Shown here one piece after another: positions 1 through 64,000 of a stretch of 64,000 nt of DNA. The translations under genes and the position numbers were made by a program. Location of the stretch: NCBI RefSeq assembly GCF_004367585.1, contig NZ_CP038015.1, positions 2,176,001 through 2,240,000 of the forward strand, in the 5' to 3' direction. The stretch comes from Paenisporosarcina antarctica (GTDB lineage: Bacteria; Bacillota; Bacilli; Bacillales_A; Planococcaceae). Each line of letters opens with the position of its first letter. Position 1 is the first letter of the stretch. Under the pieces are notes generated by a model. The model made no database searches. It was not told where the DNA came from and saw only the letters and a program-made list of their open reading frames with translations.

Positions 1-841
1 AACTATAAAATGCCACAAGTTCTCCGACAGTCAATTGCCCACCCATAACAAGGAATCCTCCATAGCCGAATAAAAAGACAATGCTAATATTACCGAGAAA
101 CTCCATCACAGGAAAATATTTCGCCCAAATTTCAGCTGTGTATAAATAACGACCTTTATAATCACTATTTGACTCATTAAACTTTCCAATTTGAAATGAT
201 TCACGTGAAAGTGACTTTACAGTATGGATGCCACTAATATTTTCTTGGACATTCGTGTTTAACTTTCCGAATGATTTTCGAATGTCTCGAAATGCAGGAT
301 GTACGAGTTTATCAAAACGAAACACCGCAACAATTAATAATGGCATCGCAGCCATGGAGACAAATGTTAATGAGACGGAATAGTAAAACATGACACATAA
401 CGACACGGATACAAGAAATATTAATCGAAATAACTCCACAAATCCGAATGATAAGAAGAAGCGAAAACCCTCGACGTCTGCAGTTAGTCGTGACATTAAG
501 TCACCCGTTTTCGCATTATCATAATACTTGAATGGTAAACGCTGTAATTTTGCATATAACGCATTTCGCAACTCGTAAACTGAACGTATCCCGAACATAT
601 CACCTGTATATTGTCCTATATACGTGGCAATTCCTTTAATAATCATTAGTACCATAAAAATTCCTGCTAGTGCCCAAGCTAAATCATATTGCTCTCCCTT
701 AATAACACGGTCAATCGTTTGTTGCAAAATGATGGGATACGCAACAGTGATCACCAACGTAATGAGAAGCATGAACAAGGACCAAAAGAATAAATGTTTA
801 TTTGGCCAGTAATATTCTTTCAATTTTTTGAAAGTTTCCAA
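1..841 (-). CDS. Multidrug-type ABC exporter, N-terminal transmembrane part (runs off the left edge)
   Basis: About 280 codons are visible and the frame stays open to base 1, so the C-terminal half is outside the window. I chose the TTG at 839-841 because an AGGGGG ribosome binding site lies about 8 bases upstream. The protein begins METFKKLKEYYWPNK and then enters a long hydrophobic segment. It carries the cytoplasmic-loop signature of type IV exporters (YDNAKTGDLMSRLTADVE, near residues 105-120), followed by further membrane helices. This is the fused TMD-NBD half-transporter layout of the BmrA/YheH/LmrA family, which exports lipids or drugs as dimers. The ATPase domain would follow off the edge, so the substrate and partner cannot be judged. 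The family call is firm, the role is inferred. Confidence 0.85.
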   Translation of the reverse strand, partial: METFKKLKEYYWPNKHLFFWSLFMLLITLVITVAYPIILQQTIDRVIKGEQYDLAWALAGIFMVLMIIKGIATYIGQYTGDMFGIRSVYELRNALYAKLQRLPFKYYDNAKTGDLMSRLTADVEGFRFFLSFGFVELFRLIFLVSVSLCVMFYYSVSLTFVSMAAMPLLIVAVFRFDKLVHPAFRDIRKSFGKLNTNVQENISGIHTVKSLSRESFQIGKFNESNSDYKGRYLYTAEIWAKYFPVMEFLGNISIVFLFGYGGFLVMGGQLTVGELVAFYS

Positions 842-1061
842 GTTTTTTTCCCCCTAATCAAAAGACATAGTATTAAATATATCGGATTCCGAAATAAATG
901 ACTACCCCCTTTTGACTGATATTTCTCTTTAATCTAAATTTAAGGTGATTTACTTGGAAAATAGCTATTAATTATTTAGAGTTCACAGTAAAAATTAAAA
1001 GATATCAACGGTTTACTAGAAAGCAAATTTAGTTCTCTTTCCTTAAGTATATTTTCCCAAT

Positions 1062-1093
1062 AAAAAATACCACAACTCTAAGAATTGTGGTAT
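1062..1093 (-). terminator. Intrinsic terminator after ykuV
   Basis: Nine-base perfect stem (1067-1075 with 1085-1093) followed on the minus strand by a T run. It lies about 30 bases beyond the ykuV stop and ends the ykuU-ykuV transcript. Confidence 0.85.
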
Positions 1094-1122
1094 TGCAAAA
1101 CCTTATATATTTTCTAATACTA

Positions 1123-1575
1123 TTATGCGTTGCGCATTTCATCTAGTACACGATTAACACGTTTTTCAAGCATTTTCATACCACTTCCACCTGCTTGGAA
1201 GTGACGCAGTTGACCGTCTTTGTCGAACACGTAGTAAGCTGGTACATATTGATTGTCAAACTCATCTGTTAATTTCATCTCGTTATCAATGTATATCGGT
1301 TGCGTAATATCATGATGTAACGCGACTTTTTTTATTTCGTCTAAATCCATATCTTTTTCTGATCGTGGCATGTGAACAGCAATTACATTTAATTCGTCTT
1401 TGTATTGATCGCGAAAGGCATTGACCTCAGGCATTGCTTCTTTACAAAGTCCACAACTTACAGACCAGAAATGTATGAGTGTCGGTTTACTTCCGATTAA
1501 TTGGTTTCTTGAGACCTCTCCATTTAACCAAGTGGTTGCGCCTGTTAGGTTAGGCATAGGTGAACGTAATTTCAT
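1123..1575 (-). CDS. ykuV: YkuV-like thiol-disulfide oxidoreductase (thioredoxin fold)
   Basis: A 150-aa cytoplasmic thioredoxin-fold protein. The active site is Cys41-Gly-Leu-Cys44 within the motif FWSVSCGLCKEAMP, with the cis-proline near residue 112 (YVPAYYVF). Near-identity over remembered stretches (THFWS-like core, HMPRSE, GGSGMKMLEKRVNRVL) makes it the YkuV orthologue, a 148-aa reductase in B. subtilis. The start at 1575 is preferred over an upstream ATG at 1614 because AGGAGGAAG sits correctly before MKLRSPMPNL. It has no signal peptide or lipobox, unlike ResA or TlpA. It follows the peroxiredoxin gene ykuU, so it plausibly reduces that enzyme or related thiols; the pairing is inferred from context. 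The two genes are separated by a hairpin terminator. Confidence 0.93.
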   Translation of the reverse strand: MKLRSPMPNLTGATTWLNGEVSRNQLIGSKPTLIHFWSVSCGLCKEAMPEVNAFRDQYKDELNVIAVHMPRSEKDMDLDEIKKVALHHDITQPIYIDNEMKLTDEFDNQYVPAYYVFDKDGQLRHFQAGGSGMKMLEKRVNRVLDEMRNA

Positions 1576-1602
1576 CTTTCTTCCTCCTTTAAGCTTAAAA
1601 GT

Positions 1603-1635
1603 AAAAATCCCCACAGCGTATCGTATGCGTGGGGA
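1603..1635 (-). terminator. Terminator or attenuator between ykuU and ykuV
   Basis: On the minus strand a CCCCAC/GTGGGG stem extended by a second GCGTA/TATGC-type helix is followed by TTTTT. It lies inside the ykuU-ykuV gap just upstream of the ykuV ribosome binding site. It should lower ykuV expression relative to ykuU unless ykuV has its own promoter. Confidence 0.75.
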
Positions 1636-1689
1636 ATCTTTGATGTCTAATTAAAAATAGTATTCACAGTCTATTTTTGAAATGCAAAA

Positions 1690-2232
1690 TTACAGTGTTT
1701 TTTGACCTGGGCGCCAGTTTGCTGGACAAAGACCACCAGTTTGAAGGGCTTGTAATACACGTAGAGTTTCATCTACATCACGGCCAATATTGTTATGGAA
1801 CACAGTTTGATATTGCATTTCACCTTCAGGATTGACGATGAATAGTCCACGAAGCGCAATTCCTTCTTCTTCAATTAACACACCATATTCACGAGAAATT
1901 TGGTGATTTGTATCTGCTGCTAATGGATATTTAAGTTCGCCTAATCCATTATCTTCACGAGCTGTGTTAATCCAAGCTAAGTGTGTGTGAATAGTATCAG
2001 TTGAAACCGCAATGATTTCAGTATCTAAATCTTCGAATTCGTCAAAACGATCTGACATCGCAGTTATTTCAGTTGGACATACAAACGTGAAATCCATTGG
2101 ATAAAAGAACAATACTGTCCATTTATCTTGTTTCATATTTTCTTCCAAGCTTACTTTGCCGAAAGACTTATCTGCTAGCACTGCTTCCATTGTAAAACGG
2201 GGTGCTTGTTTACCTACCATACGTTCAGTCAT
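1690..2232 (-). CDS. ykuU: 2-Cys peroxiredoxin YkuU
   Basis: A 180-aa typical 2-Cys peroxiredoxin (AhpC/TSA family) that reduces H2O2 and organic or peroxynitrous peroxides in the cytoplasm. The peroxidatic Cys52 is in DFTFVCPTE and the resolving Cys169 is in TGGLCPANW. The length equals B. subtilis YkuU, and remembered sequence matches almost throughout (VSTDTIHTHLAWIN, FHNNIGRDVDETLRVLQALQ). The start is supported by TTGGAGG eight bases upstream. It is first in a short operon with ykuV, a thioredoxin-like protein that is a reasonable reductant. The GGLG motif associated with over-oxidation-sensitive eukaryotic enzymes is not evident. Confidence 0.97.
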   Translation of the reverse strand: MTERMVGKQAPRFTMEAVLADKSFGKVSLEENMKQDKWTVLFFYPMDFTFVCPTEITAMSDRFDEFEDLDTEIIAVSTDTIHTHLAWINTAREDNGLGELKYPLAADTNHQISREYGVLIEEEGIALRGLFIVNPEGEMQYQTVFHNNIGRDVDETLRVLQALQTGGLCPANWRPGQKTL

Positions 2233-2412
2233 GTGAAAACCTCCAAGATTTTAATTTACCAACGATTTATATTCGTATTAGCACAATTTCTAGAATAACA
2301 AAATCTTACCTGCAAATCAATTCAGCGGTATTAGACAATACCAGGTAAATAGTCTTTTCGTCCAAATCGTGTCTATTAGTTAGTATGGATTGTTTTCAAG
2401 AATTATATTCTT

Positions 2413-2458
2413 AAAAAAAAGACCTAATCGGCCTTATGATAAAGGTCGCTTAGGTCTT
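2413..2458 (-). terminator. Terminator whose stem includes the end of the Cys-rich gene
   Basis: A nine-base stem (2419-2427 with 2450-2458) with an inner GGCC-type helix and eight T residues on the minus strand. The stop codon (2434-2436) and the last codons lie within the hairpin itself, so translation of the end of the gene overlaps the terminator. Confidence 0.85.
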
Positions 2459-2700
2459 AACTCACAATATTCGCAAGTGGGATCTGTACATGCCTCTTCT
2501 CTCCAAGCATTGCAAGGCTCACAGTAACAAGCATCGAATTCTTTATGATAAGACAAAGGTTCAAAACAGTCATTGCAGTAATCCATGAGTTCGTCAATTG
2601 CAATAACACGATCATCAACTAGTAAAAATGTTCCTTCTATTTGTTTCTTTTTATGTTTTCGTACTTTTGGATCTAAAAATAACATCATCGTTTTACCCAA
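2434..2700 (-). CDS. Cysteine-rich small protein, probable zinc-binding (unknown function)
   Basis: I do not recognise a family. From the TTG at 2700, which has AGAAGGAG eight bases upstream, the protein has 88 residues; an in-frame ATG at 2733 lacks such a site. Residues 7-35 are mixed basic and hydrophobic (LDPKVRKHKKKQIEGTFLLVDDRVIAIDE). The C-terminal half holds eight cysteines in three clusters: C42-x2-C45, C58-x-C60-x2-C63 and C71-x4-C76-x2-C79. That spacing suggests one or two structural zinc sites. It has no signal peptide. It stands alone between ykuU and a divergent efflux pump. Its terminator overlaps its 3' end, a sign that the gene is genuine. Confidence 0.7.
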   Translation of the reverse strand: MGKTMMLFLDPKVRKHKKKQIEGTFLLVDDRVIAIDELMDYCNDCFEPLSYHKEFDACYCEPCNAWREEACTDPTCEYCELRPKRPLS

Positions 2701-2980
2701 TACCGTCACTCCTTCTAATCTTAATGGTACCATATAAATCGGTTAGAAAAATGGAAAAGGCTTTGAAAATGATTCATCTGTCAAAAGCGTGATTACATGT
2801 TCTTTCATTTCAATAGGTAAAATCCATAAGAGATATAATAAGATATTCCGGAATTTCTAAATAAATCACATTTGCAATAAATCAGATAATATATCGGCAG
2901 GTTTAATGAATGGCTTTTCTTTAGTTTTGTGTTAAAATTTAGAGACTCGAAACAGTTAGAGATAGAAAGTAGGATGTAAA

Positions 2981-4168
2981 ATGGCGAGTAAGTCTAATCG
3001 CTTTGCATTATATGTGTTAATGTTCAACATGTTTATTGCAATGTCAGGAATCGGACTAATAATACCGATTATGCCCGAATACCTTGGAACGTTTGGTGTT
3101 GCTGGACAAGCACTTGGATTTTTAATTGCCATGTTTGCTTTTTCTCAATTTCTTTTCTCACCACTTGCTGGTGATTTATCAGATAAATTTGGCCGCAAGA
3201 AATTAATTATTATAGGTCTCATTATTTTCGGTTTATCTCAATTGATGTTTGGGGCAGCTACAGAACTTTGGATGTTATTTTTAGCTCGCTTTTTTAGTGG
3301 TGTAGGTGCTGCCTTCCTCATTCCTCCAATGATGGCGTTTGTTGCTGATATTACAACTGAGGACGAACGTGGCAAGGGGATGGGATTACTCGGTGCTTCA
3401 ATGTCTCTCGGGTTTATGATTGGTCCTGCAATAGGTGCTTTACTAGCAGAAGTTAGCATTCATTTTCCTTTTTACTTCGCAACTGGTGCATCTTTAGTTG
3501 CAGCAGCAATCTCCATGTTTGTTCTTCCAAACACTAGGCCTGCAGTCGTCAAAACGAGTATGCCAATCAAACGTGAAAATTTGTTAAATCAAATGAAACG
3601 ATCAACGACAACTCCATACTTTGTCATGTTAATTGTTGTACTAGTTTTCTCCTTTGGTCTCTCAAATTTTCAAGCAACGATTTCATTGTATGTTGATAAA
3701 AAATATGGATTTACACCTGGTGAAATTGCTGCCTTAATTACAGTAGGCGGTTTTGCAGGTGTAATAGTCCAAACGTTTGTCATTAATAAATTGTTTAAGC
3801 GTTTTGGCGAAATAAAAGTCATTTTAGTGAATTTACTTGTTTCTGCTCTTGCAATGATTTCTGTTCTTTTTGTGGATGGTTTCTGGCCAATTTTAATCGT
3901 CTCAAGCGTTTTCTTTACAGCCGCTTCATTACTAAGACCCGCAGTGAATACGTTGATTTCAAAACAAGCTGGCAATGAACAAGGGTTTGCAGCAGGTATG
4001 AACAATGCATATATGAGTTTAGGCAATATGGTGGGACCAGCTCTTGCCGGAATCCTATTTGACATCAATATGAGTTTCCCTTATATCGCAGGTACGTTGA
4101 TCTTAGTCATTTGTTTCTTTATTGCCACTTTATCTTATAGAAAATCAACAATCCCAATTCCATTGTAA
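2981..4168 (+). CDS. MFS multidrug efflux pump, Bmr/Blt/NorA-like (DHA1 family)
   Basis: A 395-aa, 12-helix major facilitator that would exchange protons for amphipathic drugs at the cytoplasmic membrane. Motif A is GDLSDKFGRKK (residues 64-74), in the loop between helices 2 and 3. The antiporter motif C is in helix 5 (GASMSLGFMIGPAIG, residues 138-152). The N-terminal phrase GIGLIIPIMPEY is typical of Bmr, Blt and NorA. The ATG follows a purine-rich TAGAAAGTAGG stretch, a weak but usable ribosome binding site. It is a single-gene unit ended by a strong bidirectional terminator. No regulator gene is adjacent, unlike bmrR or bltR. Drug specificity cannot be read from the sequence. Confidence 0.9.
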   Translation: MASKSNRFALYVLMFNMFIAMSGIGLIIPIMPEYLGTFGVAGQALGFLIAMFAFSQFLFSPLAGDLSDKFGRKKLIIIGLIIFGLSQLMFGAATELWMLFLARFFSGVGAAFLIPPMMAFVADITTEDERGKGMGLLGASMSLGFMIGPAIGALLAEVSIHFPFYFATGASLVAAAISMFVLPNTRPAVVKTSMPIKRENLLNQMKRSTTTPYFVMLIVVLVFSFGLSNFQATISLYVDKKYGFTPGEIAALITVGGFAGVIVQTFVINKLFKRFGEIKVILVNLLVSALAMISVLFVDGFWPILIVSSVFFTAASLLRPAVNTLISKQAGNEQGFAAGMNNAYMSLGNMVGPALAGILFDINMSFPYIAGTLILVICFFIATLSYRKSTIPIPL

Positions 4169-4211
4169 AAAGGTTGTTCCTAGAAGTGTAAACTTCTGGA
4201 ACAACCTTTTT
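4167..4211. terminator. Bidirectional terminator between convergent genes
   Basis: A perfect 13-base stem (AGGTTGTTCC core) with A/T runs on both sides serves the MFS gene on the plus strand and the decayed VWA locus on the minus strand. Confidence 0.9.
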
Positions 4212-4928
4212 AGCGTTTCTTCTTCCTTTTTAAAATCTGAGCTACATTCGTTTCATTGGTAGTTGAAAGTTGCTCAGGTCTATCTCGTTTCCATTTACGT
4301 GAGAGCATTCGCCAACCAAATCGTCTTAGCGTAATATCAACAAAAAACAGGAGCATGGCAATTAGAACTAGCCATTTTTGTACGCTCTTACTCTCTGAGC
4401 TTTTATAATCTATATCACGCATGGCTTGTTCAGGATTTGATATGACTTGACCACCTGTCCGACTGGCGATATTTTGCAACAGCGCTTTATTTGGTGGCTG
4501 AATTTTATACTCTTCACTATATGGGATCGAGATACCAGCTTGATACATACTATTTTGTTCATTTGAAATTCTTAGGAAAATCAGGCCTGGATCTGCATCA
4601 AATGAAACTCGGCTTTTACCAGGAGCAACAGGCTCAGATAAAGTGTCAATTTCTTCTCCCACTTCATTGACAGCCACAATGTCTAAATATGCCAAGTCTA
4701 GGCCGGTAAATTTCAGTTCCTCCACCGAGCGATATAGACAATATTTTTTCTACTGCTTGTTCTTTATTTGTTAATGTTTTAGCTTCGATTATTTCCCAAG
4801 GTTTATCATCAAAGGCAATAAAGCCAAGCGTATCGTCTTCACGTTTGTGTGACTCGAAAAATATGTTCGCTAATTAATCTTCGATGAACATTTTTTACAG
4901 ACGCTATTATATGATCTCGGCTGTTCAT
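4210..4928 (-). pseudogene. Decayed VWA-domain membrane protein fused to the first codons of a lost gene
   Basis: Three pieces are visible. Bases 4928 to about 4840 start with a good AGGAGGGG ribosome binding site and read MNSRDHIIASVKNVHRR before a TGA about 29 codons in. A second frame then reads DDTLGFIAFDDKPWEI and ends SLGGGTEIY, which looks like the middle of a von Willebrand A domain with its GTEIY MIDAS loop. A third frame (4725-4210, 171 codons) reads a beta-rich C-terminal region, one membrane helix (WLVLIAMLLFFVDITLRRFG) and a basic tail. Together they look like successive deletions in a MoxR-DUF58-VWA type run of genes, leaving the ends of two. It begins 13 bases after the ABC permease stop, so it is the 3' end of that operon. 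The identity of the first piece is uncertain. Confidence 0.75.
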
Positions 4929-4941
4929 GTCCTACCCCTCC

Positions 4942-5787
4942 TTATTTTGGTCGATTCATATTAACACGTAATTTCTTAATAGAAATTGTAATGGCTGTTG
5001 CTGCTAATACTACATAAAAAATAGTGAATCCTGCCCATACCGGAAAATCAATTTGCGTCAATTCAGTTACAAATTCCTCAGTTGTTGGATTTAATAAAGT
5101 GAAAATTAGAATACCCGGATTAATACTTGCCCAAAAATGAGCTATTGGGGATGGACTTTGTATGGCTCCAGTACCCATCATGTTTACTTGTACAGTGATC
5201 ATAAAGAAAAAAGCAGTAACGATTGATAAGAAAATCATCGTCCCATACGTCGCTATCATTGCGACAATTGTTTTCCTAGTGATGGTAGAGAACATGACAC
5301 CTATGCTTCCAACGGTAATCATCGTTAAAAGAAAGAATAAAAATATTAAACCTAATTGACTGGGAGATATGCCTCCAAATAAGAAAACTAAACTATATAT
5401 TGGTAATCCGGCAACTAACATTAGCAACAAAAATGCAATAGATGAAGACAATTTACCAAGAATAATCTGCATTGAGCTTTGAGAAGTTGTTAATAACATG
5501 TTCAACGTTTGTTTTTCTCTTTCCGTACTGATTGTCCCTGCTGTTAAGCCAGGCGTAATAAACAAGATAAGACCTAACTGAATATACGTTAATAAGCCAA
5601 ATAAGATAAAACTTTGGTCTGGTTTAAAAAAGCCCGTACCGCTAAACGAAGTTGTTAAAAAGATAAAGCCGAAAACGAAAATGCTCATAGCAATTAAATA
5701 AAACAAAATACCTGTAAAACTTTTAAGCGACCTGAAGCGGAGCTTTACTTCTTTAACGAGAACAGGGTTATTTACATTGACTCTCAT
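4942..5787 (-). CDS. ABC-2 type permease
   Basis: A 281-aa integral membrane protein with about six helices. An amphipathic N-terminal stretch (VNNPVLVKEVKLRFRS) precedes helix 1, as in GldF/NatB-like and CcmB-like permeases. The motif STEREKQTLNMLLTT (residues about 88-102) is the conserved coupling region that contacts the ATPase in ABC-2 transporters. The gene overlaps the upstream ATPase by four bases (ATGA), implying translational coupling and a two-component complex. The substrate is unknown. The downstream VWA remnant and the upstream secreted-domain protein resemble gliding/GldG-like or envelope-assembly clusters found across Bacillales, but that is inference. Confidence 0.88.
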   Translation of the reverse strand: MRVNVNNPVLVKEVKLRFRSLKSFTGILFYLIAMSIFVFGFIFLTTSFSGTGFFKPDQSFILFGLLTYIQLGLILFITPGLTAGTISTEREKQTLNMLLTTSQSSMQIILGKLSSSIAFLLLMLVAGLPIYSLVFLFGGISPSQLGLIFLFFLLTMITVGSIGVMFSTITRKTIVAMIATYGTMIFLSIVTAFFFMITVQVNMMGTGAIQSPSPIAHFWASINPGILIFTLLNPTTEEFVTELTQIDFPVWAGFTIFYVVLAATAITISIKKLRVNMNRPK

Positions 5788-6719
5788 ACAGTCTCCACTC
5801 CTTTTGTAATTTCCATAAAGACATCTTCTAAATCAGTTTCTTGTTCAGCAAATGATAAAATCGACAAGCCCTCTTCTAAGGCATGTTTTAATAAACGCAT
5901 TTGATCATCTTCTGTACCACGATATTTAAATGTGATTATATGTTTTTCAGGAAACTCTTCAATCCCCGTTACAAAAGGGTCTTCTTCAAAGTATCCCGCT
6001 GCTCGAGTTGTTAACCCTTTTAGTTTGACAGTAATAAGCCGCTCTCCTTTTAGTTGCGCTTGTATATCTGAAACCGAGCCGTGAGCGATAAGCTTTCCAC
6101 CATCAATGACACCAATTTCATCACACATTTCTGCAAGCTCTGGCAAAATATGAGAAGAGATTAGAATAGTTTTACCCATTCCTTTTAATTGTTTTAATAT
6201 TTCACGCATCTCTACACGAGCACGAGGATCCAAACCTGATGCGGGTTCGTCCAAAATCAATACTTTAGGATCATGAATTAAAGCACGAGCTAAACACAAA
6301 CGTTGTTTCATCCCTCTGGAGAGTAAATCTACATACTCATATCGTTTATGAGACAAGTTTACAAGTTCTAATAGTTGTGGAATGAGTTCTGCTCTTTTGT
6401 CCACGGAAATCCCGTAACTAGCACCATAAAAGTCCAAGTATTCATCTGCTTTTAATTGATCATATACTCCAAAAAAGTCAGGCATATAACCGATTTGTTT
6501 ACGTACTTCATGCGGCTCAGTTTTAATACTTTTCCCGTTGATAAACGCATCGCCGGCTGTCGGTTGTAAAAGTGTAGCAAGTATTGAAAATGTCGTGGAT
6601 TTGCCAGCTCCGTTGGCACCTACAAATCCAAAAACAGTCCCTTCACTTAAAGTTAAATTTAAGTCATCCAATGCATAAAATGCACCATATTTTTTGGTAA
6701 GTCCTTTAATTTCAATCAT
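5784..6719 (-). CDS. ABC transporter ATP-binding protein
   Basis: A 311-aa ATPase with Walker A GANGAGKST (residues 34-42), an LSRGM signature around 133-138 and Walker B VLILDEP (153-159) followed by an ASGLDP D-loop. A C-terminal extension of about 90 residues follows the ABC domain, as in NatA/GldA-type drug, antibiotic or sodium exporters. It overlaps both neighbours by four bases: the 806-aa membrane protein upstream and the permease downstream. The three were therefore probably made together and form one transporter. No catalytic residue is missing, so the ATPase looks functional although the last gene of the operon is decayed. Confidence 0.93.
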   Translation of the reverse strand: MIEIKGLTKKYGAFYALDDLNLTLSEGTVFGFVGANGAGKSTTFSILATLLQPTAGDAFINGKSIKTEPHEVRKQIGYMPDFFGVYDQLKADEYLDFYGASYGISVDKRAELIPQLLELVNLSHKRYEYVDLLSRGMKQRLCLARALIHDPKVLILDEPASGLDPRARVEMREILKQLKGMGKTILISSHILPELAEMCDEIGVIDGGKLIAHGSVSDIQAQLKGERLITVKLKGLTTRAAGYFEEDPFVTGIEEFPEKHIITFKYRGTEDDQMRLLKHALEEGLSILSFAEQETDLEDVFMEITKGVETV

Positions 6720-9136
6720 TTTTGGACCTCCCCTTTCAAACGCAATTCTGGTAAACGCGTATACTCATCTCCGTTAGAAGATTGTTTATTCACTTTAAAC
6801 TGAACTTTTCCTTCAGTTGTAATGTATTGATTAACATTTTCACTAATCATAAATCTTCCGCTTTTTACTTCTTCAAATGCTTTCGTAGAAACATTATAAA
6901 TCTCGACGGAAATTGAAGAAGTATCTGTATTGGCAAGTTGTAATTCAGTCCAATTGACTAGATCTAACGGAATATTAGTCGGCATATTCAATTCATATCG
7001 GTAAGATCCATTTTCCATCATCCACTCAAAATTACTTTCACCCATTTGTTCATAATAAGATGATGATTCTTCTGAACTAACTTCAATTTCAAATGAAGTA
7101 GCTGGTAGTGTAAATTTTCCAGCGAAAATAGTCTCCGGTGTAAAAGGTTGATACACAACATTAATTGCTGACATCTCTGCACGTGAGTCTGTTAATTTGA
7201 CAGGCACAATAGCATCTTCTGTATGTGCAACAATGGCAGGTTCAGTTGATTGTTCACTGGTCATTTGAGATAATCGAATTAAACTATTTTTTCTTTCTTT
7301 TGGTAAATCACTTGCTTTCATCATTTGCGATGAACCCATGTATTGTGAACCTGACGCAGAAGCAATAGGTAACAAAATTGCAGAACCAATCGATTCATTT
7401 ACTTGGATGGATTCATTGGGTGCTAAATCACCAAGCACAATCATTTTCGTGCCTGACCATATTGCTACATCTTTTAATGCAAATGGAAACTCGTTTTTTA
7501 TCGATCCACGAACAATCCCACTTTCCACTGTTAAGTCGATTGCAAAATTTCCGACATCCTTAATTTTGGACTCGCCTAATATAGTCGATACAGACCAATA
7601 TCCTACGTCACGTATGGTTAAATGATTTTTATTTGCACTTTCTTGCAAAATAGAAGTTGCCTGTACACTCCCATTAGATGATGAAAAAGAATTCATTCGT
7701 TTAGTTGCCACCATTGTTGTCCCTGTTTCAGCTTCGAAAGTAAAATTACCACTGCGATTAGACAACAAAGATTCTAAATAATAACCCGAAAGACTAGCAT
7801 CTTCTTGAACTTCATATAAACTTACTTGTTGAATCTGAGGGCGAACAAGACGATCTTTTGCTCCGTATGCGAAAATTGACGCTGATGCCAACACAGAAAT
7901 AGCCGGAATAATCCACCATGCATGCTCTCTCTTATCTTTCCTTTTCAATAAAAGATATAATAATGGCCCAACCAAAATAATATAAAGAATAACAATTGCA
8001 ATCATGAATGGAGTTGACACTTGGAATGAAGGGAATAATTCATTCGTTTGTCCTACTTCATAAGTCATTGACTCTTTAATCCCTTGATTTCCATAACTCA
8101 TGTTAATTGGTGTTACAGAACCTACATTTGCTTTTTTTATTAATTCATTTATAAATGTTGTAGCATTATCTTCTTTTGAAAATGGTTCATCTCCAAGTGA
8201 GAATGAAGTTTGAATAATTGCACCTTTTCCAAGCGTTTTTGATGCTGCGAGGGGTTGATTTTCTGATTGCATTAACAAACGAGACTCAGTATTTAATGTT
8301 GCTTTGAACGCAGGGATATTTTCAGCAAATTCTTTTTTATTTGCAAAACTAGCTAGGACGTCTTTAGAAATTTCTGTACGCTCATCCATTAAAGTAAGTG
8401 GTAAGTGAGAAGATATAAGACCTAACTCAGCAGCTGTATTGTCTGATGCGCCTACAATAAAAACGCCACCAGTTTGAATCCATTGTATAATTGCATTTTG
8501 CGTATTTTCAGGTAAATCGGCTAATACAAACTCATCTACTACTAAAAAATTGGCAGCACCATAGGCAGCGGTTGTTGTAGGGAAGTCAAAATCTTTTAAT
8601 TGCGCAAGGTGAATGACTTGTGTGTCTGACATATTATTAAGTTTTATTGTAGAAAAAGGTTTTAAACGATCTGCACTTTCGGTAAGTGTTAAAATAAAAT
8701 TCGAAGAAGGATCATAAAAATTAGGTTTTATATTTTTATTCCCTTTGTATTCAACTTCTTTACCTTTCTCCCAACTATCTTGGTAAAAATAAAACATTTG
8801 TGTGCTAGTTCCAGAATAAGTATAGTCTTCTGATAATCCTGGTAAAGACAAATTAAGGGTTTTCGTTTCTCCTGAACCAATCGTAAAAGGAATAGCTTTT
8901 GCAGAACCAACAGTATAAGACTCCGAATAATCAATGACCAGGTCGCCAGAAAATTCATCGCCATTATTCACGACTGTTATCGTGAGCGGAAACCCTAGAC
9001 CATGCTTTGCTTTATTTTGGAATCCCGCTTTAGCTTGTACATTTAATTGTGGTGCAGCGGTGGCTTCTATTAATGGAACAAAACTAAGTAGTACTAATAT
9101 ACTTAACGCGAAAAACCACCGAATACTTTTCTTCAT
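6716..9136 (-). CDS. Large membrane-anchored protein with extracytoplasmic domains, partner of an ABC-2 transporter
   Basis: An 806-aa protein with no symbol that I recognise. It has a signal sequence (residues 1-28, ending EATAA) and a beta-rich region. Residues about 190-240 look like a class I amidotransferase-like Rossmann segment (FLVVDEF, IIQWIQTGGVFIVGAS). Two membrane helices follow near 379-400 and 405-425, separated by a basic KRKDKREH loop. A second long extracytoplasmic beta-rich part makes up the C-terminal half. The layout resembles GldG or DUF4350-like components encoded beside ABC-2 permeases. It is first in the operon, with GGGGGAAG before the ATG, and overlaps the ATPase gene by four bases. 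It may act as a substrate-binding or assembly scaffold; the role is inferred from position. Confidence 0.75.
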   Translation of the reverse strand: MKKSIRWFFALSILVLLSFVPLIEATAAPQLNVQAKAGFQNKAKHGLGFPLTITVVNNGDEFSGDLVIDYSESYTVGSAKAIPFTIGSGETKTLNLSLPGLSEDYTYSGTSTQMFYFYQDSWEKGKEVEYKGNKNIKPNFYDPSSNFILTLTESADRLKPFSTIKLNNMSDTQVIHLAQLKDFDFPTTTAAYGAANFLVVDEFVLADLPENTQNAIIQWIQTGGVFIVGASDNTAAELGLISSHLPLTLMDERTEISKDVLASFANKKEFAENIPAFKATLNTESRLLMQSENQPLAASKTLGKGAIIQTSFSLGDEPFSKEDNATTFINELIKKANVGSVTPINMSYGNQGIKESMTYEVGQTNELFPSFQVSTPFMIAIVILYIILVGPLLYLLLKRKDKREHAWWIIPAISVLASASIFAYGAKDRLVRPQIQQVSLYEVQEDASLSGYYLESLLSNRSGNFTFEAETGTTMVATKRMNSFSSSNGSVQATSILQESANKNHLTIRDVGYWSVSTILGESKIKDVGNFAIDLTVESGIVRGSIKNEFPFALKDVAIWSGTKMIVLGDLAPNESIQVNESIGSAILLPIASASGSQYMGSSQMMKASDLPKERKNSLIRLSQMTSEQSTEPAIVAHTEDAIVPVKLTDSRAEMSAINVVYQPFTPETIFAGKFTLPATSFEIEVSSEESSSYYEQMGESNFEWMMENGSYRYELNMPTNIPLDLVNWTELQLANTDTSSISVEIYNVSTKAFEEVKSGRFMISENVNQYITTEGKVQFKVNKQSSNGDEYTRLPELRLKGEVQK

Positions 9137-9200
9137 ATTTCTTCCCCCTTGTCTATATATTAACTAGTACGAAATGGCTACGTATAAGTTCCGAAAAATC

Positions 9201-9234
9201 AAAAAAATCATGATAACTAAAATTTATCATGATT
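9201..9234 (-). terminator. Terminator after the holin gene
   Basis: An eleven-base AT-rich perfect stem (9206-9216 with 9224-9234) followed by seven T on the minus strand, 21 bases past the holin stop. Confidence 0.85.
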
Positions 9235-9254
9235 TCAAAGTGAACGTATATCAT

Positions 9255-9662
9255 TTAATCTTTTTTGTCTTTTGGTAGTTCGTCCTTCGCTAACTGCTCA
9301 ATATACTTAGTAATAGATTTTGGAATCGGTACACCGATATGATAAAGGTTTTCTATAATTGATAGCCCCTCCATTCCAATATAAAAATAAATAGCGATTG
9401 TTTTGAACACTGGAACATTCGAGGTTGTTAGCAAATCTAACCAATTCGCTAGAATAATAACTAACATAATAGAGGCTTTTCTTAGGAATCCTTTGAACCC
9501 CATTTTCGAGTTGAGTTTGCCTTTAATGAGCGCTTTGATTACCCCGGTAACAATATCTAATACCATAAACACAACGAGTATTGTCAGCAACATTTGCCAT
9601 CCCCCAATTAAAAACATGAACCATGTTCCTAAGACTGAAATGATAAATAAGCTTTTTTCCAC
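9255..9662 (-). CDS. Phage-type holin (TcdE/phi29-related holin family)
   Basis: A 135-aa protein with three hydrophobic segments: ISVLGTWFMFLIGG, LLTILVVFMVLDIVTGVIKAL and ASIMLVIILANWLDLL. The DIVTGVIKALIKGKLNSKMGFKGFLRK stretch is characteristic of the holin_4 (TcdE, Cph1) family, which permeabilises the membrane for lysin or toxin export. The start is the GTG at 9662, which follows GAGGAGGTG; the longer frame from 9758 has no such site. The tail is charged (AKDELPKDKKD). No endolysin or other phage gene lies next to it, so it is either a domesticated holin or the last gene of a vanished prophage. An intrinsic terminator sits in its leader. Confidence 0.85.
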   Translation of the reverse strand: MEKSLFIISVLGTWFMFLIGGWQMLLTILVVFMVLDIVTGVIKALIKGKLNSKMGFKGFLRKASIMLVIILANWLDLLTTSNVPVFKTIAIYFYIGMEGLSIIENLYHIGVPIPKSITKYIEQLAKDELPKDKKD

Positions 9663-9700
9663 TATAAACACCTCCTCAAAATTTAAAAAGTGAGCATATA

Positions 9701-9725
9701 AAAAAGCCCCTCTTTTGAAGGACTT
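9701..9725 (-). terminator. Hairpin with T run in the holin leader
   Basis: An eight-base stem containing two G-T pairs (9704-9711 with 9718-9725) and six T on the minus strand, about 40 bases upstream of the holin start. It may end transcription arriving from upstream or attenuate the holin gene. Confidence 0.6.
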
Positions 9726-9963
9726 CGAGCATGTATTCGGCATGTGAAATCCGTACAATTAGTTGGTTATTTATTAGCCATAAATTTATTGATTGATACC
9801 TGTTATGGTCAAAAACGCCAACTAAATTATCCTTCAGATTAGTATATGATGTTGAGTCTAGTAATGACGCTATTATTTCTAAATTAAAACAACTTTAATT
9901 CTACTTAGGTAAAGAACACGAGTAATTTTTTATAATATTTTGCGAATTTCGATTTTCATAATT

Positions 9964-10005
9964 AAAAACCTTCATTTTATATTCAAACATAAAATGAAGG
10001 TTTTT
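9964..10005. terminator. Bidirectional terminator after dapL
   Basis: A seventeen-base perfect stem (9964-9980 with 9989-10005) flanked by A/T runs, 22 bases past the dapL stop. Confidence 0.88.
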
Positions 10006-10026
10006 TTTATTTAAAATTGAATTTAT

Positions 10027-11148
10027 TTAAAGAGAGCGTATATATGATTCTGCAAAAGGGACGAGATAATCAATCACTTTTTCATCTGGATTGAGCTTGG
10101 CGTTGTGTAAACCATATGAAGAATCAATACCCGCCCAAAATAACAAGCCTGGAATTTCTTGTAAGAAGAATCCGAAGTCTTCACCTGTCATCGCCGCATC
10201 ACATAGTATAGAAACTGTTGATTCATCTAGCTTAGCAAACGACAAAAACTCTGATGTAATATCTGGAGTGTTGAAAACTTGATAATATCCTGAACCATAG
10301 TCAATTTCAACTTTACATTCAAAAGCAATTTCGGTCGCTCTACTCAATGCTTCAATTCTATTTTTCACCGTTTGCATCGTTTTCGCATCCATCGTACGGA
10401 TCGTTCCTTCTAATCTTGCGTGACCTGAAATAATATTTTGAACCGTCCCAGAAGTCATCTTACCAATCGTCACTACTGCTGAATCAAGAGGATTGATGGA
10501 GCGACTAACAATAGTTTGAAGTTGCATCAAAAGACTAGCAGCAGCTATTGTCATATCTTTTGTTCGGTGTGGAAATGCCGCATGTCCTTCAACACCATGA
10601 AGATCCATAAATAATTCTGACGTATTCGCAAACAATAAGCCGGGACGAGTTGCAATAGTGCCAACAGGATACTCCGGAGCGACATGGAAAGCTAAAATCA
10701 CATCCGGTAGTAAATCTTGATGGTGTTCTTTTAACCACTCGCGCATTGGCAGTGCTCCACCTGGACCTTCTTCAGCAGGTTGGAAAAGGAAAACCATTGA
10801 ATCGTTAATTGGTGCTTTATTAATTTGTCGTAACAGTCCTAGTGCGACTGTCATATGTATATCATGTCCACATGCATGCATATACCCTTCATGGGTTGAT
10901 TGAAAAGATAGAGAGGTCTGTTCACTTATTGGAAGACCATCCATATCCGTTCTCCATCCAATCGTTTTCTTTGGATTTAGACCTTTAACATGGACCACAA
11001 TGCCTGTTCTCCACTTCACAATTGTTAAACGTTGTTGATTTAGCGCATGAATTTCTTCTAATAAATAGGCTTGTGTCTTAAATTCTTGAAAACCTATCTC
11101 AGGAATTTGATGTAATTCACGTCGTATTTGTTGAAGAGTTTTCATCAT
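10027..11148 (-). CDS. dapL: N-acetyldiaminopimelate deacetylase
   Basis: A 373-aa M20-family metal hydrolase that removes acetate from N-acetyl-LL-diaminopimelate in the acetylase branch of lysine and cell-wall diaminopimelate synthesis. Metal-binding residues are visible: Cys93 and His95 in MHACGHDIH, and Glu126-Glu127 in FQPAEEGPGG. Later ones are HGVEGHAAFPH and the C-terminal GLHNAKL. The protein is collinear with B. subtilis YkuR/DapL. It starts six bases after the dapH stop, and the AGGA ribosome binding site overlaps that stop codon. Two adjacent ATGs (11148 and 11145) are equally usable. M20 relatives include hippurate and aminoacylase enzymes, but adjacency to dapH decides the call. 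Confidence 0.96.
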   Translation of the reverse strand: MMKTLQQIRRELHQIPEIGFQEFKTQAYLLEEIHALNQQRLTIVKWRTGIVVHVKGLNPKKTIGWRTDMDGLPISEQTSLSFQSTHEGYMHACGHDIHMTVALGLLRQINKAPINDSMVFLFQPAEEGPGGALPMREWLKEHHQDLLPDVILAFHVAPEYPVGTIATRPGLLFANTSELFMDLHGVEGHAAFPHRTKDMTIAAASLLMQLQTIVSRSINPLDSAVVTIGKMTSGTVQNIISGHARLEGTIRTMDAKTMQTVKNRIEALSRATEIAFECKVEIDYGSGYYQVFNTPDITSEFLSFAKLDESTVSILCDAAMTGEDFGFFLQEIPGLLFWAGIDSSYGLHNAKLNPDEKVIDYLVPFAESYIRSL

Positions 11149-11154
11149 CGTTTC

Positions 11155-11868
11155 CTACAATTGACGAAGTTCGTGCATAATTTCAGTTTTCGATTTCGTT
11201 TTATCATCAATTTCTTTAATAACTTTAGCTGGCATTCCAGCAACTACCGTATAAGGAGGAACATCTTTTGTAACAATCGCGCCGGCTGCAACAACTGAAC
11301 CTTTTCCAATTTTCACACCTTCTAAAACTACAGCGTTGGCACCAATAAGAACATCGTCTTCCACTATTACTGGCATAGCTGAAGGAGGCTCAATCACACC
11401 TGCTAGCACGGCGCCTGCACCGATGTGACAGTTTTTACCGACTGTAGCTCGTCCTCCTAAAATAGCACCCATATCAATCATCGTTCCGTCGCCAATTACC
11501 GCTCCAATATTAATAACAGCACCCATCATAATAATACAGTTATTACCTATTTCTACTTGGTCACGAATAAAAGCACCTGGTTCTATACGAGAGTTAATCC
11601 CTTTTAAATCTACTAATGGAATCGCAGAGTTACGACAATCATTTTCAACGACCATGTCCGTAATTCTATCTTTATACGTAGCTAAAGCTGGTTCAATTTC
11701 AGACCATTCACCGAATAACACAAGTGAATTTCCTTCTCCAAACACTTTTGTATTTTCACCGAAAGATATCTCTTTTAAGTCTTTACCATTTACATAAACC
11801 TTTACAGGTGTTGATTTTTTAGCGTGTTGAATATAAGAAATAATTTCGTATGCATCCATTTGTTTCAT
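11155..11868 (-). CDS. dapH: Tetrahydrodipicolinate N-acetyltransferase
   Basis: A 237-aa left-handed beta-helix acyltransferase that acetylates tetrahydrodipicolinate with acetyl-CoA, first step of the acetylase lysine/DAP branch. The hexapeptide-repeat region runs from about residue 88 to 210 (ARIEPGA-type start, [28 protein letters not shown] core). It is followed by [14 protein letters not shown] and the conserved tail [11 protein letters not shown]. Length and sequence match B. subtilis DapH (YkuQ). A GGAG site lies upstream of MKQMDAYE. It forms a two-gene operon with dapL, immediately downstream of ccpC. The ykuN-ykuO-ykuP genes that separate these in B. subtilis are absent. Confidence 0.97.
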
Positions 11869-11940
11869 AAGTTAATAATCTCCTTTTCTATTGCAAAATA
11901 TGGTCCTATTGTACAGGAAAGTGAGTCACAATACACGTAT

Positions 11941-12831
11941 TTAATCTGAATAATCATGCAGTTTTTTTGCATGTTCTTGCACAACATCAACAAAAGCCTC
12001 TACTTGTCGTAATTTAAAGGCTGAGTCATAGCCTATTAACCAAGTATCACGCGTCAATTCAAATTCTTCTGCTCGATTGGTTAAGGCAATTTTATTAACT
12101 TTTTCTAACCCATTTAGTGTAATTGAAGGTAATATCGCATAACCAATTCCATTTAACGCCATTTGTTTGCATGTCTCAATTTGATCTACTGTTATTTGAC
12201 GCCTTGGACTTGAAGAAAAATGCCTTTGCCACCATGCTTGAATTTCTTGGTAATAGTTTGAGTCACTTTTAAATTGAATAAAAGGTCGGTCAGTTGACAA
12301 CACATCTTGAACTTCTTTCAATTCTTGGTCTACTAAATAAAGAGTATCACGAAATAAGTGAATTTTTGTACCTTTCCACTCTGTATGGCCTCTGACAATC
12401 CCAATATGTGCTTCTCCATCGTAAAGGGCTTTGACAATTTCTGAGCTCCATCCTGTAATTAGAGAAATCTTTGCTTCAGGGTACTTCGTGACAAAATCTT
12501 TTAATACCATAGGCAACCAATTTTGGCCAACAATAGAAGCGCAAGCAATTTTCAATGTTCCATGAACCTTTGAGGTTAATGAATGAATGATTTCAAAAAT
12601 TTCTTCTTGCTTAGCAATGCTATCAATAGCAAATTGGATCACAATTTCACCAGCAGGAGTAGCTGTAAGTCCTTTTTGAGATCGGAGAAATAGCTGTGCA
12701 CCCCATTCTTTTTCAATTGATTGAAGACGTTGGGATAGTGCAGGTTGAGACAGGAAAAGTCGTTCCGCAGCTTTTCTCATATTGCGTTCTTCTGAAAGAA
12801 TTTTAATGATTTGTGATTCATTTGTTGTCAC
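11941..12831 (-). CDS. ccpC: LysR-type regulator CcpC
   Basis: A 296-aa LysR-family regulator. The N-terminal winged helix (NMRKAAERLFLSQPALSQRLQ) and a long collinear effector domain (LITGWSSEIVKALY, VDQIETCKQMALNGIGYAILPS, RDTWLIGYDSAF) match B. subtilis CcpC. That protein represses aconitase and citrate synthase genes and responds to citrate. I place the start at the GTG at 12831 rather than the GTG at 12840. It gives sixteen residues before NMRKAAE, as in B. subtilis, and a better distance from AAAGGG. It lies between darB and dapH, as in the ykuL-ykuM-ykuQ order. Target sites (citB, citZ) are outside the window. Confidence 0.93.
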   Translation of the reverse strand: MTTNESQIIKILSEERNMRKAAERLFLSQPALSQRLQSIEKEWGAQLFLRSQKGLTATPAGEIVIQFAIDSIAKQEEIFEIIHSLTSKVHGTLKIACASIVGQNWLPMVLKDFVTKYPEAKISLITGWSSEIVKALYDGEAHIGIVRGHTEWKGTKIHLFRDTLYLVDQELKEVQDVLSTDRPFIQFKSDSNYYQEIQAWWQRHFSSSPRRQITVDQIETCKQMALNGIGYAILPSITLNGLEKVNKIALTNRAEEFELTRDTWLIGYDSAFKLRQVEAFVDVVQEHAKKLHDYSD

Positions 12832-12884
12832 CCATTTCACACCCTTTACAGAAGTCTTCAGTTCATAATCTTGGTAATCCTTTA

Positions 12885-12916
12885 TTAAAAGAAAAAGAAG
12901 ATCTCGTATAGAGACC
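12885..12916 (-). terminator. Weak terminator between darB and ccpC
   Basis: A six-base stem (GGTCTC with GAGATC, one G-T pair) followed on the minus strand by TTCTTTTTCTTTT. It is short, so termination may be partial. Confidence 0.5.
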
Positions 12917-12936
12917 TCCGCTTATTGTTGCAACTA

Positions 12937-13377
12937 CTAATTATTTTGATACATATGTTTTTTTAGTTGTTTTAATACTACTCGTCTCGTTAATATACCT
13001 AAGAATGTTTCCTCATCATCTACTACGCATAAAAAAGGATGATTGATTAAAAGGTCTAATCCTTTTTTAAACTTTTCGTTAATATGAATGGAAGGGACAG
13101 GTGAATGCATCACAACGTCGACTTTTATATCTGGCAAACGTTCATACTCAATGTGATCTAATCCTAATATGGCATCAGTAATCATTGAGGTGCTAACTAA
13201 CCCTTTTAAACGATATTTAGAGTCTAATACCGGGATAGATGAATATCCTGTTTTGGTTAATACTAAGAGGGCATGTTCTGCACTATTTCCTACTTGCACA
13301 TGTGCAACTTTTTCTGATGAGATAATGAATTCTTCGATATGCATTTCAAAAAAATCTCTGCTTGTAACCGAAATCAT
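12937..13377 (-). CDS. darB: c-di-AMP receptor, CBS-domain protein DarB
   Basis: A 146-aa protein made of two CBS repeats (about residues 12-70 and 75-140). The strings KVAHVQVGNSAEHALLVLTK and LTRRVVLKQLKKH match B. subtilis DarB (YkuL) and Listeria CbpB. When free of c-di-AMP, DarB stimulates the (p)ppGpp synthetase Rel and pyruvate carboxylase. It therefore ties potassium and c-di-AMP status to metabolism; that function is known from the family, not visible here. GGAG lies about ten bases before the ATG. It precedes ccpC as in B. subtilis. KtrD, another c-di-AMP-linked potassium function, is encoded elsewhere in the window. Confidence 0.93.
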   Translation of the reverse strand: MISVTSRDFFEMHIEEFIISSEKVAHVQVGNSAEHALLVLTKTGYSSIPVLDSKYRLKGLVSTSMITDAILGLDHIEYERLPDIKVDVVMHSPVPSIHINEKFKKGLDLLINHPFLCVVDDEETFLGILTRRVVLKQLKKHMYQNN

Positions 13378-13477
13378 ACACTTCTACTCCTTTTTCTGTT
13401 CAACTAACAAACAGCATACTACTCTATTATCATATCATATTCTTTTACAAAACATAAAAGTAAACGTTTTAATCATA

Positions 13478-13510
13478 AATAAAACTTCTTCACCTAATAA
13501 GATGAAGAAG
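13478..13510 (-). terminator. Terminator overlapping the end of the 79-aa gene
   Basis: An eight-base stem CTTCTTCA/TGAAGAAG (13485-13492 with 13503-13510) and a T-rich tail on the minus strand. The stop codon of the upstream gene lies in the loop. Confidence 0.7.
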
Positions 13511-13733
13511 CTACATAATAAGCTATAAGAATTGTTACAAACACAAGTGCAGTCAGGTAAACCCAAATAATTGGATTTAGTACAAAAGGATGTTCTTTCA
13601 TAGTTTGTGGAATTGGTGAATCATTTACTTCCTGCCGTTTCCTATCAAACACCATAATTCTCCAAGTTGCGTAAAACCCAATCCCGCTTATAATGAAAAT
13701 TACGAAAACCAATGGCCACGCCCATATACCCAT
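13494..13733 (-). CDS. Small two-helix membrane protein (unknown function)
   Basis: A 79-aa protein with a helix at residues 4-24 (AWPLVFVIFIISGIGFYATW). A charged cytoplasmic-looking loop follows (FDRKRQEVNDSPIPQTMKEH), then a second helix at 52-74 (IIWVYLTALVFVTILIAYYV). AAAGGGTAGG precedes the ATG. The gene has its own terminator, and codon use is like that of its neighbours. I do not recognise a family. It sits between fadH and darB without overlap, so context gives no role. Confidence 0.7.
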   Translation of the reverse strand: MGIWAWPLVFVIFIISGIGFYATWRIMVFDRKRQEVNDSPIPQTMKEHPFVLNPIIWVYLTALVFVTILIAYYVASSSY

Positions 13734-13793
13734 AATAAATCCTACCCTTTCATTGAAGTAAGCTTAGTATGGGTAGTTTCAAGAATTTTAAGC

Positions 13794-14564
13794 TTAAAAT
13801 GGGAATTTATTTAACCACTGACCGCCATCCATTGTGACAATTTCACCATTCATGTAAGCTCCTTTTTCTGAAAGCATAAATGCAGCAAGATCTGCAATTT
13901 CTTCAGGACGTCCAAGTCGACCAAGTGGTACAGATTTAAGTGTTCGTGCAGCTGCCTCTTCAGATTCCCACAGTTTTTCAGCTCCACCAGTTCGTTCAAT
14001 AGGTCCCGGTGCTATCCCGTTTACGCGAATGCCGTACTGAGTTCCCCATTCAACCGCTAACGTTCGCGTTAATGACATTACGCCTGCCTTCGCAGCAGCA
14101 GAGTGAGCAACACCTGCTCCTGCATTCCACGCATACGTTGCTAACATATTTAGGATAGATCCTTTTGACTCTTTTTCAATCCAGTAGTTTCCGACTGCTT
14201 GTGAACAATAAAACGTTCCATTTAAAACAATGTCAATTACTGACTTCCATCCATTTGGTGATAGTTTTTCAGCATGGACAATGAAGTTACCTGCAGCATT
14301 GTTAACAAGTCCATCAATTCTTCCAAACAGCTCGTCTGCATATTGAACCATTGCCTTTACATGCTCTGGTTCACGGACATCCATTTGAAAAATGCCTACG
14401 TGACTAAAATCATGAGAAATTGCTTTTTGAGCAGTTTCCAAACGTTCTAAATCACGTCCAGTTATGACAACGTTTGCTCCTTCTTCTACAAAGCGTTTCG
14501 CCATGTAAAAACCCATTCCACTTGATCCGCCAGTAATAATAATTGTTTTATCTTTTAATAACAT
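13794..14564 (-). CDS. fadH: 2,4-dienoyl-CoA reductase-type short-chain dehydrogenase
   Basis: A 256-aa SDR enzyme. It has the nucleotide-binding motif TGGSSGMG (residues 11-18), NNAAGNF (near 88) and the 2,4-dienoyl-CoA reductase hallmark HSAAAKAG, where Ser and Lys replace the usual YxxxK. The tail is MDGGQWLNKFPF. Near-identity to B. subtilis FadH (YkuF) over long stretches (APGPIERTGGAEKL, VPLGRLGRPEEIA) supports NADPH-dependent reduction of 2,4-dienoyl-CoA in unsaturated fatty-acid beta-oxidation. GGGGGAA lies six bases before the ATG. It is a single-gene unit; no other beta-oxidation gene is near. Confidence 0.94.
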   Translation of the reverse strand: MLLKDKTIIITGGSSGMGFYMAKRFVEEGANVVITGRDLERLETAQKAISHDFSHVGIFQMDVREPEHVKAMVQYADELFGRIDGLVNNAAGNFIVHAEKLSPNGWKSVIDIVLNGTFYCSQAVGNYWIEKESKGSILNMLATYAWNAGAGVAHSAAAKAGVMSLTRTLAVEWGTQYGIRVNGIAPGPIERTGGAEKLWESEEAAARTLKSVPLGRLGRPEEIADLAAFMLSEKGAYMNGEIVTMDGGQWLNKFPF

Positions 14565-14658
14565 ACTAATTCCCCCTTTTATATTTCTGAATATTCATTC
14601 ATATACTTATTATGACATTACTATTGTACAAAAGTATATAGAAAGGGGGAGTAAATCT

Positions 14659-16764
14659 TTATTCTTCATCCTTAGAAACTCGATAAGCTAACTTTAGTAA
14701 TTCTTCTTGACTGTTTATCATATTCTCATTATTTTTAGGGAAATGATAAAGATATTCTCCGTTTTCATCTTGCTCTCTTGATTTCGCAGTATCTTTCATT
14801 TGGAGTAAAATAAGGTTCATAATTCGTTCTTTTATATCCGAATCTAATATGGGAAAAAGAATCTCAACTCGTTTAATCATATTTCTAGTCATCATATCTG
14901 CTGATGAAAGAAAAACAAGGTTCTCTTCATTATGATGGAACCAGTAGATCCTAGAATGTTCTAAGAAACGACCTACAATGCTAATAACACGAATGTTTTC
15001 ACTTACGTTTTTAATTCGTGGACGTAAACAACATATTCCTCGAATAATTAAATCAATTTTTACTCCTACAATTGAAGCCTCGTACATTTTCATGATTAAT
15101 TCTTTATCTGTTAAAGAATTCATTTTTGCACGTATGTATCCGTTTCCGTGCTTTTGATGAAAAGCAATTTCTTGATCTATCAATTTAATAAATTCATCTC
15201 TAATATCAAAAGGAGCCACAACTAAATGATTAAAAATCGGCTTTTCTGTATAGCCACTTAAATAATTAAAGAAATTTGTAGCATCTATGCCAAACTTCTT
15301 TTTTGTTGTAATAATACCCATATCTGTATAGACTTTTGCCGTTTGGTCATTATAATTCCCTGTCCCTAAATGGACAAATCTTTCAATACGGTCGTTTCGT
15401 TTCCTAACAACTAATGTGATTTTGGAATGTGTCTTTAAATTGTGCATGCCATAAATTACAAGGCAACCAGCTTGTTCCAATTCTTTTGCCCAATGGACGT
15501 TTTTTTCTTCATCAAATCTTGCTTTTAGTTCCACTAATACCGTCACTTGTTTTCCATTCTCTGCTGCCCTTTTTAATGCATGAATCATTGGAGAATTCCC
15601 ACTTACTCGATATAAAGTCTGTTTAATTGCAAGTACGTTTGGATCGTCTGCAGCTTCAGAGACAAATTCCAATATCGGTGCAAATGATTCATAAGGATGG
15701 TGGAAAAATAAATCTTGTTGTAAAGCTTTTTCAAATAAATTTTCATCTGATTTTAAATCAAAAGGCGGTTGAGGAATAAAATTTTCAAACAATAGCTTTT
15801 CTCGACTAACTTTTATTTCACTAACAAAAGAAAATAAAAATGTCAGATCTATTGGACATTCCATCTTATATACATCCTCATGATGTATATCAAGTACATT
15901 CAATAAATAATTTAGTACTTCTTGATCAATTTCATTTACTCGAACTTCTAAACGACTTGCTGAGCCCCACTTTCTTTTTTTTAACTCTTTTTCAATTTCT
16001 ACTAGTAAGTCTCTTGCACCTTCTTCATGTATGGTTAAATCTGCATTTCGAGTCATTCTAAAAGTATTGACTGATTTCACTGAATAGCCATAAAATAACG
16101 TTTTTATTTGGTTAATAATTAAGTCTTCCAAATAAATAAACGAATCACCTTTGCTTTTAGAAGGGACTTTAATCATTCGTGTTAAAACAGAGGGTACTTG
16201 AACTATTGCCACTTTTTCTTGAATTTCTTCTTCAACTTTTTGTTCTAGAATAACAATAATATTCATTGTTTTACTTAACAGAGTTGGAAAAGGTCGATAT
16301 GCATCTACAGCTACTGGTGTTAAAACTGGAAAGACATGTTCTTCAAAGAATAGTTGGGTAAAGTTTTTTTGTGATTTTGATAACTCTGCCATTGTTAATA
16401 CTTGAACATTTTCGTTTTTTAATTGTTTATATACGAGTTGCTGATAAACTCGTGACTGTCTTTTGACTAACTCTCGTGTTTTATGACTTATTTTTTTTAG
16501 CTGTTCTTTTGGTGTAAGCCCTGCTTTGTTTTCAGGTTTTTGAAATTCCACTCTTACTTGATCTTGAATTCCAGCTACGCGCACCATGAAAAATTCATCC
16601 AAATTCGAACTGAAAATCGCTAAAAACTTCAACCGTTCCGCTAATGGATTTCGTTCATCTTCTGCTTCTTGTAGTACACGTTCATTAAAAGCTAGCCAAC
16701 TAAGTTCACGATTGTTATAGTACTCAGGTTTATCAATATCAAGCAAAGAAGGTCGCTCAGTCAT
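14659..16764 (-). CDS. ppk: Polyphosphate kinase 1
   Basis: A 701-aa PPK1, within the usual 680-720 range, that reversibly moves the terminal phosphate of ATP onto polyphosphate. The N domain begins YYNNRELSWLAFNERVLQEA. The catalytic phospho-histidine lies near residue 446 in THSKITLVVR, followed by HLGTGNYND. A second conserved His is in the C-terminal FHHNEENLVFLSSADMM stretch. I chose the ATG at 16764 because GGAG is six bases upstream; an ATG at 16776 has a ribosome binding site with no spacing. It overlaps the end of ppx by eight bases, so kinase and phosphatase are translationally coupled and polyphosphate turnover is set by one transcript. Confidence 0.97.
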   Translation of the reverse strand: MTERPSLLDIDKPEYYNNRELSWLAFNERVLQEAEDERNPLAERLKFLAIFSSNLDEFFMVRVAGIQDQVRVEFQKPENKAGLTPKEQLKKISHKTRELVKRQSRVYQQLVYKQLKNENVQVLTMAELSKSQKNFTQLFFEEHVFPVLTPVAVDAYRPFPTLLSKTMNIIVILEQKVEEEIQEKVAIVQVPSVLTRMIKVPSKSKGDSFIYLEDLIINQIKTLFYGYSVKSVNTFRMTRNADLTIHEEGARDLLVEIEKELKKRKWGSASRLEVRVNEIDQEVLNYLLNVLDIHHEDVYKMECPIDLTFLFSFVSEIKVSREKLLFENFIPQPPFDLKSDENLFEKALQQDLFFHHPYESFAPILEFVSEAADDPNVLAIKQTLYRVSGNSPMIHALKRAAENGKQVTVLVELKARFDEEKNVHWAKELEQAGCLVIYGMHNLKTHSKITLVVRKRNDRIERFVHLGTGNYNDQTAKVYTDMGIITTKKKFGIDATNFFNYLSGYTEKPIFNHLVVAPFDIRDEFIKLIDQEIAFHQKHGNGYIRAKMNSLTDKELIMKMYEASIVGVKIDLIIRGICCLRPRIKNVSENIRVISIVGRFLEHSRIYWFHHNEENLVFLSSADMMTRNMIKRVEILFPILDSDIKERIMNLILLQMKDTAKSREQDENGEYLYHFPKNNENMINSQEELLKLAYRVSKDEE

Positions 16765-18304
16765 AAGATTCTCCATCCTTTACAATAAATTGTATGTTGA
16801 CTTCACATTTACATAATCGTTCTAGGTGTTTCTTTTGTTTGCCCGCTTGATATTCTTCGGCCATTGCATTTCCATCAACATATATCTTCAACTTTACACC
16901 ATCTTTAGAAGATTCCATTAAGACATCGTTAACAATAGAACGTTTTGAACCATTTAAACCATAAGCAAATTTCAAAATAGCTCCCAAATCGCGCAAATGT
17001 TTTAACTCATTTTTATCAATCCATTGTTCAAATGGAGCAGCGTAACGCTTAAAATTTTCTTTATTTTTATAAGAAGCTACTAGTGCCAATTTCACTCGAT
17101 TTAAATGATCTAAACCATCAATAGAGCGATTTGATAAAATATAAAATGTATGTTGACTTGCAGATTCTGCGTCAATATATTCTCCTAAATAAAACAATGC
17201 TGCTGCTCTTTTTAGTAATTGTAAGCTACCTGGAGACTCTTGAATCATTTTATTCTTAGAGCATGCTAGATAAATTTTTTGCGCTAAAAATTGGAGATGT
17301 TTAGCCTCTTGTTGATTTATTTCATATTCTGCCGCTAAAGCATCACAGCTATGCTCAAAAACCTTATTCTTATCTAGCGCTTCTGGATTCGTATATAAAA
17401 CACGGTTTAACATGATACCTTCTCTCAACCCTTTACCACTGAACATGAACTCATTAGCTTCGACCACCTTCATTAATGCTCGGAATACTTCAAGTGCTGG
17501 TAGAATAATATCCGCTCGGTCACTAGATAAGCCGTCAATTTTTTTCAAATCGGAAAATGATAAGTCAGACAATGTATCGCTTAATATATTTACATCATGC
17601 ACTTTCATTTTATATTGATGTACACTTGAAATTGGGTATTGTTTTCGTTGTTGATCAATTTGCGCGATATTTCGTGCACTACCACCAATACCGATAACGG
17701 GCAAATTCAGGCCACTAAGCCAAGGAAGCGAACGAAATTGAGCTTCTGCAAACAATGCTAATTGTTTTTTTTCAATGAATGTTATTTTATCTTCCTTCAT
17801 AAATTGTTGTTGAAGAGTAACAACGCCAAAAGGGAAACTATGTGTTTTTTGCAATTTTTTATTGACAAAATAAGTTATTTCCGTGCTTCCTCCACCTATA
17901 TCTATCGTAACGGCTGACTCATTTGGAACAGAATGTGCGACTGCTAAAAAACCAAAATACGCCTCTTCTTCTCCAGTTAATACATCGATTTCAAAATCAG
18001 TTTGTTCTTTCATACGGTTAACAATTACAACTTGATTAGTTGCTTGTCGTATTGCTGCTGTTGCCGTTGCAAGTACGTCTTGTACATTATAATCTTTTAG
18101 CATTTGTCTAAATGACTTTAAGATTTCTTCTAAAAGTTGAATACCTTCTTCAGACATTTCTCCATTTTTTTGAATATATGTACGTAATCGTGCCACTATC
18201 TTTATATTTTCAAATTCTCGAAGTCCTCTTTTTTGATCATAAGAATAGATTACTAAGCGAATTGTATTAGATCCTATATCTATAATAGCTGTCTTTTTTT
18301 TCAT
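16757..18304 (-). CDS. ppx: Exopolyphosphatase (Ppx/GppA family) with HD-like C-terminus
   Basis: A 515-aa enzyme that releases phosphate from polyphosphate ends and may also hydrolyse pppGpp. The N-terminal ASKHA fold starts IDIGSNTIRLVIYSYD. It continues with the catalytic GEEEAYFG (near residue 115) and the phosphate-binding TIDIGGGSTEI (near 137). Residues from about 310 form the helical HD-like second half seen in long Ppx proteins. AAGGTG is six bases before the ATG. It is the first gene of the ppx-ppk operon and overlaps ppk. It faces away from ykyB, with which it shares a 145-base promoter region. Confidence 0.95.
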   Translation of the reverse strand: MKKKTAIIDIGSNTIRLVIYSYDQKRGLREFENIKIVARLRTYIQKNGEMSEEGIQLLEEILKSFRQMLKDYNVQDVLATATAAIRQATNQVVIVNRMKEQTDFEIDVLTGEEEAYFGFLAVAHSVPNESAVTIDIGGGSTEITYFVNKKLQKTHSFPFGVVTLQQQFMKEDKITFIEKKQLALFAEAQFRSLPWLSGLNLPVIGIGGSARNIAQIDQQRKQYPISSVHQYKMKVHDVNILSDTLSDLSFSDLKKIDGLSSDRADIILPALEVFRALMKVVEANEFMFSGKGLREGIMLNRVLYTNPEALDKNKVFEHSCDALAAEYEINQQEAKHLQFLAQKIYLACSKNKMIQESPGSLQLLKRAAALFYLGEYIDAESASQHTFYILSNRSIDGLDHLNRVKLALVASYKNKENFKRYAAPFEQWIDKNELKHLRDLGAILKFAYGLNGSKRSIVNDVLMESSKDGVKLKIYVDGNAMAEEYQAGKQKKHLERLCKCEVNIQFIVKDGESYD

Positions 18305-18449
18305 ATTTTTTCACCTTTTCCATATTCTTTTCTTTTTTCCTATACAAATTGGGAAGGAATTGGTATGATAATAGTTAATTGAATGCTCTGAATTTTTCTT
18401 AATTCTAGCTTTATTTCTTTATTTTATAAGATGCGAAAGGTGGGGTTTC

Positions 18450-18917
18450 ATGAAACCAATTAAAACTGATGAACAACTTGCTTCAGCTATATATTCAGTT
18501 AATCGTCATGCTAAAACAGCTACAGATAACAAATATCTTTATGAATTAAAAAGGCTCACTATTGAAAAGATGATTGAAACCGGACGTGCCAAAAAATTGG
18601 GATTACACTTTGTAGAAAAACCTCGATATAGTCAACAACAATCTTCTGTATTAATTCAATGTGCTGATTATTATTTTCATTTACTGCCCAAAAAAGAAGA
18701 TTTTCAAAACCTTACTCATTTAGGTCATTTAGATGAAAACTACCGTAATCCACAAAGAAGAATGAGTTTAAATATGGCTAAACAATTATTAAGTGAGTAT
18801 ACAGGCCTACACCCATCTATCGTAAAGAGGAACCCCTCACTTGCTTCCACTTCAAAGGCCAAAACACAGCCAATAAAAAAGAAATCTTATACTTTTGGTA
18901 GCACATATTTAGATTAA
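18450..18917 (+). CDS. ykyB: YkyB family protein (unknown function)
   Basis: A 155-aa soluble protein collinear with B. subtilis YkyB. Shared features are VNRHAKTATD near residue 19, KKLGLHF, YSQQQSSVL, the HLLPKKEDF stretch and LGHLDENYRNPQ. YkyB has no established function. The C-terminal 25 residues are basic and of low complexity (STSKAKTQPIKKKS). GGTGGGG lies before the ATG. It ends in a strong bidirectional terminator. In B. subtilis it lies beside an MFS gene (ykuC); here too the convergent neighbour is an MFS transporter, although the two may not be orthologous. Confidence 0.9.
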   Translation: MKPIKTDEQLASAIYSVNRHAKTATDNKYLYELKRLTIEKMIETGRAKKLGLHFVEKPRYSQQQSSVLIQCADYYFHLLPKKEDFQNLTHLGHLDENYRNPQRRMSLNMAKQLLSEYTGLHPSIVKRNPSLASTSKAKTQPIKKKSYTFGSTYLD

Positions 18918-18928
18918 TTGATAGTAAC

Positions 18929-18964
18929 AAACAGCCGGACACGATTAAAGTGTTCCGGCTGTTT
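18929..18964. terminator. Bidirectional terminator between ykyB and the UMF1 transporter
   Basis: A GC-rich stem (CAGCCGGA/TCCGGCTG plus flanks, one bulged T) with A and T runs on either side. Confidence 0.88.
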
Positions 18965-18978
18965 ATTTGTTTAAGTAT

Positions 18979-20298
18979 CTAAACAGAACTGACTTTTGAT
19001 AAATCTTGCTTTACACGTAAATGAATGATTAGTCCTATGACGGTCATTACAATCAATGTGGATAATGCAATTCTACTTGCAAGTGGTCCATAATCTTGTA
19101 ATTGATACGTTATAGTCCCGTAAATTGCTGGTCCAATGATTGAAGAAACTTTACCAGAGAATGCAAACAAACCAAAGAATTGACCTCTCTTGTCATCTGG
19201 TGTTAATTCAATAATTAATGTACGCGATGTAACCCACATCGAGCCCAGAGATACGCCGAACATACTGCCTGCTATCCAGAACATCCACTGTTCTACAGCA
19301 AAAACTGCAACAAATAATGAAACAATCATTAAAACAGCGACAATCGTTACAGAATTTTTGGCTCCAATCTTTTTTGTAATATAACCAAATGCAAAAGATC
19401 CAATTACGGTGGATATCGTAGACACAAGGTATAAAATAATGAATTGTCCGGATGAAAAGCCGACAATCACCGTTGCGTAAATTGCCATCATGGCAATTGT
19501 TGTTGCGATTGCATCGTTAATAAAAAAATAAGCAACCATAAAAGTAAAGACGGGTTTGTTTGATTTCATGTCCTTAATCGTTTTAATGATTTCTTTATAA
19601 CCGTCAAAGAATGATCCTTTTACTCGTTTATTTTTAGGTATGGGTGTATCTTTATTAATAAAAAATAATGGTAATGAAAACAATAAATATAATATGGCGG
19701 TTGGAATAAATGCTTTGTGAAATTCACCCTCACTGACTAGTAAATAAACAAGCAATCCAACAATCGTCCCTATATAGCCGACTGCCACTCCGAATCCTGA
19801 GATCAAAGGCATTTCTTGCTTTGTTCCTAAATCACTCATCATCGAGTCATAAAAAACAAGACTTGAGTTGAAAAAGAATTTTGCTATAACGAAACTTATA
19901 ACGACCAATGCATAAGACAGTGGTACTCCCCACATAAGTGCATCCGTTTGAATACCTCCAAAAACCCCCATCATAAAAGTTGCGATGATTGAAATGGATG
20001 TAAACCATACAATGAATCGTTTTTTGTAACCTGTCCGGTCAATCCACACACCAAACAATGGAGAAAAAATAACTAAGAAAAAACTGGCAACTGCATTAGC
20101 ATATGATACAAACGTACTTGCTACTTGTTGTCTTGCTTCGCTTGTTCCAATAATTTCATCTGTGTAAAACGGGAAAAATATAGTGTTGATATTGGACGAA
20201 AAAATCGTATTTGCAAAGTCATAAAAAGCCCAAGATAAAATCGGTAATGCTAAATAAAGAGCCAATGGACTCCGAGGAGCAGTTTCTTGATTGTCCAC
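18979..20298 (-). CDS. MFS transporter, UMF1/Atg22-like
   Basis: A 439-aa, 12-helix permease. The opening LPILSWAFYDFANTIFSSNINTIFFPFY places it in the UMF1 (Atg22-like) branch of the major facilitator superfamily. Yeast Atg22 exports amino acids from the vacuole, but bacterial substrates are mostly unknown. Other marks are the motif A-like GVWIDRTGYKKRF loop and SRTLIIELTPDDKRGQFFGLFAFSGKVSSI. I prefer the GTG at 20298, eight bases after GCGGGG, to the GTG at 20307, which has no spacing. It is followed closely upstream by ykwC in the same direction (26-base gap), so the two may be co-transcribed. Confidence 0.85.
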   Translation of the reverse strand: MDNQETAPRSPLALYLALPILSWAFYDFANTIFSSNINTIFFPFYTDEIIGTSEARQQVASTFVSYANAVASFFLVIFSPLFGVWIDRTGYKKRFIVWFTSISIIATFMMGVFGGIQTDALMWGVPLSYALVVISFVIAKFFFNSSLVFYDSMMSDLGTKQEMPLISGFGVAVGYIGTIVGLLVYLLVSEGEFHKAFIPTAILYLLFSLPLFFINKDTPIPKNKRVKGSFFDGYKEIIKTIKDMKSNKPVFTFMVAYFFINDAIATTIAMMAIYATVIVGFSSGQFIILYLVSTISTVIGSFAFGYITKKIGAKNSVTIVAVLMIVSLFVAVFAVEQWMFWIAGSMFGVSLGSMWVTSRTLIIELTPDDKRGQFFGLFAFSGKVSSIIGPAIYGTITYQLQDYGPLASRIALSTLIVMTVIGLIIHLRVKQDLSKVSSV

Positions 20299-20324
20299 TC
20301 TTAACACCCCGCTAAATTTTTAAT

Positions 20325-21197
20325 CTATTTGTTGTAAGCTTTTATTAAACTTTGTGTACCTTCATTTTCAAATCCTTGTTCTGCTAAATTTTGATACATT
20401 GAGTAAGCCATTTCTAAACCTGGCAATTGGAGACCCATAGTTTTAGCTTCATCCAATGCAATACCCATATCTTTAATGAAGTGCTTTATATAAAATCCTG
20501 GTTCAAAATCATCTTTTAACATACGAGGTGCCAGATTTGATAAGGACCAAGATCCAGCAGCCCCCATTGAAATTGACTGTAAGACCGTTTCTGGATTTAG
20601 CTTTGCTTTTTTAGCATATGTGATTGCTTCACATACTGCAATCATATTAGAGGCAATGGCAATTTGATTAGCCATTTTGGTATGTTGGCCTGCTCCTGCA
20701 TTACCCTGATAAACAATATGCTCTCCGAATAGCTTAAACAAAGGGGAAATAGAATCGAAGACTTCTTTATCGCCACCGACCATAATAGATAATTTCCCTA
20801 ATTTTGCTCCAACATCTCCACCTGAGACGGGTGCATCAAGTAAACTCATACCATATGTTAATGCTTTTTCATAAAGTTCAATAGCAAGGGTAGGTTTAGA
20901 TGTAGTCAAATCAACGACAATTAATCCTGACTTCCCGTTTGCAAATATTCCTTGTTCACTGTAAAAAACTTCTTCAACATCGGATGGATAACCAACCATA
21001 ATAAAAACCACGTCAACTTGTGATGCGACTTCACCTGGGGATTGAGCCCACTTTGCACCCATATCAATTAAATCTTGCGCTTTTTCTTTTGTACGTGTAA
21101 AAATTGAAACTTTATGCCCAGAAGATAATAAATGTTTTACAATACTTTTACCCATAACTCCTGTACCTATAAAGCCTATATGTTTTTTTTCAATCAT
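20325..21197 (-). CDS. ykwC: Beta-hydroxyacid dehydrogenase family enzyme YkwC
   Basis: A 290-aa NAD(P)-dependent dehydrogenase of the 3-hydroxyisobutyrate/6-phosphogluconate type. The nucleotide site is GFIGTGVMGKS at the N-terminus, the substrate site DAPVSGGDVGAKLG near residue 120, and the catalytic-lysine region GQHTKMANQIAIA. Sequence is collinear with B. subtilis YkwC (SMGAAGSWSLSNLAPRM, KHFIKDMGIALDEA). The true substrate is not settled. I chose the ATG at 21197, six bases after GAGGG; the ATG at 21209 lacks spacing. It may share a transcript with the transporter downstream. Confidence 0.92.
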   Translation of the reverse strand: MIEKKHIGFIGTGVMGKSIVKHLLSSGHKVSIFTRTKEKAQDLIDMGAKWAQSPGEVASQVDVVFIMVGYPSDVEEVFYSEQGIFANGKSGLIVVDLTTSKPTLAIELYEKALTYGMSLLDAPVSGGDVGAKLGKLSIMVGGDKEVFDSISPLFKLFGEHIVYQGNAGAGQHTKMANQIAIASNMIAVCEAITYAKKAKLNPETVLQSISMGAAGSWSLSNLAPRMLKDDFEPGFYIKHFIKDMGIALDEAKTMGLQLPGLEMAYSMYQNLAEQGFENEGTQSLIKAYNK

Positions 21198-21533
21198 ATG
21201 TACCCTCATCCCCCAATTTCTTGATTCATTATCTGATGTCTCTTAGTTTACCAAAGTTCCTACATATAAGCATCGGAACATTCCGAAAATGAGGTTATTT
21301 ATTTGTAATGAACATTAAGCAGTTAAACATTTGTAAGACTTTATGTATCAAAACCATTTTAATTTGGCGGAAGTCTTAAAAGATTGTTATCAAATTACAA
21401 TTTTAATGTATCTATAGCACATGCAGTACCCGTATTCTATATTTTAGAAACTTGAATGACTTACTTAAATCCTCTGTTAACTTAGATTAAAAGAGAAGTA
21501 TACATCACAGTAGGAAGAACCTCTATAAACAAA

Positions 21534-21568
21534 AAAGTAGGACACATTCCTCTCGGGAAAGTGTCCTA
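21534..21568 (-). terminator. Hairpin with T run, no obvious upstream gene
   Basis: An eight-base perfect stem (21538-21545 with 21561-21568) followed by TTTTTT on the minus strand. The nearest minus-strand gene upstream already has its own terminator, so this may end a non-coding transcript or be a relic. Confidence 0.55.
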
Positions 21569-21833
21569 TAAAAAGGGGGAAATGAGAATGTTGCTGTGTT
21601 CAAATATACTTTCCCCATATTTCAATTTCTTTAAACCTATTTTTAAAAATATTTTATTGAAAGCTTTATTAATCAAAACATTGTACTTGATTCAGAATAC
21701 ATTCCTATACAGTTTGAAACGAGCAATGATTCTTCAGACCTGGTAAGTAATGAAGTAGATCTCCTAGTCAGTTACTTTTATTATTAGGTATCTTATAGAT
21801 TTTTCGAGTACATAATATATTTGACGCTCATAC

Positions 21834-21861
21834 AAAAAAACTAAGCAAGTATCGCTTAGTT
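21834..21861 (-). terminator. Terminator after the Spo0E-like gene
   Basis: An eight-base stem AACTAAGC/GCTTAGTT followed by seven T on the minus strand, 22 bases past the stop codon. Confidence 0.85.
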
Positions 21862-21883
21862 CTAGAATAAGTTCACTTTTATT

Positions 21884-22036
21884 TTATAGGGAGATTTTCA
21901 AATGATATGCATTTAATAGTTGATCCAGCTTTTCACTAAGATGGATAGTGTTAACGTTTCCAAAACCATTTTCAAGCGCGGATTGAATCATTTTCTCTCT
22001 CGTATGTTCTAATTCCTCAAGAATTAATTTTGGCAC
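21884..22036 (-). CDS. Spo0E-like aspartyl-phosphate phosphatase (50 aa)
   Basis: A short gene that is easily missed. GTG at 22036 is preceded by GGGAGGAA with five-base spacing, and TAA at 21884 is followed by a clean terminator. The 50 residues form two predicted helices: LILEELEHTREKMIQSALENG and HLSEKLDQLLNAYH. The second has the S-x-x-L-D signature (Ser34-Glu-Lys-Leu-Asp38) of Spo0E, YisI and YnzD. These dephosphorylate Spo0A~P and so delay sporulation. Length, helix hairpin and motif fit the family. The target (Spo0A) is outside the window. Two sporulation-type histidine kinases encoded here would act in the opposite direction. No close paralogue name can be assigned. Confidence 0.85.
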   Translation of the reverse strand: MPKLILEELEHTREKMIQSALENGFGNVNTIHLSEKLDQLLNAYHLKISL

Positions 22037-22131
22037 GGTATTCCTCCCATTGCATATTCATATCACCATATATTATACACTTTTCACAAATTCTTTAACA
22101 CATCTTTATTTAGATGAAGAACGAAATTTTA

Positions 22132-22320
22132 TCAACTTCGGGAATTTGCTTCGTATGTATAAATAACAAACCCACCTTGTTTTGCAGTACCACGGAAATG
22201 CTTAAAGTCTTCTCGTTGAATTAGTACTTCTCGAAATTCAAAAAATTCTTCTTTTTCAATTGAAATGGAGGATACAATCCCCTCCCTTAATTCATCCAGC
22301 TGTTGTATATATGTATTCAT
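22132..22320 (-). CDS. Small acidic protein (unknown function)
   Basis: A 62-aa protein beginning MNTYIQQLDELREGIVSSI. I start it at the ATG at 22320, seven bases after AAAGGAG, rather than the TTG just before it. The first half is a charged helix. The second half (EDFKHFRGTAKQGGFVIYTYE) looks like a small beta structure. It has no cysteines, no signal and no membrane helix. I do not recognise the family, although the phrase FKHFRG...GG..IYTY gives the impression of a conserved Bacillales small protein. It sits 95 bases upstream of the Spo0E-like gene in the same direction and might share its transcript. Confidence 0.65.
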   Translation of the reverse strand: MNTYIQQLDELREGIVSSISIEKEEFFEFREVLIQREDFKHFRGTAKQGGFVIYTYEANSRS

Positions 22321-22564
22321 CAAATATCTCCTTTATTTATAAAAACTAAAATGATTTTAAGATGTTTCAAAAAAAACTTTACGGCAGAAAAAATATCATG
22401 CAATATTGAATGTAACTTGGTGAAAGTGCTAAAAGTCTAAGGATGGTAGCAGATATATGAATAAATAGTTGTTAACATAAACGCTATAAAGTAGTATACC
22501 TTAAAGAACGAAACTCTTAACCATCTACATATGAGAATAAAAATATAATTTACTGGAGGTGTAA

Positions 22565-23182
22565 ATGTTGAATATATTAGCTCCTCATCTACGATGGACT
22601 GCCTTACTAGTTGCAGTCTATGTATTACTTTTCTTCGCGTTTTCAAATGAAAAAATTTTTTGGTATATGTATACGTTCACAATGCTATTATTTATGGCCT
22701 TATCATTTGTTCTCGGTAAAATAGAAGACGAAGTGCAGACATGGGAGTACTTAGTTTTTGGTATTGGATATGGTACACTCACTTATGGTCTTATCGCAAT
22801 TGCTTATCGTTTCTTCTTCTTATTTACTGATAAAGCAGTGATTTCAGTTGAACAATTTTTAACTGACTTTGGACCAACCTCAGTTTGGCACTATATTTTA
22901 CTAATACTAATAATCATACCAGGGGAAGAATTATTTTGGCGCGGTTTTATCCAACAAAAATTAAAAGCTTATATGAGCCCCTTCTTTTCCGTTTTGGCAT
23001 CTTCAATACTTTTCGGCTTATCTATGTCTTTTAGTGGATTTTGGTTAGGCGTGCTTGCTGCAATTACTTCTGGGTTGCTTTGGGGATTCTTGTATGAGTG
23101 GAAAAAAAGTATGCCGCTTATTATTATTGCTCATATTACAATGACCGTCCTCCTATTTCTAGTATTACCACTCAATTCTTGA
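22565..23182 (+). CDS. CPBP-family intramembrane protease-like protein
   Basis: A 205-aa protein with six to seven helices. The hallmark E-E-x-x-x-R motif is in helix IIPGEELFWRGFIQQKL (near residue 122). A later conserved His lies in IIIAHITMTVLLF (near 190). CPBP/Abi proteins include Rce1-like prenyl-protein proteases and bacteriocin-immunity proteins; the substrate here is unknown. The second motif (F-x-x-x-H) is poorly kept: the corresponding FGLSMSFSG lacks His, so activity is uncertain. GGAGGTG lies four bases before the ATG. The next gene, 48 bases on in the same direction, is a lipoprotein. Confidence 0.8.
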   Translation: MLNILAPHLRWTALLVAVYVLLFFAFSNEKIFWYMYTFTMLLFMALSFVLGKIEDEVQTWEYLVFGIGYGTLTYGLIAIAYRFFFLFTDKAVISVEQFLTDFGPTSVWHYILLILIIIPGEELFWRGFIQQKLKAYMSPFFSVLASSILFGLSMSFSGFWLGVLAAITSGLLWGFLYEWKKSMPLIIIAHITMTVLLFLVLPLNS

Positions 23183-23230
23183 AACAAATTACTACTACAT
23201 CATGACTACCACTTGAAGGGGGAATATTTA

Positions 23231-23905
23231 ATGAAAAAAACATGGCTTTTATTTGCATTGCTAACACTCGTTATATCCATGCTTGCTGCATGTAACTCAA
23301 AAGATGAATCTACTAGTAAAGATGAACCTAATACGCAAGTTGAAACTGAAGAAACAAAGGATGTTAAAGTAATTCCAGAAGAAGATGAAAACGAACAAGA
23401 ACAACAGGTAACTGAAGAAAGAGGAACAGATAAAATACTCACTTATTTAGTAAATGGGGAAGTAAAAGAAGACACGGCGAAATTAACTGAGAGCGACGAA
23501 CAAAATTATTCAATATACAAAGTAGATGGATTTAGCTTAACAGGGGAAGAACCTAATAAAGATTCTCTTTTCTTAGAAGAGAACTCCGCAGTGTTCATGC
23601 GAATAGAAACTATTTCAAAGGATGAAGCATCTTATGAAATAATTGCTAACAATATGAAAGAAACAATGGCTGCTGTTACTTTTGGTAAAGAACCCTTGCA
23701 AATTGGCGACAAAGAAAAATTACCTCAAGGTGAAGGCATTTCAAATCAAATTGGATATGAAATGACTGCAGAAATAGGTACCGTTACAGGAATTGTTTTT
23801 GAAAAAGAGAATCTTATTGTTCGATTAACAATTTTTGATAGGAATGCTTATAATCTAACAGATGCATTCTTAAAAATGGGCGAAACAATAGCAGAAAAAC
23901 AATAA
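23231..23905 (+). CDS. Lipoprotein of unknown function
   Basis: A 224-aa exported lipoprotein. The lipobox LAAC places the modified cysteine at residue 21 after a basic N-terminus and hydrophobic core (MKKTWLLFALLTLVISM). Residues 22-65 are an acidic low-complexity linker. A compact domain follows, with SIYKVDGFSLTGEEPNKDSL and GVTGIVFEKENLIVRLTIF-like strands. GGGGG lies before the ATG at 23231; an ATG at 23213 has no such site. I do not recognise the domain. It follows the CPBP gene and ends in a strong bidirectional terminator. Confidence 0.8.
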   Translation: MKKTWLLFALLTLVISMLAACNSKDESTSKDEPNTQVETEETKDVKVIPEEDENEQEQQVTEERGTDKILTYLVNGEVKEDTAKLTESDEQNYSIYKVDGFSLTGEEPNKDSLFLEENSAVFMRIETISKDEASYEIIANNMKETMAAVTFGKEPLQIGDKEKLPQGEGISNQIGYEMTAEIGTVTGIVFEKENLIVRLTIFDRNAYNLTDAFLKMGETIAEKQ

Positions 23906-23938
23906 AAATTCCGGCTCAATAATTGAGCCGGAATTTTT
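23904..23938. terminator. Bidirectional terminator between the lipoprotein and MarR genes
   Basis: A sixteen-base perfect stem (AAAAATTCCGGCTCAA core) with a three-base loop. The first bases overlap the lipoprotein stop codon. Confidence 0.92.
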
Positions 23939-23942
23939 ATTA

Positions 23943-24389
23943 TTAATATGATAAATCTTTAATTGATAAGCCTAACTTCTTTAATAAAACGATGGCTTGA
24001 TCTTTTTCATCAGGATTAAGAGCAGACATTATCTCATGCAACTGTTTTTCATGCTCTGGAAACAGCGTAGCCATGAAAGCTTCTCCTTCAGTAGTAATTT
24101 CAGCAAACGTTATTCTACGGTCTGAAGGACAAGAAACACGGTTTATGAAGCCTCTCTTCTCAAGCTTATCGATAACATACGTAATTGATCCACTAGCAAG
24201 TAAGATTTTATTACCTATTTTTTGCAAAGGTTGTCTGCCTTTATGGAATAACAACTCTAACACCGCAAATTCAGTTGGATTTAACCCATTCTTTTGAAAA
24301 AATTGATTCGTACTTTCATGTATTGCTTTATGTGCTCTTGAAAGTACGATAAATAACTTTAAGGATTGTGTTAATTCTTCAGATTTCAT
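23943..24389 (-). CDS. MarR-family transcriptional regulator, MhqR-like
   Basis: A 148-aa winged-helix repressor. The DNA-binding part reads LNPTEFAVLELLFHKGRQPLQKIGNKILLASGSITYVIDKLEKRGF, and the wing is SDRRITFAEITTEG. The IGxxxLxxSGSITYVIDKLE phrase is typical of the MhqR/YkoM subgroup, which senses quinones or other electrophiles through a conserved Cys. Here the only Cys is in RVSCPSDRR, next to the wing. AAGGTG precedes the ATG. No target gene is divergently adjacent, so its regulon is probably elsewhere. Confidence 0.88.
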   Translation of the reverse strand: MKSEELTQSLKLFIVLSRAHKAIHESTNQFFQKNGLNPTEFAVLELLFHKGRQPLQKIGNKILLASGSITYVIDKLEKRGFINRVSCPSDRRITFAEITTEGEAFMATLFPEHEKQLHEIMSALNPDEKDQAIVLLKKLGLSIKDLSY

Positions 24390-24578
24390 TCATATCACCT
24401 TTATTCCCATTATCTCTAATTAAAACTAGTATATAGGGAACATAAGAACTTTGTCAAAATGATAATAAATAGTGTGTCTTTCCTAAAGCGTATAAGATGT
24501 CCCATTGTCCTATTTTTCCATTGGAGTTCGTAATTTTAATAAGGTATTTTTTAATTGTATATCAGAAAACTTTTGCAG

Positions 24579-26024
24579 CTAGTTAGAAGACTTTGCATAT
24601 TGTACATCATGTATCAAATTCACTTCTAATGAATCCATTGGATAAAGTGGGAGAACAAGATTAAACGTAGTCCCTTGATTAATTTCACTTTCAACATCTA
24701 TATATCCTCCGTGATCTTCAATTGTTTGAACTGCATGCGGAAGACCTAAGCCAGTTCCTTGTTGTTTAGAAGTATAAAAAGGCAAAAAGATTTTATGCAT
24801 TTGTTCTGCAGTTATACCTTCACCTTGATCTGTCACTGATACACGAACTTGATTATTTTCAATTAAAGTTTGAGTTATCGTGACTTTTCCTCCTTTAGGC
24901 ATCACTTCAATTGCATTTTTTAAAATATTCATAAATACTTTTTTTAATTCATAAGAGTCTCCTAGAATGCAATCAGACCCCTGATCACATGAAACATACT
25001 CAAACTCTATGTTTTTAAGTATTCCTTGAGGATGCATAAAATCAACAACTTGTGAGATTAGTGATGATAATGAAATAAAACGAAAAGATTTCTCAGTTGG
25101 CTTTGATAACACTAAGAATTCATTGAGAATAGATTCCATACGATTAAGTTCACTATCTATTATGCTAAGATACTGGCTACCTTCTTTAGTTACTTGATGT
25201 GACAATAATTGAGTAAATCCTTTTAGAGAGGTCATCGGATTGCGGATTTCATGTGCAATACTAGCAGCCAATTGCCCTAGTGTTGATAATGAGCGCAAAT
25301 GTTCTATTTGCTTTCTTAATTGAATCTTTTCTGTATCATCACAAATGACAGTCATATATATATTTACGTTTTCATTAAAAATGGAGATTACATGATAAAA
25401 CTTCTCTACAGCACTCTCATCAAATTTAGATGCTATCATCTCTGCAGAGCCTTTAGATAATAATGTCTTCATATATTGAATTGCACCAGGTTTTGAATCA
25501 GGTAACAAATCAAATAGTAAATTAAAATTTCCCCCTACAAATTCACTTGAAGATTCTTCAAAAAAAGTATCAATTTTTTGGTTAACTTCAATAATTATGC
25601 CTTCAACAGACGTCAATATTAATCCGTATGGAGCATGTTTAAAAATAGATTCATACTTTAAAAAATCTAAAACGTTTCCACTAGATATAATTTGCTCTTG
25701 AGATTGTTTAAAACGAATAACATACTGGAAATTCGATCGATCATAGCATCCTTCAAAATGGAAAACATTTTCACATGAGTCTAATAAGTAAATTTGACAT
25801 TTTGCAATAGTTGAAATTATCGCATCTTGTAAAAAATTATTCCAAATCATTAATGATGACTTGTCCATTTTTTTTTCGAGTTCAGCGATCTTGTGACACG
25901 AGAAAAATTCTCTAGCCACACGATTCATTTTTAAAATTCCTTTCCCTTTTTTATAAGTTATAACTGAATCTTTATCATCGTAAAATAAAAAATCGAATAC
26001 CTCCGTTATATTATCTTTAAACAA
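24579..26024 (-). CDS. Soluble PAS-domain histidine kinase of the sporulation-kinase type
   Basis: A 481-aa kinase with no membrane helix. Residues about 1-120 are an unrecognised sensor region. A PAS domain follows (about 125-230, IFKHAPYGLILTSVEGIIIEVNQ). Then come HisKA with the H-box AASIAHEIRNPMTSLKGFTQLL (His near 258) and an ATPase domain with N-box NILKNAIEVMP and GTGLGL. The HEIRNPMTSLKGF form is that of KinA-KinE, which phosphorylate Spo0F. It has no cognate response regulator next to it, fitting an orphan phosphorelay kinase. The TTG at 26024 is preferred: AGGTG lies six bases upstream, whereas the GTG at 26033 overlaps that site. Confidence 0.85.
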   Translation of the reverse strand: MFKDNITEVFDFLFYDDKDSVITYKKGKGILKMNRVAREFFSCHKIAELEKKMDKSSLMIWNNFLQDAIISTIAKCQIYLLDSCENVFHFEGCYDRSNFQYVIRFKQSQEQIISSGNVLDFLKYESIFKHAPYGLILTSVEGIIIEVNQKIDTFFEESSSEFVGGNFNLLFDLLPDSKPGAIQYMKTLLSKGSAEMIASKFDESAVEKFYHVISIFNENVNIYMTVICDDTEKIQLRKQIEHLRSLSTLGQLAASIAHEIRNPMTSLKGFTQLLSHQVTKEGSQYLSIIDSELNRMESILNEFLVLSKPTEKSFRFISLSSLISQVVDFMHPQGILKNIEFEYVSCDQGSDCILGDSYELKKVFMNILKNAIEVMPKGGKVTITQTLIENNQVRVSVTDQGEGITAEQMHKIFLPFYTSKQQGTGLGLPHAVQTIEDHGGYIDVESEINQGTTFNLVLPLYPMDSLEVNLIHDVQYAKSSN

Positions 26025-26162
26025 GTTAATCACCTCTCTTAACTAATTTTTATTTGATGATGTTCCATGTCTATATTAAGATAAGTAAATTAATTAGAAT
26101 ATTGCAATTAATTGGATTATTTCATATTAATTAGTCAAATAGTATAGGTCGTTTGATTCATA

Positions 26163-26191
26163 TTGTTAGAAACGTCTTTCCTTGGTAAAAT
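26163..26191 (+). promoter_or_regulatory. Sigma-A-like promoter for the B12/radical-SAM gene
   Basis: TTGTTA at 26163-26168 and TAAAAT at 26186-26191 with a 17-base spacer, about 30 bases before the start codon. Confidence 0.6.
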
Positions 26192-26220
26192 AGATTGAGC
26201 CAAAAAAAGGAGAAGGTTAT

Positions 26221-27969
26221 ATGAACATCGTCTTAACAACATTGAACGCTAAATATATTCATACAAACTTGGCATTGAGATGTCTAAAAGCAAGTGTGCA
26301 GCCTGAATTTAATCCAATCATTTCTGAATATACAATAAAAGATCCTGCATTCAATATAGTTTCAGAAATTTATTTAAAGAAACCAAAGGTTGTCGGTTTC
26401 AGTTGTTACATTTGGAATATTGAAGAAACGATAAAGGTCGTACGTTTACTAAAAAAAGTGAGTCCTGAAACTATTATCGTTTTTGGAGGACCTGAAGTAT
26501 CATATGATTCAAACTATTGGTTAAGACGTATTGAAGAAATAGATTATATTGTAATGGGTGAAGGTGAAATTTCATTCAAACAGTTGCTCTTCTATGTGGA
26601 AGGAAGTATTCCTCTAAAAGAAGTACCTGGGATTTGTTATATGCAAGACAATAAATTCATGCTTCATCCACAAGGTCCAAAAATTGATCTACGCGAAATG
26701 CCATCACCATTTCGTTTTGAAGACGATATCCCTCATTTATCTAAGCGGATTACCTATATTGAAACGAGCAGAGGATGTCCATTCTCGTGTCAGTTTTGTT
26801 TATCATCGATAGAAGTAGGCGTAAGGTATTTTAATCGTGAAAAAGTAAAAGAAGACATCCGTTACTTAATGGCTCACGATGCAAAGATAATAAAATTTGT
26901 TGACCGTACATTTAATATCAGCCGCAGCTACGCAATGGAAATGTTTCAATTCTTAATTGATGAGCATCGACCTGGCGTTGTCTTTCAGTTCGAAATCACT
27001 GCAGATATTATGCGTCCAGAAGTCATCCAATTTTTGAACGATAATGCTCCTGCCGGTCTATTCCGTTTTGAAATCGGTGTCCAATCAACAAATGATTTAA
27101 CAAATGAACTTGTAAAAAGAAAGCAAAACTTTGCTAAATTAACTCGAACTGTGACCATGGTGAAAGAAGGGGGAAAAATAGCCCAACATTTAGACTTAAT
27201 TGCTGGGTTGCCTGAAGAAGATTATACATCTTTTAAACAAACTTTTAATGATGTATTTGCCATGGGACCTGAAGAATTACAGTTAGGTTTCCTTAAACTT
27301 TTACGTGGAACGGGACTACGAGTACAAGCTGAAGAGTATGGTTACGTATTTGTTGACCAAGCCCCTTACGAAATCTTTGCAAATAATGTTTTGAGCTTTG
27401 ACGATATGTTACGAATAAAACAAGCTGAAGATGTTCTTGAAAAGTACTGGAATGATCATAGACTCGATAGAACGGTCGACTATTTGGTGAGTGAAACGTT
27501 TAAAACACCTTTTGATTTCTTTCAAGATTTTGGAACGTATTGGGAAGAAAAAGGATGGTCAAGGATTGGCCACCAACTTGAAGATTTGTTTAAACGACTT
27601 GATGAGTTTTTAATTCAAGATGGTCGTGCAGATATGACCATAGTGAAAAGTTTGATGAAACTTGATTACTTAGAACACCATCAATTCCAACCACGTAAAC
27701 CTTGGTGGGATAAAGAGATGGCAAAAGAAGATCAATCAGCAATATATAGGAAAATTATTCAAAACCCGAATCTTGCTGGAATACCGTTTGCCGAACTTCA
27801 TCTTCATGAACGAGAAGTATATAAGCAAACTTTACTAGTTCCATTCTCTCTTGATTTAGATGAACTTAAACAAAAACAAGTGGTTTCAAAAGAAGGATAT
27901 TTATTAACCTTCTTCAAACCTGGACAAGCACCTCAATTTTCGTTTATAACAAAAGAGCAGGTATCCTGA
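26221..27969 (+). CDS. B12-binding-domain radical SAM protein (DUF4080-type)
   Basis: A 582-aa enzyme with an N-terminal cobalamin-binding-like Rossmann domain (about 1-140, GFSCYIWNIEE and VFGGPEVS). A radical SAM core follows with the 4Fe-4S ligands Cys186-x3-Cys190-x2-Cys193 in SRGCPFSCQFC. A C-terminal helical domain is of the DUF4080 kind (YPFRKPWW-like PRKPWWDKEM near 500). The reaction is unknown. Relatives modify methyl groups or RNA/cofactors, and many with this layout lack the DxHxxG cobalamin signature; I do not see one here. AAAGGAGAAGG lies before the ATG. It is a monocistronic unit with a terminator overlapping its last codons. Confidence 0.88.
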   Translation: MNIVLTTLNAKYIHTNLALRCLKASVQPEFNPIISEYTIKDPAFNIVSEIYLKKPKVVGFSCYIWNIEETIKVVRLLKKVSPETIIVFGGPEVSYDSNYWLRRIEEIDYIVMGEGEISFKQLLFYVEGSIPLKEVPGICYMQDNKFMLHPQGPKIDLREMPSPFRFEDDIPHLSKRITYIETSRGCPFSCQFCLSSIEVGVRYFNREKVKEDIRYLMAHDAKIIKFVDRTFNISRSYAMEMFQFLIDEHRPGVVFQFEITADIMRPEVIQFLNDNAPAGLFRFEIGVQSTNDLTNELVKRKQNFAKLTRTVTMVKEGGKIAQHLDLIAGLPEEDYTSFKQTFNDVFAMGPEELQLGFLKLLRGTGLRVQAEEYGYVFVDQAPYEIFANNVLSFDDMLRIKQAEDVLEKYWNDHRLDRTVDYLVSETFKTPFDFFQDFGTYWEEKGWSRIGHQLEDLFKRLDEFLIQDGRADMTIVKSLMKLDYLEHHQFQPRKPWWDKEMAKEDQSAIYRKIIQNPNLAGIPFAELHLHEREVYKQTLLVPFSLDLDELKQKQVVSKEGYLLTFFKPGQAPQFSFITKEQVS

Positions 27970-27991
27970 TTTCAGGACCTGCTCTTTTTTT
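27951..27991 (+). terminator. Terminator overlapping the 3' end of the radical SAM gene
   Basis: A twelve-base perfect stem (27951-27962 with 27977-27988) and T run. Its left arm is the last coding part of the gene and the stop codon is in the loop. The convergent ktrD stop is at 27990. Confidence 0.9.
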
Positions 27992-29339
27992 AACCTATAA
28001 TCACACGTTCTTTAGGATAATGATATTTCGTCTTTGTGGTTCGACCACCAATTGTGAAGAGGAATGATATCAAACCAACACGACCTACAAACATTAAAAT
28101 CATAATAAGTGATTTGCCGAAACTCGATAATTCACTAGTAATTCCCAGAGACATTCCACATGTACCAAACGCTGATGTTATTTCGAAAACAATGGCTGTA
28201 ATCGATAAAGTTGGTTCTGAAATTGATAATGCAATTGTTGCAAATAACACCATAAAAATAGCTAATATGATAACTGCAAATGATCGAAACACGTCGATTA
28301 GTTGAATTTCTCGATTGAATATTTGTATTTCATTTTTCCCTCGAGCAAAATTAATTAAGAAAAGTATCGCGATTGCAAACGTCGTCGTGCGAATTCCCCC
28401 GCCTACTGAACTTGGCGAAGCTCCTATAAACATCAATGCACTCATAAATACATTAGTACCTTGCGAAAACTCTGTTATATCAAATGTAACTAGACCACCT
28501 GATCGAGATGACACGGAGTGAAATAATGCTGTAAAAAATGCTTCATGCCATGACATTTCACGAAATGAATTAAACATTTCTAGAGCTAAAATTACAACCG
28601 TACCAACCAAGAGCAAAATTCCAAATGTTAGTGTTGTAATTTTTGTAAACAATGAAAAACGAAAATTCTTGTTTTTATTAGATAAAAAAGCTTTCATTTC
28701 GATTAAAACAGGAAACCCAATTGCACCTAAAATAATTAAAAACATGTTTATGATTTGCACAAAATAATCGTTATGGTAAGGAATCATTGATTCACCAGTG
28801 ATATCAAACCCACCATTTGTCGTTGCAGAGACAGATGCAAACAACCCTTGTAAAAAAGCTTCTGAAAATGTGTCATAAAATTGAGTAAAGTACACAGTCA
28901 AAAGAAGCGCACCAATCAATTCAATGAGTAATAATAACCTTATGATTTCTATAATTAAGTTGACGACCCCGGACAATGAATGCTGGTTATGGTCAATCAT
29001 AATTAATTGCCGTTCACGCAAACCAATTTTTTTCCCAATAAGTAACCATACGAACGTACCGAGAGACATGATGCCGATGCCTCCAAGTTGAAGGATGATC
29101 ATTAACATAGCAATTCCAAAAGTTGTGTAGGTTTCTGATATGTTTAATACAGAGAGTCCTGTAACACTAACAGCACTTACAGAAGTAAATAAGCTATCAA
29201 TAAAATTTACTTGAACTCCTTGTTGATGAACTCCAGGTAAATTTAATAGTCCCACTGATATTGCAATTGCTAGGAAATAATAAGAGACGATGGCTTGAAC
29301 AGGTGTTAATTTTCGTATTCCACGAAAAATAGGATGCAT
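27990..29339 (-). CDS. ktrD: Potassium channel-type subunit KtrD (Trk/Ktr/HKT family)
   Basis: A 449-aa membrane protein, the same length as B. subtilis KtrD when started at the ATG at 29339. It has four M1-P-M2 repeats with the selectivity glycines in SVTGLS, TTNGGFD, SRSGGLV and FGTCGMS. The mobile gate lies in the third repeat (FIGASPSSVGGGIRTTTFA), and the tail YHYPKERVIIG matches KtrD. It moves K+ (with Na+) inward, gated by the peripheral RCK subunit KtrC, which is not encoded here. KtrC binds c-di-AMP, linking this gene functionally to DarB. A TTG at 29351 is also possible but sits too close to AAAGGA. Confidence 0.94.
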   Translation of the reverse strand: MHPIFRGIRKLTPVQAIVSYYFLAIAISVGLLNLPGVHQQGVQVNFIDSLFTSVSAVSVTGLSVLNISETYTTFGIAMLMIILQLGGIGIMSLGTFVWLLIGKKIGLRERQLIMIDHNQHSLSGVVNLIIEIIRLLLLIELIGALLLTVYFTQFYDTFSEAFLQGLFASVSATTNGGFDITGESMIPYHNDYFVQIINMFLIILGAIGFPVLIEMKAFLSNKNKNFRFSLFTKITTLTFGILLLVGTVVILALEMFNSFREMSWHEAFFTALFHSVSSRSGGLVTFDITEFSQGTNVFMSALMFIGASPSSVGGGIRTTTFAIAILFLINFARGKNEIQIFNREIQLIDVFRSFAVIILAIFMVLFATIALSISEPTLSITAIVFEITSAFGTCGMSLGITSELSSFGKSLIMILMFVGRVGLISFLFTIGGRTTKTKYHYPKERVIIG

Positions 29340-29432
29340 AAAAAAATTCAAGTCCTTTCAAAGACGCTGTCGGTCATATGCTTATTCTAAGAAACTTTAA
29401 CAAAAAAAGAAAGAGGAAATCTATTTTTTTAC

Positions 29433-29467
29433 AAAAAAAAAGTACTTCTCTTTTCGAGAAGCACTTT
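29433..29467 (-). terminator. Terminator after sigI-rsgI
   Basis: A twelve-base stem with one A-C mismatch (29439-29450 with 29456-29467), TTTT-type loop and eight T on the minus strand. Confidence 0.88.
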
Positions 29468-29479
29468 AAATTAATCTGT

Positions 29480-30556
29480 TTATCGCATTATTTTCTTAGT
29501 ATTTCTATTTCTATTCTCATTTTTTTTATCTTTATTTGTGTTTATTTTTGATGATTTCATCTTATTTCCATCATTTTTTATTTTTTTATTCGTGTGAATT
29601 TCTTCTTTTTTCAATTTAGTTTGTTGATTAGATTGAACGTTTACTTTATTTTCATTGGGTTTCTTTAGTTCATTCGATTGTTCTTTGTCGCTAGGCTTTT
29701 TTATGTCCTCTTTACTTTTGTTACCTTCCTTTTCGGACTTCACAGTTCCCTTTTGATTATGAGTTTGATTAACCTCACTAATTGGTGCTGTTCTTTCATT
29801 TACGTTATTTCTGGTGTGAGCTGGTTTAATTTTAACATTTTCACTTTCCTTACTTTGTGAATTGCGTTGTTTATTTTCCTTTGAATTTTTTTTCTCTTTT
29901 TCCACTTCGAGTTTATCATGATATTGTCGAACAGAAATACCTTCTATTTTTGCAATTTCACGATCAGAAGTAGAAGCATTGATCACTTTCACATTTTCTT
30001 TTGTCATAACTTGACTGGTCGAAGTGGAGACTGCAGTTGCAATTACTTTCCCTAAAGTTTCTTGATCTACTTCATTTTGATAAATGGCAGTAATGTTAAT
30101 CTTCTCATTTTCCTCAATGGATTGTGATTGATTAATAATTCGAAGCATTACCCATGACAATGGTTTGCCTTTCCAAAAAGAAATATTACGTTTAAGAGCT
30201 ACTCCATCTTCATTAAGGCCATTAAATAAATAAACTTTTCCATTTTTATCTATCCCAAGTTCTATACTTGGATTAATATCAATTTGAACAAAAGCGGAAA
30301 CTGTTGATTGAGAAGGCAGTAGTATAAAGAATAATAGAATGGTTGTGGCAGCAATAGCAAACATTGGAGTTGTCCACTTTGTTTTTAATGAGATTCTTGG
30401 ATGCTTCACTTGATTATAAGGTCGAAAAGATGCTTCTTCACCTACTTGGACAGAACTACAAATAGGAACTCCTTTTATAAAAAGTCCATCTGAAGTTAAA
30501 AAAATACTATAAGTAGCTTTTGTCTCAAACACAATTCCTTTTTGAGTATCCATCAT
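29480..30556 (-). CDS. rsgI: Anti-sigma-I factor RsgI
   Basis: A 358-aa single-pass membrane protein. The N-terminal RsgI domain (KGIVFETKATYSIFLTSDGLFIKG, residues 6-29) binds SigI in the cytoplasm. One helix follows (about 62-84). The extracytoplasmic part starts SAFVQIDINPSIELGIDKNGKVY, with the conserved INPS motif where related RsgI proteins cleave themselves between Asn and Pro. From about residue 205 the sequence is a long Lys/Asn/Glu/Ser-rich disordered tail, richer than in B. subtilis, that probably threads the cell wall. It overlaps sigI by four bases (ATGA). SigI is thought to be released by stepwise proteolysis after wall or heat stress. Confidence 0.92.
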   Translation of the reverse strand: MMDTQKGIVFETKATYSIFLTSDGLFIKGVPICSSVQVGEEASFRPYNQVKHPRISLKTKWTTPMFAIAATTILLFFILLPSQSTVSAFVQIDINPSIELGIDKNGKVYLFNGLNEDGVALKRNISFWKGKPLSWVMLRIINQSQSIEENEKINITAIYQNEVDQETLGKVIATAVSTSTSQVMTKENVKVINASTSDREIAKIEGISVRQYHDKLEVEKEKKNSKENKQRNSQSKESENVKIKPAHTRNNVNERTAPISEVNQTHNQKGTVKSEKEGNKSKEDIKKPSDKEQSNELKKPNENKVNVQSNQQTKLKKEEIHTNKKIKNDGNKMKSSKINTNKDKKNENRNRNTKKIMR

Positions 30557-31311
30557 GGCATCCGCCCTTTTAAGTAATCTTTAATGTAATGCAAATCGCT
30601 TTTTAGTAAAATGACAAGTGCCACAATATACTTGCGATGCCGTTCTAATGTTTTACGAGATACATGGACTAAACTTTCAAGATCTTTCATTGGTAATCTT
30701 TTTTTAGTTTGTAATATTTCATAAAACTCATCTGTTTCAACTATTATTTGAGCTATCTGAATAGCTGTTTGACGTGAATCTTCGTGTGAAGGAGAAACTT
30801 TAACTAATTCTTGGAAACTTAATCCAAAAGGTTTTAATAAAGATTCATACACTTTAATTTGGTGTTTTCTTTCTTCTTCCTGCTGCTTCGCTGTAAATTG
30901 TTCAAATGAATGAGAAGATTCTAAGATTGCAAATGAATCCTGATACTCTTCGTGTTCAGCTGTCATTTGACCTAAACTAAATTCTTTTCTTTTAGATTCT
31001 TTACGAATATAATCTATCAGTTTACGCCGAATCAGCAGGTGCGCGAACGTTAAAAAAGAGGCATTCTTATTTAATTCAAAATGCTCGATGGCTTCATAAA
31101 AGGCATACATCGCAACACTATATTCATCATCTTGTTCGCTAATATAGCGTTTACATACAAATGAGGCTGTTTTTTTCATAAAAGGAGTATAGGCTAAAAG
31201 AATTTCATGAAGAACTTCATTGTCCCCATTTTTCGCTTGTATTACTAGTTCTTCTATATCGATTTTTGATTGTTTCTTTGAAAATAGTCCTTGAATTGAA
31301 GCTAGTATCAC
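30553..31311 (-). CDS. sigI: RNA polymerase sigma factor SigI
   Basis: A 252-aa alternative sigma factor, against 251 in B. subtilis. I start it at the GTG at 31311 after GGGGTGAG; an ATG at 31395 would add a 28-residue tail not seen in relatives. Region 2 is visible as VCKRYISEQDDEYSVAMYAFYEAIEHFELNKNASFLTFA with IRRKLIDYIRKESKR. The C-terminal SigI-specific domain holds a helix-turn-helix (MKDLESLVHVSRKTLERHRKY). SigI controls wall-related genes in heat or envelope stress. A candidate SigI-type promoter lies upstream. The gene pair sigI-rsgI next to a TerC gene repeats the B. subtilis ykoY-sigI-rsgI order. Confidence 0.94.
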   Translation of the reverse strand: MILASIQGLFSKKQSKIDIEELVIQAKNGDNEVLHEILLAYTPFMKKTASFVCKRYISEQDDEYSVAMYAFYEAIEHFELNKNASFLTFAHLLIRRKLIDYIRKESKRKEFSLGQMTAEHEEYQDSFAILESSHSFEQFTAKQQEEERKHQIKVYESLLKPFGLSFQELVKVSPSHEDSRQTAIQIAQIIVETDEFYEILQTKKRLPMKDLESLVHVSRKTLERHRKYIVALVILLKSDLHYIKDYLKGRMP

Positions 31312-31449
31312 AAGCTCACCCCATTTTGCACAATAGTTAAGTCCTATCGATTGTACCGGGTTCTTGTAAAAATGAAAAGTCATTTTGCGTTTCATTTTGT
31401 TAACAATTTATTTACGACATCGGAAAGATTTTTCATGTTCTTCAGACTA

Positions 31450-31479
31450 TTCGAAGAGTTACCATATATTTATGGGGGT
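31450..31479 (-). promoter_or_regulatory. Candidate SigI-type promoter upstream of sigI
   Basis: On the minus strand ACCCCC (31479-31474) is followed after 20 bases by CGAA (31453-31450). These are the -35 and -10 elements described for SigI promoters, about 140 bases before the sigI start. I am unsure of the consensus spacing, so this remains a candidate for autoregulation. Confidence 0.5.
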
Positions 31480-31483
31480 AAAT

Positions 31484-31525
31484 AAAAAAACAGTTATAAA
31501 TCAATTGATTTATAACTGTTTTAAA
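31484..31525. terminator. Terminator after the TerC gene, bidirectional
   Basis: An eighteen-base perfect stem (31487-31504 with 31505-31522; the innermost bases form the loop) flanked by A and T runs. It insulates the sigI promoter from the riboswitch-controlled gene. Confidence 0.88.
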
Positions 31526-31584
31526 AATTTCTATATTTTTTTATTTTCATAAAATATTTATTAATTTTTCCTTCTAAGTCAAAG

Positions 31585-32286
31585 TTATTCTCTTGATTTC
31601 TTTCTAAATTTCGTCATCGCTAATGTATTACGATTTTTCATTCGTCCAGCGTATAGCACACCTACAGTTACTAAAATTATCATCGTCCACGCAATAATCG
31701 GATTAGCATCAAAGTATTCTTTTAAATAAAAGCGTTCATGAGTAATCATTCTAGCTGCTGTAAAGGCTAATACACCAGATCCAATATAAATAATGATTGG
31801 GTATTTATCAATGACTTTAATAAATAGAGTACTTCCCCATACCATAATAGGCACACTAATAATTAACCCTATTACCACCAATATGAAATTACCATGTGCA
31901 GCCCCGGCAACAGCCAGTACATTGTCTAAACCCATGATTGTGTCTGCAACAATAATCGTACCTATTGCTGACCATAAGTTTGTTGATGCTTTATGACCTT
32001 CTATTTCACTATCTTCAATTAACAATTTATAAGCAATCCATATTAAAATAATTCCACCAGTAACTTGTAATCCTGGAATTTTTAATAGCCAAACAATAGC
32101 CAGTGTTGCTAAAATTCTTATTACAACTGCCCCGACAGTCCCCCATATGATGGCTTTCTTGCGATGATGCTCTGGTAAGTTCTTAGCAGACATCCCAATA
32201 ACAATTGCATTGTCTCCTGCTAAGACTAAATCAATCATAATAATTGATAATAATGCTACTAAAAATTCCATTGATAATAATTCCAT
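31585..32286 (-). CDS. ykoY: TerC-family integral membrane protein YkoY
   Basis: A 233-aa, seven-helix protein of the TerC/Alx family. The conserved acidic intramembrane motifs are present: LVLAGDNAIVIG (near residue 22) and DTIMGLDNVLAVAG (near 118). In B. subtilis, TerC proteins YkoY and YceF are linked to manganese efflux or metalation of secreted proteins. The yybP-ykoY riboswitch directly upstream supports a manganese role here too. AAAGGGAGAG lies before the ATG. The order terC-sigI-rsgI is as in B. subtilis. Confidence 0.93.
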   Translation of the reverse strand: MELLSMEFLVALLSIIMIDLVLAGDNAIVIGMSAKNLPEHHRKKAIIWGTVGAVVIRILATLAIVWLLKIPGLQVTGGIILIWIAYKLLIEDSEIEGHKASTNLWSAIGTIIVADTIMGLDNVLAVAGAAHGNFILVVIGLIISVPIMVWGSTLFIKVIDKYPIIIYIGSGVLAFTAARMITHERFYLKEYFDANPIIAWTMIILVTVGVLYAGRMKNRNTLAMTKFRKKSRE

Positions 32287-32314
32287 AATTCTCTCCCTTT
32301 ACCATTTTTCTGAA

Positions 32315-32448
32315 AACAAAAAGACCTCTGCCTATAAAGGCAAAGGTCTTGCTAAGCTCATTATTTAAATGGCTATCATAGCCGATGGTAAATACCATGT
32401 ATTGACGACTATGAAGTAGGTTTCCCTATAGCTACTCCCCCTTGACAA
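32315..32448 (-). ncRNA. yybP-ykoY manganese riboswitch with terminator
   Basis: The minus-strand leader of the TerC gene begins AAGGGGGAGTAGC, the conserved 5' signature of the yybP-ykoY aptamer. It contains the paired CATGGTATTTACCATCGGC section and reaches the junction GCAAGACC. The sequence then folds into a twelve-base hairpin AAGACCTTTGCC/GGCAGAGGTCTT (32339-32350 with 32321-32332) with a T-rich tail. The hairpin shares the AAGACC bases with the aptamer, as in B. subtilis ykoY, where Mn2+ binding prevents termination. The exact 5' boundary is approximate. Confidence 0.88.
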
Positions 32449-32481
32449 AAGTCAAAGTCTATTAAGTTTTCATGTTTTTTA

Positions 32482-32509
32482 ATTATAGCATACTCTACAA
32501 AGTTGTAAA
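32482..32509 (-). promoter_or_regulatory. Sigma-A promoter driving the riboswitch leader
   Basis: TTTACA (32509-32504) and TATAAT (32487-32482) with a 16-base spacer on the minus strand, about 35 bases upstream of the aptamer. Confidence 0.7.
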
Positions 32510-32516
32510 CAACATA

Positions 32517-33602
32517 CTAGTTAATTTTAATATGATATTGTTCTTCTTTTTTGTGTATATTATAAAATGCAATCATAGACGGCAAAGAAGAAATAAAATC
32601 AGCACACTCAATCCCACTATCCTTTAATAACGTATCAGCGAATGTGGTGTCAAACTGTGCTTCCCAAGTTAAATAATCCAATGTTTCTATTTCCACCCCT
32701 AATCTTTTTCTCAAGAAGTGTAATTGAAGACCTGTTTTTGCAAGCGCTAGTGGTATCCGTCCTTGAGGCAATTTTCCTGTCACTATTAAGACCATTTGGC
32801 GATACACTTCTTCTACTGGATGTGGGTTTGGATCGGTTATATGAAGAGTCTTTCCAGATGCTAGTTCATTGTCACAACTATAAACTACTGCTTTAATTAA
32901 AAAATCTATAGGGACTACATTAATAAATGATTGAGACCTCCCGACATATGGAATTATTGGAAGTTTTCTTAAGTTATCAATCATATTGATGAAGAAGTAA
33001 GGACCATCAAATTTAATCGTTTCTCCTGTAACAGAATGTCCTCGAACGATTCCTGGACGTATAATTGTTATTGGAATGATTTTTTTCAATTTTTCAACGA
33101 GTACTTCTGCCTCGTATTTTGTCTCTTCGTAATAATTTTTAAATGCCTTTGGTCTAATCAATTCTTCTTCACGTAATATGCCTTCTCGTGTTCCGGCTAC
33201 ATATGCCGTACTAAAATACATATATCTCGTTATTTCCGGTAATGTTTGGACAAAATTATTCACCATATTCGTACCATGAACATTCACTTTCCAAGCTGCA
33301 ACTCTAGGTACAGCTAAATCATATAAGGCCGCAAGATGCCAAACTGTATTAATTTCTTTATAAAGTGTTTCGAGATCATTAGGTGAAATTCCTAAGTTAG
33401 GTAATGTGATATCTCCTTCGATTAATCTGATCTCTACATCGAACGGCACGTTCATGCTTTTTTTGACAATTTCTTTTCCAAGTTTCATTTGAGAAGGTAA
33501 AACAACTGCATAGATGGAATTAACTTTTTTTTGATTAATCAATTCTTGCATGATTTGTCGAGCGATAAACCCTGGAAATCCAGTAAATAGTGGTGTTTGC
33601 AT
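32517..33602 (-). CDS. NAD(P)-dependent SDR of the fatty acyl reductase/NAD_binding_4 type
   Basis: A 361-aa extended short-chain dehydrogenase. The nucleotide motif is TGFPGFIARQIMQEL near the N-terminus. Then come VWHLAALYDLAVP (near 95), YFSTAYVAGTREG (near 130) and the catalytic YEETKYEAE with Tyr and Lys (near 157). The fold belongs to thioester-reductase and acyl-CoA reductase-like proteins, which reduce acyl thioesters or modify lipids; the substrate is unknown. GGAGGAG lies before the ATG at 33602; the longer frame from 33641 lacks a site. It is a lone gene between the TerC riboswitch and the RND pump. Confidence 0.82.
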   Translation of the reverse strand: MQTPLFTGFPGFIARQIMQELINQKKVNSIYAVVLPSQMKLGKEIVKKSMNVPFDVEIRLIEGDITLPNLGISPNDLETLYKEINTVWHLAALYDLAVPRVAAWKVNVHGTNMVNNFVQTLPEITRYMYFSTAYVAGTREGILREEELIRPKAFKNYYEETKYEAEVLVEKLKKIIPITIIRPGIVRGHSVTGETIKFDGPYFFINMIDNLRKLPIIPYVGRSQSFINVVPIDFLIKAVVYSCDNELASGKTLHITDPNPHPVEEVYRQMVLIVTGKLPQGRIPLALAKTGLQLHFLRKRLGVEIETLDYLTWEAQFDTTFADTLLKDSGIECADFISSLPSMIAFYNIHKKEEQYHIKIN

Positions 33603-33652
33603 ATAATCTCCTCCGAAACTATCGTTAATTGAATAATACAAAAATTATCATT

Positions 33653-33688
33653 AAAAAACAACGTCTATTTTTTAATAATAGACGTTGT
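33653..33688 (-). terminator. Terminator after the RND pump gene
   Basis: A twelve-base perfect stem (33658-33669 with 33677-33688) followed by TTTTTT on the minus strand. It begins seven bases past the RND stop. Confidence 0.88.
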
Positions 33689-33694
33689 ACGTTA

Positions 33695-36600
33695 TTATTC
33701 TTCTTTTTTTGCATGTCGACGCGTTTCTCGGTCGAATAAACTATAAATAACAGGTATTACGTAGAGCGTTAATAACGTCGAACTAATAAGCCCACCAATA
33801 ACGACAATTCCCATTGGTTGATTTATTTCTGTTCCTTCACCAATTCCAATTGCTAATGGTATTAACGCAAGAATTGTAGTAAGAGCAGTCATTAATATAG
33901 GTCTGACTCGATCACGAACGGAAGAAACAATGGCTTCCATTGAAGAATAGCCTCTATTTTTACGTTGATTAATAAAATCAACTAACATAATCCCATTATT
34001 TACAACAATCCCAACGAGTACTAATAAGCCAATTACAGCTGTAATGCTTATTGGTGTTTGGGTAATAAACAAGCCTAATGCAACTCCAATAATCATAAGT
34101 GGCACTGAGAACATAATGACAAATGGATATTTAAACGATTCAAACTGAGCTGCCATTACGATATAAACAAGCACAATCGCAAGCACAACCGCAAGTAACA
34201 TATCATTAATTGCACTTTCAAAAAGTTCTCTGTCCCCACCAAAAGTAATATCTACTTCTTCAGGCAACTTTAATTCTTTAAGCACTTTATCAACTTGTTT
34301 AGACATCTCCCCTAGTGAGTATGTTGATTCATATTTTAATGTAAAGTTTACTGAACTCGCTTGATCAACTCGTCGAATAGAAATAGGTCCTTGCGCAATT
34401 TCAATTTTGGCTACATCTTGAAGTTCAACAAACTGACCTGAAGGCGTACGTAATTTTAATTTTTTGAGCTGTTCAATGCTACTACGATCTTTTTCGTCGT
34501 ATTTTACAAATACACCGTATACATCATCATTTTCAGAAATGATTTGTGTAGCAAATGCTCCACGCGTCACCGTATTTACTGTTTGTGCAATTTGAGCTGG
34601 AGCAAGTCCATTTTCAGTTGCTGCTTCTCTATTAATAGTCATTTGAATTTCATCAATCGTCTCTTCCAAATCATTCGTAATTTCAGTGACTGACTCAAGT
34701 TCACGTAATGATGTTTGAATCTCAGTAATGGCTTTTTCTAGTCGTTTGTTATCTGAATCTGTTGCTGTAAACGATAGAGAATTTGGTGTAGAACCTGCAG
34801 CTGTTTGTAAGTTAAAATTAACCTCCGCTTGTTCTCCCACAATTTTTTTCACTTCCGGTTGAACTTCATCAACAAATTCAAATACAGATCGTTCTCGCTC
34901 TGCTAAAGGAACTAGCTTCACATACATTTCTGCTCTATTGGCTTGGGATGATCCTTGTGACTGCCCTTGCTGAGTTCCACCAATTAGACTGACGTATACG
35001 TCTACTTCATTTTCTTTCTTTAATATATCTTCTATTTTTCCTACTACTTCTTTTGTGGCACTCACTGAAGAGCCATTTTCTAACTCCACATCAACACTTA
35101 CAAACCCTTCATCTGTCGCAGGTAAAAATTCAGTCCCTACTTGGAATAAACCAAATGCCCCCGCTCCTAGCATGACTGTTGTGATTAAGATTACAATGAG
35201 ACGATGGCCAAGTGCCCATTTTATCGTACGTTCAAAATTATTATAAGATTTTGAACGTCTTCTCTTCGCTTCAGAGTTTCCTCTAGGTTTTTTTAACATA
35301 CGACTCGCTAGCATTGGTATAACCGTCAAAGCCACTACCAAGGAAGCAAGCAAGCTAAATGATATCGTTAACGCGAATTCTTTGAAAATCTGACCAATTA
35401 ATCCAGTAATGAAGATTACTGGAACGAATACCGATACTGTCGTTAAAGTGGAAGCCGTAATTGCACCTGCCACCTCTTTTGTTCCTTCGGATGCAGCGGT
35501 TTTTGAGTCTTTACCCATTGCCAAATGGCGTTCAATATTTTCAATTACGACAATTGCATTATCAACCAACATACCAATTCCTAATGCAAGAGCCCCTAAT
35601 GTCATAATGTTAAGCGCAAAATCGGCAAAATACATTAAAACGAACGTTACAATGACCGAATATGGAATGGCGATTCCAATAATAATAGGACTTTTAATTC
35701 CACGTAAGAAGATAAATAGCACCAACATAGCGAAAAGGCCACCGAAGGCAAGAGAAGAGCCAATATTACCAATAGCTAGTTTCACATAATCACCTTGGTC
35801 AAATAATATATCTGCTTCTACCCCATTAAATTCATCTTTTTGTAATAGTTCATCGAGAGACTTTCTAAATGATGTTGAAACATCGGCTGTATTTGCACCA
35901 GATTCTTGTAGGACAGACATCAATACGGCTGGTTGCTCATTCGCTCTAGTTTCTGTCGATGTTTCTTGCTCAGTTAATTCAACCTTCGCAACGTCTGCAA
36001 CAGTTACATCCTCCCCATCTAATGGGTTGACAGTTACAACAAGATTTTCAATATCTTCAACTGTTGTCAATGTGCTCACAATTCGAGTTGTTAATTGCTT
36101 GCCATCATCTGTTTCAATTGGATCACCAGGAAACGAAATATTGTTAGCTTGAATTAATTGTACAATATCTGATTGCGCTAATCCTTTTTCTTCCAGTTTT
36201 TGTTGATCGAGCAATATCTGTACTTCTTCAATTAACGCTCCAGATACATTGACACTTGCTACTCCATCCGTACGACGTAATTCTTTTTCTAATTGTTCCG
36301 CAATTACACGAACGTCTCCCGCATTTTCAGGTGCACGAAGAGAAAGTTGTATGACTGGAAACTGTGCAGGGTCAAATTTTAAAAATCGTGGTTTCTGTGA
36401 GTCATCTGGAATTGGTGTTTGATCAATACGTTGCATGATATCCGCTTGCACATCTTTAATATCAGTCGTCCAATCAAATTGTAATAATATAAAGTTTGCA
36501 CCTTCTTGAGAAGAAGATTGCAAAGTTTTTATGCCAGGTAATGTTGATAAACTTGTTTCAAGTGGTTTTGTCACTTTTTCACTTACTTCAGTAGGACTTG

Positions 36601-36760
36601 CCCCAGGATAACTAGTCACAACAACACCAATTGGTGGATTCAGCTCTGGAATCAAGGTGACAGGAATTTTAAAGAATGATACTGCTCCTAAAATGATGAC
36701 TAAAAACATAATAACTGTTGTAAATACGGGGCGTCTTATTGAAAAATCGCTAATTTTCAT
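33695..36760 (-). CDS. RND-family efflux pump (HAE1-like, SwrC-related)
   Basis: A 1021-aa resistance-nodulation-division permease with twelve predicted helices. The N-terminal signature is ISDFSIRRPVFTTVIMFLVIILGAVSF. Two large extracytoplasmic loops of about 300 residues follow helices 1 and 7. The proton-relay Asp pair lies in helix 4 (LALGIGMLVDNAIVVIENIERHL). B. subtilis SwrC (1065 aa) is the closest remembered relative; it exports surfactin and other amphiphiles without an outer-membrane channel. No adaptor or regulator gene is adjacent. Residues 600-615 are a Gly/Gln/Ser-rich insert (GGTQQGQSQGSSQ). The gene borders the transposon scar, which lies in its upstream region. Confidence 0.92.
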   Translation of the reverse strand: MKISDFSIRRPVFTTVIMFLVIILGAVSFFKIPVTLIPELNPPIGVVVTSYPGASPTEVSEKVTKPLETSLSTLPGIKTLQSSSQEGANFILLQFDWTTDIKDVQADIMQRIDQTPIPDDSQKPRFLKFDPAQFPVIQLSLRAPENAGDVRVIAEQLEKELRRTDGVASVNVSGALIEEVQILLDQQKLEEKGLAQSDIVQLIQANNISFPGDPIETDDGKQLTTRIVSTLTTVEDIENLVVTVNPLDGEDVTVADVAKVELTEQETSTETRANEQPAVLMSVLQESGANTADVSTSFRKSLDELLQKDEFNGVEADILFDQGDYVKLAIGNIGSSLAFGGLFAMLVLFIFLRGIKSPIIIGIAIPYSVIVTFVLMYFADFALNIMTLGALALGIGMLVDNAIVVIENIERHLAMGKDSKTAASEGTKEVAGAITASTLTTVSVFVPVIFITGLIGQIFKEFALTISFSLLASLVVALTVIPMLASRMLKKPRGNSEAKRRRSKSYNNFERTIKWALGHRLIVILITTVMLGAGAFGLFQVGTEFLPATDEGFVSVDVELENGSSVSATKEVVGKIEDILKKENEVDVYVSLIGGTQQGQSQGSSQANRAEMYVKLVPLAERERSVFEFVDEVQPEVKKIVGEQAEVNFNLQTAAGSTPNSLSFTATDSDNKRLEKAITEIQTSLRELESVTEITNDLEETIDEIQMTINREAATENGLAPAQIAQTVNTVTRGAFATQIISENDDVYGVFVKYDEKDRSSIEQLKKLKLRTPSGQFVELQDVAKIEIAQGPISIRRVDQASSVNFTLKYESTYSLGEMSKQVDKVLKELKLPEEVDITFGGDRELFESAINDMLLAVVLAIVLVYIVMAAQFESFKYPFVIMFSVPLMIIGVALGLFITQTPISITAVIGLLVLVGIVVNNGIMLVDFINQRKNRGYSSMEAIVSSVRDRVRPILMTALTTILALIPLAIGIGEGTEINQPMGIVVIGGLISSTLLTLYVIPVIYSLFDRETRRHAKKEE

Positions 36761-37231
36761 TTAGTAAATTCCTTTCCTACATAAACCTTTATATCTATAA
36801 TATGCGTTACGCCCAGTTACTTCAAATATGAATCGTCCATAAAGTCGCAATGACACAATATTGACAATTTTTATCCAATGATACAAAATGTGAACTCTCA
36901 AAATGACAGAAAACAAACCTAATATAATAGGTTGTACAATATATCGTTGGTGAAATAAAAACTAAAAAAAGCCTGATACAAGCTGATTTCCGTTTCGAGC
37001 GGACGCGTTCCGTGCGGCGTGCGGTGAGCCTCCTCGTCTCCCAAAAAAATCAATGCTCCTGCTACTCGTCGCAAACGAATTGTGCACAATTCGTTTCCTG
37101 TGGGGTCTCACCTGTCACGCAATTCCCACCGGAGTCGCCGCTCTGCACGGAAGTCCGCTAAGAGAATATAAGAAACAAGTGAGATTCCTTGTAGAATAAA
37201 AGTCGACCAAAACCATCTTCCAGGAGGGAAC
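36761..37231. other. Upstream region of the RND gene holding a GC-rich dispersed repeat
   Basis: These 471 bases contain no gene. Bases 36761-36970 are ordinary AT-rich promoter-like DNA. Bases 36980-37160 are a distinctly GC-rich repeat, described separately, followed by the truncated transposase. Confidence 0.6.
36980..37160 (+). repeat. GC-rich dispersed repeat, copy A, with internal palindrome
   Basis: A block much richer in G and C than its surroundings. It opens GTTTCGAGCGGACGC, then GGTGAGCCTCCTCG, CCTGTGGGGTCTCACC and ends GGAGTCGCCGCTCTGCACGG. Phrases of this kind recur many times in genomes of Bacillales (family knowledge, not testable here). A perfect 24-base palindrome occupies 37073-37096. 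A related copy B lies in the opposite orientation at about 37955-38180, so the pair brackets the transposase remnant. Confidence 0.65.
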
Positions 37232-37876
37232 TCACTTGTTACAGGCTATGTGAGTGTCATCAAAGAGTTATTTCCGCAAGCGAAGATTATCATTGACCCA
37301 TTTCATCTAGTTCAATTAATGAATCGCTCTATGAATAAATGTCGTATTACTATGATCAATAAACCTAAAACAGATTCTTATGATAATAGTAAGAAATACC
37401 GTCGCCTGAAGCGTTAATGGAAACTACTCCTTAAAAAGAATCTGAACTATCCGGCATAGAATATAAATACTACCCATGATTCGGGCAACGCTTAGCGACA
37501 AGTATTGTAGAAGAAATGTTAGCGTATTATCCAGTATTAAAAGCGAATTATAGGCTCTATCAAGAACTTATAAAAGCTATGTCTGGTAAGAATTTCAAGG
37601 GATTAGAGACTTGTTTAACTAGATTTGTTTCACCTTTAATTTCAAGTTTATAAGCTTAAAAACGTTAAGAAAACATCTTCCGTTCATAGAAAACAGCTTT
37701 ATTTACCTTACAATAACGAAAGAATTGAAGGAACTAACAAAAAAATCAACGTATTGAATCGTGTCGCTTATGTATATAGAAATTTCCAGAATTACAAAAA
37801 CCGTATTATTTTACACCTTAAATTTAAACCAGCTGATAAACAAAGCGAACAAAAACAATGCTCAAAAGCAGAATAA
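37232..37876 (+). pseudogene. ISL3-family transposase remnant (N-terminus missing, in-frame stops and frameshift)
   Basis: Three consecutive pieces in at least two frames read as the C-terminal two thirds of an ISL3-type DDE transposase. They are GYVSVIKELFPQAKIIIDPFHLVQLMNRS (with the catalytic Asp region); then, after a TAA and a frameshift, GQRLATSIVEEMLAYYPVLK...LISSL; then YNNERIEGTNKKINVLNRVAY (catalytic Glu region) to KQSEQKQCSKAE. The N-terminal zinc finger and helix-turn-helix are absent. Instead the GC-rich repeat lies immediately upstream. The element cannot transpose. Terminal inverted repeats of the original IS are not recognisable. Confidence 0.85.
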
Positions 37877-37954
37877 TCCTATTTTTAATCATTTCACTGG
37901 ATCAGGCAATTTATATATTCTTATCTAATTTTAACGTTCAATTTCAGTTGTTTG

Positions 37955-38180
37955 GAGTGCAAGATGGCGAGAAAACATGTGCTCCTGCGCTTACTCGCCG
38001 CAAAGATATTGGACGAATGACAGTTCGTCCAATCGGGAAAAGTGCGAGCTGAAGATCCTAAAGGAGCACAATGGAACGAAGGCTAAGTACGCCACCTCGT
38101 GTGGCAACGCCTACGTGACCAACATCCTGTTGGCCTGAGGAGGCTGAAGCCGTGCCCGCGGAAAGCGTCCATCTGTTTCT
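37955..38180 (-). repeat. GC-rich dispersed repeat, copy B, inverted relative to copy A
   Basis: Read on the minus strand it begins GGACGCTTTCCGCGGGCACG and continues CTTCAGCCTCCTC, paralleling the GGACGCGTTCC...GAGCCTCCTCG opening of copy A. On the plus strand TGCTCCTGCGCTTACTCGCC parallels TGCTCCTGCTACTCGTCGC of copy A, and as there it is followed by a palindrome (ATTGGACGAA/TTCGTCCAAT, 38008-38017 with 38024-38033). The composition differs sharply from the flanks. Confidence 0.6.
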
Positions 38181-38185
38181 GTTTC

Positions 38186-38253
38186 TGCATCGCTTTGCTA
38201 GCTTCGAAACATGAAATTGAGCTGCATCGCTTTGCTAGCTTCGAAACATGAAA
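38186..38253 (+). repeat. Direct duplication, 31-base unit, 37-base period
   Basis: TGCATCGCTTTGCTAGCTTC and eleven further bases occur identically at 38186-38216 and 38223-38253, separated by six bases. They lie at the outer edge of repeat copy B. Confidence 0.85.
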
Positions 38254-38301
38254 ATGCGTTGGAACGGAAAGCAGCGGGATACTTGACTAATCATAAGAAA
38301 A

Positions 38302-38342
38302 GACTGTCTAGAAAGTCAGTTTTACTGACTTTCTAGACAGTC
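38302..38342. repeat. Perfect 19-base inverted repeat with 3-base loop
   Basis: Bases 38302-38320 are the exact complement of 38324-38342 (GACTGTCTAGAAAGTCAGT arm). There is no clear T run on either strand, so it is not a typical terminator. It lies between the repeat scar and prfC and may be a relic of a mobile element. Confidence 0.85.
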
Positions 38343-38468
38343 CCGAGACAAGTAAATAATTCAATTATAGCCGACTAAAATTCTTCACCAACGTCATTTG
38401 ACAAAGAACCATTATTCTCTTTTTCATTAAGCAGTCTTTTTCAGTGGCATCCACAATACGGCTGATTT

Positions 38469-40043
38469 TTATAACAAACTATACAATTCGATATTATTAT
38501 TTTTATCTAGGAACCAGCGCATGGCAAAATCATTCTCAAACAAAAAGACATATCGATCATATCGATCACGTACGAGCATGCTTCTTGGACTTGACATAGA
38601 TTCTTTTACATCACTTTCATTTTGAATCCAACGTGCAATTTTGTTCCCAATAGGTTCCATACGGACTTCCACGTTGTACTCATTTTTCATCCGATATTCG
38701 AATACTTCAAATTGTAGTTGACCAACAGCCCCTAGTATCACGTCTTCCGTGTGTAGAGTTTTATAATATTGAATCGCACCCTCTTGTACTAACTGCATAA
38801 TCCCTTTATGAAAATGCTTAGATTTCATGACATTTTTCGCTGTAACACGGACAAATAATTCAGGTGTGAACTGTGGTAACTTCTCGTAATTAAACAATCT
38901 CTTACCACCCACAATGGTATCGCCAATTTGATAACTTCCCGTGTCATGCAATCCTATAATATCTCCAGCTACTGCTACCTCAACTGTTTCACGATCATCA
39001 GCTAAAAATTGTGTCGATTGAGTTAATTTAAAGGTTTTACCGGTACGAGATAAAGTGACGGTCATTCCACGTTCAAACTTTCCTGAAACTATACGGACAA
39101 ATGCTATACGGTCACGGTGAGCTGGATTCATATTCGCTTGAATTTTAAAAATAAATCCTGAGAATTCATCTGAGACTGGATTGATTACTTCTTCTGCATC
39201 AGTTTTACGCGGTTGTGGTGTGGGAGCAAATTGTAAATATGTTTCTAAAAATGTTTGTACACCAAAGTTTGTTAAAGCACTTCCGAAAAAGACAGGAGTC
39301 ATTTTTCCAGTCTTAACTTTTTCATGATCAAAGTCATTTCCCGCTTCATTCAATAACAGAATATCATCTAAAGCTTGTGTGTAATAAGAAGTTTGTTTCA
39401 TCGAATGTTCGCCGGCTAATCCACCATTTTCATCTAAGGGTAAAAAGCGGTCTTTTTCTTCTGTACGGAATTGCTCAATACGGTTATTATGACGATCATA
39501 AATACCTAAAAATTCTTTACCCATACCAATAGGCCAATTCATCGCATACGATTCAATGCCTAGGACTTCTTCTAACTCTGCCATTAATTCAAGTGGTTCC
39601 TTGCCTTGACGGTCTAATTTATTAATAAATGTAAAGATAGGAATTCCACGTAAGCGACATACTTTAAATAATTTAATCGTTTGCGCTTCTATTCCTTTTG
39701 CAACATCTACAATCATTACAGCACTATCAACCGCCATTAAAGTACGGTATGTATCTTCACTGAAATCTTGGTGACCTGGTGTATCTAAAATATTGATACG
39801 GAAATCATCATAATCAAATTGCATAACAGAAGAGGTAACTGAAATTCCACGTTGTTTTTCAATTTCCATCCAATCTGATGTAGCAAACTTCCCTGTTTTT
39901 CTAGCTTTCACTGTTCCAGCGTCTCGAATGGCACCACCAAAAAATAGCAGCTTTTCTGTCATTGTCGTTTTACCAGCATCAGGATGTGAAATGATTGCAA
40001 ATGTTCTTCTAGCTTGTATTTGGTCTTGAACTTTTGGTGTCAT
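38469..40043 (-). CDS. prfC: Peptide chain release factor 3
   Basis: A 524-aa translational GTPase that recycles release factors RF1 and RF2 from the ribosome. The P-loop is [13 protein letters not shown] (residues 19-31), the switch II is [14 protein letters not shown] and the base-specificity motif is NKLDR. RF3-specific features include the N-terminal [18 protein letters not shown] and the C-terminal [25 protein letters not shown] lies about eleven bases before the ATG. B. subtilis lacks this gene, whereas Lysinibacillus and other Planococcaceae have it. Its immediate 3' neighbour is the transposon scar. Confidence 0.97.
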
Positions 40044-40120
40044 GATTAGGTATTCTCCTTCTTTTTTTCCTTTACTATCATATTGATTTTTTCAATTAAT
40101 TACAAGTACACTAAATGCCG

Positions 40121-40148
40121 AAAGAACCGATCAGCAGATCGGTTCTTT
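40121..40148. other. Twelve-base hairpin without a T run
   Basis: AAAGAACCGATC pairs perfectly with GATCGGTTCTTT around the loop AGCA, in the gap between murE and prfC. It lacks a T tract on either strand, so it may be an imperfect terminator for murE or an mRNA-stabilising hairpin. Confidence 0.55.
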
Positions 40149-40262
40149 GTTACGATGTCTAGCTCCACAGATAAACATTTACCACAGACGACTACTAATA
40201 GAGGGATAAAAACGCATTTCATCCTTATAAAGTCGGAGCGTTCAAAAGCTTATATTGCTTTC

Positions 40263-41747
40263 TTAAGAACGAGATGGGGAATCTTGAAATTTCACCTTGC
40301 CTGCTAATACAGCAATATCTCCATCACTATGCGGATATTTAGTACGACCAATGATTTGATAATCTTCATGGCCTTTACCTGCAAAAATAATGATATCTCC
40401 AGGTTCTGATATAGATATTGCATGTTTTACAGCCGCTTCACGATCTCCAATACATGCATAATTTTTATGGAGCATGCCTTTTTCTAAATCGCTAAGAATT
40501 GACTCATATGATTCATCACGAGGATCATCTGTCGTTAAAATAACGTAATCAGCAACTGAAGCTTTTAGTGCCATTACTGGTCGTTTAGAACGATCTCGAT
40601 TTCCACCCGTTCCGACTAAAAAGATAAGTTTATTTGTTTTGTAGGGTAATACAGAAGAAATTGCCTTTTCAATCGCATCAGGTGTATGAGCATAATCGAT
40701 AAATATGGATATTGGTAACTCATTATCTAATCTCTCCATTCGCCCTTTGACTGGAGGAATTTGTTCAAGTTGTTCAAGAATTTCAGGTATTGAATATCCT
40801 TGTGTATATAATGCTGTCGTTGCTGCTAAAGCATTATATACATTGAACTCACCAAGTAAATTCATGCGAACTGGGAAAATACCTTCTGGAGTACTCATTT
40901 CAAATTGTGTGCAATTGGATTGAAGTTGAATATTACTTCCTTGAAACTGTGCAGGTTGATGAATGGCGTACGTCCATACTGGATAGCATGTCATTTCCTT
41001 TAACCGTTCAGACCACAAATCATCCGCGTTCACAATTGCATGTTTCGCACGTTGTAAGTCTTGTCCTAATTGGGAAAATAATAACCCTTTCGCTTGTCCA
41101 TATTGCTCCATTGTTCCATGAAAATCTAGATGATCATGCGTTAAATTAGTGAAGATCGCGACATCAAAATCAACACCAGCTAATCGACTAAGTACCAATC
41201 CGTGAGAAGAGACTTCCATAATCATCGTTTTACAACCTTCACTTTTTGCCCGGTGAATCATAAGTTGTGTATTCAGTGCATCACTTGTTGTATTTGCAGA
41301 ATCATAAAGTTGTCCATTTAAATTAAAACCAATCGTTCCAGTTAAAGAAGAGTTCTCTTTTAACCCTAGTAGTATATTATGCAAAATTCCACTCACACTC
41401 GTTTTGCCATTTGTTCCGGTAACCCCAATCATCGTCATATCTTTTGAGGGATAGCCATAAAATTTTGAAGCCAACAACCCTATTGCTCGCGTTGTATCAC
41501 TCACAACAATGCAAGCAACACGGGTGTAGTCTAGTTCAAGATATTTTTCTGAAACAATTATTTTTGCTCCACTTTCAATTGCTTGCATGGCGTAATCATG
41601 TCCATCCACGGTATATCCTCTTATACAGATAAAAACACTTTCAAGTTGTACACTTCGTGAGTCAACTGCAATAGCGAACACTTCTTTAGGAAGTATTCCG
41701 TAGATTTCTTTAGCCGGCAAGCAACTGATTAAGTCCGTTGACTGCAT
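40263..41747 (-). CDS. murE: UDP-MurNAc-tripeptide ligase (MurE), stand-alone copy with DDPR motif
   Basis: A 494-aa Mur ligase. The ATP loop is GVTGTNGKTSV (near residue 108). Further family motifs are MEVSSHGL, TNLTHDHLDFHG and IDYAHTPDA. The diamino-acid specificity motif is Asp407-Asp-Pro-Arg410 (TTDDPRDES). Diaminopimelate enzymes usually have DNPR and lysine enzymes D(D/N)P(N/A), so this is intermediate. It stands outside any mra/dcw cluster. Relatives of L. sphaericus use DAP in the spore cortex but Lys or Orn in the vegetative wall and need two ligases, so this may be the second. GGAGGAAAG lies before the ATG, eleven bases after the M42 peptidase gene. Confidence 0.9.
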   Translation of the reverse strand: MQSTDLISCLPAKEIYGILPKEVFAIAVDSRSVQLESVFICIRGYTVDGHDYAMQAIESGAKIIVSEKYLELDYTRVACIVVSDTTRAIGLLASKFYGYPSKDMTMIGVTGTNGKTSVSGILHNILLGLKENSSLTGTIGFNLNGQLYDSANTTSDALNTQLMIHRAKSEGCKTMIMEVSSHGLVLSRLAGVDFDVAIFTNLTHDHLDFHGTMEQYGQAKGLLFSQLGQDLQRAKHAIVNADDLWSERLKEMTCYPVWTYAIHQPAQFQGSNIQLQSNCTQFEMSTPEGIFPVRMNLLGEFNVYNALAATTALYTQGYSIPEILEQLEQIPPVKGRMERLDNELPISIFIDYAHTPDAIEKAISSVLPYKTNKLIFLVGTGGNRDRSKRPVMALKASVADYVILTTDDPRDESYESILSDLEKGMLHKNYACIGDREAAVKHAISISEPGDIIIFAGKGHEDYQIIGRTKYPHSDGDIAVLAGKVKFQDSPSRS

Positions 41748-41758
41748 TTGCTTTCCTC

Positions 41759-42814
41759 CTATTCTGTCTCCATTGGAGAGAGCACATAAGCTTCTAATAG
41801 TGCTGCAGAATGTTTCAATGAATCTATATGTGTTCGTTCAAAAGCATGTGACGATTCAATTCCAGGTCCGAACAAGGCATGCTTTACATCGAAACCTGCA
41901 CGTAATGCAGAGGAAGCATCTGAACCATAATACGGATAAATATCTAGTTTGTATGCAATATCATGCTTTTTCGCAAGTTCTACCAATTTACGTGTAAATT
42001 CATAATGATATGGACCAGATGAATCTTTTGCGCAAATAGATACGGTATATTCATCAGATGTTTGACCATCTCCAATAGCACCCATATCTACAGCAATATA
42101 TTCAACTACTTCAGATGGAATATTCGAGTTCCCACCATAACCAATTTCCTCATTATTTGAAATATAGAAATGTGTAGTATTTGGAATTTTCAAGTCATTT
42201 TCTTTAATTGAAGCAATCAGTTGTAATAATAATGCCGTACTTGCTTTATCGTCCAAATGACGTGATTTAATGAAACCAGAATCTGTTTCCTCGAATCGTG
42301 GATCGAATGACACAAAGTCGCCTACTTCAATTCCTAGATTTTGAGTTTCATCTGCGTTCAATACTTTTTCATCTAATCGAACTTCAATATTTTCTACACT
42401 GCGGTCTGCTGAACCTGCATTTTTGTAAACATGTACAGACGTTTGATGCATAAGAATAGTTCCGCGCACTTTCTTACCAGAGGCAGTATGTATGTAACAA
42501 TATTCGCCTTCAACAGAATTCCACTTAAAGCCACCAATCATTGACAGTTTAAGTCTACCGCTTCCCTTAATTTCTTTTACCATAGCACCGAGTGTGTCTG
42601 TATGGGCTGTTAATAGTCTATGTCTAGACGTATCTTTACCTTCTATAGTTGCAATTAGGGCACCTTTATTCGTTTGTTTATAAGGTACTTGCAGATTATC
42701 TAATATCGAAGCCATAAATTGCATAATTTCTTTTGTATATCCCGATGGACTTGGAATTTCTACAAGTTTTTGAAGTAATTGCACCGTTTCTTTCTCTTTA
42801 AATGCGCTTGACAT
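41759..42814 (-). CDS. M42-family metallo-aminopeptidase
   Basis: A 351-aa cytoplasmic di-metal peptidase of the FrvX/YsdC type. The metal ligands are visible in order: HTDT (near residue 70), RHLDDKAS (near 185), NNEEIGYGG (near 218) and VDMGAIGDG (near 240). The last is HAFERTH, in place of the usual SHxxER. The family trims N-terminal residues from peptides, sometimes in large tetrahedral particles. TAGGAGG lies before the ATG. It is first of a two-gene unit with murE (11-base gap). Peptide recycling beside a wall-peptide ligase is suggestive, but the functional link is inference. Confidence 0.9.
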   Translation of the reverse strand: MSSAFKEKETVQLLQKLVEIPSPSGYTKEIMQFMASILDNLQVPYKQTNKGALIATIEGKDTSRHRLLTAHTDTLGAMVKEIKGSGRLKLSMIGGFKWNSVEGEYCYIHTASGKKVRGTILMHQTSVHVYKNAGSADRSVENIEVRLDEKVLNADETQNLGIEVGDFVSFDPRFEETDSGFIKSRHLDDKASTALLLQLIASIKENDLKIPNTTHFYISNNEEIGYGGNSNIPSEVVEYIAVDMGAIGDGQTSDEYTVSICAKDSSGPYHYEFTRKLVELAKKHDIAYKLDIYPYYGSDASSALRAGFDVKHALFGPGIESSHAFERTHIDSLKHSAALLEAYVLSPMETE

Positions 42815-42921
42815 AAAAAACCTCCTATATATATATAAATATCATACCAAAATTCAACATGTTCTGACACTGCCAAATCATGTATGATAAAGAAACAACT
42901 ACTTCAACTACGAGGTGAACA

Positions 42922-44520
42922 ATGGACAAATCTCTACTCTTAATAAAACGCAATCACTTGTTTATCGATTTATTTGCAATTGGCTTACTTCTGCATACTA
43001 TATCTAGTTTGTTTTTTCCTTACAAATTTACAACTTCAATCCCATTTATCGTTATATTATATTGTGGGTTGTTATTCTTTCTACGTCGAATAAAAATAAA
43101 TAATGAAATGTTGCAAATCCTCATTTTAACAGGATTGAATGGATATATCTTATATATAAATATAGATTCACCTTATTACATACATATATTACTTTTTGTT
43201 TATCCACTATTCGTGGCTTCATTATACCACTCAATCATTCCAAGTTTAATTCTTTTACCGGTAACCTTGATTGAAGTCATCTTTTTATTTAATACTTACT
43301 TTACTCGTTTTGAAGGTTCTATTGAGTTTGCTGATATATATGTTCTCTTATTTTTAATGGTATTAATGAGTGTAACAGCTATTATCCATTCGCACTTTAT
43401 AGAAAAATCATGGACCGAAATGGAACAACAGCAAATCACTTTAGAACGTGCTCTCGACTCAAGAGATGGCTATTTGCAAATGTTTTTTGAAAATGCTAAA
43501 GATGGTATTGCTGTTTTTGATTTAGATGCTCGAATCATTGAAGTAAATCCTGCCTTTGAATTGTTGTACGGATGGAGTCGACAAGAATGTATTGGCAAAC
43601 ACATTCCTCTTGTCCCCCCTGAAAATGCACAAGCAGCAAGGGAGAGAATAAAAAAAGTATTAAAAGGTGAAAGTTTATATTCATTTGAAACGAAAGATAT
43701 GAAAAGAAATGGTACCTTCTTTGATGCTCAACTAACGCTCAGTCCAATTTATGATAAGAGCGGTGAAATGGTCGCAATGTCTGTCATTACACGTGATATT
43801 TCCTTTCGTAAAGAAGCTGAAAAGCTTATAGTACAGTCAGAGAAGTTGAAATTAGCTGGAGAGATTGCTGCTGGCGTTGCACATGAAATTCGTAATCCAA
43901 TGACAGTGATTTCAGGTTTTATTCAAATGATGAATGCTGATGATCAACACCCATATCAAACCTATACAAAATTAATTGAGTCGGAACTTGAACGGATTAA
44001 TTTAATCATAAGTGAATTTTTAATTCTTGCAAAACCCCATGTTAGAACTACTAAAGAATTTAATTTAGAAAAAACCATTCAAGACATAGTTGTCTTGTTT
44101 AGCCCTGAACTTAATTTAAGAGGGATTGTCTTAACAGAATCAAAGAGTGTTCCAAATGTGGTTGTTGTTGGCGAACAAAATCAAATTAAACAAGTGTTAA
44201 TTAATATTATTAAAAATGCAATTGAGGCATTTAAAAAAGAAGGGTCTCTTCACATCTCTACAGAATATGAAAATGAAGATTTTGTGAGTATACATATTGA
44301 AGATAACGGAGAAGGAATGACTCAAGAAGTAATTAATCAAATCTTTGAACCATTTTTCACCACTAAAACAACTGGTACAGGACTTGGTATGATGATAACC
44401 CAAAAAATTATTCAAGAACACGGTGGGAAAATCAGTATTAATAGTCGTTTAAACAAAGGGACAGTAGTTTCTATATTCTTACCCTATAAAGAACGCAGAA
44501 AACCAGCGATATCCAATTAA
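42922..44520 (+). CDS. Membrane histidine kinase with PAS domain, sporulation-kinase type
   Basis: A 532-aa kinase. About six closely spaced helices occupy residues 12-155 (IDLFAIGLLLHTISSLFF to FLMVLMSVTAIIHSHF). A coiled linker and a PAS domain follow (about 185-300, MFFENAKDGIAVFDLDARIIEVN). HisKA has the H-box AAGVAHEIRNPMTVISGFIQMM, and the ATPase domain has NIIKNAIEAFKK and GTGLGMMITQKII. The multi-helix head with HEIRNPMTVISGF resembles KinB/KinC/KinD-like phosphorelay kinases. No response regulator is adjacent. GAGGTG lies before the ATG. Its divergent partner is the M42-murE operon. Confidence 0.85.
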   Translation: MDKSLLLIKRNHLFIDLFAIGLLLHTISSLFFPYKFTTSIPFIVILYCGLLFFLRRIKINNEMLQILILTGLNGYILYINIDSPYYIHILLFVYPLFVASLYHSIIPSLILLPVTLIEVIFLFNTYFTRFEGSIEFADIYVLLFLMVLMSVTAIIHSHFIEKSWTEMEQQQITLERALDSRDGYLQMFFENAKDGIAVFDLDARIIEVNPAFELLYGWSRQECIGKHIPLVPPENAQAARERIKKVLKGESLYSFETKDMKRNGTFFDAQLTLSPIYDKSGEMVAMSVITRDISFRKEAEKLIVQSEKLKLAGEIAAGVAHEIRNPMTVISGFIQMMNADDQHPYQTYTKLIESELERINLIISEFLILAKPHVRTTKEFNLEKTIQDIVVLFSPELNLRGIVLTESKSVPNVVVVGEQNQIKQVLINIIKNAIEAFKKEGSLHISTEYENEDFVSIHIEDNGEGMTQEVINQIFEPFFTTKTTGTGLGMMITQKIIQEHGGKISINSRLNKGTVVSIFLPYKERRKPAISN

Positions 44521-44541
44521 AAGGAGATCGCTGGTTTTTTT
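44499..44541 (+). terminator. Terminator overlapping the end of the kinase gene
   Basis: A twelve-base perfect stem (44499-44510 with 44527-44538) followed by T residues. The left arm is coding and the stop codon is in the loop. The minus-strand PepSY gene ends three bases further on. Confidence 0.88.
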
Positions 44542-44543
44542 AA

Positions 44544-45194
44544 TTATTCTTCATCATTGTCATCATTGTCATCATTGTCATCATTGTCATCATTGTCATC
44601 ATTGTCATCATTGTCATCATTGTCATTATCTTGTTTAACTGATAAAACAGCACCGGAATTTGCATCCACCTTGACCTTTACTTCTTTATTTCCATCTTTA
44701 ATTTCAATTTCATAAAACGATAAAGAATTTTCTCTTTCAAGTTCAACTTCAGTCACAGATCCAGTTGCTTCTTTTAGTGCGATTTTAATTGCATCTGCTG
44801 TTGTCACAACTACTTTAATTGAATTTATTTTTGAACTATCGTCATCATTATTATAGTCGTCTTCCATGTCATCTGTTGTCTTGTCTTTCTTCAACACTTC
44901 ACCAGTAAACGCATCTAGATCTAAATCATATTCAAACCCATCTTTTTTAATTTCAACTTCATAAATAGTACGAAATGAATTTGTTTCGAATTCAACTTCT
45001 GACACAGTGCCGTCGACTACTGTTAGGGCTTTTTCAGTAATTTCTTCTTTCGTTAACATATTTGCCTGCTTCTCTCCACTCACACTTACTTTGTCAAAGT
45101 TTTGATTTGCTCCAGCTACCATTACGATACTTCCAAGTACTAGTACTCCAGTTATTATCGAGACAGCCATCCATTTACTCTTCAAGTTTTTCAT
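44544..45194 (-). CDS. PepSY-domain protein with repetitive acidic tail
   Basis: A 216-aa exported or membrane-anchored protein. Residues 1-30 form a signal sequence or anchor (WMAVSIITGVLVLGSIVMVAGA). Two PepSY repeats follow (about 45-105, ALTVVDGTVSEVEFE...LDAFTGEVL, and 125-185, ALKEATGSVTEVELE...VDANSGAVL). The last 30 residues are nearly pure Asn-Asp-Asp repeats encoded by eight perfect 9-base units. PepSY domains inhibit proteases or sense ions; B. subtilis YkoI and YkoJ are the likely relatives. The acidic tail could bind Ca2+ or other cations at the wall. CAAAGGAGG lies before the ATG. It follows another PepSY gene and a two-component system. Confidence 0.88.
   Translation of the reverse strand: MKNLKSKWMAVSIITGVLVLGSIVMVAGANQNFDKVSVSGEKQANMLTKEEITEKALTVVDGTVSEVEFETNSFRTIYEVEIKKDGFEYDLDLDAFTGEVLKKDKTTDDMEDDYNNDDDSSKINSIKVVVTTADAIKIALKEATGSVTEVELERENSLSFYEIEIKDGNKEVKVKVDANSGAVLSVKQDNDNDDNDDNDDNDDNDDNDDNDDNDEE
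44551..44622 (-). repeat. Eight perfect copies of a 9-base coding repeat
   Basis: TCATCATTG is repeated eight times without change on the plus strand, encoding Asn-Asp-Asp units on the minus strand. Copy-number change by slippage would keep the reading frame. Confidence 0.95.
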
Positions 45195-45281
45195 TTTTAT
45201 TTCCTCCTTTGTTTGATACTTTCATGTTAACTTACCAACATGAGAGAACTCGGAGAGAATTATGAGAAATTAATGAGAAAT

Positions 45282-46010
45282 TTAATCATCATCTGAATCG
45301 TCATCGTCATCGTCTTGATCATCCCAAGTAACAGATAGAATTTCACCTGACACTCCATGCACTTGAATGACGGCTTCGCGATCATCTTCCGATTCAATTT
45401 CAATTAGATAATAGCCACCGTCTGAAGTTTCTTCATACGTAATATATTGAACTTCTCCAGTCAACTGTGTGTTTGCTTTAATTATTGCTTGATCTTTGCT
45501 AATCAGAGCTTGCTCTGCAGTCGTTTGCTTTTTCTTGCTATCTAAAATGCTTCCTGTTACTGCATCGATCGTTAAGGTAATCAGTGTTTCATCTTTTGCA
45601 ATGTCCACAGCATAGAATGGTTGCTCCATTTCACTGCTCAACACCATGCGTTCGATCGTCCCTTCATATTCGCGGGAAACAATCGATTGAATGTCCTCTT
45701 TAGTCTTAATAGGAAGCTGCTGTTTAGTAGCTTGTTCGAGTAGTGTAATCGAAATAATATCGCCTTTTGAAGTGTCTGCAACAATCTCATATAAGCCATC
45801 TCGACGGTTTATTTGTGCTATATAACGGTCATTCTTTCGAATTAGATTAGAGATGGAATCTCCATACATTTGTTCAATACGAGATTGTATTTCTTCTTTG
45901 GTTACTATTTCTTCTTCACTGGTCAATTTCCACATGTAAACAGCGCCTCCTCCAACTATAATAATTGTTAGTAAGAGTGGAATAAACCATTTTTTAGTGA
46001 AAAATGTCAT
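45282..46010 (-). CDS. PepSY-domain membrane protein, YkoJ-like
   Basis: A 242-aa protein. One N-terminal helix (WFIPLLLTIIIVGGGAVYMW, residues 8-27) anchors an extracytoplasmic part. Three PepSY-like segments follow: about 40-85, 100-155 (TIDAVTGSILDSKKK) and 165-230 (QVHGVSGEILSVTWD). It ends in a short acidic tail, DDQDDDDDDSDDD, much like the neighbouring PepSY protein but with Asp and Ser instead of Asn. AAAGGGGGCG lies before the ATG. It lies 60 bases after the kinase gene in the same direction, so kinase, regulator and PepSY genes probably respond to one signal. The ykoG-ykoH-ykoJ-ykoI grouping of B. subtilis is the model. Confidence 0.85.
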   Translation of the reverse strand: MTFFTKKWFIPLLLTIIIVGGGAVYMWKLTSEEEIVTKEEIQSRIEQMYGDSISNLIRKNDRYIAQINRRDGLYEIVADTSKGDIISITLLEQATKQQLPIKTKEDIQSIVSREYEGTIERMVLSSEMEQPFYAVDIAKDETLITLTIDAVTGSILDSKKKQTTAEQALISKDQAIIKANTQLTGEVQYITYEETSDGGYYLIEIESEDDREAVIQVHGVSGEILSVTWDDQDDDDDDSDDD

Positions 46011-46070
46011 GAGTACGCCCCCTTTCTACTAAGGGTATTAGATGAACATTAAAATTCAATGAGAATCCGT

Positions 46071-47423
46071 TTATATTTTAGGTAATTCAAGCGTTACAGT
46101 AGTTCCTGCATCTATATCACTTTCAATTACCAGCTTAATCTGAAGACCTTTTGCTATTTCTTTAGCCAGTGACAATCCTAAACCTGTGCCACCCGTTTTA
46201 CGATTTCGTGCCTCATCAACTCTGTAAAAACGATCAAATACATGAGGAATAGCATCTTTAGGAATGCCTATACCTCTATCGGTGATCGCAATTTTAATCA
46301 AGTTGGTAGTCTCTGTCATATGCATATCAATTTCGTCTTCGCTATACTTTCGAGCATTATCTAAGAAAATAAATAACAATTGTTTTAACTTTTGCTCATC
46401 AGTTTTGTAGGTAATTGTCTCAAAATCCGGGTCTATAATTAAATTGAACTTGCGATGATAAGCTTGCTTCATCGAACGAAGCGTCTGATTAATGACTGGT
46501 AGTAGTTCAATTGTTTGTCGACTGATTACCATTTCTTCGTCATATCGAGCTAGTTGTAACATTTGTTCAATCATGTCACGCATACGAACTGATTCTTCTA
46601 AGATGGCTTGCGTTGCTTCTTGTATTATTTTTGGGTCGCTAATCCCTCGACGATTAACAAGACTTGCGTAACTTTCAATCACTGTTAATGGAGTCTTTAG
46701 TTCATGCGAAGCGTCTGACACGAACTGTTCTTGTTTTTTATAATTTCGTTCGAGCAATTTCATTGTATCGTTAAATGTATATTCGAGATGTGCAAGCTCA
46801 TCTTTACGATCATCCTTCGTTTTTATTCGCTCATAGTTCCCACTATTTTGAATGCGTTTCATTGTTCCAATTAATTTTTGTATGGGTTGAGTGACAATTT
46901 TTCCGAGCACAATACTTGAAATTAGAATTGGAATAGTTCCTACTAGCGTGATGCTAATTAATATTAGTTTTAATTCAGTCAAATTTCTTTCGACATCTGT
47001 TAACACTTGAATAATTTGCAATTGTGTAATCGCACCTGAACCATCAATGATTGGTACAGATAAGGTCAACATTTTTGTTCCGTTAATCGTTTTAACTTCG
47101 TGTATTTCCTCTGTAACTGATTCAACCTTCACTGCAACCACCTGATCTGTAGTATTTACTGCTACCTCTATTTCACCTAAGGTATTAACAATTCTCACGC
47201 CACCATTAGCTGGAGAATAAGCACGTAAAACCGTAGCAGGATTTGTAGATTCAGTCATTTGACTTATAGCATGAACTAAACTTTCAGATTCAGTTCGTAA
47301 TTGTTGCAGCTCTGTTTCATACGTATTTTGGCTATAAATATAATAAATTCCAACGTTCGTAATAACTAAGATTAATAACATTAATAGCGTTGAGTATAGA
47401 TGAATTTTAGTTTTTAATTTCAT
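46071..47423 (-). CDS. ykoH: Sensor histidine kinase, YkoH/ArlS-like
   Basis: A 450-aa membrane kinase. Helix 1 is at about 8-29 (YSTLLMLLILVITNVGIYYI), then an extracytoplasmic sensor loop of about 125 residues, and helix 2 at about 153-174. HAMP, HisKA with the H-box SDASHELKTPLTVIESYASLV and the ATPase domain (DRGIGIPKD, GGTGLGLSLAKEI) follow. It overlaps the response regulator gene upstream by 17 bases and is therefore its partner. Two PepSY genes follow, as with B. subtilis ykoH and its neighbours. The PepSY proteins may be targets or modulators; that is inference. Confidence 0.9.
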   Translation of the reverse strand: MKLKTKIHLYSTLLMLLILVITNVGIYYIYSQNTYETELQQLRTESESLVHAISQMTESTNPATVLRAYSPANGGVRIVNTLGEIEVAVNTTDQVVAVKVESVTEEIHEVKTINGTKMLTLSVPIIDGSGAITQLQIIQVLTDVERNLTELKLILISITLVGTIPILISSIVLGKIVTQPIQKLIGTMKRIQNSGNYERIKTKDDRKDELAHLEYTFNDTMKLLERNYKKQEQFVSDASHELKTPLTVIESYASLVNRRGISDPKIIQEATQAILEESVRMRDMIEQMLQLARYDEEMVISRQTIELLPVINQTLRSMKQAYHRKFNLIIDPDFETITYKTDEQKLKQLLFIFLDNARKYSEDEIDMHMTETTNLIKIAITDRGIGIPKDAIPHVFDRFYRVDEARNRKTGGTGLGLSLAKEIAKGLQIKLVIESDIDAGTTVTLELPKI

Positions 47424-48123
47424 CTCTCTGCTCCTTTAACACATAGCCTACGCCTCGTACAGTTTGAATATATTTGTGTGTTTCATTGAAATCAATTTTC
47501 TTGCGTAAATATCGAATATAGACATCAACTACATTCGTCTCCCCGTAATAATTGTAGCCCCATACCGAGTCCAGAAGTTGTTCACGCGACAACACTTGAT
47601 TAGGATGTTTCATTAAATGAAGCAATAAGTCGAACTCTCTTGGCGTTAATTCAATTTTACGTTCATCTCTATTTACTTCACGTGTTTGTTCATGGAGAGT
47701 TAAGTCTTTGAAATGGTGATTGAACAGATCAGGTACTTCTTTAATAGCCAATTCGCGTTTTTTTAGTCTTAGGTTAGCTCGAATTCGCGCAAGTAATTCC
47801 TCCATTTGAAAAGGTTTCGTCACATAATCATTAGCCCCTAGATCAAGGCCAGACACTTTATCCTCGACACTATCTTTAGCGGTCAATAAGATGACTGGAA
47901 CTTGTGCTTCATCGGCTCGTATTCGACGTAACACATCTAGACCCGACAACCCTGGTAGCATCAAGTCAAGTAACACAAGATCCCACGATTGCTCACGATA
48001 TATGATTAACCCATCCGTACCCGAGTATGCAATGCCTGTTGTATATCCTTCAAACTCTAACTCTAATTGAAGAACACGGGCGATATTCTTTTCATCTTCA
48101 ATAATTAAGATTCGTTCACTCAT
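47407..48123 (-). CDS. ykoG: OmpR-family response regulator, YkoG/ArlR-like
   Basis: A 238-aa regulator. The receiver domain has the acidic pocket at EDE (residues 9-11), the phospho-acceptor Asp near 53 in DLVLLDLMLPG, Thr in LLTAKD and Lys in YVTKPF. The C-terminal winged helix (ELTPREFDLLLHLMKHPNQVLSREQLLDSVWGY...RYLRKKID) binds DNA. GAAGGAG lies before the ATG. It is first in the regulator-kinase-PepSY unit and faces no other promoter, since the aldehyde dehydrogenase upstream reads in the same direction and ends in a terminator. Target genes probably include the PepSY genes downstream, by analogy only. Confidence 0.93.
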   Translation of the reverse strand: MSERILIIEDEKNIARVLQLELEFEGYTTGIAYSGTDGLIIYREQSWDLVLLDLMLPGLSGLDVLRRIRADEAQVPVILLTAKDSVEDKVSGLDLGANDYVTKPFQMEELLARIRANLRLKKRELAIKEVPDLFNHHFKDLTLHEQTREVNRDERKIELTPREFDLLLHLMKHPNQVLSREQLLDSVWGYNYYGETNVVDVYIRYLRKKIDFNETHKYIQTVRGVGYVLKEQRDEIKN

Positions 48124-48159
48124 AATGTGTTCTCCTTCTACTTTTTATTTCATTCTATC

Positions 48160-48201
48160 AAAAAAGCAAAAAAGTCGCTCTCCTTATCGGAGTAACGACT
48201 T
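48160..48201 (-). terminator. Terminator overlapping the end of the aldehyde dehydrogenase gene
   Basis: An AAGTCG/CGACTT outer stem with a CTCC/GGAG inner helix (48172-48201) and T-rich tail on the minus strand. The last six codons of the gene are inside the hairpin. Confidence 0.8.
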
Positions 48202-49578
48202 CACAAGTTTCACTTTATTTTTGTATGGTGGAAATACAAGATTTAACGGTATTTTAGTGCTTTTCTTTAATATCGATTTAGCATGTGTAAATGCTTCGAA
48301 ACTATATTTTCCATGATAACCATTCATACCTGAAGAACCTACTCCGCCAAACGGCATATGAGAACTTCCTACATGCGAAACTGTATCATTTATGCACCCT
48401 CCACCAAAAGGCAGTTCTTCTAAAAAGAATTGAATGGCTTTGTCGTTTTCACTAAATAAATATGCAGATAACGGTTTAGGTAGTTTTCGTATTTGTCGAA
48501 TCGCTGTTTCCAAACGCTCATACGTTAAAATCGGTAAAATAGGGCCAAATATTTCATCTTCCATCGAAGGGTTATTCCAAGAAACCCTATCAAGTAAGGT
48601 TGGCTCAATATACAGATCCTCTTCATCCATATTACCGCCTGCAACAATGTGTAGACCTTCTTGGTTAATTAGTTGCTTTAAGCGATTAAATTGTTTGACG
48701 TTAATGATACGTCCATAATCAGGACTAATTTGTGCATCTTTCCCGTAAAAATCTTTTATCGTTTGTGTTAATAATTTAATGAACTGATCCTTCACTTTAT
48801 GATGGACAAGTAAATAATCGGGAGCCACACAAGTTTGACCTGCATTGACAAACTTGCCCCATGCAATACGTTTTGCTGCGACTTCTAAATTCGCTGTGTG
48901 ATCAATAATTGCCGGACTTTTACCACCAAGTTCTAAAGTTACTGGCGTTAATCTCTCAGCTGCTGCTTTCATCACTACTTTTCCAACGGCAACACTGCCG
49001 GTAAAGAAAATGGTATCAAATGGCGCATGAATAAGTGCTGATGTTTCTTCACGTTCACCCTCTACAACAAGAATATAGTTAGGTGTAAACGCTGACTCTA
49101 TCACTTTTCGAATGACAGCTGCCGTATAAATAGCTGATTCTGAAGGCTTCACAATGGCACAATTCCCACCGATAATTGCTCCAATTAACGGTTCCATAAC
49201 AAGTTGGAATGGATAGTTAAATGGACCAATTATCAATGCAGAGCCATATGGTTCTCGTACAATAAAACTTTTTGCAGGCTGTAAATGAAGTGCTGTTTTA
49301 ACTGATTCTGGCTTCATCCAATCGTCCAAATGCTTAGTCATAAAGCCTATACTATCAAGTACAAACCCTACTTCTGTAGCGTATGCTTCAAATTCACTTT
49401 TGCGTAAATCTTTATATAGTGCTTGAATGATTTCTTGTTCATGTAGTTGTATGGCCTGTTTTAACTTACTTAATTGTAGTTTTCGGAATTCTGCTGATTT
49501 CGTGGCACCCGTGTAATAATAATCGTGCTGCACTTGAATCATGCGTTCTACGTCTTGAGCCGTGAAATTAATGTTCAT
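48184..49578 (-). CDS. Aldehyde dehydrogenase, YwdH-like (class 3 type)
   Basis: A 464-aa NAD(P)-dependent aldehyde dehydrogenase. The general base Glu is in LELGGKSP (near residue 209) and the nucleophile Cys in NAGQTCVAPDY (near 243). GSVAVG forms the coenzyme turn and FNYPFQL is conserved near 118. The length and C-terminal hydrophobic, basic end (STKIPLNLVFPPYKNKVKLVKSLLR) match the short class 3/fatty aldehyde dehydrogenases, which may attach to membranes and oxidise lipid aldehydes. GGGAG lies very close to the ATG at 49578, so the exact start is uncertain. It lies alone upstream of the two-component system. Confidence 0.9.
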   Translation of the reverse strand: MNINFTAQDVERMIQVQHDYYYTGATKSAEFRKLQLSKLKQAIQLHEQEIIQALYKDLRKSEFEAYATEVGFVLDSIGFMTKHLDDWMKPESVKTALHLQPAKSFIVREPYGSALIIGPFNYPFQLVMEPLIGAIIGGNCAIVKPSESAIYTAAVIRKVIESAFTPNYILVVEGEREETSALIHAPFDTIFFTGSVAVGKVVMKAAAERLTPVTLELGGKSPAIIDHTANLEVAAKRIAWGKFVNAGQTCVAPDYLLVHHKVKDQFIKLLTQTIKDFYGKDAQISPDYGRIINVKQFNRLKQLINQEGLHIVAGGNMDEEDLYIEPTLLDRVSWNNPSMEDEIFGPILPILTYERLETAIRQIRKLPKPLSAYLFSENDKAIQFFLEELPFGGGCINDTVSHVGSSHMPFGGVGSSGMNGYHGKYSFEAFTHAKSILKKSTKIPLNLVFPPYKNKVKLVKSLLR

Positions 49579-49714
49579 CACTCCCGTCTTCTATTTCTTT
49601 ATTGTATCGGGTGGATTCATGTCACGCAAAAATAGACACCTATTAAATAGATGTCTAAATTATTTACTTATTTATTTTTGTATATATGATTTTAATTAAC
49701 AAATGCTAAGCTTT

Positions 49715-50653
49715 TTAAATTAATAATTCATCAATCCATCGTTGCACAATTAGTCCTTCTTCAAATGACACAAGTGATTCTTCACGACCATTTTTTGCAT
49801 CATGACACGCATCCCATAACGTTTTTGGTTGTTCATTTAACTCAACTCTTGTTTCAGGTTGATCAATCTCACTTACCCATAGCTCTGACCAATTTTTTAT
49901 TGTCATTACTTTTTCAGTACCAATGACCTTAAATAGCAGTGTTTCTTGTTGTCCCATTCCAGATAAACCATTAACAACTATTGGGATACCTGAATCAGTT
50001 TGACCGATTGCCGTTGATCCGATTTCACATAATTGTGGATCTGCAGGATAGATGGTTTGATGAGCTGAAAAAGAAAATTTCCCGAGAAGTCGATACATGA
50101 TTTGAAAGTAATGTGGAAATACTTCTCTTATAAAGCCACCTTGAGCACGTGAACCAATCCAAGGGTTTTGTTGCCATTTTCTTGGCCAATGTGGGAAGTA
50201 TGTATGTAGTTCAACACGAATTATTTCTCCAAGGGAGCAGTTAACTACTTCATTCATTAATGTTTGAATAGCTGGGCTGTACATAAGAGGGAAATGCATC
50301 GCCGTTAACACATTCGTATTTTTTGCACTCTCTACCATTAACTTCCCACTTTCAACATCGTGTGCAAGTGGCTTTTCAGATAACACAAAACAACCTTGAT
50401 TAGCGGCTTGCACAGCAAGTGAGGCATGACTATTAGGAGGTGTACCAATATATACCCAGTCAGGTTTAGTCTCATATAATTCATCTAAAGAACATGCACT
50501 TGGTAATTGGTACTTATCCTTCATCTCTTTTAATCGTTGGACATTTTCATCGAACACACTGACAATTTTACAATTAGAATTTGCTAAAAGTTGTTGAATA
50601 ATACGTTCTCCTATAATTCCAGTACCTATTATTGCAAATGTGGTTTGATCCAT
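49715..50653 (-). CDS. Gfo/Idh/MocA-family oxidoreductase
   Basis: A 312-aa dehydrogenase with an N-terminal Rossmann domain (AIIGTGIIGERIIQQLL, residues 7-23). The family EKP motif is present (LSEKPLAHDVESGK, near 94), and a C-terminal beta-sheet domain follows. These enzymes oxidise or epimerise sugars, inositols or related polyols with NAD(P); the substrate here cannot be told. AAGGAG lies before the ATG. It is a single gene, with no sugar transporter or kinase nearby. The divergent neighbour is a 47-aa unknown. Confidence 0.88.
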   Translation of the reverse strand: MDQTTFAIIGTGIIGERIIQQLLANSNCKIVSVFDENVQRLKEMKDKYQLPSACSLDELYETKPDWVYIGTPPNSHASLAVQAANQGCFVLSEKPLAHDVESGKLMVESAKNTNVLTAMHFPLMYSPAIQTLMNEVVNCSLGEIIRVELHTYFPHWPRKWQQNPWIGSRAQGGFIREVFPHYFQIMYRLLGKFSFSAHQTIYPADPQLCEIGSTAIGQTDSGIPIVVNGLSGMGQQETLLFKVIGTEKVMTIKNWSELWVSEIDQPETRVELNEQPKTLWDACHDAKNGREESLVSFEEGLIVQRWIDELLI

Positions 50654-50786
50654 AATGGAAACTCCTTCTCACTAATAATTTTTTTACTTAATAAGATGAA
50701 TTTATATGAAAAATGGTTTATAATGTGGACATATTAAAGGTAAATAATTAACGAATAATTAAGATAATTAAAAGGAGGTAATTGAC

Positions 50787-50930
50787 GTGGTTAAAACAGA
50801 AATTTGGTGGGAACCTATTTTTTCAGGGAATTTGAGCTTAGGCATTAACAAAGAACGCTTAAATGAATTAGAGGAAGAGTCATTTATTTACCTTAATACT
50901 ACTGAAGATGTCGAAACAAAGGAACAATAA
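50787..50930 (+). CDS. Small protein, 47 aa (unknown function)
   Basis: A compact gene with strong signals: AAAGGAGG lies eight bases before the GTG at 50787, and an intrinsic terminator follows 28 bases past the stop. A TATAAT at 50719-50724 may be its -10 element. The product begins MVKTEIWWEPIFSGNLSLGIN and continues with an acidic, helix-like part (ERLNELEEESFIYLN). It has no cysteine, signal or membrane segment. I do not recognise the family. The tryptophan pair and the clean expression signals argue that it is real. Confidence 0.7.
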   Translation: MVKTEIWWEPIFSGNLSLGINKERLNELEEESFIYLNTTEDVETKEQ

Positions 50931-50957
50931 AATAGATGAAATATCTGATACTTTTTT

Positions 50958-50998
50958 ACAGCTTCCCCTTTAAATTTTAGGAGAAGCTGTATTTTTTT
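50958..50998 (+). terminator. Terminator after the 47-aa gene
   Basis: A twelve-base stem with one mismatch (ACAGCTTC/GAAGCTGT core) and seven T on the plus strand. It overlaps the 3' end of the convergent MFS gene (stop at 50970). Confidence 0.82.
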
Positions 50999-52247
50999 GT
51001 TCAAAGATATAAAACATGAAATAGTAAACAAACGCACTAACCACTGCTAATATCGCAATGATCATAAATGTCCAAAAGAATCCAAACCATACGGTCATAG
51101 GAATAGATATCGGTGCAATCATGCGTCCCACTGTGTAGCGAAGACTTGCTGCTGCAAAATATTGCCCACGCATATGTTCAGGAGCCAACTTCGAAATAAA
51201 GCTCTGTTGAATACCTACAGTCATTAGTTCACCAAACGTAAAGATTGCCATTGCCAAAATGAAAATCCAAAACGAATCAAACAATGAAAAAACAACCATT
51301 GCAACAGCATATAAAACAGATGAAACAAAAAATATATTTTTTTCTTTAAATGATATGACCAATCTTGTAACGGCAACAGTTAATAAGGCAACAAGTAAAC
51401 CATTCTCTGAAATAAGAAGGCTAAAGGCCAGCTCTCCTGTTAGTTTCACTTCACTTCCAAACCAAGTCCCTAGAGTCTGATTTCCAATAACTTCTTTTAC
51501 GTAAATAGGCAATAATAAATCTAATTGCATAAAGGTTTGTGCGCTTAAAATTCCAGCTATGATGAAAAGTAAAAATAATTTGTCTTTCAATATTACCCCA
51601 TAATCTTTTACTTGCGTTTGAATGGCGTACATAAAACCTTTTGACGTATTGTTTATTAACGAGTCGGAATTAGATGGTTTCGTTTCCTTGGTAAATTTGA
51701 TTAGTATCCAAGCTAATAAAATGCATACTAATCCTGCAGTCACCATTAATCCAAATCTGTAACTAAAGAAGAAAATCCCGCCAAGTATTGGTCCTATAAC
51801 TACTGCAATATTCATGGAAGTATAAAAAACAGCAAAGACTTCACTGCGATGTTCTTCAGAGACCACATCGGCTACCATTGCTTGACTAGCTGGCCAATAT
51901 AATGATCCAAATACGCTAGCTATTGAAAATGCGATAAACCCTAAACTTGGCGAGTCCAAAATTGATGAGTTTGCAAGTGCAAATAAGAAAAATGCACCGC
52001 CCTGTCCAAAAGAAGACAAAACCATCATCGTTCGACGACCATATTGATCGGCACAATAGCCTCCAACTAAATTAGCTGCTACTGAAAAAACCTGCGACAA
52101 AATTAATAATAAACCAGCTGTCGTTTTGCCGAATTCTTCCGCAAAATAAATAGCAAGGAATGGAAAAAACATCCAGAACGTTATGTTCATAAACGCTTCT
52201 CCAATTAGCCTTGCTTTTAAACTCCGATCCCAATCTCTAATTCTCAT
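50970..52247 (-). CDS. MFS transporter (MDR-type, DHA1-like)
   Basis: A 425-aa, 12-helix permease. Motif A is GGYCADQYGRRTMM (near residue 62) and helix 5 carries NIAVVIGPILGGIFF (near 148), as in drug:proton antiporters. It has an unusually long loop between helices 7 and 8 (near 245-275, LPIYVKEVIGNQTLGTWFGSEVKLTGE). That loop is seen in a subgroup of Bacillales transporters such as YttB/YqjV. TAGGGAGAAG lies before the ATG. Single gene; substrate unknown. Confidence 0.86.
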   Translation of the reverse strand: MRIRDWDRSLKARLIGEAFMNITFWMFFPFLAIYFAEEFGKTTAGLLLILSQVFSVAANLVGGYCADQYGRRTMMVLSSFGQGGAFFLFALANSSILDSPSLGFIAFSIASVFGSLYWPASQAMVADVVSEEHRSEVFAVFYTSMNIAVVIGPILGGIFFFSYRFGLMVTAGLVCILLAWILIKFTKETKPSNSDSLINNTSKGFMYAIQTQVKDYGVILKDKLFLLFIIAGILSAQTFMQLDLLLPIYVKEVIGNQTLGTWFGSEVKLTGELAFSLLISENGLLVALLTVAVTRLVISFKEKNIFFVSSVLYAVAMVVFSLFDSFWIFILAMAIFTFGELMTVGIQQSFISKLAPEHMRGQYFAAASLRYTVGRMIAPISIPMTVWFGFFWTFMIIAILAVVSAFVYYFMFYIFEQKNTASPKI

Positions 52248-52339
52248 GATGTCTTCTCCCTAAACTTTCATCTATCTATTACTTTTATTATAGTGTAGCA
52301 CTGTGACTAGTTTCTTTGACATACATAATTAGTCTGAGG

Positions 52340-53185
52340 TTATTCTATACTTCTCCACAAATAAAGCGATGCGTAACTTAAATAAGGTGACCAATCGGGA
52401 AAGTGAGCTGCAATCTCTTCAGCTTTTGGTTTATCGGGAGTTGCCCAAAGTTTTTTCAATGCATTTTGAAGTCCTATATCTGCAAGTGGGAATAAATTTG
52501 GTCTTCCTAAACCAAATAGTAAAAAGCTACCTGCTGTCCACGGTCCGATTCCACGGTATTTGACCAGTGTTTGCGTAATTGTTTCATCGTCTCGTTGAGC
52601 AAGGGCTTCGAGATTGAGTTCGCCACTAGCTATGGCTTGTGACACTCCGATCACGTATTCTGCTTTTCTTGTACTAAATTGTAGTTCTCGTAAATGTTCA
52701 ACTTGAAGTTGTCCTATCACTTCAGGTTGTGGGTAGAACCAAACACCTTCTATTTGCTCACCAAATGTATGAACGAAACGAGTCGTAAGTGTATGGGCAA
52801 ATGATAAATTTAATTGTTGATGTATGATGCTTTTCATTAACGTCGCATATAACGAAAACTCTCTAATAATGGGTGTTCCTCTATGCTCTTCAAATAAAGA
52901 AGCTAAATTGGTGTGGGCGAAATGAGCATGAATGGGCTCGAGTGACCGATTAAAATGAAAAATTTCTTTAATGGTTTGTAATTGTTGTTCGTTAGTTGTT
53001 CCTTCTATTAGAAATGTTGGAGATTCTGTTGTTCCTGTGGCCTGAACTTTATGGACCTTGCGCTCTCCAGTCGTCACAAGAACATATCGTTCTCCTTTAT
53101 TTAAAGATATCAAAGGGTCCATTGAAAGGCGGTCGAGTACACGACCAAAATCATACGTGAAGTTTAATTTGATATATTCTGTCAT
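52340..53185 (-). CDS. DNA-3-methyladenine glycosylase II, AlkA/YfjP-like
   Basis: A 281-aa base-excision repair glycosylase. The helix-hairpin-helix is LVKYRGIGPWTAGSFLLFGLG (near residue 205) and the catalytic Asp follows in FPLADIGL (near 236). The N-terminal part (YIKLNFTYDFGRVLDRL) is the AlkA_N-like domain. It would excise alkylated purines. I use the ATG at 53185, eight bases after AAAGGA; the ATG at 53191 is too close. The length matches B. subtilis YfjP (287 aa) better than AlkA (303 aa). It is a single gene. Confidence 0.9.
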   Translation of the reverse strand: MTEYIKLNFTYDFGRVLDRLSMDPLISLNKGERYVLVTTGERKVHKVQATGTTESPTFLIEGTTNEQQLQTIKEIFHFNRSLEPIHAHFAHTNLASLFEEHRGTPIIREFSLYATLMKSIIHQQLNLSFAHTLTTRFVHTFGEQIEGVWFYPQPEVIGQLQVEHLRELQFSTRKAEYVIGVSQAIASGELNLEALAQRDDETITQTLVKYRGIGPWTAGSFLLFGLGRPNLFPLADIGLQNALKKLWATPDKPKAEEIAAHFPDWSPYLSYASLYLWRSIE

Positions 53186-53504
53186 GGTCATATCCTTTCT
53201 CTTCGGTATATTTGACTCATACTTATATGATAAGATGAATTGATGTTAAATAGCATGGTGGCAGTTTAGTTTTTTTAGTTATTTCTTATCATGTGGTAAG
53301 TAATTAGAAGTCCTGACTCTATTAACAAGTCATGGTTGATGATATTATATTTAAATTAAAGTATAACTGAAAGATTGAAACTGTAAGTATAAATTTAATA
53401 GATATATCTAGCGGGAAATATTACACTCTTGAAAACCGACTCTCTTGGTTTCGAAGCGAGTTCCAGGATTCAAAATATTTGGGGATAAAGAAGGAGAACT
53501 TTTC
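53186..53504. other. Gap between divergent genes
   Basis: These 319 AT-rich bases hold the two start regions. I see no further gene. A GAAAACCGACTC...GGTTTCGAAG stretch near 53429-53456 is reminiscent of a tRNA arm but does not fold into one. Confidence 0.5.
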
Positions 53505-54029
53505 ATGCAAGTACTAGTTTTACGTTTTGATTACAAATTATCTACACAATTAGAACATACTATTAAAGACTTATTAATCGCTTCAAGTCGAATTAAAGAA
53601 ACACCTCTACCACCTCATATTAGCTTATTTAATTTTGAACATATTAACCCGCTTGTTTTAAATGAACGAGTTAAATTATGGATTGAAAAACAAAAACAAC
53701 TTGATATATCTTTATCATCCCTGGGATTCTTCAAACAACAAGGTACATTTTTTGCAGCACCAGTGGTCACTAAAGAATTAGAGTTATTTCATCGCGAACT
53801 ATTTTCTCTAATTTCGAATTTACATACAAATGTAATTTCTCCATACTTACCAGGTAAATGGGTTCCTCATGCAACGTTAATTAACAATGTGCCACTAACC
53901 GTTTGGGGTCCATTATTTCAACGTGCAGGCTTGTCTTTTGAAACACTAGTCGGAAAAGCCGTGGCTATTGAATGTTGGACGGTTGCAAATGGTAGTGCAC
54001 AAACAGAATGGACTCACTTTTTACAGTAA
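53505..54029 (+). CDS. 2H phosphoesterase (LigT/2'-5' RNA ligase-like)
   Basis: A 174-aa protein with the two H-x-T/S motifs that define the 2H superfamily: PHISLF (near residue 39) and PHATLI (near 125), about 85 residues apart. Members hydrolyse 2',3'-cyclic phosphates or ligate RNA ends; YjcG-like proteins in Firmicutes are of this size. I start it at the ATG at 53505, directly after AAGGAGAAC; an upstream in-frame TTG has no ribosome binding site. It is monocistronic and followed by the tRNA gene. Confidence 0.88.
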   Translation: MQVLVLRFDYKLSTQLEHTIKDLLIASSRIKETPLPPHISLFNFEHINPLVLNERVKLWIEKQKQLDISLSSLGFFKQQGTFFAAPVVTKELELFHRELFSLISNLHTNVISPYLPGKWVPHATLINNVPLTVWGPLFQRAGLSFETLVGKAVAIECWTVANGSAQTEWTHFLQ

Positions 54030-54105
54030 GTAATTTGAAATATTCTTTTCTAGATCATTGACTATTATTCTGTGAACGTTATAATAGAATTTGTCCTAGA
54101 AAAAC

Positions 54106-54178
54106 GATCTTGTAGCTCAGCTGGGAGAGCGCCACCTTGACAGGGTGGAGGTCGCTGGTTCGAGCCCAGTCGGGATCA
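54106..54178 (+). tRNA. tRNA-Val (anticodon GAC)
   Basis: A 73-base cloverleaf. The acceptor stem is GATCTTG paired with CGGGATC, with discriminator A. The D arm is GCTC...GAGC and the anticodon stem CCACC/GGTGG with loop TTGACAG, giving anticodon GAC. The T arm is GCTGG-TTCGAGC-CCAGT. CCA is not encoded. A terminator follows at 54232-54261. Confidence 0.95.
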
Positions 54179-54231
54179 TTGGGTGCCAAACCCACAGGAA
54201 ACCTTTAGGAACAAGGGTTTCTCCAAAAAAA

Positions 54232-54261
54232 GCATCATCTCTTCGGAGGTGGTGTTTTTTT
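54232..54261 (+). terminator. Terminator downstream of tRNA-Val
   Basis: A ten-base stem with G-T pairs (54232-54241 with 54246-54255), TTCG tetraloop and a T run. Confidence 0.85.
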
Positions 54262-54411
54262 CTATTTATTTATGAATTGGTGTTAAACCGAATGATATAT
54301 GGTGTTATTCGAATATAAAAAAGTCCCACTCCATGAGCAGGACGGACTAGTCTAAAGTACTCCAAAACCATTCCAACGTTCTAAAATGATACCTATCTTC
54401 TACATTTTTTA

Positions 54412-55389
54412 TTAGAAAATGTTATTATGTTCATCCACAGTTATAACGACATTTCCTGTCTTATGTCCTTTTTCGACATATCTATGAGCTTCAACTATTT
54501 CTTCAAACGCATAGGATCGGTCAATAACCACTTTTAACTTCTCCGCCTCAACAAGTTCTTTGAGGAAGTTTAGAGCTTCGGAACTTTCAGGTGAATTTTG
54601 ACTCAAGATTATTTTTTTGCTAGTTGTCAATTTAGTCCAAAGCATTGGAACACTTGGTAATGGTACAGTGATGTTTAGATAGGTTCCGTACTTTTTTAAC
54701 GATTTCATACAAGCTGAAAACGAGCTCTTGTCTACCGCTTCAAAGATCACATCATACATCTCGCCTTTTGAAGAAAAATCTTCTACAGTGTAATCAATTA
54801 CCTGATCTGCTCCCAGAGATTTTACCAATTCTAAATTCTTAGTACTGCATACCCCCGTAACATTTGCTCCAAAAATCTTGGCAATCTGAACTGCAAAAGT
54901 TCCAACACTTCCTGAAGCTCCACAAGAACCTTTTGGCCACTTTGAATATTAGCTTTTCTAAGAAAATACAATGCTGTTCGTGCTCCGATGGGAATAGCAG
55001 CTGCTTCCTCAAAAGTGATGTTGGTGGGTTTAAGACTGACTGGTCCGTCTTCTGGCAGACACTTATATTCGGCATAAGCACCAAAACCCACTAGTGAAGC
55101 AGCAAAAATCTGATCACCTTTCTGAAACAGCTTTACATCTTTACCTACTGACTCTACTCGTCCAGCTAACTCCATCCCCAATATCTCTTTTTTGGGTTGT
55201 CTGAAACCAAGTGCTATTCGGGCTGGCAACCAAAAAGCGGGAGGCACTTCGTGACCGAATATCTGCTACCGTTACGGTTGTCGCTTTTATTTTTACCAGT
55301 ATTTCATTATTTTTAGGTACAGGTTTTTCTACCTCTTTCAGTTGAAGAACGTCTGGGGGACCATACTTTGTGTATACAATTGCTTTCAT
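54412..55389 (-). pseudogene. Zinc-independent MDR-family quinone/NAD(P)H oxidoreductase, two frameshifts
   Basis: Three frames together encode a complete medium-chain dehydrogenase of about 320 residues. Frame one (55389 to about 55250) reads [26 protein letters not shown]...[11 protein letters not shown]. Frame two (about 55247-54930) reads [39 protein letters not shown]. Frame three (about 54930-54412) reads [44 protein letters not shown] to the end. The second break falls in the coenzyme loop, where a Tyr-Gly codon region seems four bases short (VLV-GASGSVG). The first break looks like a small deletion. Either a recent pseudogene or two sequencing errors. Confidence 0.85.
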
Positions 55390-55525
55390 TAATTCTCCTC
55401 CAATTCGTTGTAATCATTAATATTTACAAATACGAATAAATAGAACAGATTTCATTCTTCAATAATTGTTCTTAAACTATCCTGCTTTTATATTTCATAT
55501 TTCACTTTCATTACGTTATGTATAG

Positions 55526-55554
55526 AAAAAGCACACTACATGTGAGTGCGCTTT
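55526..55554 (-). terminator. Terminator after the 81-aa gene
   Basis: A ten-base stem with one A-C mismatch (55528-55537 with 55545-55554) and T residues on the minus strand. Confidence 0.65.
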
Positions 55555-55559
55555 ACTAC

Positions 55560-55805
55560 TTACAATAGAGTTACATCAGAATAACGGAGTATAAAGCCCG
55601 TATTAAATTTACTTTCATCAAAATGAATTAACTTATGCTTTTTTAAATTTTTATAGCCGTAATACCGATCTTCAGTGTCCTTAAACCCGTCTCCCTTATA
55701 TGGGAGTTCTGTTATTTCAGGTTTGGTTGCTTTAAATGCTTTAATATTAGCAAACAACTTAAATTCATTTTCAGACAAAAAACTGAAGGTTTCTCTATCT
55801 ACCAT
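55560..55805 (-). CDS. Orphan small protein, 81 aa (unknown function)
   Basis: The ATG at 55805 has AAAGGAGGAGAG upstream and the gene has its own terminator, so it is probably expressed. The product is soluble and rich in Lys, Phe and Tyr (FLSENEFKLFANIKAFKATKPEI, YKGDGFKDTEDRYYGYKNLKKHK, and ending FILRYSDVTLL). No cysteine, signal or helix-turn-helix is evident. I do not recognise a family. It lies between a broken oxidoreductase and the desaturase gene, in the accessory stretch beyond the tRNA. Confidence 0.6.
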   Translation of the reverse strand: MVDRETFSFLSENEFKLFANIKAFKATKPEITELPYKGDGFKDTEDRYYGYKNLKKHKLIHFDESKFNTGFILRYSDVTLL

Positions 55806-56305
55806 TTTCTCTCCTCCTTTCTTTCATCCATTAATTCTACAAAAGACGATGGATTCCTTTAAAATGAAAAATTATTATTTAAGAAAAGCACATCTCGATT
55901 TGTAGTGCTTTCGTAAATATATTTATTTCGTTACAGCATTCGTGGATGACTCTACTGTGTATTTACGTTATTCATTTTCTTCCTGTAACTATATTATTTG
56001 TGCATTTAGTACCTCTTTTTCGACCTTGAGCTTCCCATTTTTGCTATGCTGGATTACTTTCTGAATGTCTACGTTCATGTATAATCCCTACTTGTCCATT
56101 GCTCAAAAAAAAGACGACTAATTACTATACGCAGAAAAAATTGAATATTCCGTTTCTTGGTGGTATATTATAAACTACTAAACTTACAACGTCACTTTAT
56201 AATGCCGACAAAGGTGAATTACATTTTGAAGAAACTTTTGTGTCCATGAATAAATTTCACACAAAAGGACCCAAAACTTTGAAAGGCATAGAAGGAGGTA
56301 TTTTC
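55806..56305. other. Gap upstream of the desaturase gene
   Basis: These 500 AT-rich bases hold no gene I can support. On the minus strand near 55965-56100 a few phrases look faintly protein-like but are interrupted by stops and lack a ribosome binding site, so they may be relics. Confidence 0.45.
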
Positions 56306-57199
56306 ATGCTTACAAATCATCTGGATTTTAGATTAGAGCCCCAAATTCAAAAACTATATGCGGAGCATAAAAAACGATCAGAGAAAATAGATTGGGGGTA
56401 TCATGAATTTTTGCCATGGGACAAGGCTCAAGATTTTCGCAGAGTACCGTGGGACTCAAGTCAAGTTACCTTACCTTCAAACATTATCACCGCTGTGGAA
56501 ACCGCCCTATTGACAGAAGTTAATCTTCCCTGGTTCACTTCACATCTAGATCAAACCTTTAAAGGCCCGTTAACCGTTGTCCGAGATTTTGTTCATACAT
56601 GGACTGCCGAAGAAGATCAACATTCCAACTTACTTGAAACCTATCTACTAATCACGCGTAGTGTGGATCCAAAACGTCTTCACCAACTACATAAACAAAC
56701 CGTTGAAAGCGGGTATAGCCCAGACTATACGACACCTTTTGAAACAATGGTTTATACAACCATGCAGGAACTTGCGACGATGGCCTTTTATACAAATGTC
56801 GCAAAAGTAGCCAGAAAGCATGACAGCGAGCTATCTACTCTTCTTTTGCGCTTATCAAAAGACGAAACGTTGCATTACGCTTTTTATCGCGATGTCATTA
56901 AATTTCATCTTCAATTAGAACCGAACTATTGTTATTACCTTGGTCATGTCATCCGTAATTTTCAAATGCCAGGTGCTGTCATGCCTGATTTTGATGACCG
57001 AATGGCGATTATTGCAAAAGAAGCAAATTATGGTCCATTAGAATACTTTGATCAAGTTCTTGAAGTCATCATCGACTATTGGGATATCGAAAATTTAAGA
57101 CCCATCGCACCTGAAGCTGAAGCGGCTAGGGTCGATATATTAAAGTACCGAGATCGCATGAAAAAAGTCAGAGACCGATTTTACAAAAAGAATAAATAA
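56306..57199 (+). CDS. Acyl-ACP desaturase-like di-iron protein
   Basis: A 297-aa protein of the plant-type stearoyl-ACP desaturase family (ferritin-like four-helix bundle). Iron ligands are visible as E-x-x-H pairs: TAEEDQHSNLLETYLL (near residue 98) and KDETLHYAFYRDV (near 190). Earlier and middle glutamates lie in AVETALLTEVNLPW and METMVYTTMQELA-like helices. Such enzymes insert double bonds into acyl-ACP using O2 and ferredoxin. In bacteria they occur in actinobacteria and some Bacillales, alongside the membrane desaturase Des. GGAGGTATTTTC lies before the ATG at 56306; the longer frame from 56240 lacks a site. Single gene with a strong terminator; cold adaptation is a guess. Confidence 0.85.
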   Translation: MLTNHLDFRLEPQIQKLYAEHKKRSEKIDWGYHEFLPWDKAQDFRRVPWDSSQVTLPSNIITAVETALLTEVNLPWFTSHLDQTFKGPLTVVRDFVHTWTAEEDQHSNLLETYLLITRSVDPKRLHQLHKQTVESGYSPDYTTPFETMVYTTMQELATMAFYTNVAKVARKHDSELSTLLLRLSKDETLHYAFYRDVIKFHLQLEPNYCYYLGHVIRNFQMPGAVMPDFDDRMAIIAKEANYGPLEYFDQVLEVIIDYWDIENLRPIAPEAEAARVDILKYRDRMKKVRDRFYKKNK

Positions 57200-57229
57200 A
57201 ATTAAGTAAATAACATACAAGTTACCCAG

Positions 57230-57271
57230 GTCCTCCACCGTTCTAACATTAGAATGGTGGAGGACTTTTTC
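57230..57271 (+). terminator. Terminator after the desaturase gene
   Basis: A sixteen-base stem with one G-T pair (GTCCTCCACC/GGTGGAGGAC core) followed by TTTTT. Confidence 0.92.
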
Positions 57272-57386
57272 AATTTTTAACTAAGAAAATAATTATTATG
57301 GGATACTATTTGTTTTCGTTAAAAATAGAAAATAGGGGCAATAATAAGTTGTAAGATTCTTCTTAGAAAATGGGAGACGGATTATT

Positions 57387-58367
57387 ATGACATTACAGTT
57401 ACTAGAGATATATGCTCCAACGCACTTTTTGGATATGGAAGAAATTAAGGGCGAATTCCCTGTTGTCTCCTTTTGGATTTCCGATGAATTAAATGAAAAG
57501 AAGCTAACACGGATACTTGTAGAAACAAATGATGTCGAACTAATCCTTAATTATTTGGAGAAATTGCCCGGCGGAGAGGATACATATCAAGTAATGTTGC
57601 TACCTGTACAAACGTATCTTCCTAGGGAAAAAGAGAAACAAAATGATAAAGAAAAAGACTTACAACGAGCGAGCCGCCACGAATTATATGAGGCTGTTGC
57701 GGAATCTAGCCATATGAGTATCAGCTATATGTGGTTTATTCTTTTCTCCTCAGTTATTGCAGCTGTCGGCATTATAAAAAACAGTCCTGCCACTGTTATT
57801 GGAGCTATGGTAATCGCCCCTATTATTGGTCCTGTAACCGCTGTTTCTTTTGCGTCAGTTCTCGGCGACTTTAAGTTAATTCGTCAATCTGTACTGACGG
57901 CATTATTTGGAATAGGTATACCCATATTGATTTCTACTGTATTTGGTTTTTTCTTCCTACCACCTATATACAGTAATGAGTTTCTATCAAGGACAGACAT
58001 TCAAATTATTGATGTTGTTGTTGCCCTCGCCTCAGGTGCTGCAGGAGCGCTTTCTTTTATTAAAAGAAATGAAGGCTCACTTGTGGGAGTTATGGTTTCA
58101 GTAGCATTACTACCACCTGCTGTCGTATTCGGTATGACTCTCGGCACGGGTAACTGGGTAGAGGCTGTTGTACCGTTTATTCTATTAATGGTCAACATTA
58201 ATTCGATACTTCTCTCAGCTGTGATTGTATTTTGGTTAAGTGGCATTAAACCAAACAATTGGAAGGATTTACAGAATGCAAATATCTCGAGAAAACTTTC
58301 TCTCCTATTTATTTCAATCATCTCAATTGTACTTATAACTGCAGTTATTTTTATAAACTTCGTCTAA
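57387..58367 (+). CDS. DUF389 family membrane protein
   Basis: A 326-aa protein of the TIGR00341/DUF389 family, whose function is not established. Residues 1-80 form a small cytoplasmic alpha-beta domain (LQLLEIYAPTHFLDMEEI). A charged linker follows, then about six helices. They begin ISYMWFILFSSVIAAVGIIKNSPATVIGAMVIAPIIGPV, the family signature with its N-S-x-x-x-I-G-A-M-x-x-A-P core, and include GSLVGVMVSVALLPPAVVFG. GGGAGACGG lies before the ATG. It converges on the hydrogenase operon and is separated from it by a hairpin without a T run (58398-58424). Confidence 0.9.
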   Translation: MTLQLLEIYAPTHFLDMEEIKGEFPVVSFWISDELNEKKLTRILVETNDVELILNYLEKLPGGEDTYQVMLLPVQTYLPREKEKQNDKEKDLQRASRHELYEAVAESSHMSISYMWFILFSSVIAAVGIIKNSPATVIGAMVIAPIIGPVTAVSFASVLGDFKLIRQSVLTALFGIGIPILISTVFGFFFLPPIYSNEFLSRTDIQIIDVVVALASGAAGALSFIKRNEGSLVGVMVSVALLPPAVVFGMTLGTGNWVEAVVPFILLMVNINSILLSAVIVFWLSGIKPNNWKDLQNANISRKLSLLFISIISIVLITAVIFINFV

Positions 58368-58397
58368 TACTTACTCAATACTTACAAATTGGTAATC

Positions 58398-58424
58398 GAC
58401 CACTAAGCTGTAGTTTAGTGGTCG
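58398..58424. other. Hairpin between the DUF389 gene and the hydrogenase operon
   Basis: CGACCACTAA pairs with TTTAGTGGTCG in the convergent gap. There is no T run, so at most it is a weak terminator or mRNA-end hairpin. Confidence 0.5.
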
Positions 58425-58490
58425 GGTATCTCAAAAAAGACTAACCCAATTCTTTTATTTCAGGTTTGTTGAAAGTTGATCAACAAAGCA

Positions 58491-58961
58491 TCAGTCTATG
58501 TACATATTTTCTTTCATAATTAATTGGACAATTGTCTTTTTCACTTCAAATAATATTTGATCCCATTTTTCATTTAAAGTCTGGCTTATGCCAATATGGA
58601 ATGATATTTCATAAGGTTCCACTCCAATAAGAAACCCTTTAATTGTCTCTCTTTGTTGATACAATACTTGAAATAAATGAAGATTATGTGGTGAGATATC
58701 TAGTGTTTGATGTTCATGTAAATTAGCTAGAGAATAAATTGAAATTTCTCCAGTTTCTTTACCTGAACAAACAGCATCGAGAATAATAGTAAATGTGGCC
58801 TCTTCGATTTTTCCAATACAATAATCAATATCTGATTCCCCAATTAAATAATGAATGTTTGATGTTTGATCAAGTTTCTCCAGTTCCTCCACAAGAGAAA
58901 TTCCAATACCATCATCCATCATTAATTGATTGCCAATGCCCAATACGATAATTCTTTCCAT
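58491..58961 (-). CDS. [NiFe] hydrogenase maturation endopeptidase (HyaD/HybD/HupD type)
   Basis: A 156-aa protease that trims the C-terminal extension of the large subunit after nickel insertion. The family motif GIGNQLMMDDGIG is at residues 8-20 (nickel ligand Glu/Asp in the DDG region). Further marks are ILDAVCSG (near 62), the His in ISPHNLHLF (near 93) and LIGVEPYEI. The ATG at 58961 overlaps the large-subunit stop as TAATG, with AAAGGTG upstream. That tight coupling supports the pairing with the adjacent large subunit. A frame open to 59027 is an artefact of the overlap. Confidence 0.94.
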   Translation of the reverse strand: MERIIVLGIGNQLMMDDGIGISLVEELEKLDQTSNIHYLIGESDIDYCIGKIEEATFTIILDAVCSGKETGEISIYSLANLHEHQTLDISPHNLHLFQVLYQQRETIKGFLIGVEPYEISFHIGISQTLNEKWDQILFEVKKTIVQLIMKENMYID

Positions 58962-60367
58962 TAAAACACCTTTATCGTTTTTACTTGTCTTCCTGGACTG
59001 TATACATGAGTTGCACATGACATACACGGATCAAAAGATCTAAGAATTCTTCCAATCTCTGCAGGTTTGTCGGGATTTTGAATAGGTGTACCTATTAACG
59101 CTTCTTCAGCAACACCTCTATATCCATTATTATCTCGAGTAGAGAAGTCCCATGTTGAAGGAGTTATTATTTGATAAAATGATAACTTTTTTTCTTTAAT
59201 TTCAAGCCAATGCCCAAGTGCGCCTCTCGTTGTATCGACTAAGCCTCTTCCAGCTGCTATTTCAGGGAGTTCATATTTTTTTTGTACGTCTACTCCAGGA
59301 ATAATTTGCTGTAATAAGATCTTCATGATTTCTGCTATTTTCTTTGCTTCAATTGCTCTAGCAATGGTTCGATCCATAGCTGAGATTCTATTGTCATACT
59401 CCCCACTTAGTATTAATCTTGCCAGTGGACCTACCTCAAAAGGAAGATGGTCGTATCTCGGCGCTTTTACCCAAGAATATGCTTTTTCTTTATCCATATC
59501 TGGCTCTGTTACTGCTTCACTTGGTTGATTCGTGCTTTTTTTTGACGTGTACCAGGAATAATCAATTTTTTCCTGTATTTTTTTTTCATCAAATGTCTCC
59601 AGAGATCCATTTTTCGAGACAAGTGGATCAACATATAATGTACCCAGATCTTTATAATTGTTAAAAGAACCATATGTTAGAAGATTACCGTAGCCTTTTC
59701 CTAGGTGAAAATATTCCTGATAATAGTGAGCGATATCATATACATCTGGAATCATTTTTTCATCAATAAATTGAGTAACTTTTTGTAAAATGGAATCAAT
59801 ATGAACGACTTTTTCTGCTGTTGCCTGAGTTGAAATACCGCCAATAAAGACCCCATGATTATGGGGAGCTTTCCCCCCTAATACTGCTAGCATTTGATGC
59901 GCAAGACGACTTATTGGAAGTGAATCAAAGTAGTGCTGTGAAATACGATCATTTATTGCTTTTGGTAACCTGAAATCGTCATGGTCTGATAGTAAAAGAG
60001 GATTTTGTTCAATCTTTACAAAGTCTGGAACGGTGTACTGATAGAAATGGCGAATATGATTTTGTAAAAACTCGCAGCAATGAATAATGTCTCGTAAATA
60101 TCTTCCTTGTTCCATGGGCTTAATGTTTAGGGCATCCTCTAAAGCTAATGATGAGGCCATGGAATGTGCGGCAGAACAAATACCGCATATTCGTTGTGTG
60201 AAGTATACTGCATCAAATGGATTTCTTCCTACTAGCATTTGCTCAAAGCCTCGAAATAAATTCCCTTTCGTTTTGGCTTCAATTACTTGATTATTCTCTA
60301 TGGTTACATCAATTTCCATAAACCCACTAATTCTAGTCAAAGGATTAATAATAATTTTTCTACTCAT
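58961..60367 (-). CDS. [NiFe] hydrogenase large (catalytic) subunit
   Basis: A 468-aa Ni-Fe catalytic subunit, short for the family. The four Ni/Fe cysteines are Cys61 and Cys64 in RICGICSAAH (L1) and Cys448 and Cys451 in DPCMSCATH (L2). His454 is followed by a 14-residue extension (VYSPGRQVKTIKVF) that the neighbouring protease would remove. The N-terminus is the usual INPLTRISGFMEIDV. It overlaps the small-subunit gene by eight bases and ends inside the protease start codon. HypD and HypE encoded upstream supply the Fe(CN)2CO group. It splits H2 or makes it; the operon has no cytochrome b subunit in view. The subgroup is not assigned. Confidence 0.96.
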   Translation of the reverse strand: MSRKIIINPLTRISGFMEIDVTIENNQVIEAKTKGNLFRGFEQMLVGRNPFDAVYFTQRICGICSAAHSMASSLALEDALNIKPMEQGRYLRDIIHCCEFLQNHIRHFYQYTVPDFVKIEQNPLLLSDHDDFRLPKAINDRISQHYFDSLPISRLAHQMLAVLGGKAPHNHGVFIGGISTQATAEKVVHIDSILQKVTQFIDEKMIPDVYDIAHYYQEYFHLGKGYGNLLTYGSFNNYKDLGTLYVDPLVSKNGSLETFDEKKIQEKIDYSWYTSKKSTNQPSEAVTEPDMDKEKAYSWVKAPRYDHLPFEVGPLARLILSGEYDNRISAMDRTIARAIEAKKIAEIMKILLQQIIPGVDVQKKYELPEIAAGRGLVDTTRGALGHWLEIKEKKLSFYQIITPSTWDFSTRDNNGYRGVAEEALIGTPIQNPDKPAEIGRILRSFDPCMSCATHVYSPGRQVKTIKVF

Positions 60368-61265
60368 TCTTCACCACTTTCGTCGTATCGTAGCTTATGA
60401 ATGGAGCCATTGCATCTGGAAAACCAAATTGAGCACAACCTATGCAAGGGGTGTCATCTCCAATTGGCCAGTTCACATGACCATTCCATTGCCGCGTTGG
60501 ACAATCAACCCTAGTAACTGGACCACGGCAACCAAGCTTAAATAAACAAGTTTTATCTCCTAATTTCTCGGCAAAAATACCTCGGTCAAAAAATGGTCTT
60601 CTAGGACATCGGTCATGAATAAGCGAACTATAAAACATTAATGGTCGATCCATGTTATCGGTTTCTGGTTCCCCGTAAAGTAAGAGATGAGCTAATGTCC
60701 CTAAAAACCAATCTGGATGAACAGGACACCCTGGCAGTTTAATCATCTTCTTTTGAGGAAGAACTTTTTGTAATCCTACTGATTGTGATGGATTTGGTTT
60801 CGCTGCAGATACACCACCGTGAGTTGCACAAGCACCTACCGCTAAAATATGTGATGCTTTCTCTCCAAACATTGTCGCTGCCTGAAGACCAGTTAGTGGT
60901 TTGCCTTGCCAACTCCCAATTACATTGTATAAACCGTTATTTCTTAAAGCTACAGCACCTTCAACTGCTAATATATAGTCTTCATCCAGCGTATTCATCA
61001 GTTTCTCGATGGCCTGTTCTCCCTCGGACGCCATTAAACTATTGCAATAACGAATATTCACCATTGAATTTAATGTATATTCAAAGTCCGGATTTTGCCC
61101 ATTTAACAAAGAGATGATATTTCCAGAACATCCATTTAACTCTAAGTAAACTAAATTCTTTTTCTTAATGAGCCCTTTATTAATATTGTCGATGACTGTG
61201 TTTGTTAATCTTGAAGTAATCGCTTCATTTGTCATTGGTTCTGGTGGTAAAATATGTGGTTTCAT
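60360..61265 (-). CDS. [NiFe] hydrogenase small (electron-transfer) subunit, unusual proximal cluster
   Basis: A 301-aa iron-sulfur subunit with no Tat signal, so the enzyme should be cytoplasmic. Distal-cluster ligands are His217, Cys220, Cys240 and Cys246. Medial-cluster ligands are Cys255, Cys274 and Cys277 (DCPTRQWN, PCIGCAQFG). For the proximal cluster I see Cys46, Cys146 (GACATHGG) and Cys180 (LPGCPVHP). The expected second Cys of C-x-x-C is Asn49 (NGCSGN). A Cys at 74 (IRYCNSLMASEGE) replaces the conserved His beside this cluster in standard enzymes. The extra Cys pair of oxygen-tolerant group 1d is absent. The start at 61265 directly abuts the stop of the cytochrome b5-like gene, with GGGAGG upstream. 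Confidence 0.93.
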   Translation of the reverse strand: MKPHILPPEPMTNEAITSRLTNTVIDNINKGLIKKKNLVYLELNGCSGNIISLLNGQNPDFEYTLNSMVNIRYCNSLMASEGEQAIEKLMNTLDEDYILAVEGAVALRNNGLYNVIGSWQGKPLTGLQAATMFGEKASHILAVGACATHGGVSAAKPNPSQSVGLQKVLPQKKMIKLPGCPVHPDWFLGTLAHLLLYGEPETDNMDRPLMFYSSLIHDRCPRRPFFDRGIFAEKLGDKTCLFKLGCRGPVTRVDCPTRQWNGHVNWPIGDDTPCIGCAQFGFPDAMAPFISYDTTKVVKNE

Positions 61266-61793
61266 TTAATTTAACCTCCCTACAACTGGTAGTGTAGCTA
61301 AAATCGATTGTTGCCCTGCATGGCAAGATGCAAATTCTCCAGTATAATCCTTTCCTGCTGTTAAACCAAAATGACTAGCGGCTGCCCATGCCCTGTTGTT
61401 TGTCACATCATAAACAATTCCATCTACCGCAATATAAGCAGCTCTGCCATTTTTCCCATCGTAGTTAGCTAATTCTTCTATTGTAAAGGTACGTTGATTG
61501 GCTTGCTGAGAAGGTAGGGTAGGTGAGGGTGTGATTGGTGGAATTTGTAGTTGATTTGTATTCCTCGAATTAACAGGTGTTAGCTGTTGTAGAGGGGTAA
61601 CATACAAGTTAGAAATGGCTTGATTAGCTAACAACTCACTTATAAAATGGATGGATGATTGTGTATCCCATAATCGTTGTAGAAGCTGTTGTTTCACTGA
61701 TGAGTCATCTTGGGTAGAAAGTGTATAAATATCTTGTCGTGCCTGAGTAACAAGATTATTCATTTGTAGCCTGAGCAACTCAATATTTTGCAA
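61266..61793 (-). CDS. Cytochrome b5-like heme-binding protein of the hydrogenase operon
   Basis: A 175-aa protein. Residues 1-65 are helical (LLRLQMNNLVTQARQDIYTL), residues 66-98 a Pro/Gln/Thr-rich linker. The C-terminal 75 residues form a prokaryotic cytochrome b5 or MAPR-like domain: FTIEELANYDGKNGRAAYIAVDG, VYDVTNNRAW, SHFGLTAGKDYTGEFASCHAG and LPVVGRL. Histidines in SHFG and SCHAG are candidate heme ligands. There is no signal peptide. The TTG at 61793 has GGAGAGG upstream. The stop codon directly precedes the small-subunit ATG. An intracellular b-type heme carrier taking electrons from the small subunit is the natural guess; that role is inference. Confidence 0.85.
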   Translation of the reverse strand: MQNIELLRLQMNNLVTQARQDIYTLSTQDDSSVKQQLLQRLWDTQSSIHFISELLANQAISNLYVTPLQQLTPVNSRNTNQLQIPPITPSPTLPSQQANQRTFTIEELANYDGKNGRAAYIAVDGIVYDVTNNRAWAAASHFGLTAGKDYTGEFASCHAGQQSILATLPVVGRLN

Positions 61794-61848
61794 TTTGTCC
61801 TCTCCTTAAGGCTGATACATCTTATTCTATGCATCAGACTTAAGAAAA

Positions 61849-62859
61849 TTAACAAATTCTAGGCAATAGCATACCCGTTAGTCGGTGAAGACGCCTCGTT
61901 GTTCCCATAGGGGTTTTTAATAGCAGTTTTCCAGTATCTACATTACTAGAAGTAATATGACCAATAATGCTTGCATTCTGTCCAAATACATTTTTCCTCA
62001 TTATCTCAAGTGCTTTATGTTGATTAGTTGGGTCTATAATCAAAACTACTTTCCCTTCATTTGCTAGATAGAGAGGATCAAAACCTAAAATGTCACAGGC
62101 ACCTTGAACATCATTACGTATCGGAATAGATACTTCGTCTAATTCAACAATAAAATGAAAATCTTCACATAGTTCTACTAATGTTGTGGCTAATCCACCT
62201 CGCGTAGGATCTCGCATTATTCTAATACCTTCAATTTCCTCTACGAGTTCTTGAATGAGGTGATTTAATGTTGCACAATCACTCTCGACATCGGTTAACA
62301 AACCATGCTCTTGACGTGCACTGAGGATGGCAATACCATGATCTCCTATTGTGCCACTTATGATAACAGAATCGCCTTCTTGGATAGCTTCAGGTTTTAG
62401 TCGATGCTTCTCTTGAATCCATCCAATCCCAGTAGTATTAATAAATAAACCATCTACACTACCCTTTTCCACTACTTTTGTATCACCTGCAATGATTGTC
62501 ACTCCAGCATTTTTGGCTTCTGCTGCCATACTTTCAACGACCTTTTTTAATTTAGGAATCTCAAACCCTTCTTCAATAATAAATGCAGCTGTTATGACGT
62601 GAGGTATTGCTCCACATACAGCTAAATCATTTACTGTCCCTGTAATGGCTAACTTTCCTATGTTTCCTCCTGGAAAGAAAATAGGCTTGACTACGTAACT
62701 ATCAGTTGAGACAGCGATCGTTTGTGTAGGACATTGAACAATGGCAGAATCAAGTTGTACCTGTTCAGAATCGCCAAAAGATTTAAGAAATACATGTTGT
62801 ATGAGTTGGTGAGTTAATTCACCGCCTTCCCCATGAGCTAAACTAATTCGCTGAACCAA
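61849..62859 (-). CDS. hypE: Hydrogenase maturation protein HypE
   Basis: A 336-aa ATP-dependent dehydratase that converts the carbamoyl group on its C-terminal cysteine to the cyanide ligand of the NiFe site. The AIR-synthase-like fold shows LAHGEGG, STDSYVVKPIFFPGGNIG, the nucleotide loop IAGDTKVVEKG and RDPTRGGL. The invariant C-terminal motif PRIC ends the protein (MLLPRIC). The TTG start at 62859 follows GGGAGGAATAG, three bases after the hypD stop. Its partner HypF (carbamoyltransferase) is not in the window. Confidence 0.97.
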   Translation of the reverse strand: MVQRISLAHGEGGELTHQLIQHVFLKSFGDSEQVQLDSAIVQCPTQTIAVSTDSYVVKPIFFPGGNIGKLAITGTVNDLAVCGAIPHVITAAFIIEEGFEIPKLKKVVESMAAEAKNAGVTIIAGDTKVVEKGSVDGLFINTTGIGWIQEKHRLKPEAIQEGDSVIISGTIGDHGIAILSARQEHGLLTDVESDCATLNHLIQELVEEIEGIRIMRDPTRGGLATTLVELCEDFHFIVELDEVSIPIRNDVQGACDILGFDPLYLANEGKVVLIIDPTNQHKALEIMRKNVFGQNASIIGHITSSNVDTGKLLLKTPMGTTRRLHRLTGMLLPRIC

Positions 62860-62862
62860 GTT

Positions 62863-63969
62863 CTATTCCTCCCTCATGTATTGATAATGAGCTGCACAGG
62901 TTCCTTCTGTAGAAACCATACAGGGACCAATCGGGTTAGTTGGTGAACACGCTTTATCAAACAAAATACACTGTTCAGGTGTGATTAATCCTCGAATAAT
63001 CTCACCACATCGACATTTTGTTTTTCTCGGCTCTTCTATAACTACCTTAAACTTCTTTTTCGCATCAAATTGAGCGTATTTTGCTTTAAGGACTAATCCA
63101 CTATTAGGAATCGTGCTCATACCTCGCCATTCCTCGTCATAAGGTTCTAAATATTGTTTTAGAAAGTTTTGAGCAACTAGATTCCCTTCATTTTTCACTA
63201 CATATGTATAATCATTGATGATATCTACTTTTTTTTCTAGAAGAAGCTCTAGCAGTTTATACATACTACTAAGTAATTGTACGGGCTCAAATCCAGTTAT
63301 TACACCTGAAATTTCATATTCTTCAGCTAAAAAATTGTAACTCTGTTTTCCTAAAACGATGGAGACATGCCCAGGTAAAATAAACCCATCAAGTTTAACT
63401 TCACCTGAATCAAGAAGGACTCTTAATACAGGTTCTACCAATTTCGTTGTCATCCATATGGTGAAATTCTTTAACTCCTTCCTCTCTGCCTCGCGAACAG
63501 CAAGAGCAAGTATGGGAATGGTCGTTTCAAATCCAATCCCTAAAAAAATGACTTCCTTATCAGGATTTTCTTGTGCAATTATCACACTTTCTAACGGGGA
63601 GTATACGACTCGGATATCCTTACCTTCTGTTTTAGCTTTCATCAAGGTGAACTTGGAGCCTGGCACACGCATCATGTCACCAAAGGTACAAAGAATTCTG
63701 TTAGGTTCTTCAGATAATTGAATCATGGCATCAATCGATTTTTGATCAGTGACACATACCGGGCAACCTGGCCCAGCAATCAGGCCTATATGGTCTTTTA
63801 ATCTAGCTTTTATTCCCGTTTTGGCAAACGCCATGGTGTGTGATCCACATACTTCCATAAATATTGGAATTCTACCTTCTTTTTCTTTAAATCTTTCCGC
63901 TAACTTAATAACTGCTTCAAGCGAATGACGAGCAATTGTTGGATCAGAAAAAATCTCCATGTTTACCAT
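62863..63969 (-). CDS. hypD: Hydrogenase maturation protein HypD
   Basis: A 368-aa scaffold on which the Fe(CN)2CO unit is built, together with HypC. Conserved motifs are MEVCGSHTMAFA (near residue 38), AGPGCPVCVT (near 67), GIGFETTIP (near 150) and PGHVS (near 203). The C-terminal 4Fe-4S region is KCRCGEII...CILFDKACSPTNPIGPCMVSTEGTCAAHY. The ATG at 63969 is preferred because GGAGG lies about ten bases upstream. It overlaps the end of a probable hypC. HypA and HypB, the nickel inserters, are not visible. Confidence 0.97.
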   Translation of the reverse strand: MVNMEIFSDPTIARHSLEAVIKLAERFKEKEGRIPIFMEVCGSHTMAFAKTGIKARLKDHIGLIAGPGCPVCVTDQKSIDAMIQLSEEPNRILCTFGDMMRVPGSKFTLMKAKTEGKDIRVVYSPLESVIIAQENPDKEVIFLGIGFETTIPILALAVREAERKELKNFTIWMTTKLVEPVLRVLLDSGEVKLDGFILPGHVSIVLGKQSYNFLAEEYEISGVITGFEPVQLLSSMYKLLELLLEKKVDIINDYTYVVKNEGNLVAQNFLKQYLEPYDEEWRGMSTIPNSGLVLKAKYAQFDAKKKFKVVIEEPRKTKCRCGEIIRGLITPEQCILFDKACSPTNPIGPCMVSTEGTCAAHYQYMREE

Positions 63970-64000
63970 TCAATAATTTCCTCCATTCTTCCATACTTTC
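63944..64000 (-). CDS. hypC: Probable 3' end of hypC (runs off the right edge)
   Basis: An open frame entering from the right edge reads 18 codons (ESMEEWRKLLNGKHGDFF) to TGA at 63944, overlapping the start of hypD by 26 bases. HypC proteins end in such a short charged helix, and hypC-hypD overlap is common. The family Cys-containing N-terminus is outside the window, so this rests on context. Confidence 0.55.
   Translation of the reverse strand, partial: ESMEEWRKLLNGKHGDFF

Follow-up and report, generated by a model that had tools for sequence, protein, structure and literature searches.

A cytochrome b5–[NiFe] hydrogenase gene pair in Bacillus and Clostridium relatives points to an unstudied cytoplasmic route for electrons from H2

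Characterised respiratory [NiFe] hydrogenases deliver their electrons either to a cytochrome b in the membrane or, as Huc does, to menaquinone that the enzyme draws in. What, then, would accept the electrons of a cytoplasmic hydrogenase that is encoded directly behind a cytochrome b5-domain gene? We investigated this question in Paenisporosarcina antarctica, starting from a window of 64,000 nucleotides (contig NZ_CP038015.1, positions 2,176,001 to 2,240,000). Here, we propose that the b5 gene product probably serves a cytoplasmic group 1-type [NiFe] hydrogenase as its electron-transfer subunit, a tethered protein that is attached through a helical hairpin and has replaced cytochrome b561.

The b5 gene, its product and the surrounding operon

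The operon reads hypA-hypB-hypF-hypC-hypD-hypE-b5-hydS-hydL-protease, an arrangement also kept in relatives from the same taxonomic order (Table 1). The TTG start of the b5 gene is supported by a strong Shine–Dalgarno sequence upstream, AAGGAGAGG (61799–61807, minus strand). At the other end, the stop codon TAA (61266–61268) abuts the small-subunit ATG (61263–61265) in the same frame with a gap of 0, exactly as the original prediction had stated, and its observation as a whole (the b5 reading frame, its layout and the junction with the small subunit) is confirmed. Most Bacilli relatives show overlapping genes at this point (TAATG, ATGA, TAGTG or GTGA), so the tight coupling of b5 and hydS is conserved. 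Judging from the junction and the internal Shine–Dalgarno sequence, the b5 protein and the small subunit would be co-translated. The ATG of the maturation protease, by inspection, is probably at 58961, overlapping the large-subunit stop. The large subunit contains the CxxC motifs RICGICSAAH and DPCMSCATH, profile matches to the HydS/HydL pair include PF00374 (6.2e-110) and TIGR00391 (6.6e-67), and the nearest solved structures to the hydrogenase are Desulfovibrio NiFeSe/NiFe enzymes.

Table 1. Features of the b5–hydrogenase locus, in window coordinates
Feature	Position	Strand	Remarks
hypD	62863..63969	−	PF01924; hypC, hypF, hypB and hypA lie further on, past the window edge
hypE	61849..62859	−	PF00586/PF02769
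b5-domain protein gene	61266..61793	−	TTG start, 175 aa; putative hydrogenase partner
N-terminal two-helix hairpin, residues 2–63	61605..61790	−	AlphaFold2 pLDDT mostly >90; putative docking/oligomerisation module
Pro/Gln/Asn-rich disordered linker, residues 64–98	61500..61604	−	pLDDT <50; alignment gaps
Cytochrome b5 domain, residues 101–174	61272..61493	−	PF00173 and structural match to 6vz6/6nzx
His141 codon	61371..61373	−	Putative first heme axial ligand; invariant in 29/29 aligned b5 proteins
Cys157-His158 codons	61320..61325	−	D+8/D+9; putative second heme ligand and adjacent Cys, in all hydrogenase-linked members
Small-subunit Shine–Dalgarno sequence GGGAGGTT	61273..61280	−	Within the last b5 codons; conserved in Bacilli relatives
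[NiFe] hydrogenase small subunit	60360..61265	−	301 aa; no Tat signal, no C-terminal anchor
Small-subunit Asn49 codon	61119..61121	−	Replaces the second proximal-cluster Cys (GCSGN), by alignment
[NiFe] hydrogenase large subunit	58961..60367	−	468 aa
Maturation protease, HycI/HyaD family	58491..58961	−	PF01750

Pfam Cyt-b5 (PF00173) spans residues 104–174 of the b5 protein (1.9e-8, 34.6 bits against a cut-off of 23.7), with no significant Pfam match before residue 104. An AlphaFold2 model built with 29 homologues places the hairpin helices at residues 2–27 and 31–63 and gives the b5 domain a pLDDT of about 68–89, and the linker between hairpin and domain differs in length among relatives, as seen from alignment gaps. 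Pfam and the model thus bear out the succession of helical region, linker and b5-like domain that had been read from the DNA. The best structural matches were the archaeal b5 proteins 6vz6 (Z 12.8) and 6nzx (Z 12.6), which come from Methanococcoides burtonii and Hadesarchaea; eukaryotic b5 ranked next. Of the earlier label "b5/MAPR-like", the b5 part therefore stands by profile and by fold, whereas the MAPR part is weaker: matches to PGRMC1 (E 0.015 and 0.00093) fall far below those to b5 proteins, and both His are conserved.

Two His residues of the b5 domain are likely heme ligands. Together with one Cys they are invariant in the hydrogenase-linked members, whose N-terminal part is variable and sometimes short or missing (e.g., L112). 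A lack of heme-ligand conservation in homologues had been named as a finding that would speak against the prediction; the candidate His are invariant in every hydrogenase-linked homologue, and the b5 protein is predicted to bind heme. In linked members, the second His lies at D+9 after a Cys, one residue off its usual place (D+10), so bis-His ligation is not certain. It occurs at D+10 or D+11, after Pro, in the stand-alone Lactobacillus b5 and in two archaeal b5 proteins. Animal b5 also has it at D+10.

The whole genome of P. antarctica encodes a single NiFe large subunit and a single cytochrome b5 domain. Its sole match to PF01292, which is weak and below the cut-off, is qcrB, located near bc-complex Rieske and cytochrome c genes, and a distant hydrogenase cytochrome b was rejected on this ground. 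The earlier remark that no membrane cytochrome b is visible consequently holds genome-wide; neither the operon nor the rest of the genome contains a hydrogenase cytochrome b gene, which would have weighed against a b5 partner. Two further observations concern the surroundings of the operon. Upstream of hypA, past the window (L002:14056-18813), lies a sulfur-relay cluster encoding DsrE-like proteins, a TauE/SafE exporter, a metallo-beta-lactamase-rhodanese, a TusA-rhodanese and a rhodanese; these genes were rejected as an acceptor pathway, as they do not accompany this operon in six relatives. At 54412–55389 (minus strand), a gene resembling zinc-type alcohol dehydrogenase/quinone oxidoreductase is apparently broken over several frames.

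Linkage of b5 and hydrogenase, and exchange of the membrane cytochrome

We searched the b5 protein against 84,980 species genomes and obtained 30 relatives, 24 of which have the small and large hydrogenase subunits directly downstream. As an unselected set for linkage, we used 261 genomes of the same order. This 469-codon large subunit was present in 7 of the 261, b5 was adjoining and directly upstream in 7/7, and these same 7 genomes were the only carriers of any PF00173, indicating that the link is not due to chance; five genomes of the order with only other NiFe types had no PF00173. The gene order b5–small subunit–large subunit, which the original prediction had proposed to look for in other Bacillales, was found in about 39 genomes, Clostridia included, and in Clostridia b5-hydS-hydL remain together without adjoining hyp genes. 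Searches of plasmids and PHROG with the b5 protein gave no full-length hydrogenase-linked relative. A Heliobacterium b5 protein (L030:6800-7243) has the same N-terminal layout and CH signature with no hydrogenase adjoining, and in Terrilactibacillus (L018:7507-9809) several frameshifts, which may be assembly errors, break up hydS and hydL.

Graded relatives of the large subunit were taken from 398 genomes drawn across the phylum, and the best 30 loci were compared. The b5 gene was directly upstream in all 11 loci with at least 52% large-subunit identity and in 0 of the 19 with at most 48%. Conversely, PF01292 was found beside the large subunit in 19/19 loci at 48% or below (on the opposite strand in the case of G430) and in 0 of 10 loci at 52% or above, the eleventh being P. 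antarctica itself, which was checked separately and has none; three b5-type genomes have no PF01292 anywhere. An RRxF Tat motif and a long C-terminal extension are present in most sister small subunits, whereas those of the b5 type have no Tat motif and, with a C-terminal extension of only 15–33 aa, end shortly behind the medial cluster. Three b5-type small subunits show apparent RR motifs, which were rejected because they lie in the open frame ahead of the start codon or in surroundings unlike those of a signal. The b5-type loci form one clade in the large-subunit tree (support 100/100). These comparisons of gene content and sequence show that, in one clade, a cytoplasmic b5 protein took the place of the export signal and the membrane cytochrome b. 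Since the exchange is one evolutionary change, the 30 loci are not independent tests. Nevertheless, a b5 gene in the place of Tat and cytochrome b561 is positive evidence supporting the role of electron partner that the original prediction had assigned to the b5 protein. Both its observation and its main idea are stronger than first stated, with the redox role itself read from this genomic context.

The exchange also supplies a signature: a b5 gene directly upstream of a Tat-less HydS, the b5 protein carrying H-x7-[DEN]-x7-CH. The small subunit retains the ligands of the medial (three Cys, Pro) and distal (His, three Cys) clusters. Where the proximal cluster normally has CxxC, all small subunits of the b5 clade have GC[SA]GN, with the second Cys replaced by Asn. 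Sister small subunits often carry Asp, Asn or Glu at this position, so the loss of the proximal Cys may predate the exchange. The alignment shows CNGN here in group 2a enzymes, and Asn or Asp at the proximal position was noted for groups 1f and 2a in a 2016 paper (PMC5364354). The clusters of Huc are all [3Fe-4S] (PMC10017518); by comparison with Huc, a raised potential or O2 tolerance from the Asn-modified proximal cluster is only a suggestion.

A further b5 gene of the CH type lies two genes upstream of a divergent Tat-less NiFe hydrogenase of 36% identity (L145:2176-9475), with a methyltransferase gene and an opposite-strand maturation protease gene in between; it may represent a second link or a remnant. 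L146, a relative of L145, has a Tat-less NiFe hydrogenase and no b5 gene. Because L146 and other clostridial acetogens (PMC9431212) have Tat-less enzymes without b5, a b5 protein is not compulsory for a cytoplasmic enzyme.

A proposed electron route and its alternatives

In the reading that we regard as probable, the N-terminal hairpin would attach the b5 protein to the HydSL core. H2 would be split at the NiFe site, and electrons would run through the small-subunit clusters, namely proximal (three Cys and one Asn), medial (three Cys) and distal (His and three Cys), to pass from the distal cluster to the b5 heme inside the cell. Moving on its flexible linker, the b5 heme would hand single electrons to a further acceptor. 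The b5 protein, which in this clade stands in place of the export signal, membrane anchor and cytochrome b561 of the sister hydrogenases, would thereby have taken over the role of that cytochrome. We infer the docking, the electron flow and its direction from the gene arrangement and the predicted structure.

The genomes of the hosts suggest that the onward route may differ between lineages. In all eight Bacilli hosts checked, menD (menaquinone synthesis), ferrochelatase and heme-copper oxidases are present, so electrons could enter the respiratory chain in these hosts; P. antarctica, too, has ferrochelatase, menD and terminal oxidases. Most clostridial hosts gave no menD match above the cut-off, menaquinone being scored by menD alone, and most had no heme-copper oxidase. 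As menD was seen in only some hosts, the final acceptor may not be menaquinone in every one of them. Four clostridial hosts (G552, G636, G618 and G303, with loci such as L110, L114 and L145) have neither ferrochelatase nor a strong AhbD match; with no recognised last step of heme synthesis, some clostridia would need imported heme and perhaps a soluble acceptor.

The most serious alternative, though an unlikely one, gives the b5 protein a mainly structural task as scaffold or membrane adaptor, comparable to HucM: its hairpin would oligomerise HydSL, and its b5-like domain would serve as a docking or quinone/lipid-binding part. The b5 gene does occupy the position of hucM directly upstream of the small subunit (PMC10017518), a hairpin of about 60 residues is confidently predicted at the N-terminus, and the proximal position holds Asn as in group 2a. 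However, conservation falls on the two His and the Cys rather than on the hairpin, and what b5 replaces is a redox cytochrome, not a scaffold. HucM was also absent from the matches of the PDB profile search, a result that is compatible with homology.

Electrons might instead flow the other way, from the b5 protein into the hydrogenase, for reactivation, for O2 reduction at the active site or in support of H2 evolution. Gene evidence does not give the direction, and the Bacilli hosts possess heme-copper oxidases; still, the module also occurs in genomes without such oxidases, and the sister enzymes carry a cytochrome b of the uptake type, which together make reverse flow improbable. It is less probable again that the b5 protein acts in assembly or regulation, responding to heme or redox state and made together with the enzyme but outside the electron path: the Bacilli operon, in which hypE and hydS flank the b5 gene, would fit, but Clostridia keep b5, hydS and hydL together with no hyp genes next to them, and the exchange of b5 for cytochrome b is complete in our sample. 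We give hardly any weight to a heme-free, MAPR-like or degenerate domain with another ligand, as both His are invariant over linked proteins of widely differing identity and the nearest folds are b5 proteins with PGRMC1 far weaker, even though the second His is out of its usual register and some hosts have no recognised last heme-synthesis step.

If the electron-partner reading is true, a soluble b5 in the place of a membrane cytochrome would be a further electron route from H2, and the locus would illustrate how a periplasmic uptake enzyme became cytoplasmic. The signature also allows the module to be recognised in genomes that list only a "cytochrome b5 domain-containing protein", and the question is testable in ordinary soil Bacilli. 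A bolder extension, which we put forward tentatively and think rather doubtful, is that these enzymes constitute a distinct class, a cytoplasmic H2:cytochrome b5 oxidoreductase, in which the tethered b5 with its altered Cys-His ligand loop and the Asn-modified proximal cluster would provide O2-tolerant H2 oxidation without a membrane cytochrome in spore-forming Bacilli and anaerobes, independently of Huc.

Comparison with known systems

With the group 1 uptake hydrogenases that use Tat and cytochrome b (E. coli Hya, Cupriavidus Hox MBH and the Bacillota sisters), the b5-type enzymes have in common the HydS/HydL families, the CxxC motifs of the large subunit, the medial and distal ligands and the maturation protease. 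They differ in lacking Tat, the C-terminal anchor and cytochrome b561, with a b5 gene upstream instead, and in the proximal Cys-to-Asn replacement, although this Cys is also missing in some sisters. Tat-less group 1a enzymes have been described in acetogenic clostridia, with a predicted cytochrome b5 gene nearby in C. carboxidivorans, C. drakei and C. scatologenes (PMC9431212). Likened by description, not by sequence, these are probably of the same kind as the b5-type enzymes. That study only notes the b5 gene; the exchange, the signature, the phylogeny and the distribution in Bacilli do not figure in it. Our literature search, which covered sources other than subscription papers and preprints, found no experimental work on a b5–hydrogenase pairing and no description of it in Bacilli.

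The mycobacterial Huc/HucM system (group 2a) resembles the present one in having no exported form, a third-subunit gene directly upstream of the small subunit with a helical N-terminal part, and, among group 2a relatives, a non-Cys residue at the same proximal position. In contrast, HucM is an all-helical scaffold and menaquinone conduit. In the large-subunit tree, group 2a references lie on a separate long branch distant from the b5 clade; the PDB profile search returned no HucM chain, and the hairpin matches many unrelated two-helix folds. The Bacillales group 2a (Huc) operons L154 and L155 begin with a DUF1641-type gene (named as such in PMC12976888), and nothing resembling HucM immediately precedes their small-subunit gene.

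Stand-alone archaeal and bacterial b5 proteins (6vz6, 6nzx and Lactobacillus b5) share the b5 fold and a YVAVNGIVYDVT-type core, but they have neither the helical hairpin nor a hydrogenase linkage, and their second His follows Pro rather than Cys. The closest functional parallel to the proposed relay may be sought in sulfite oxidase and flavocytochrome b2, where a b5 heme on a flexible tether acts as a single-electron relay. In those enzymes the b5 domain is fused to its enzyme, whereas the b5 protein described here is encoded by a separate gene.
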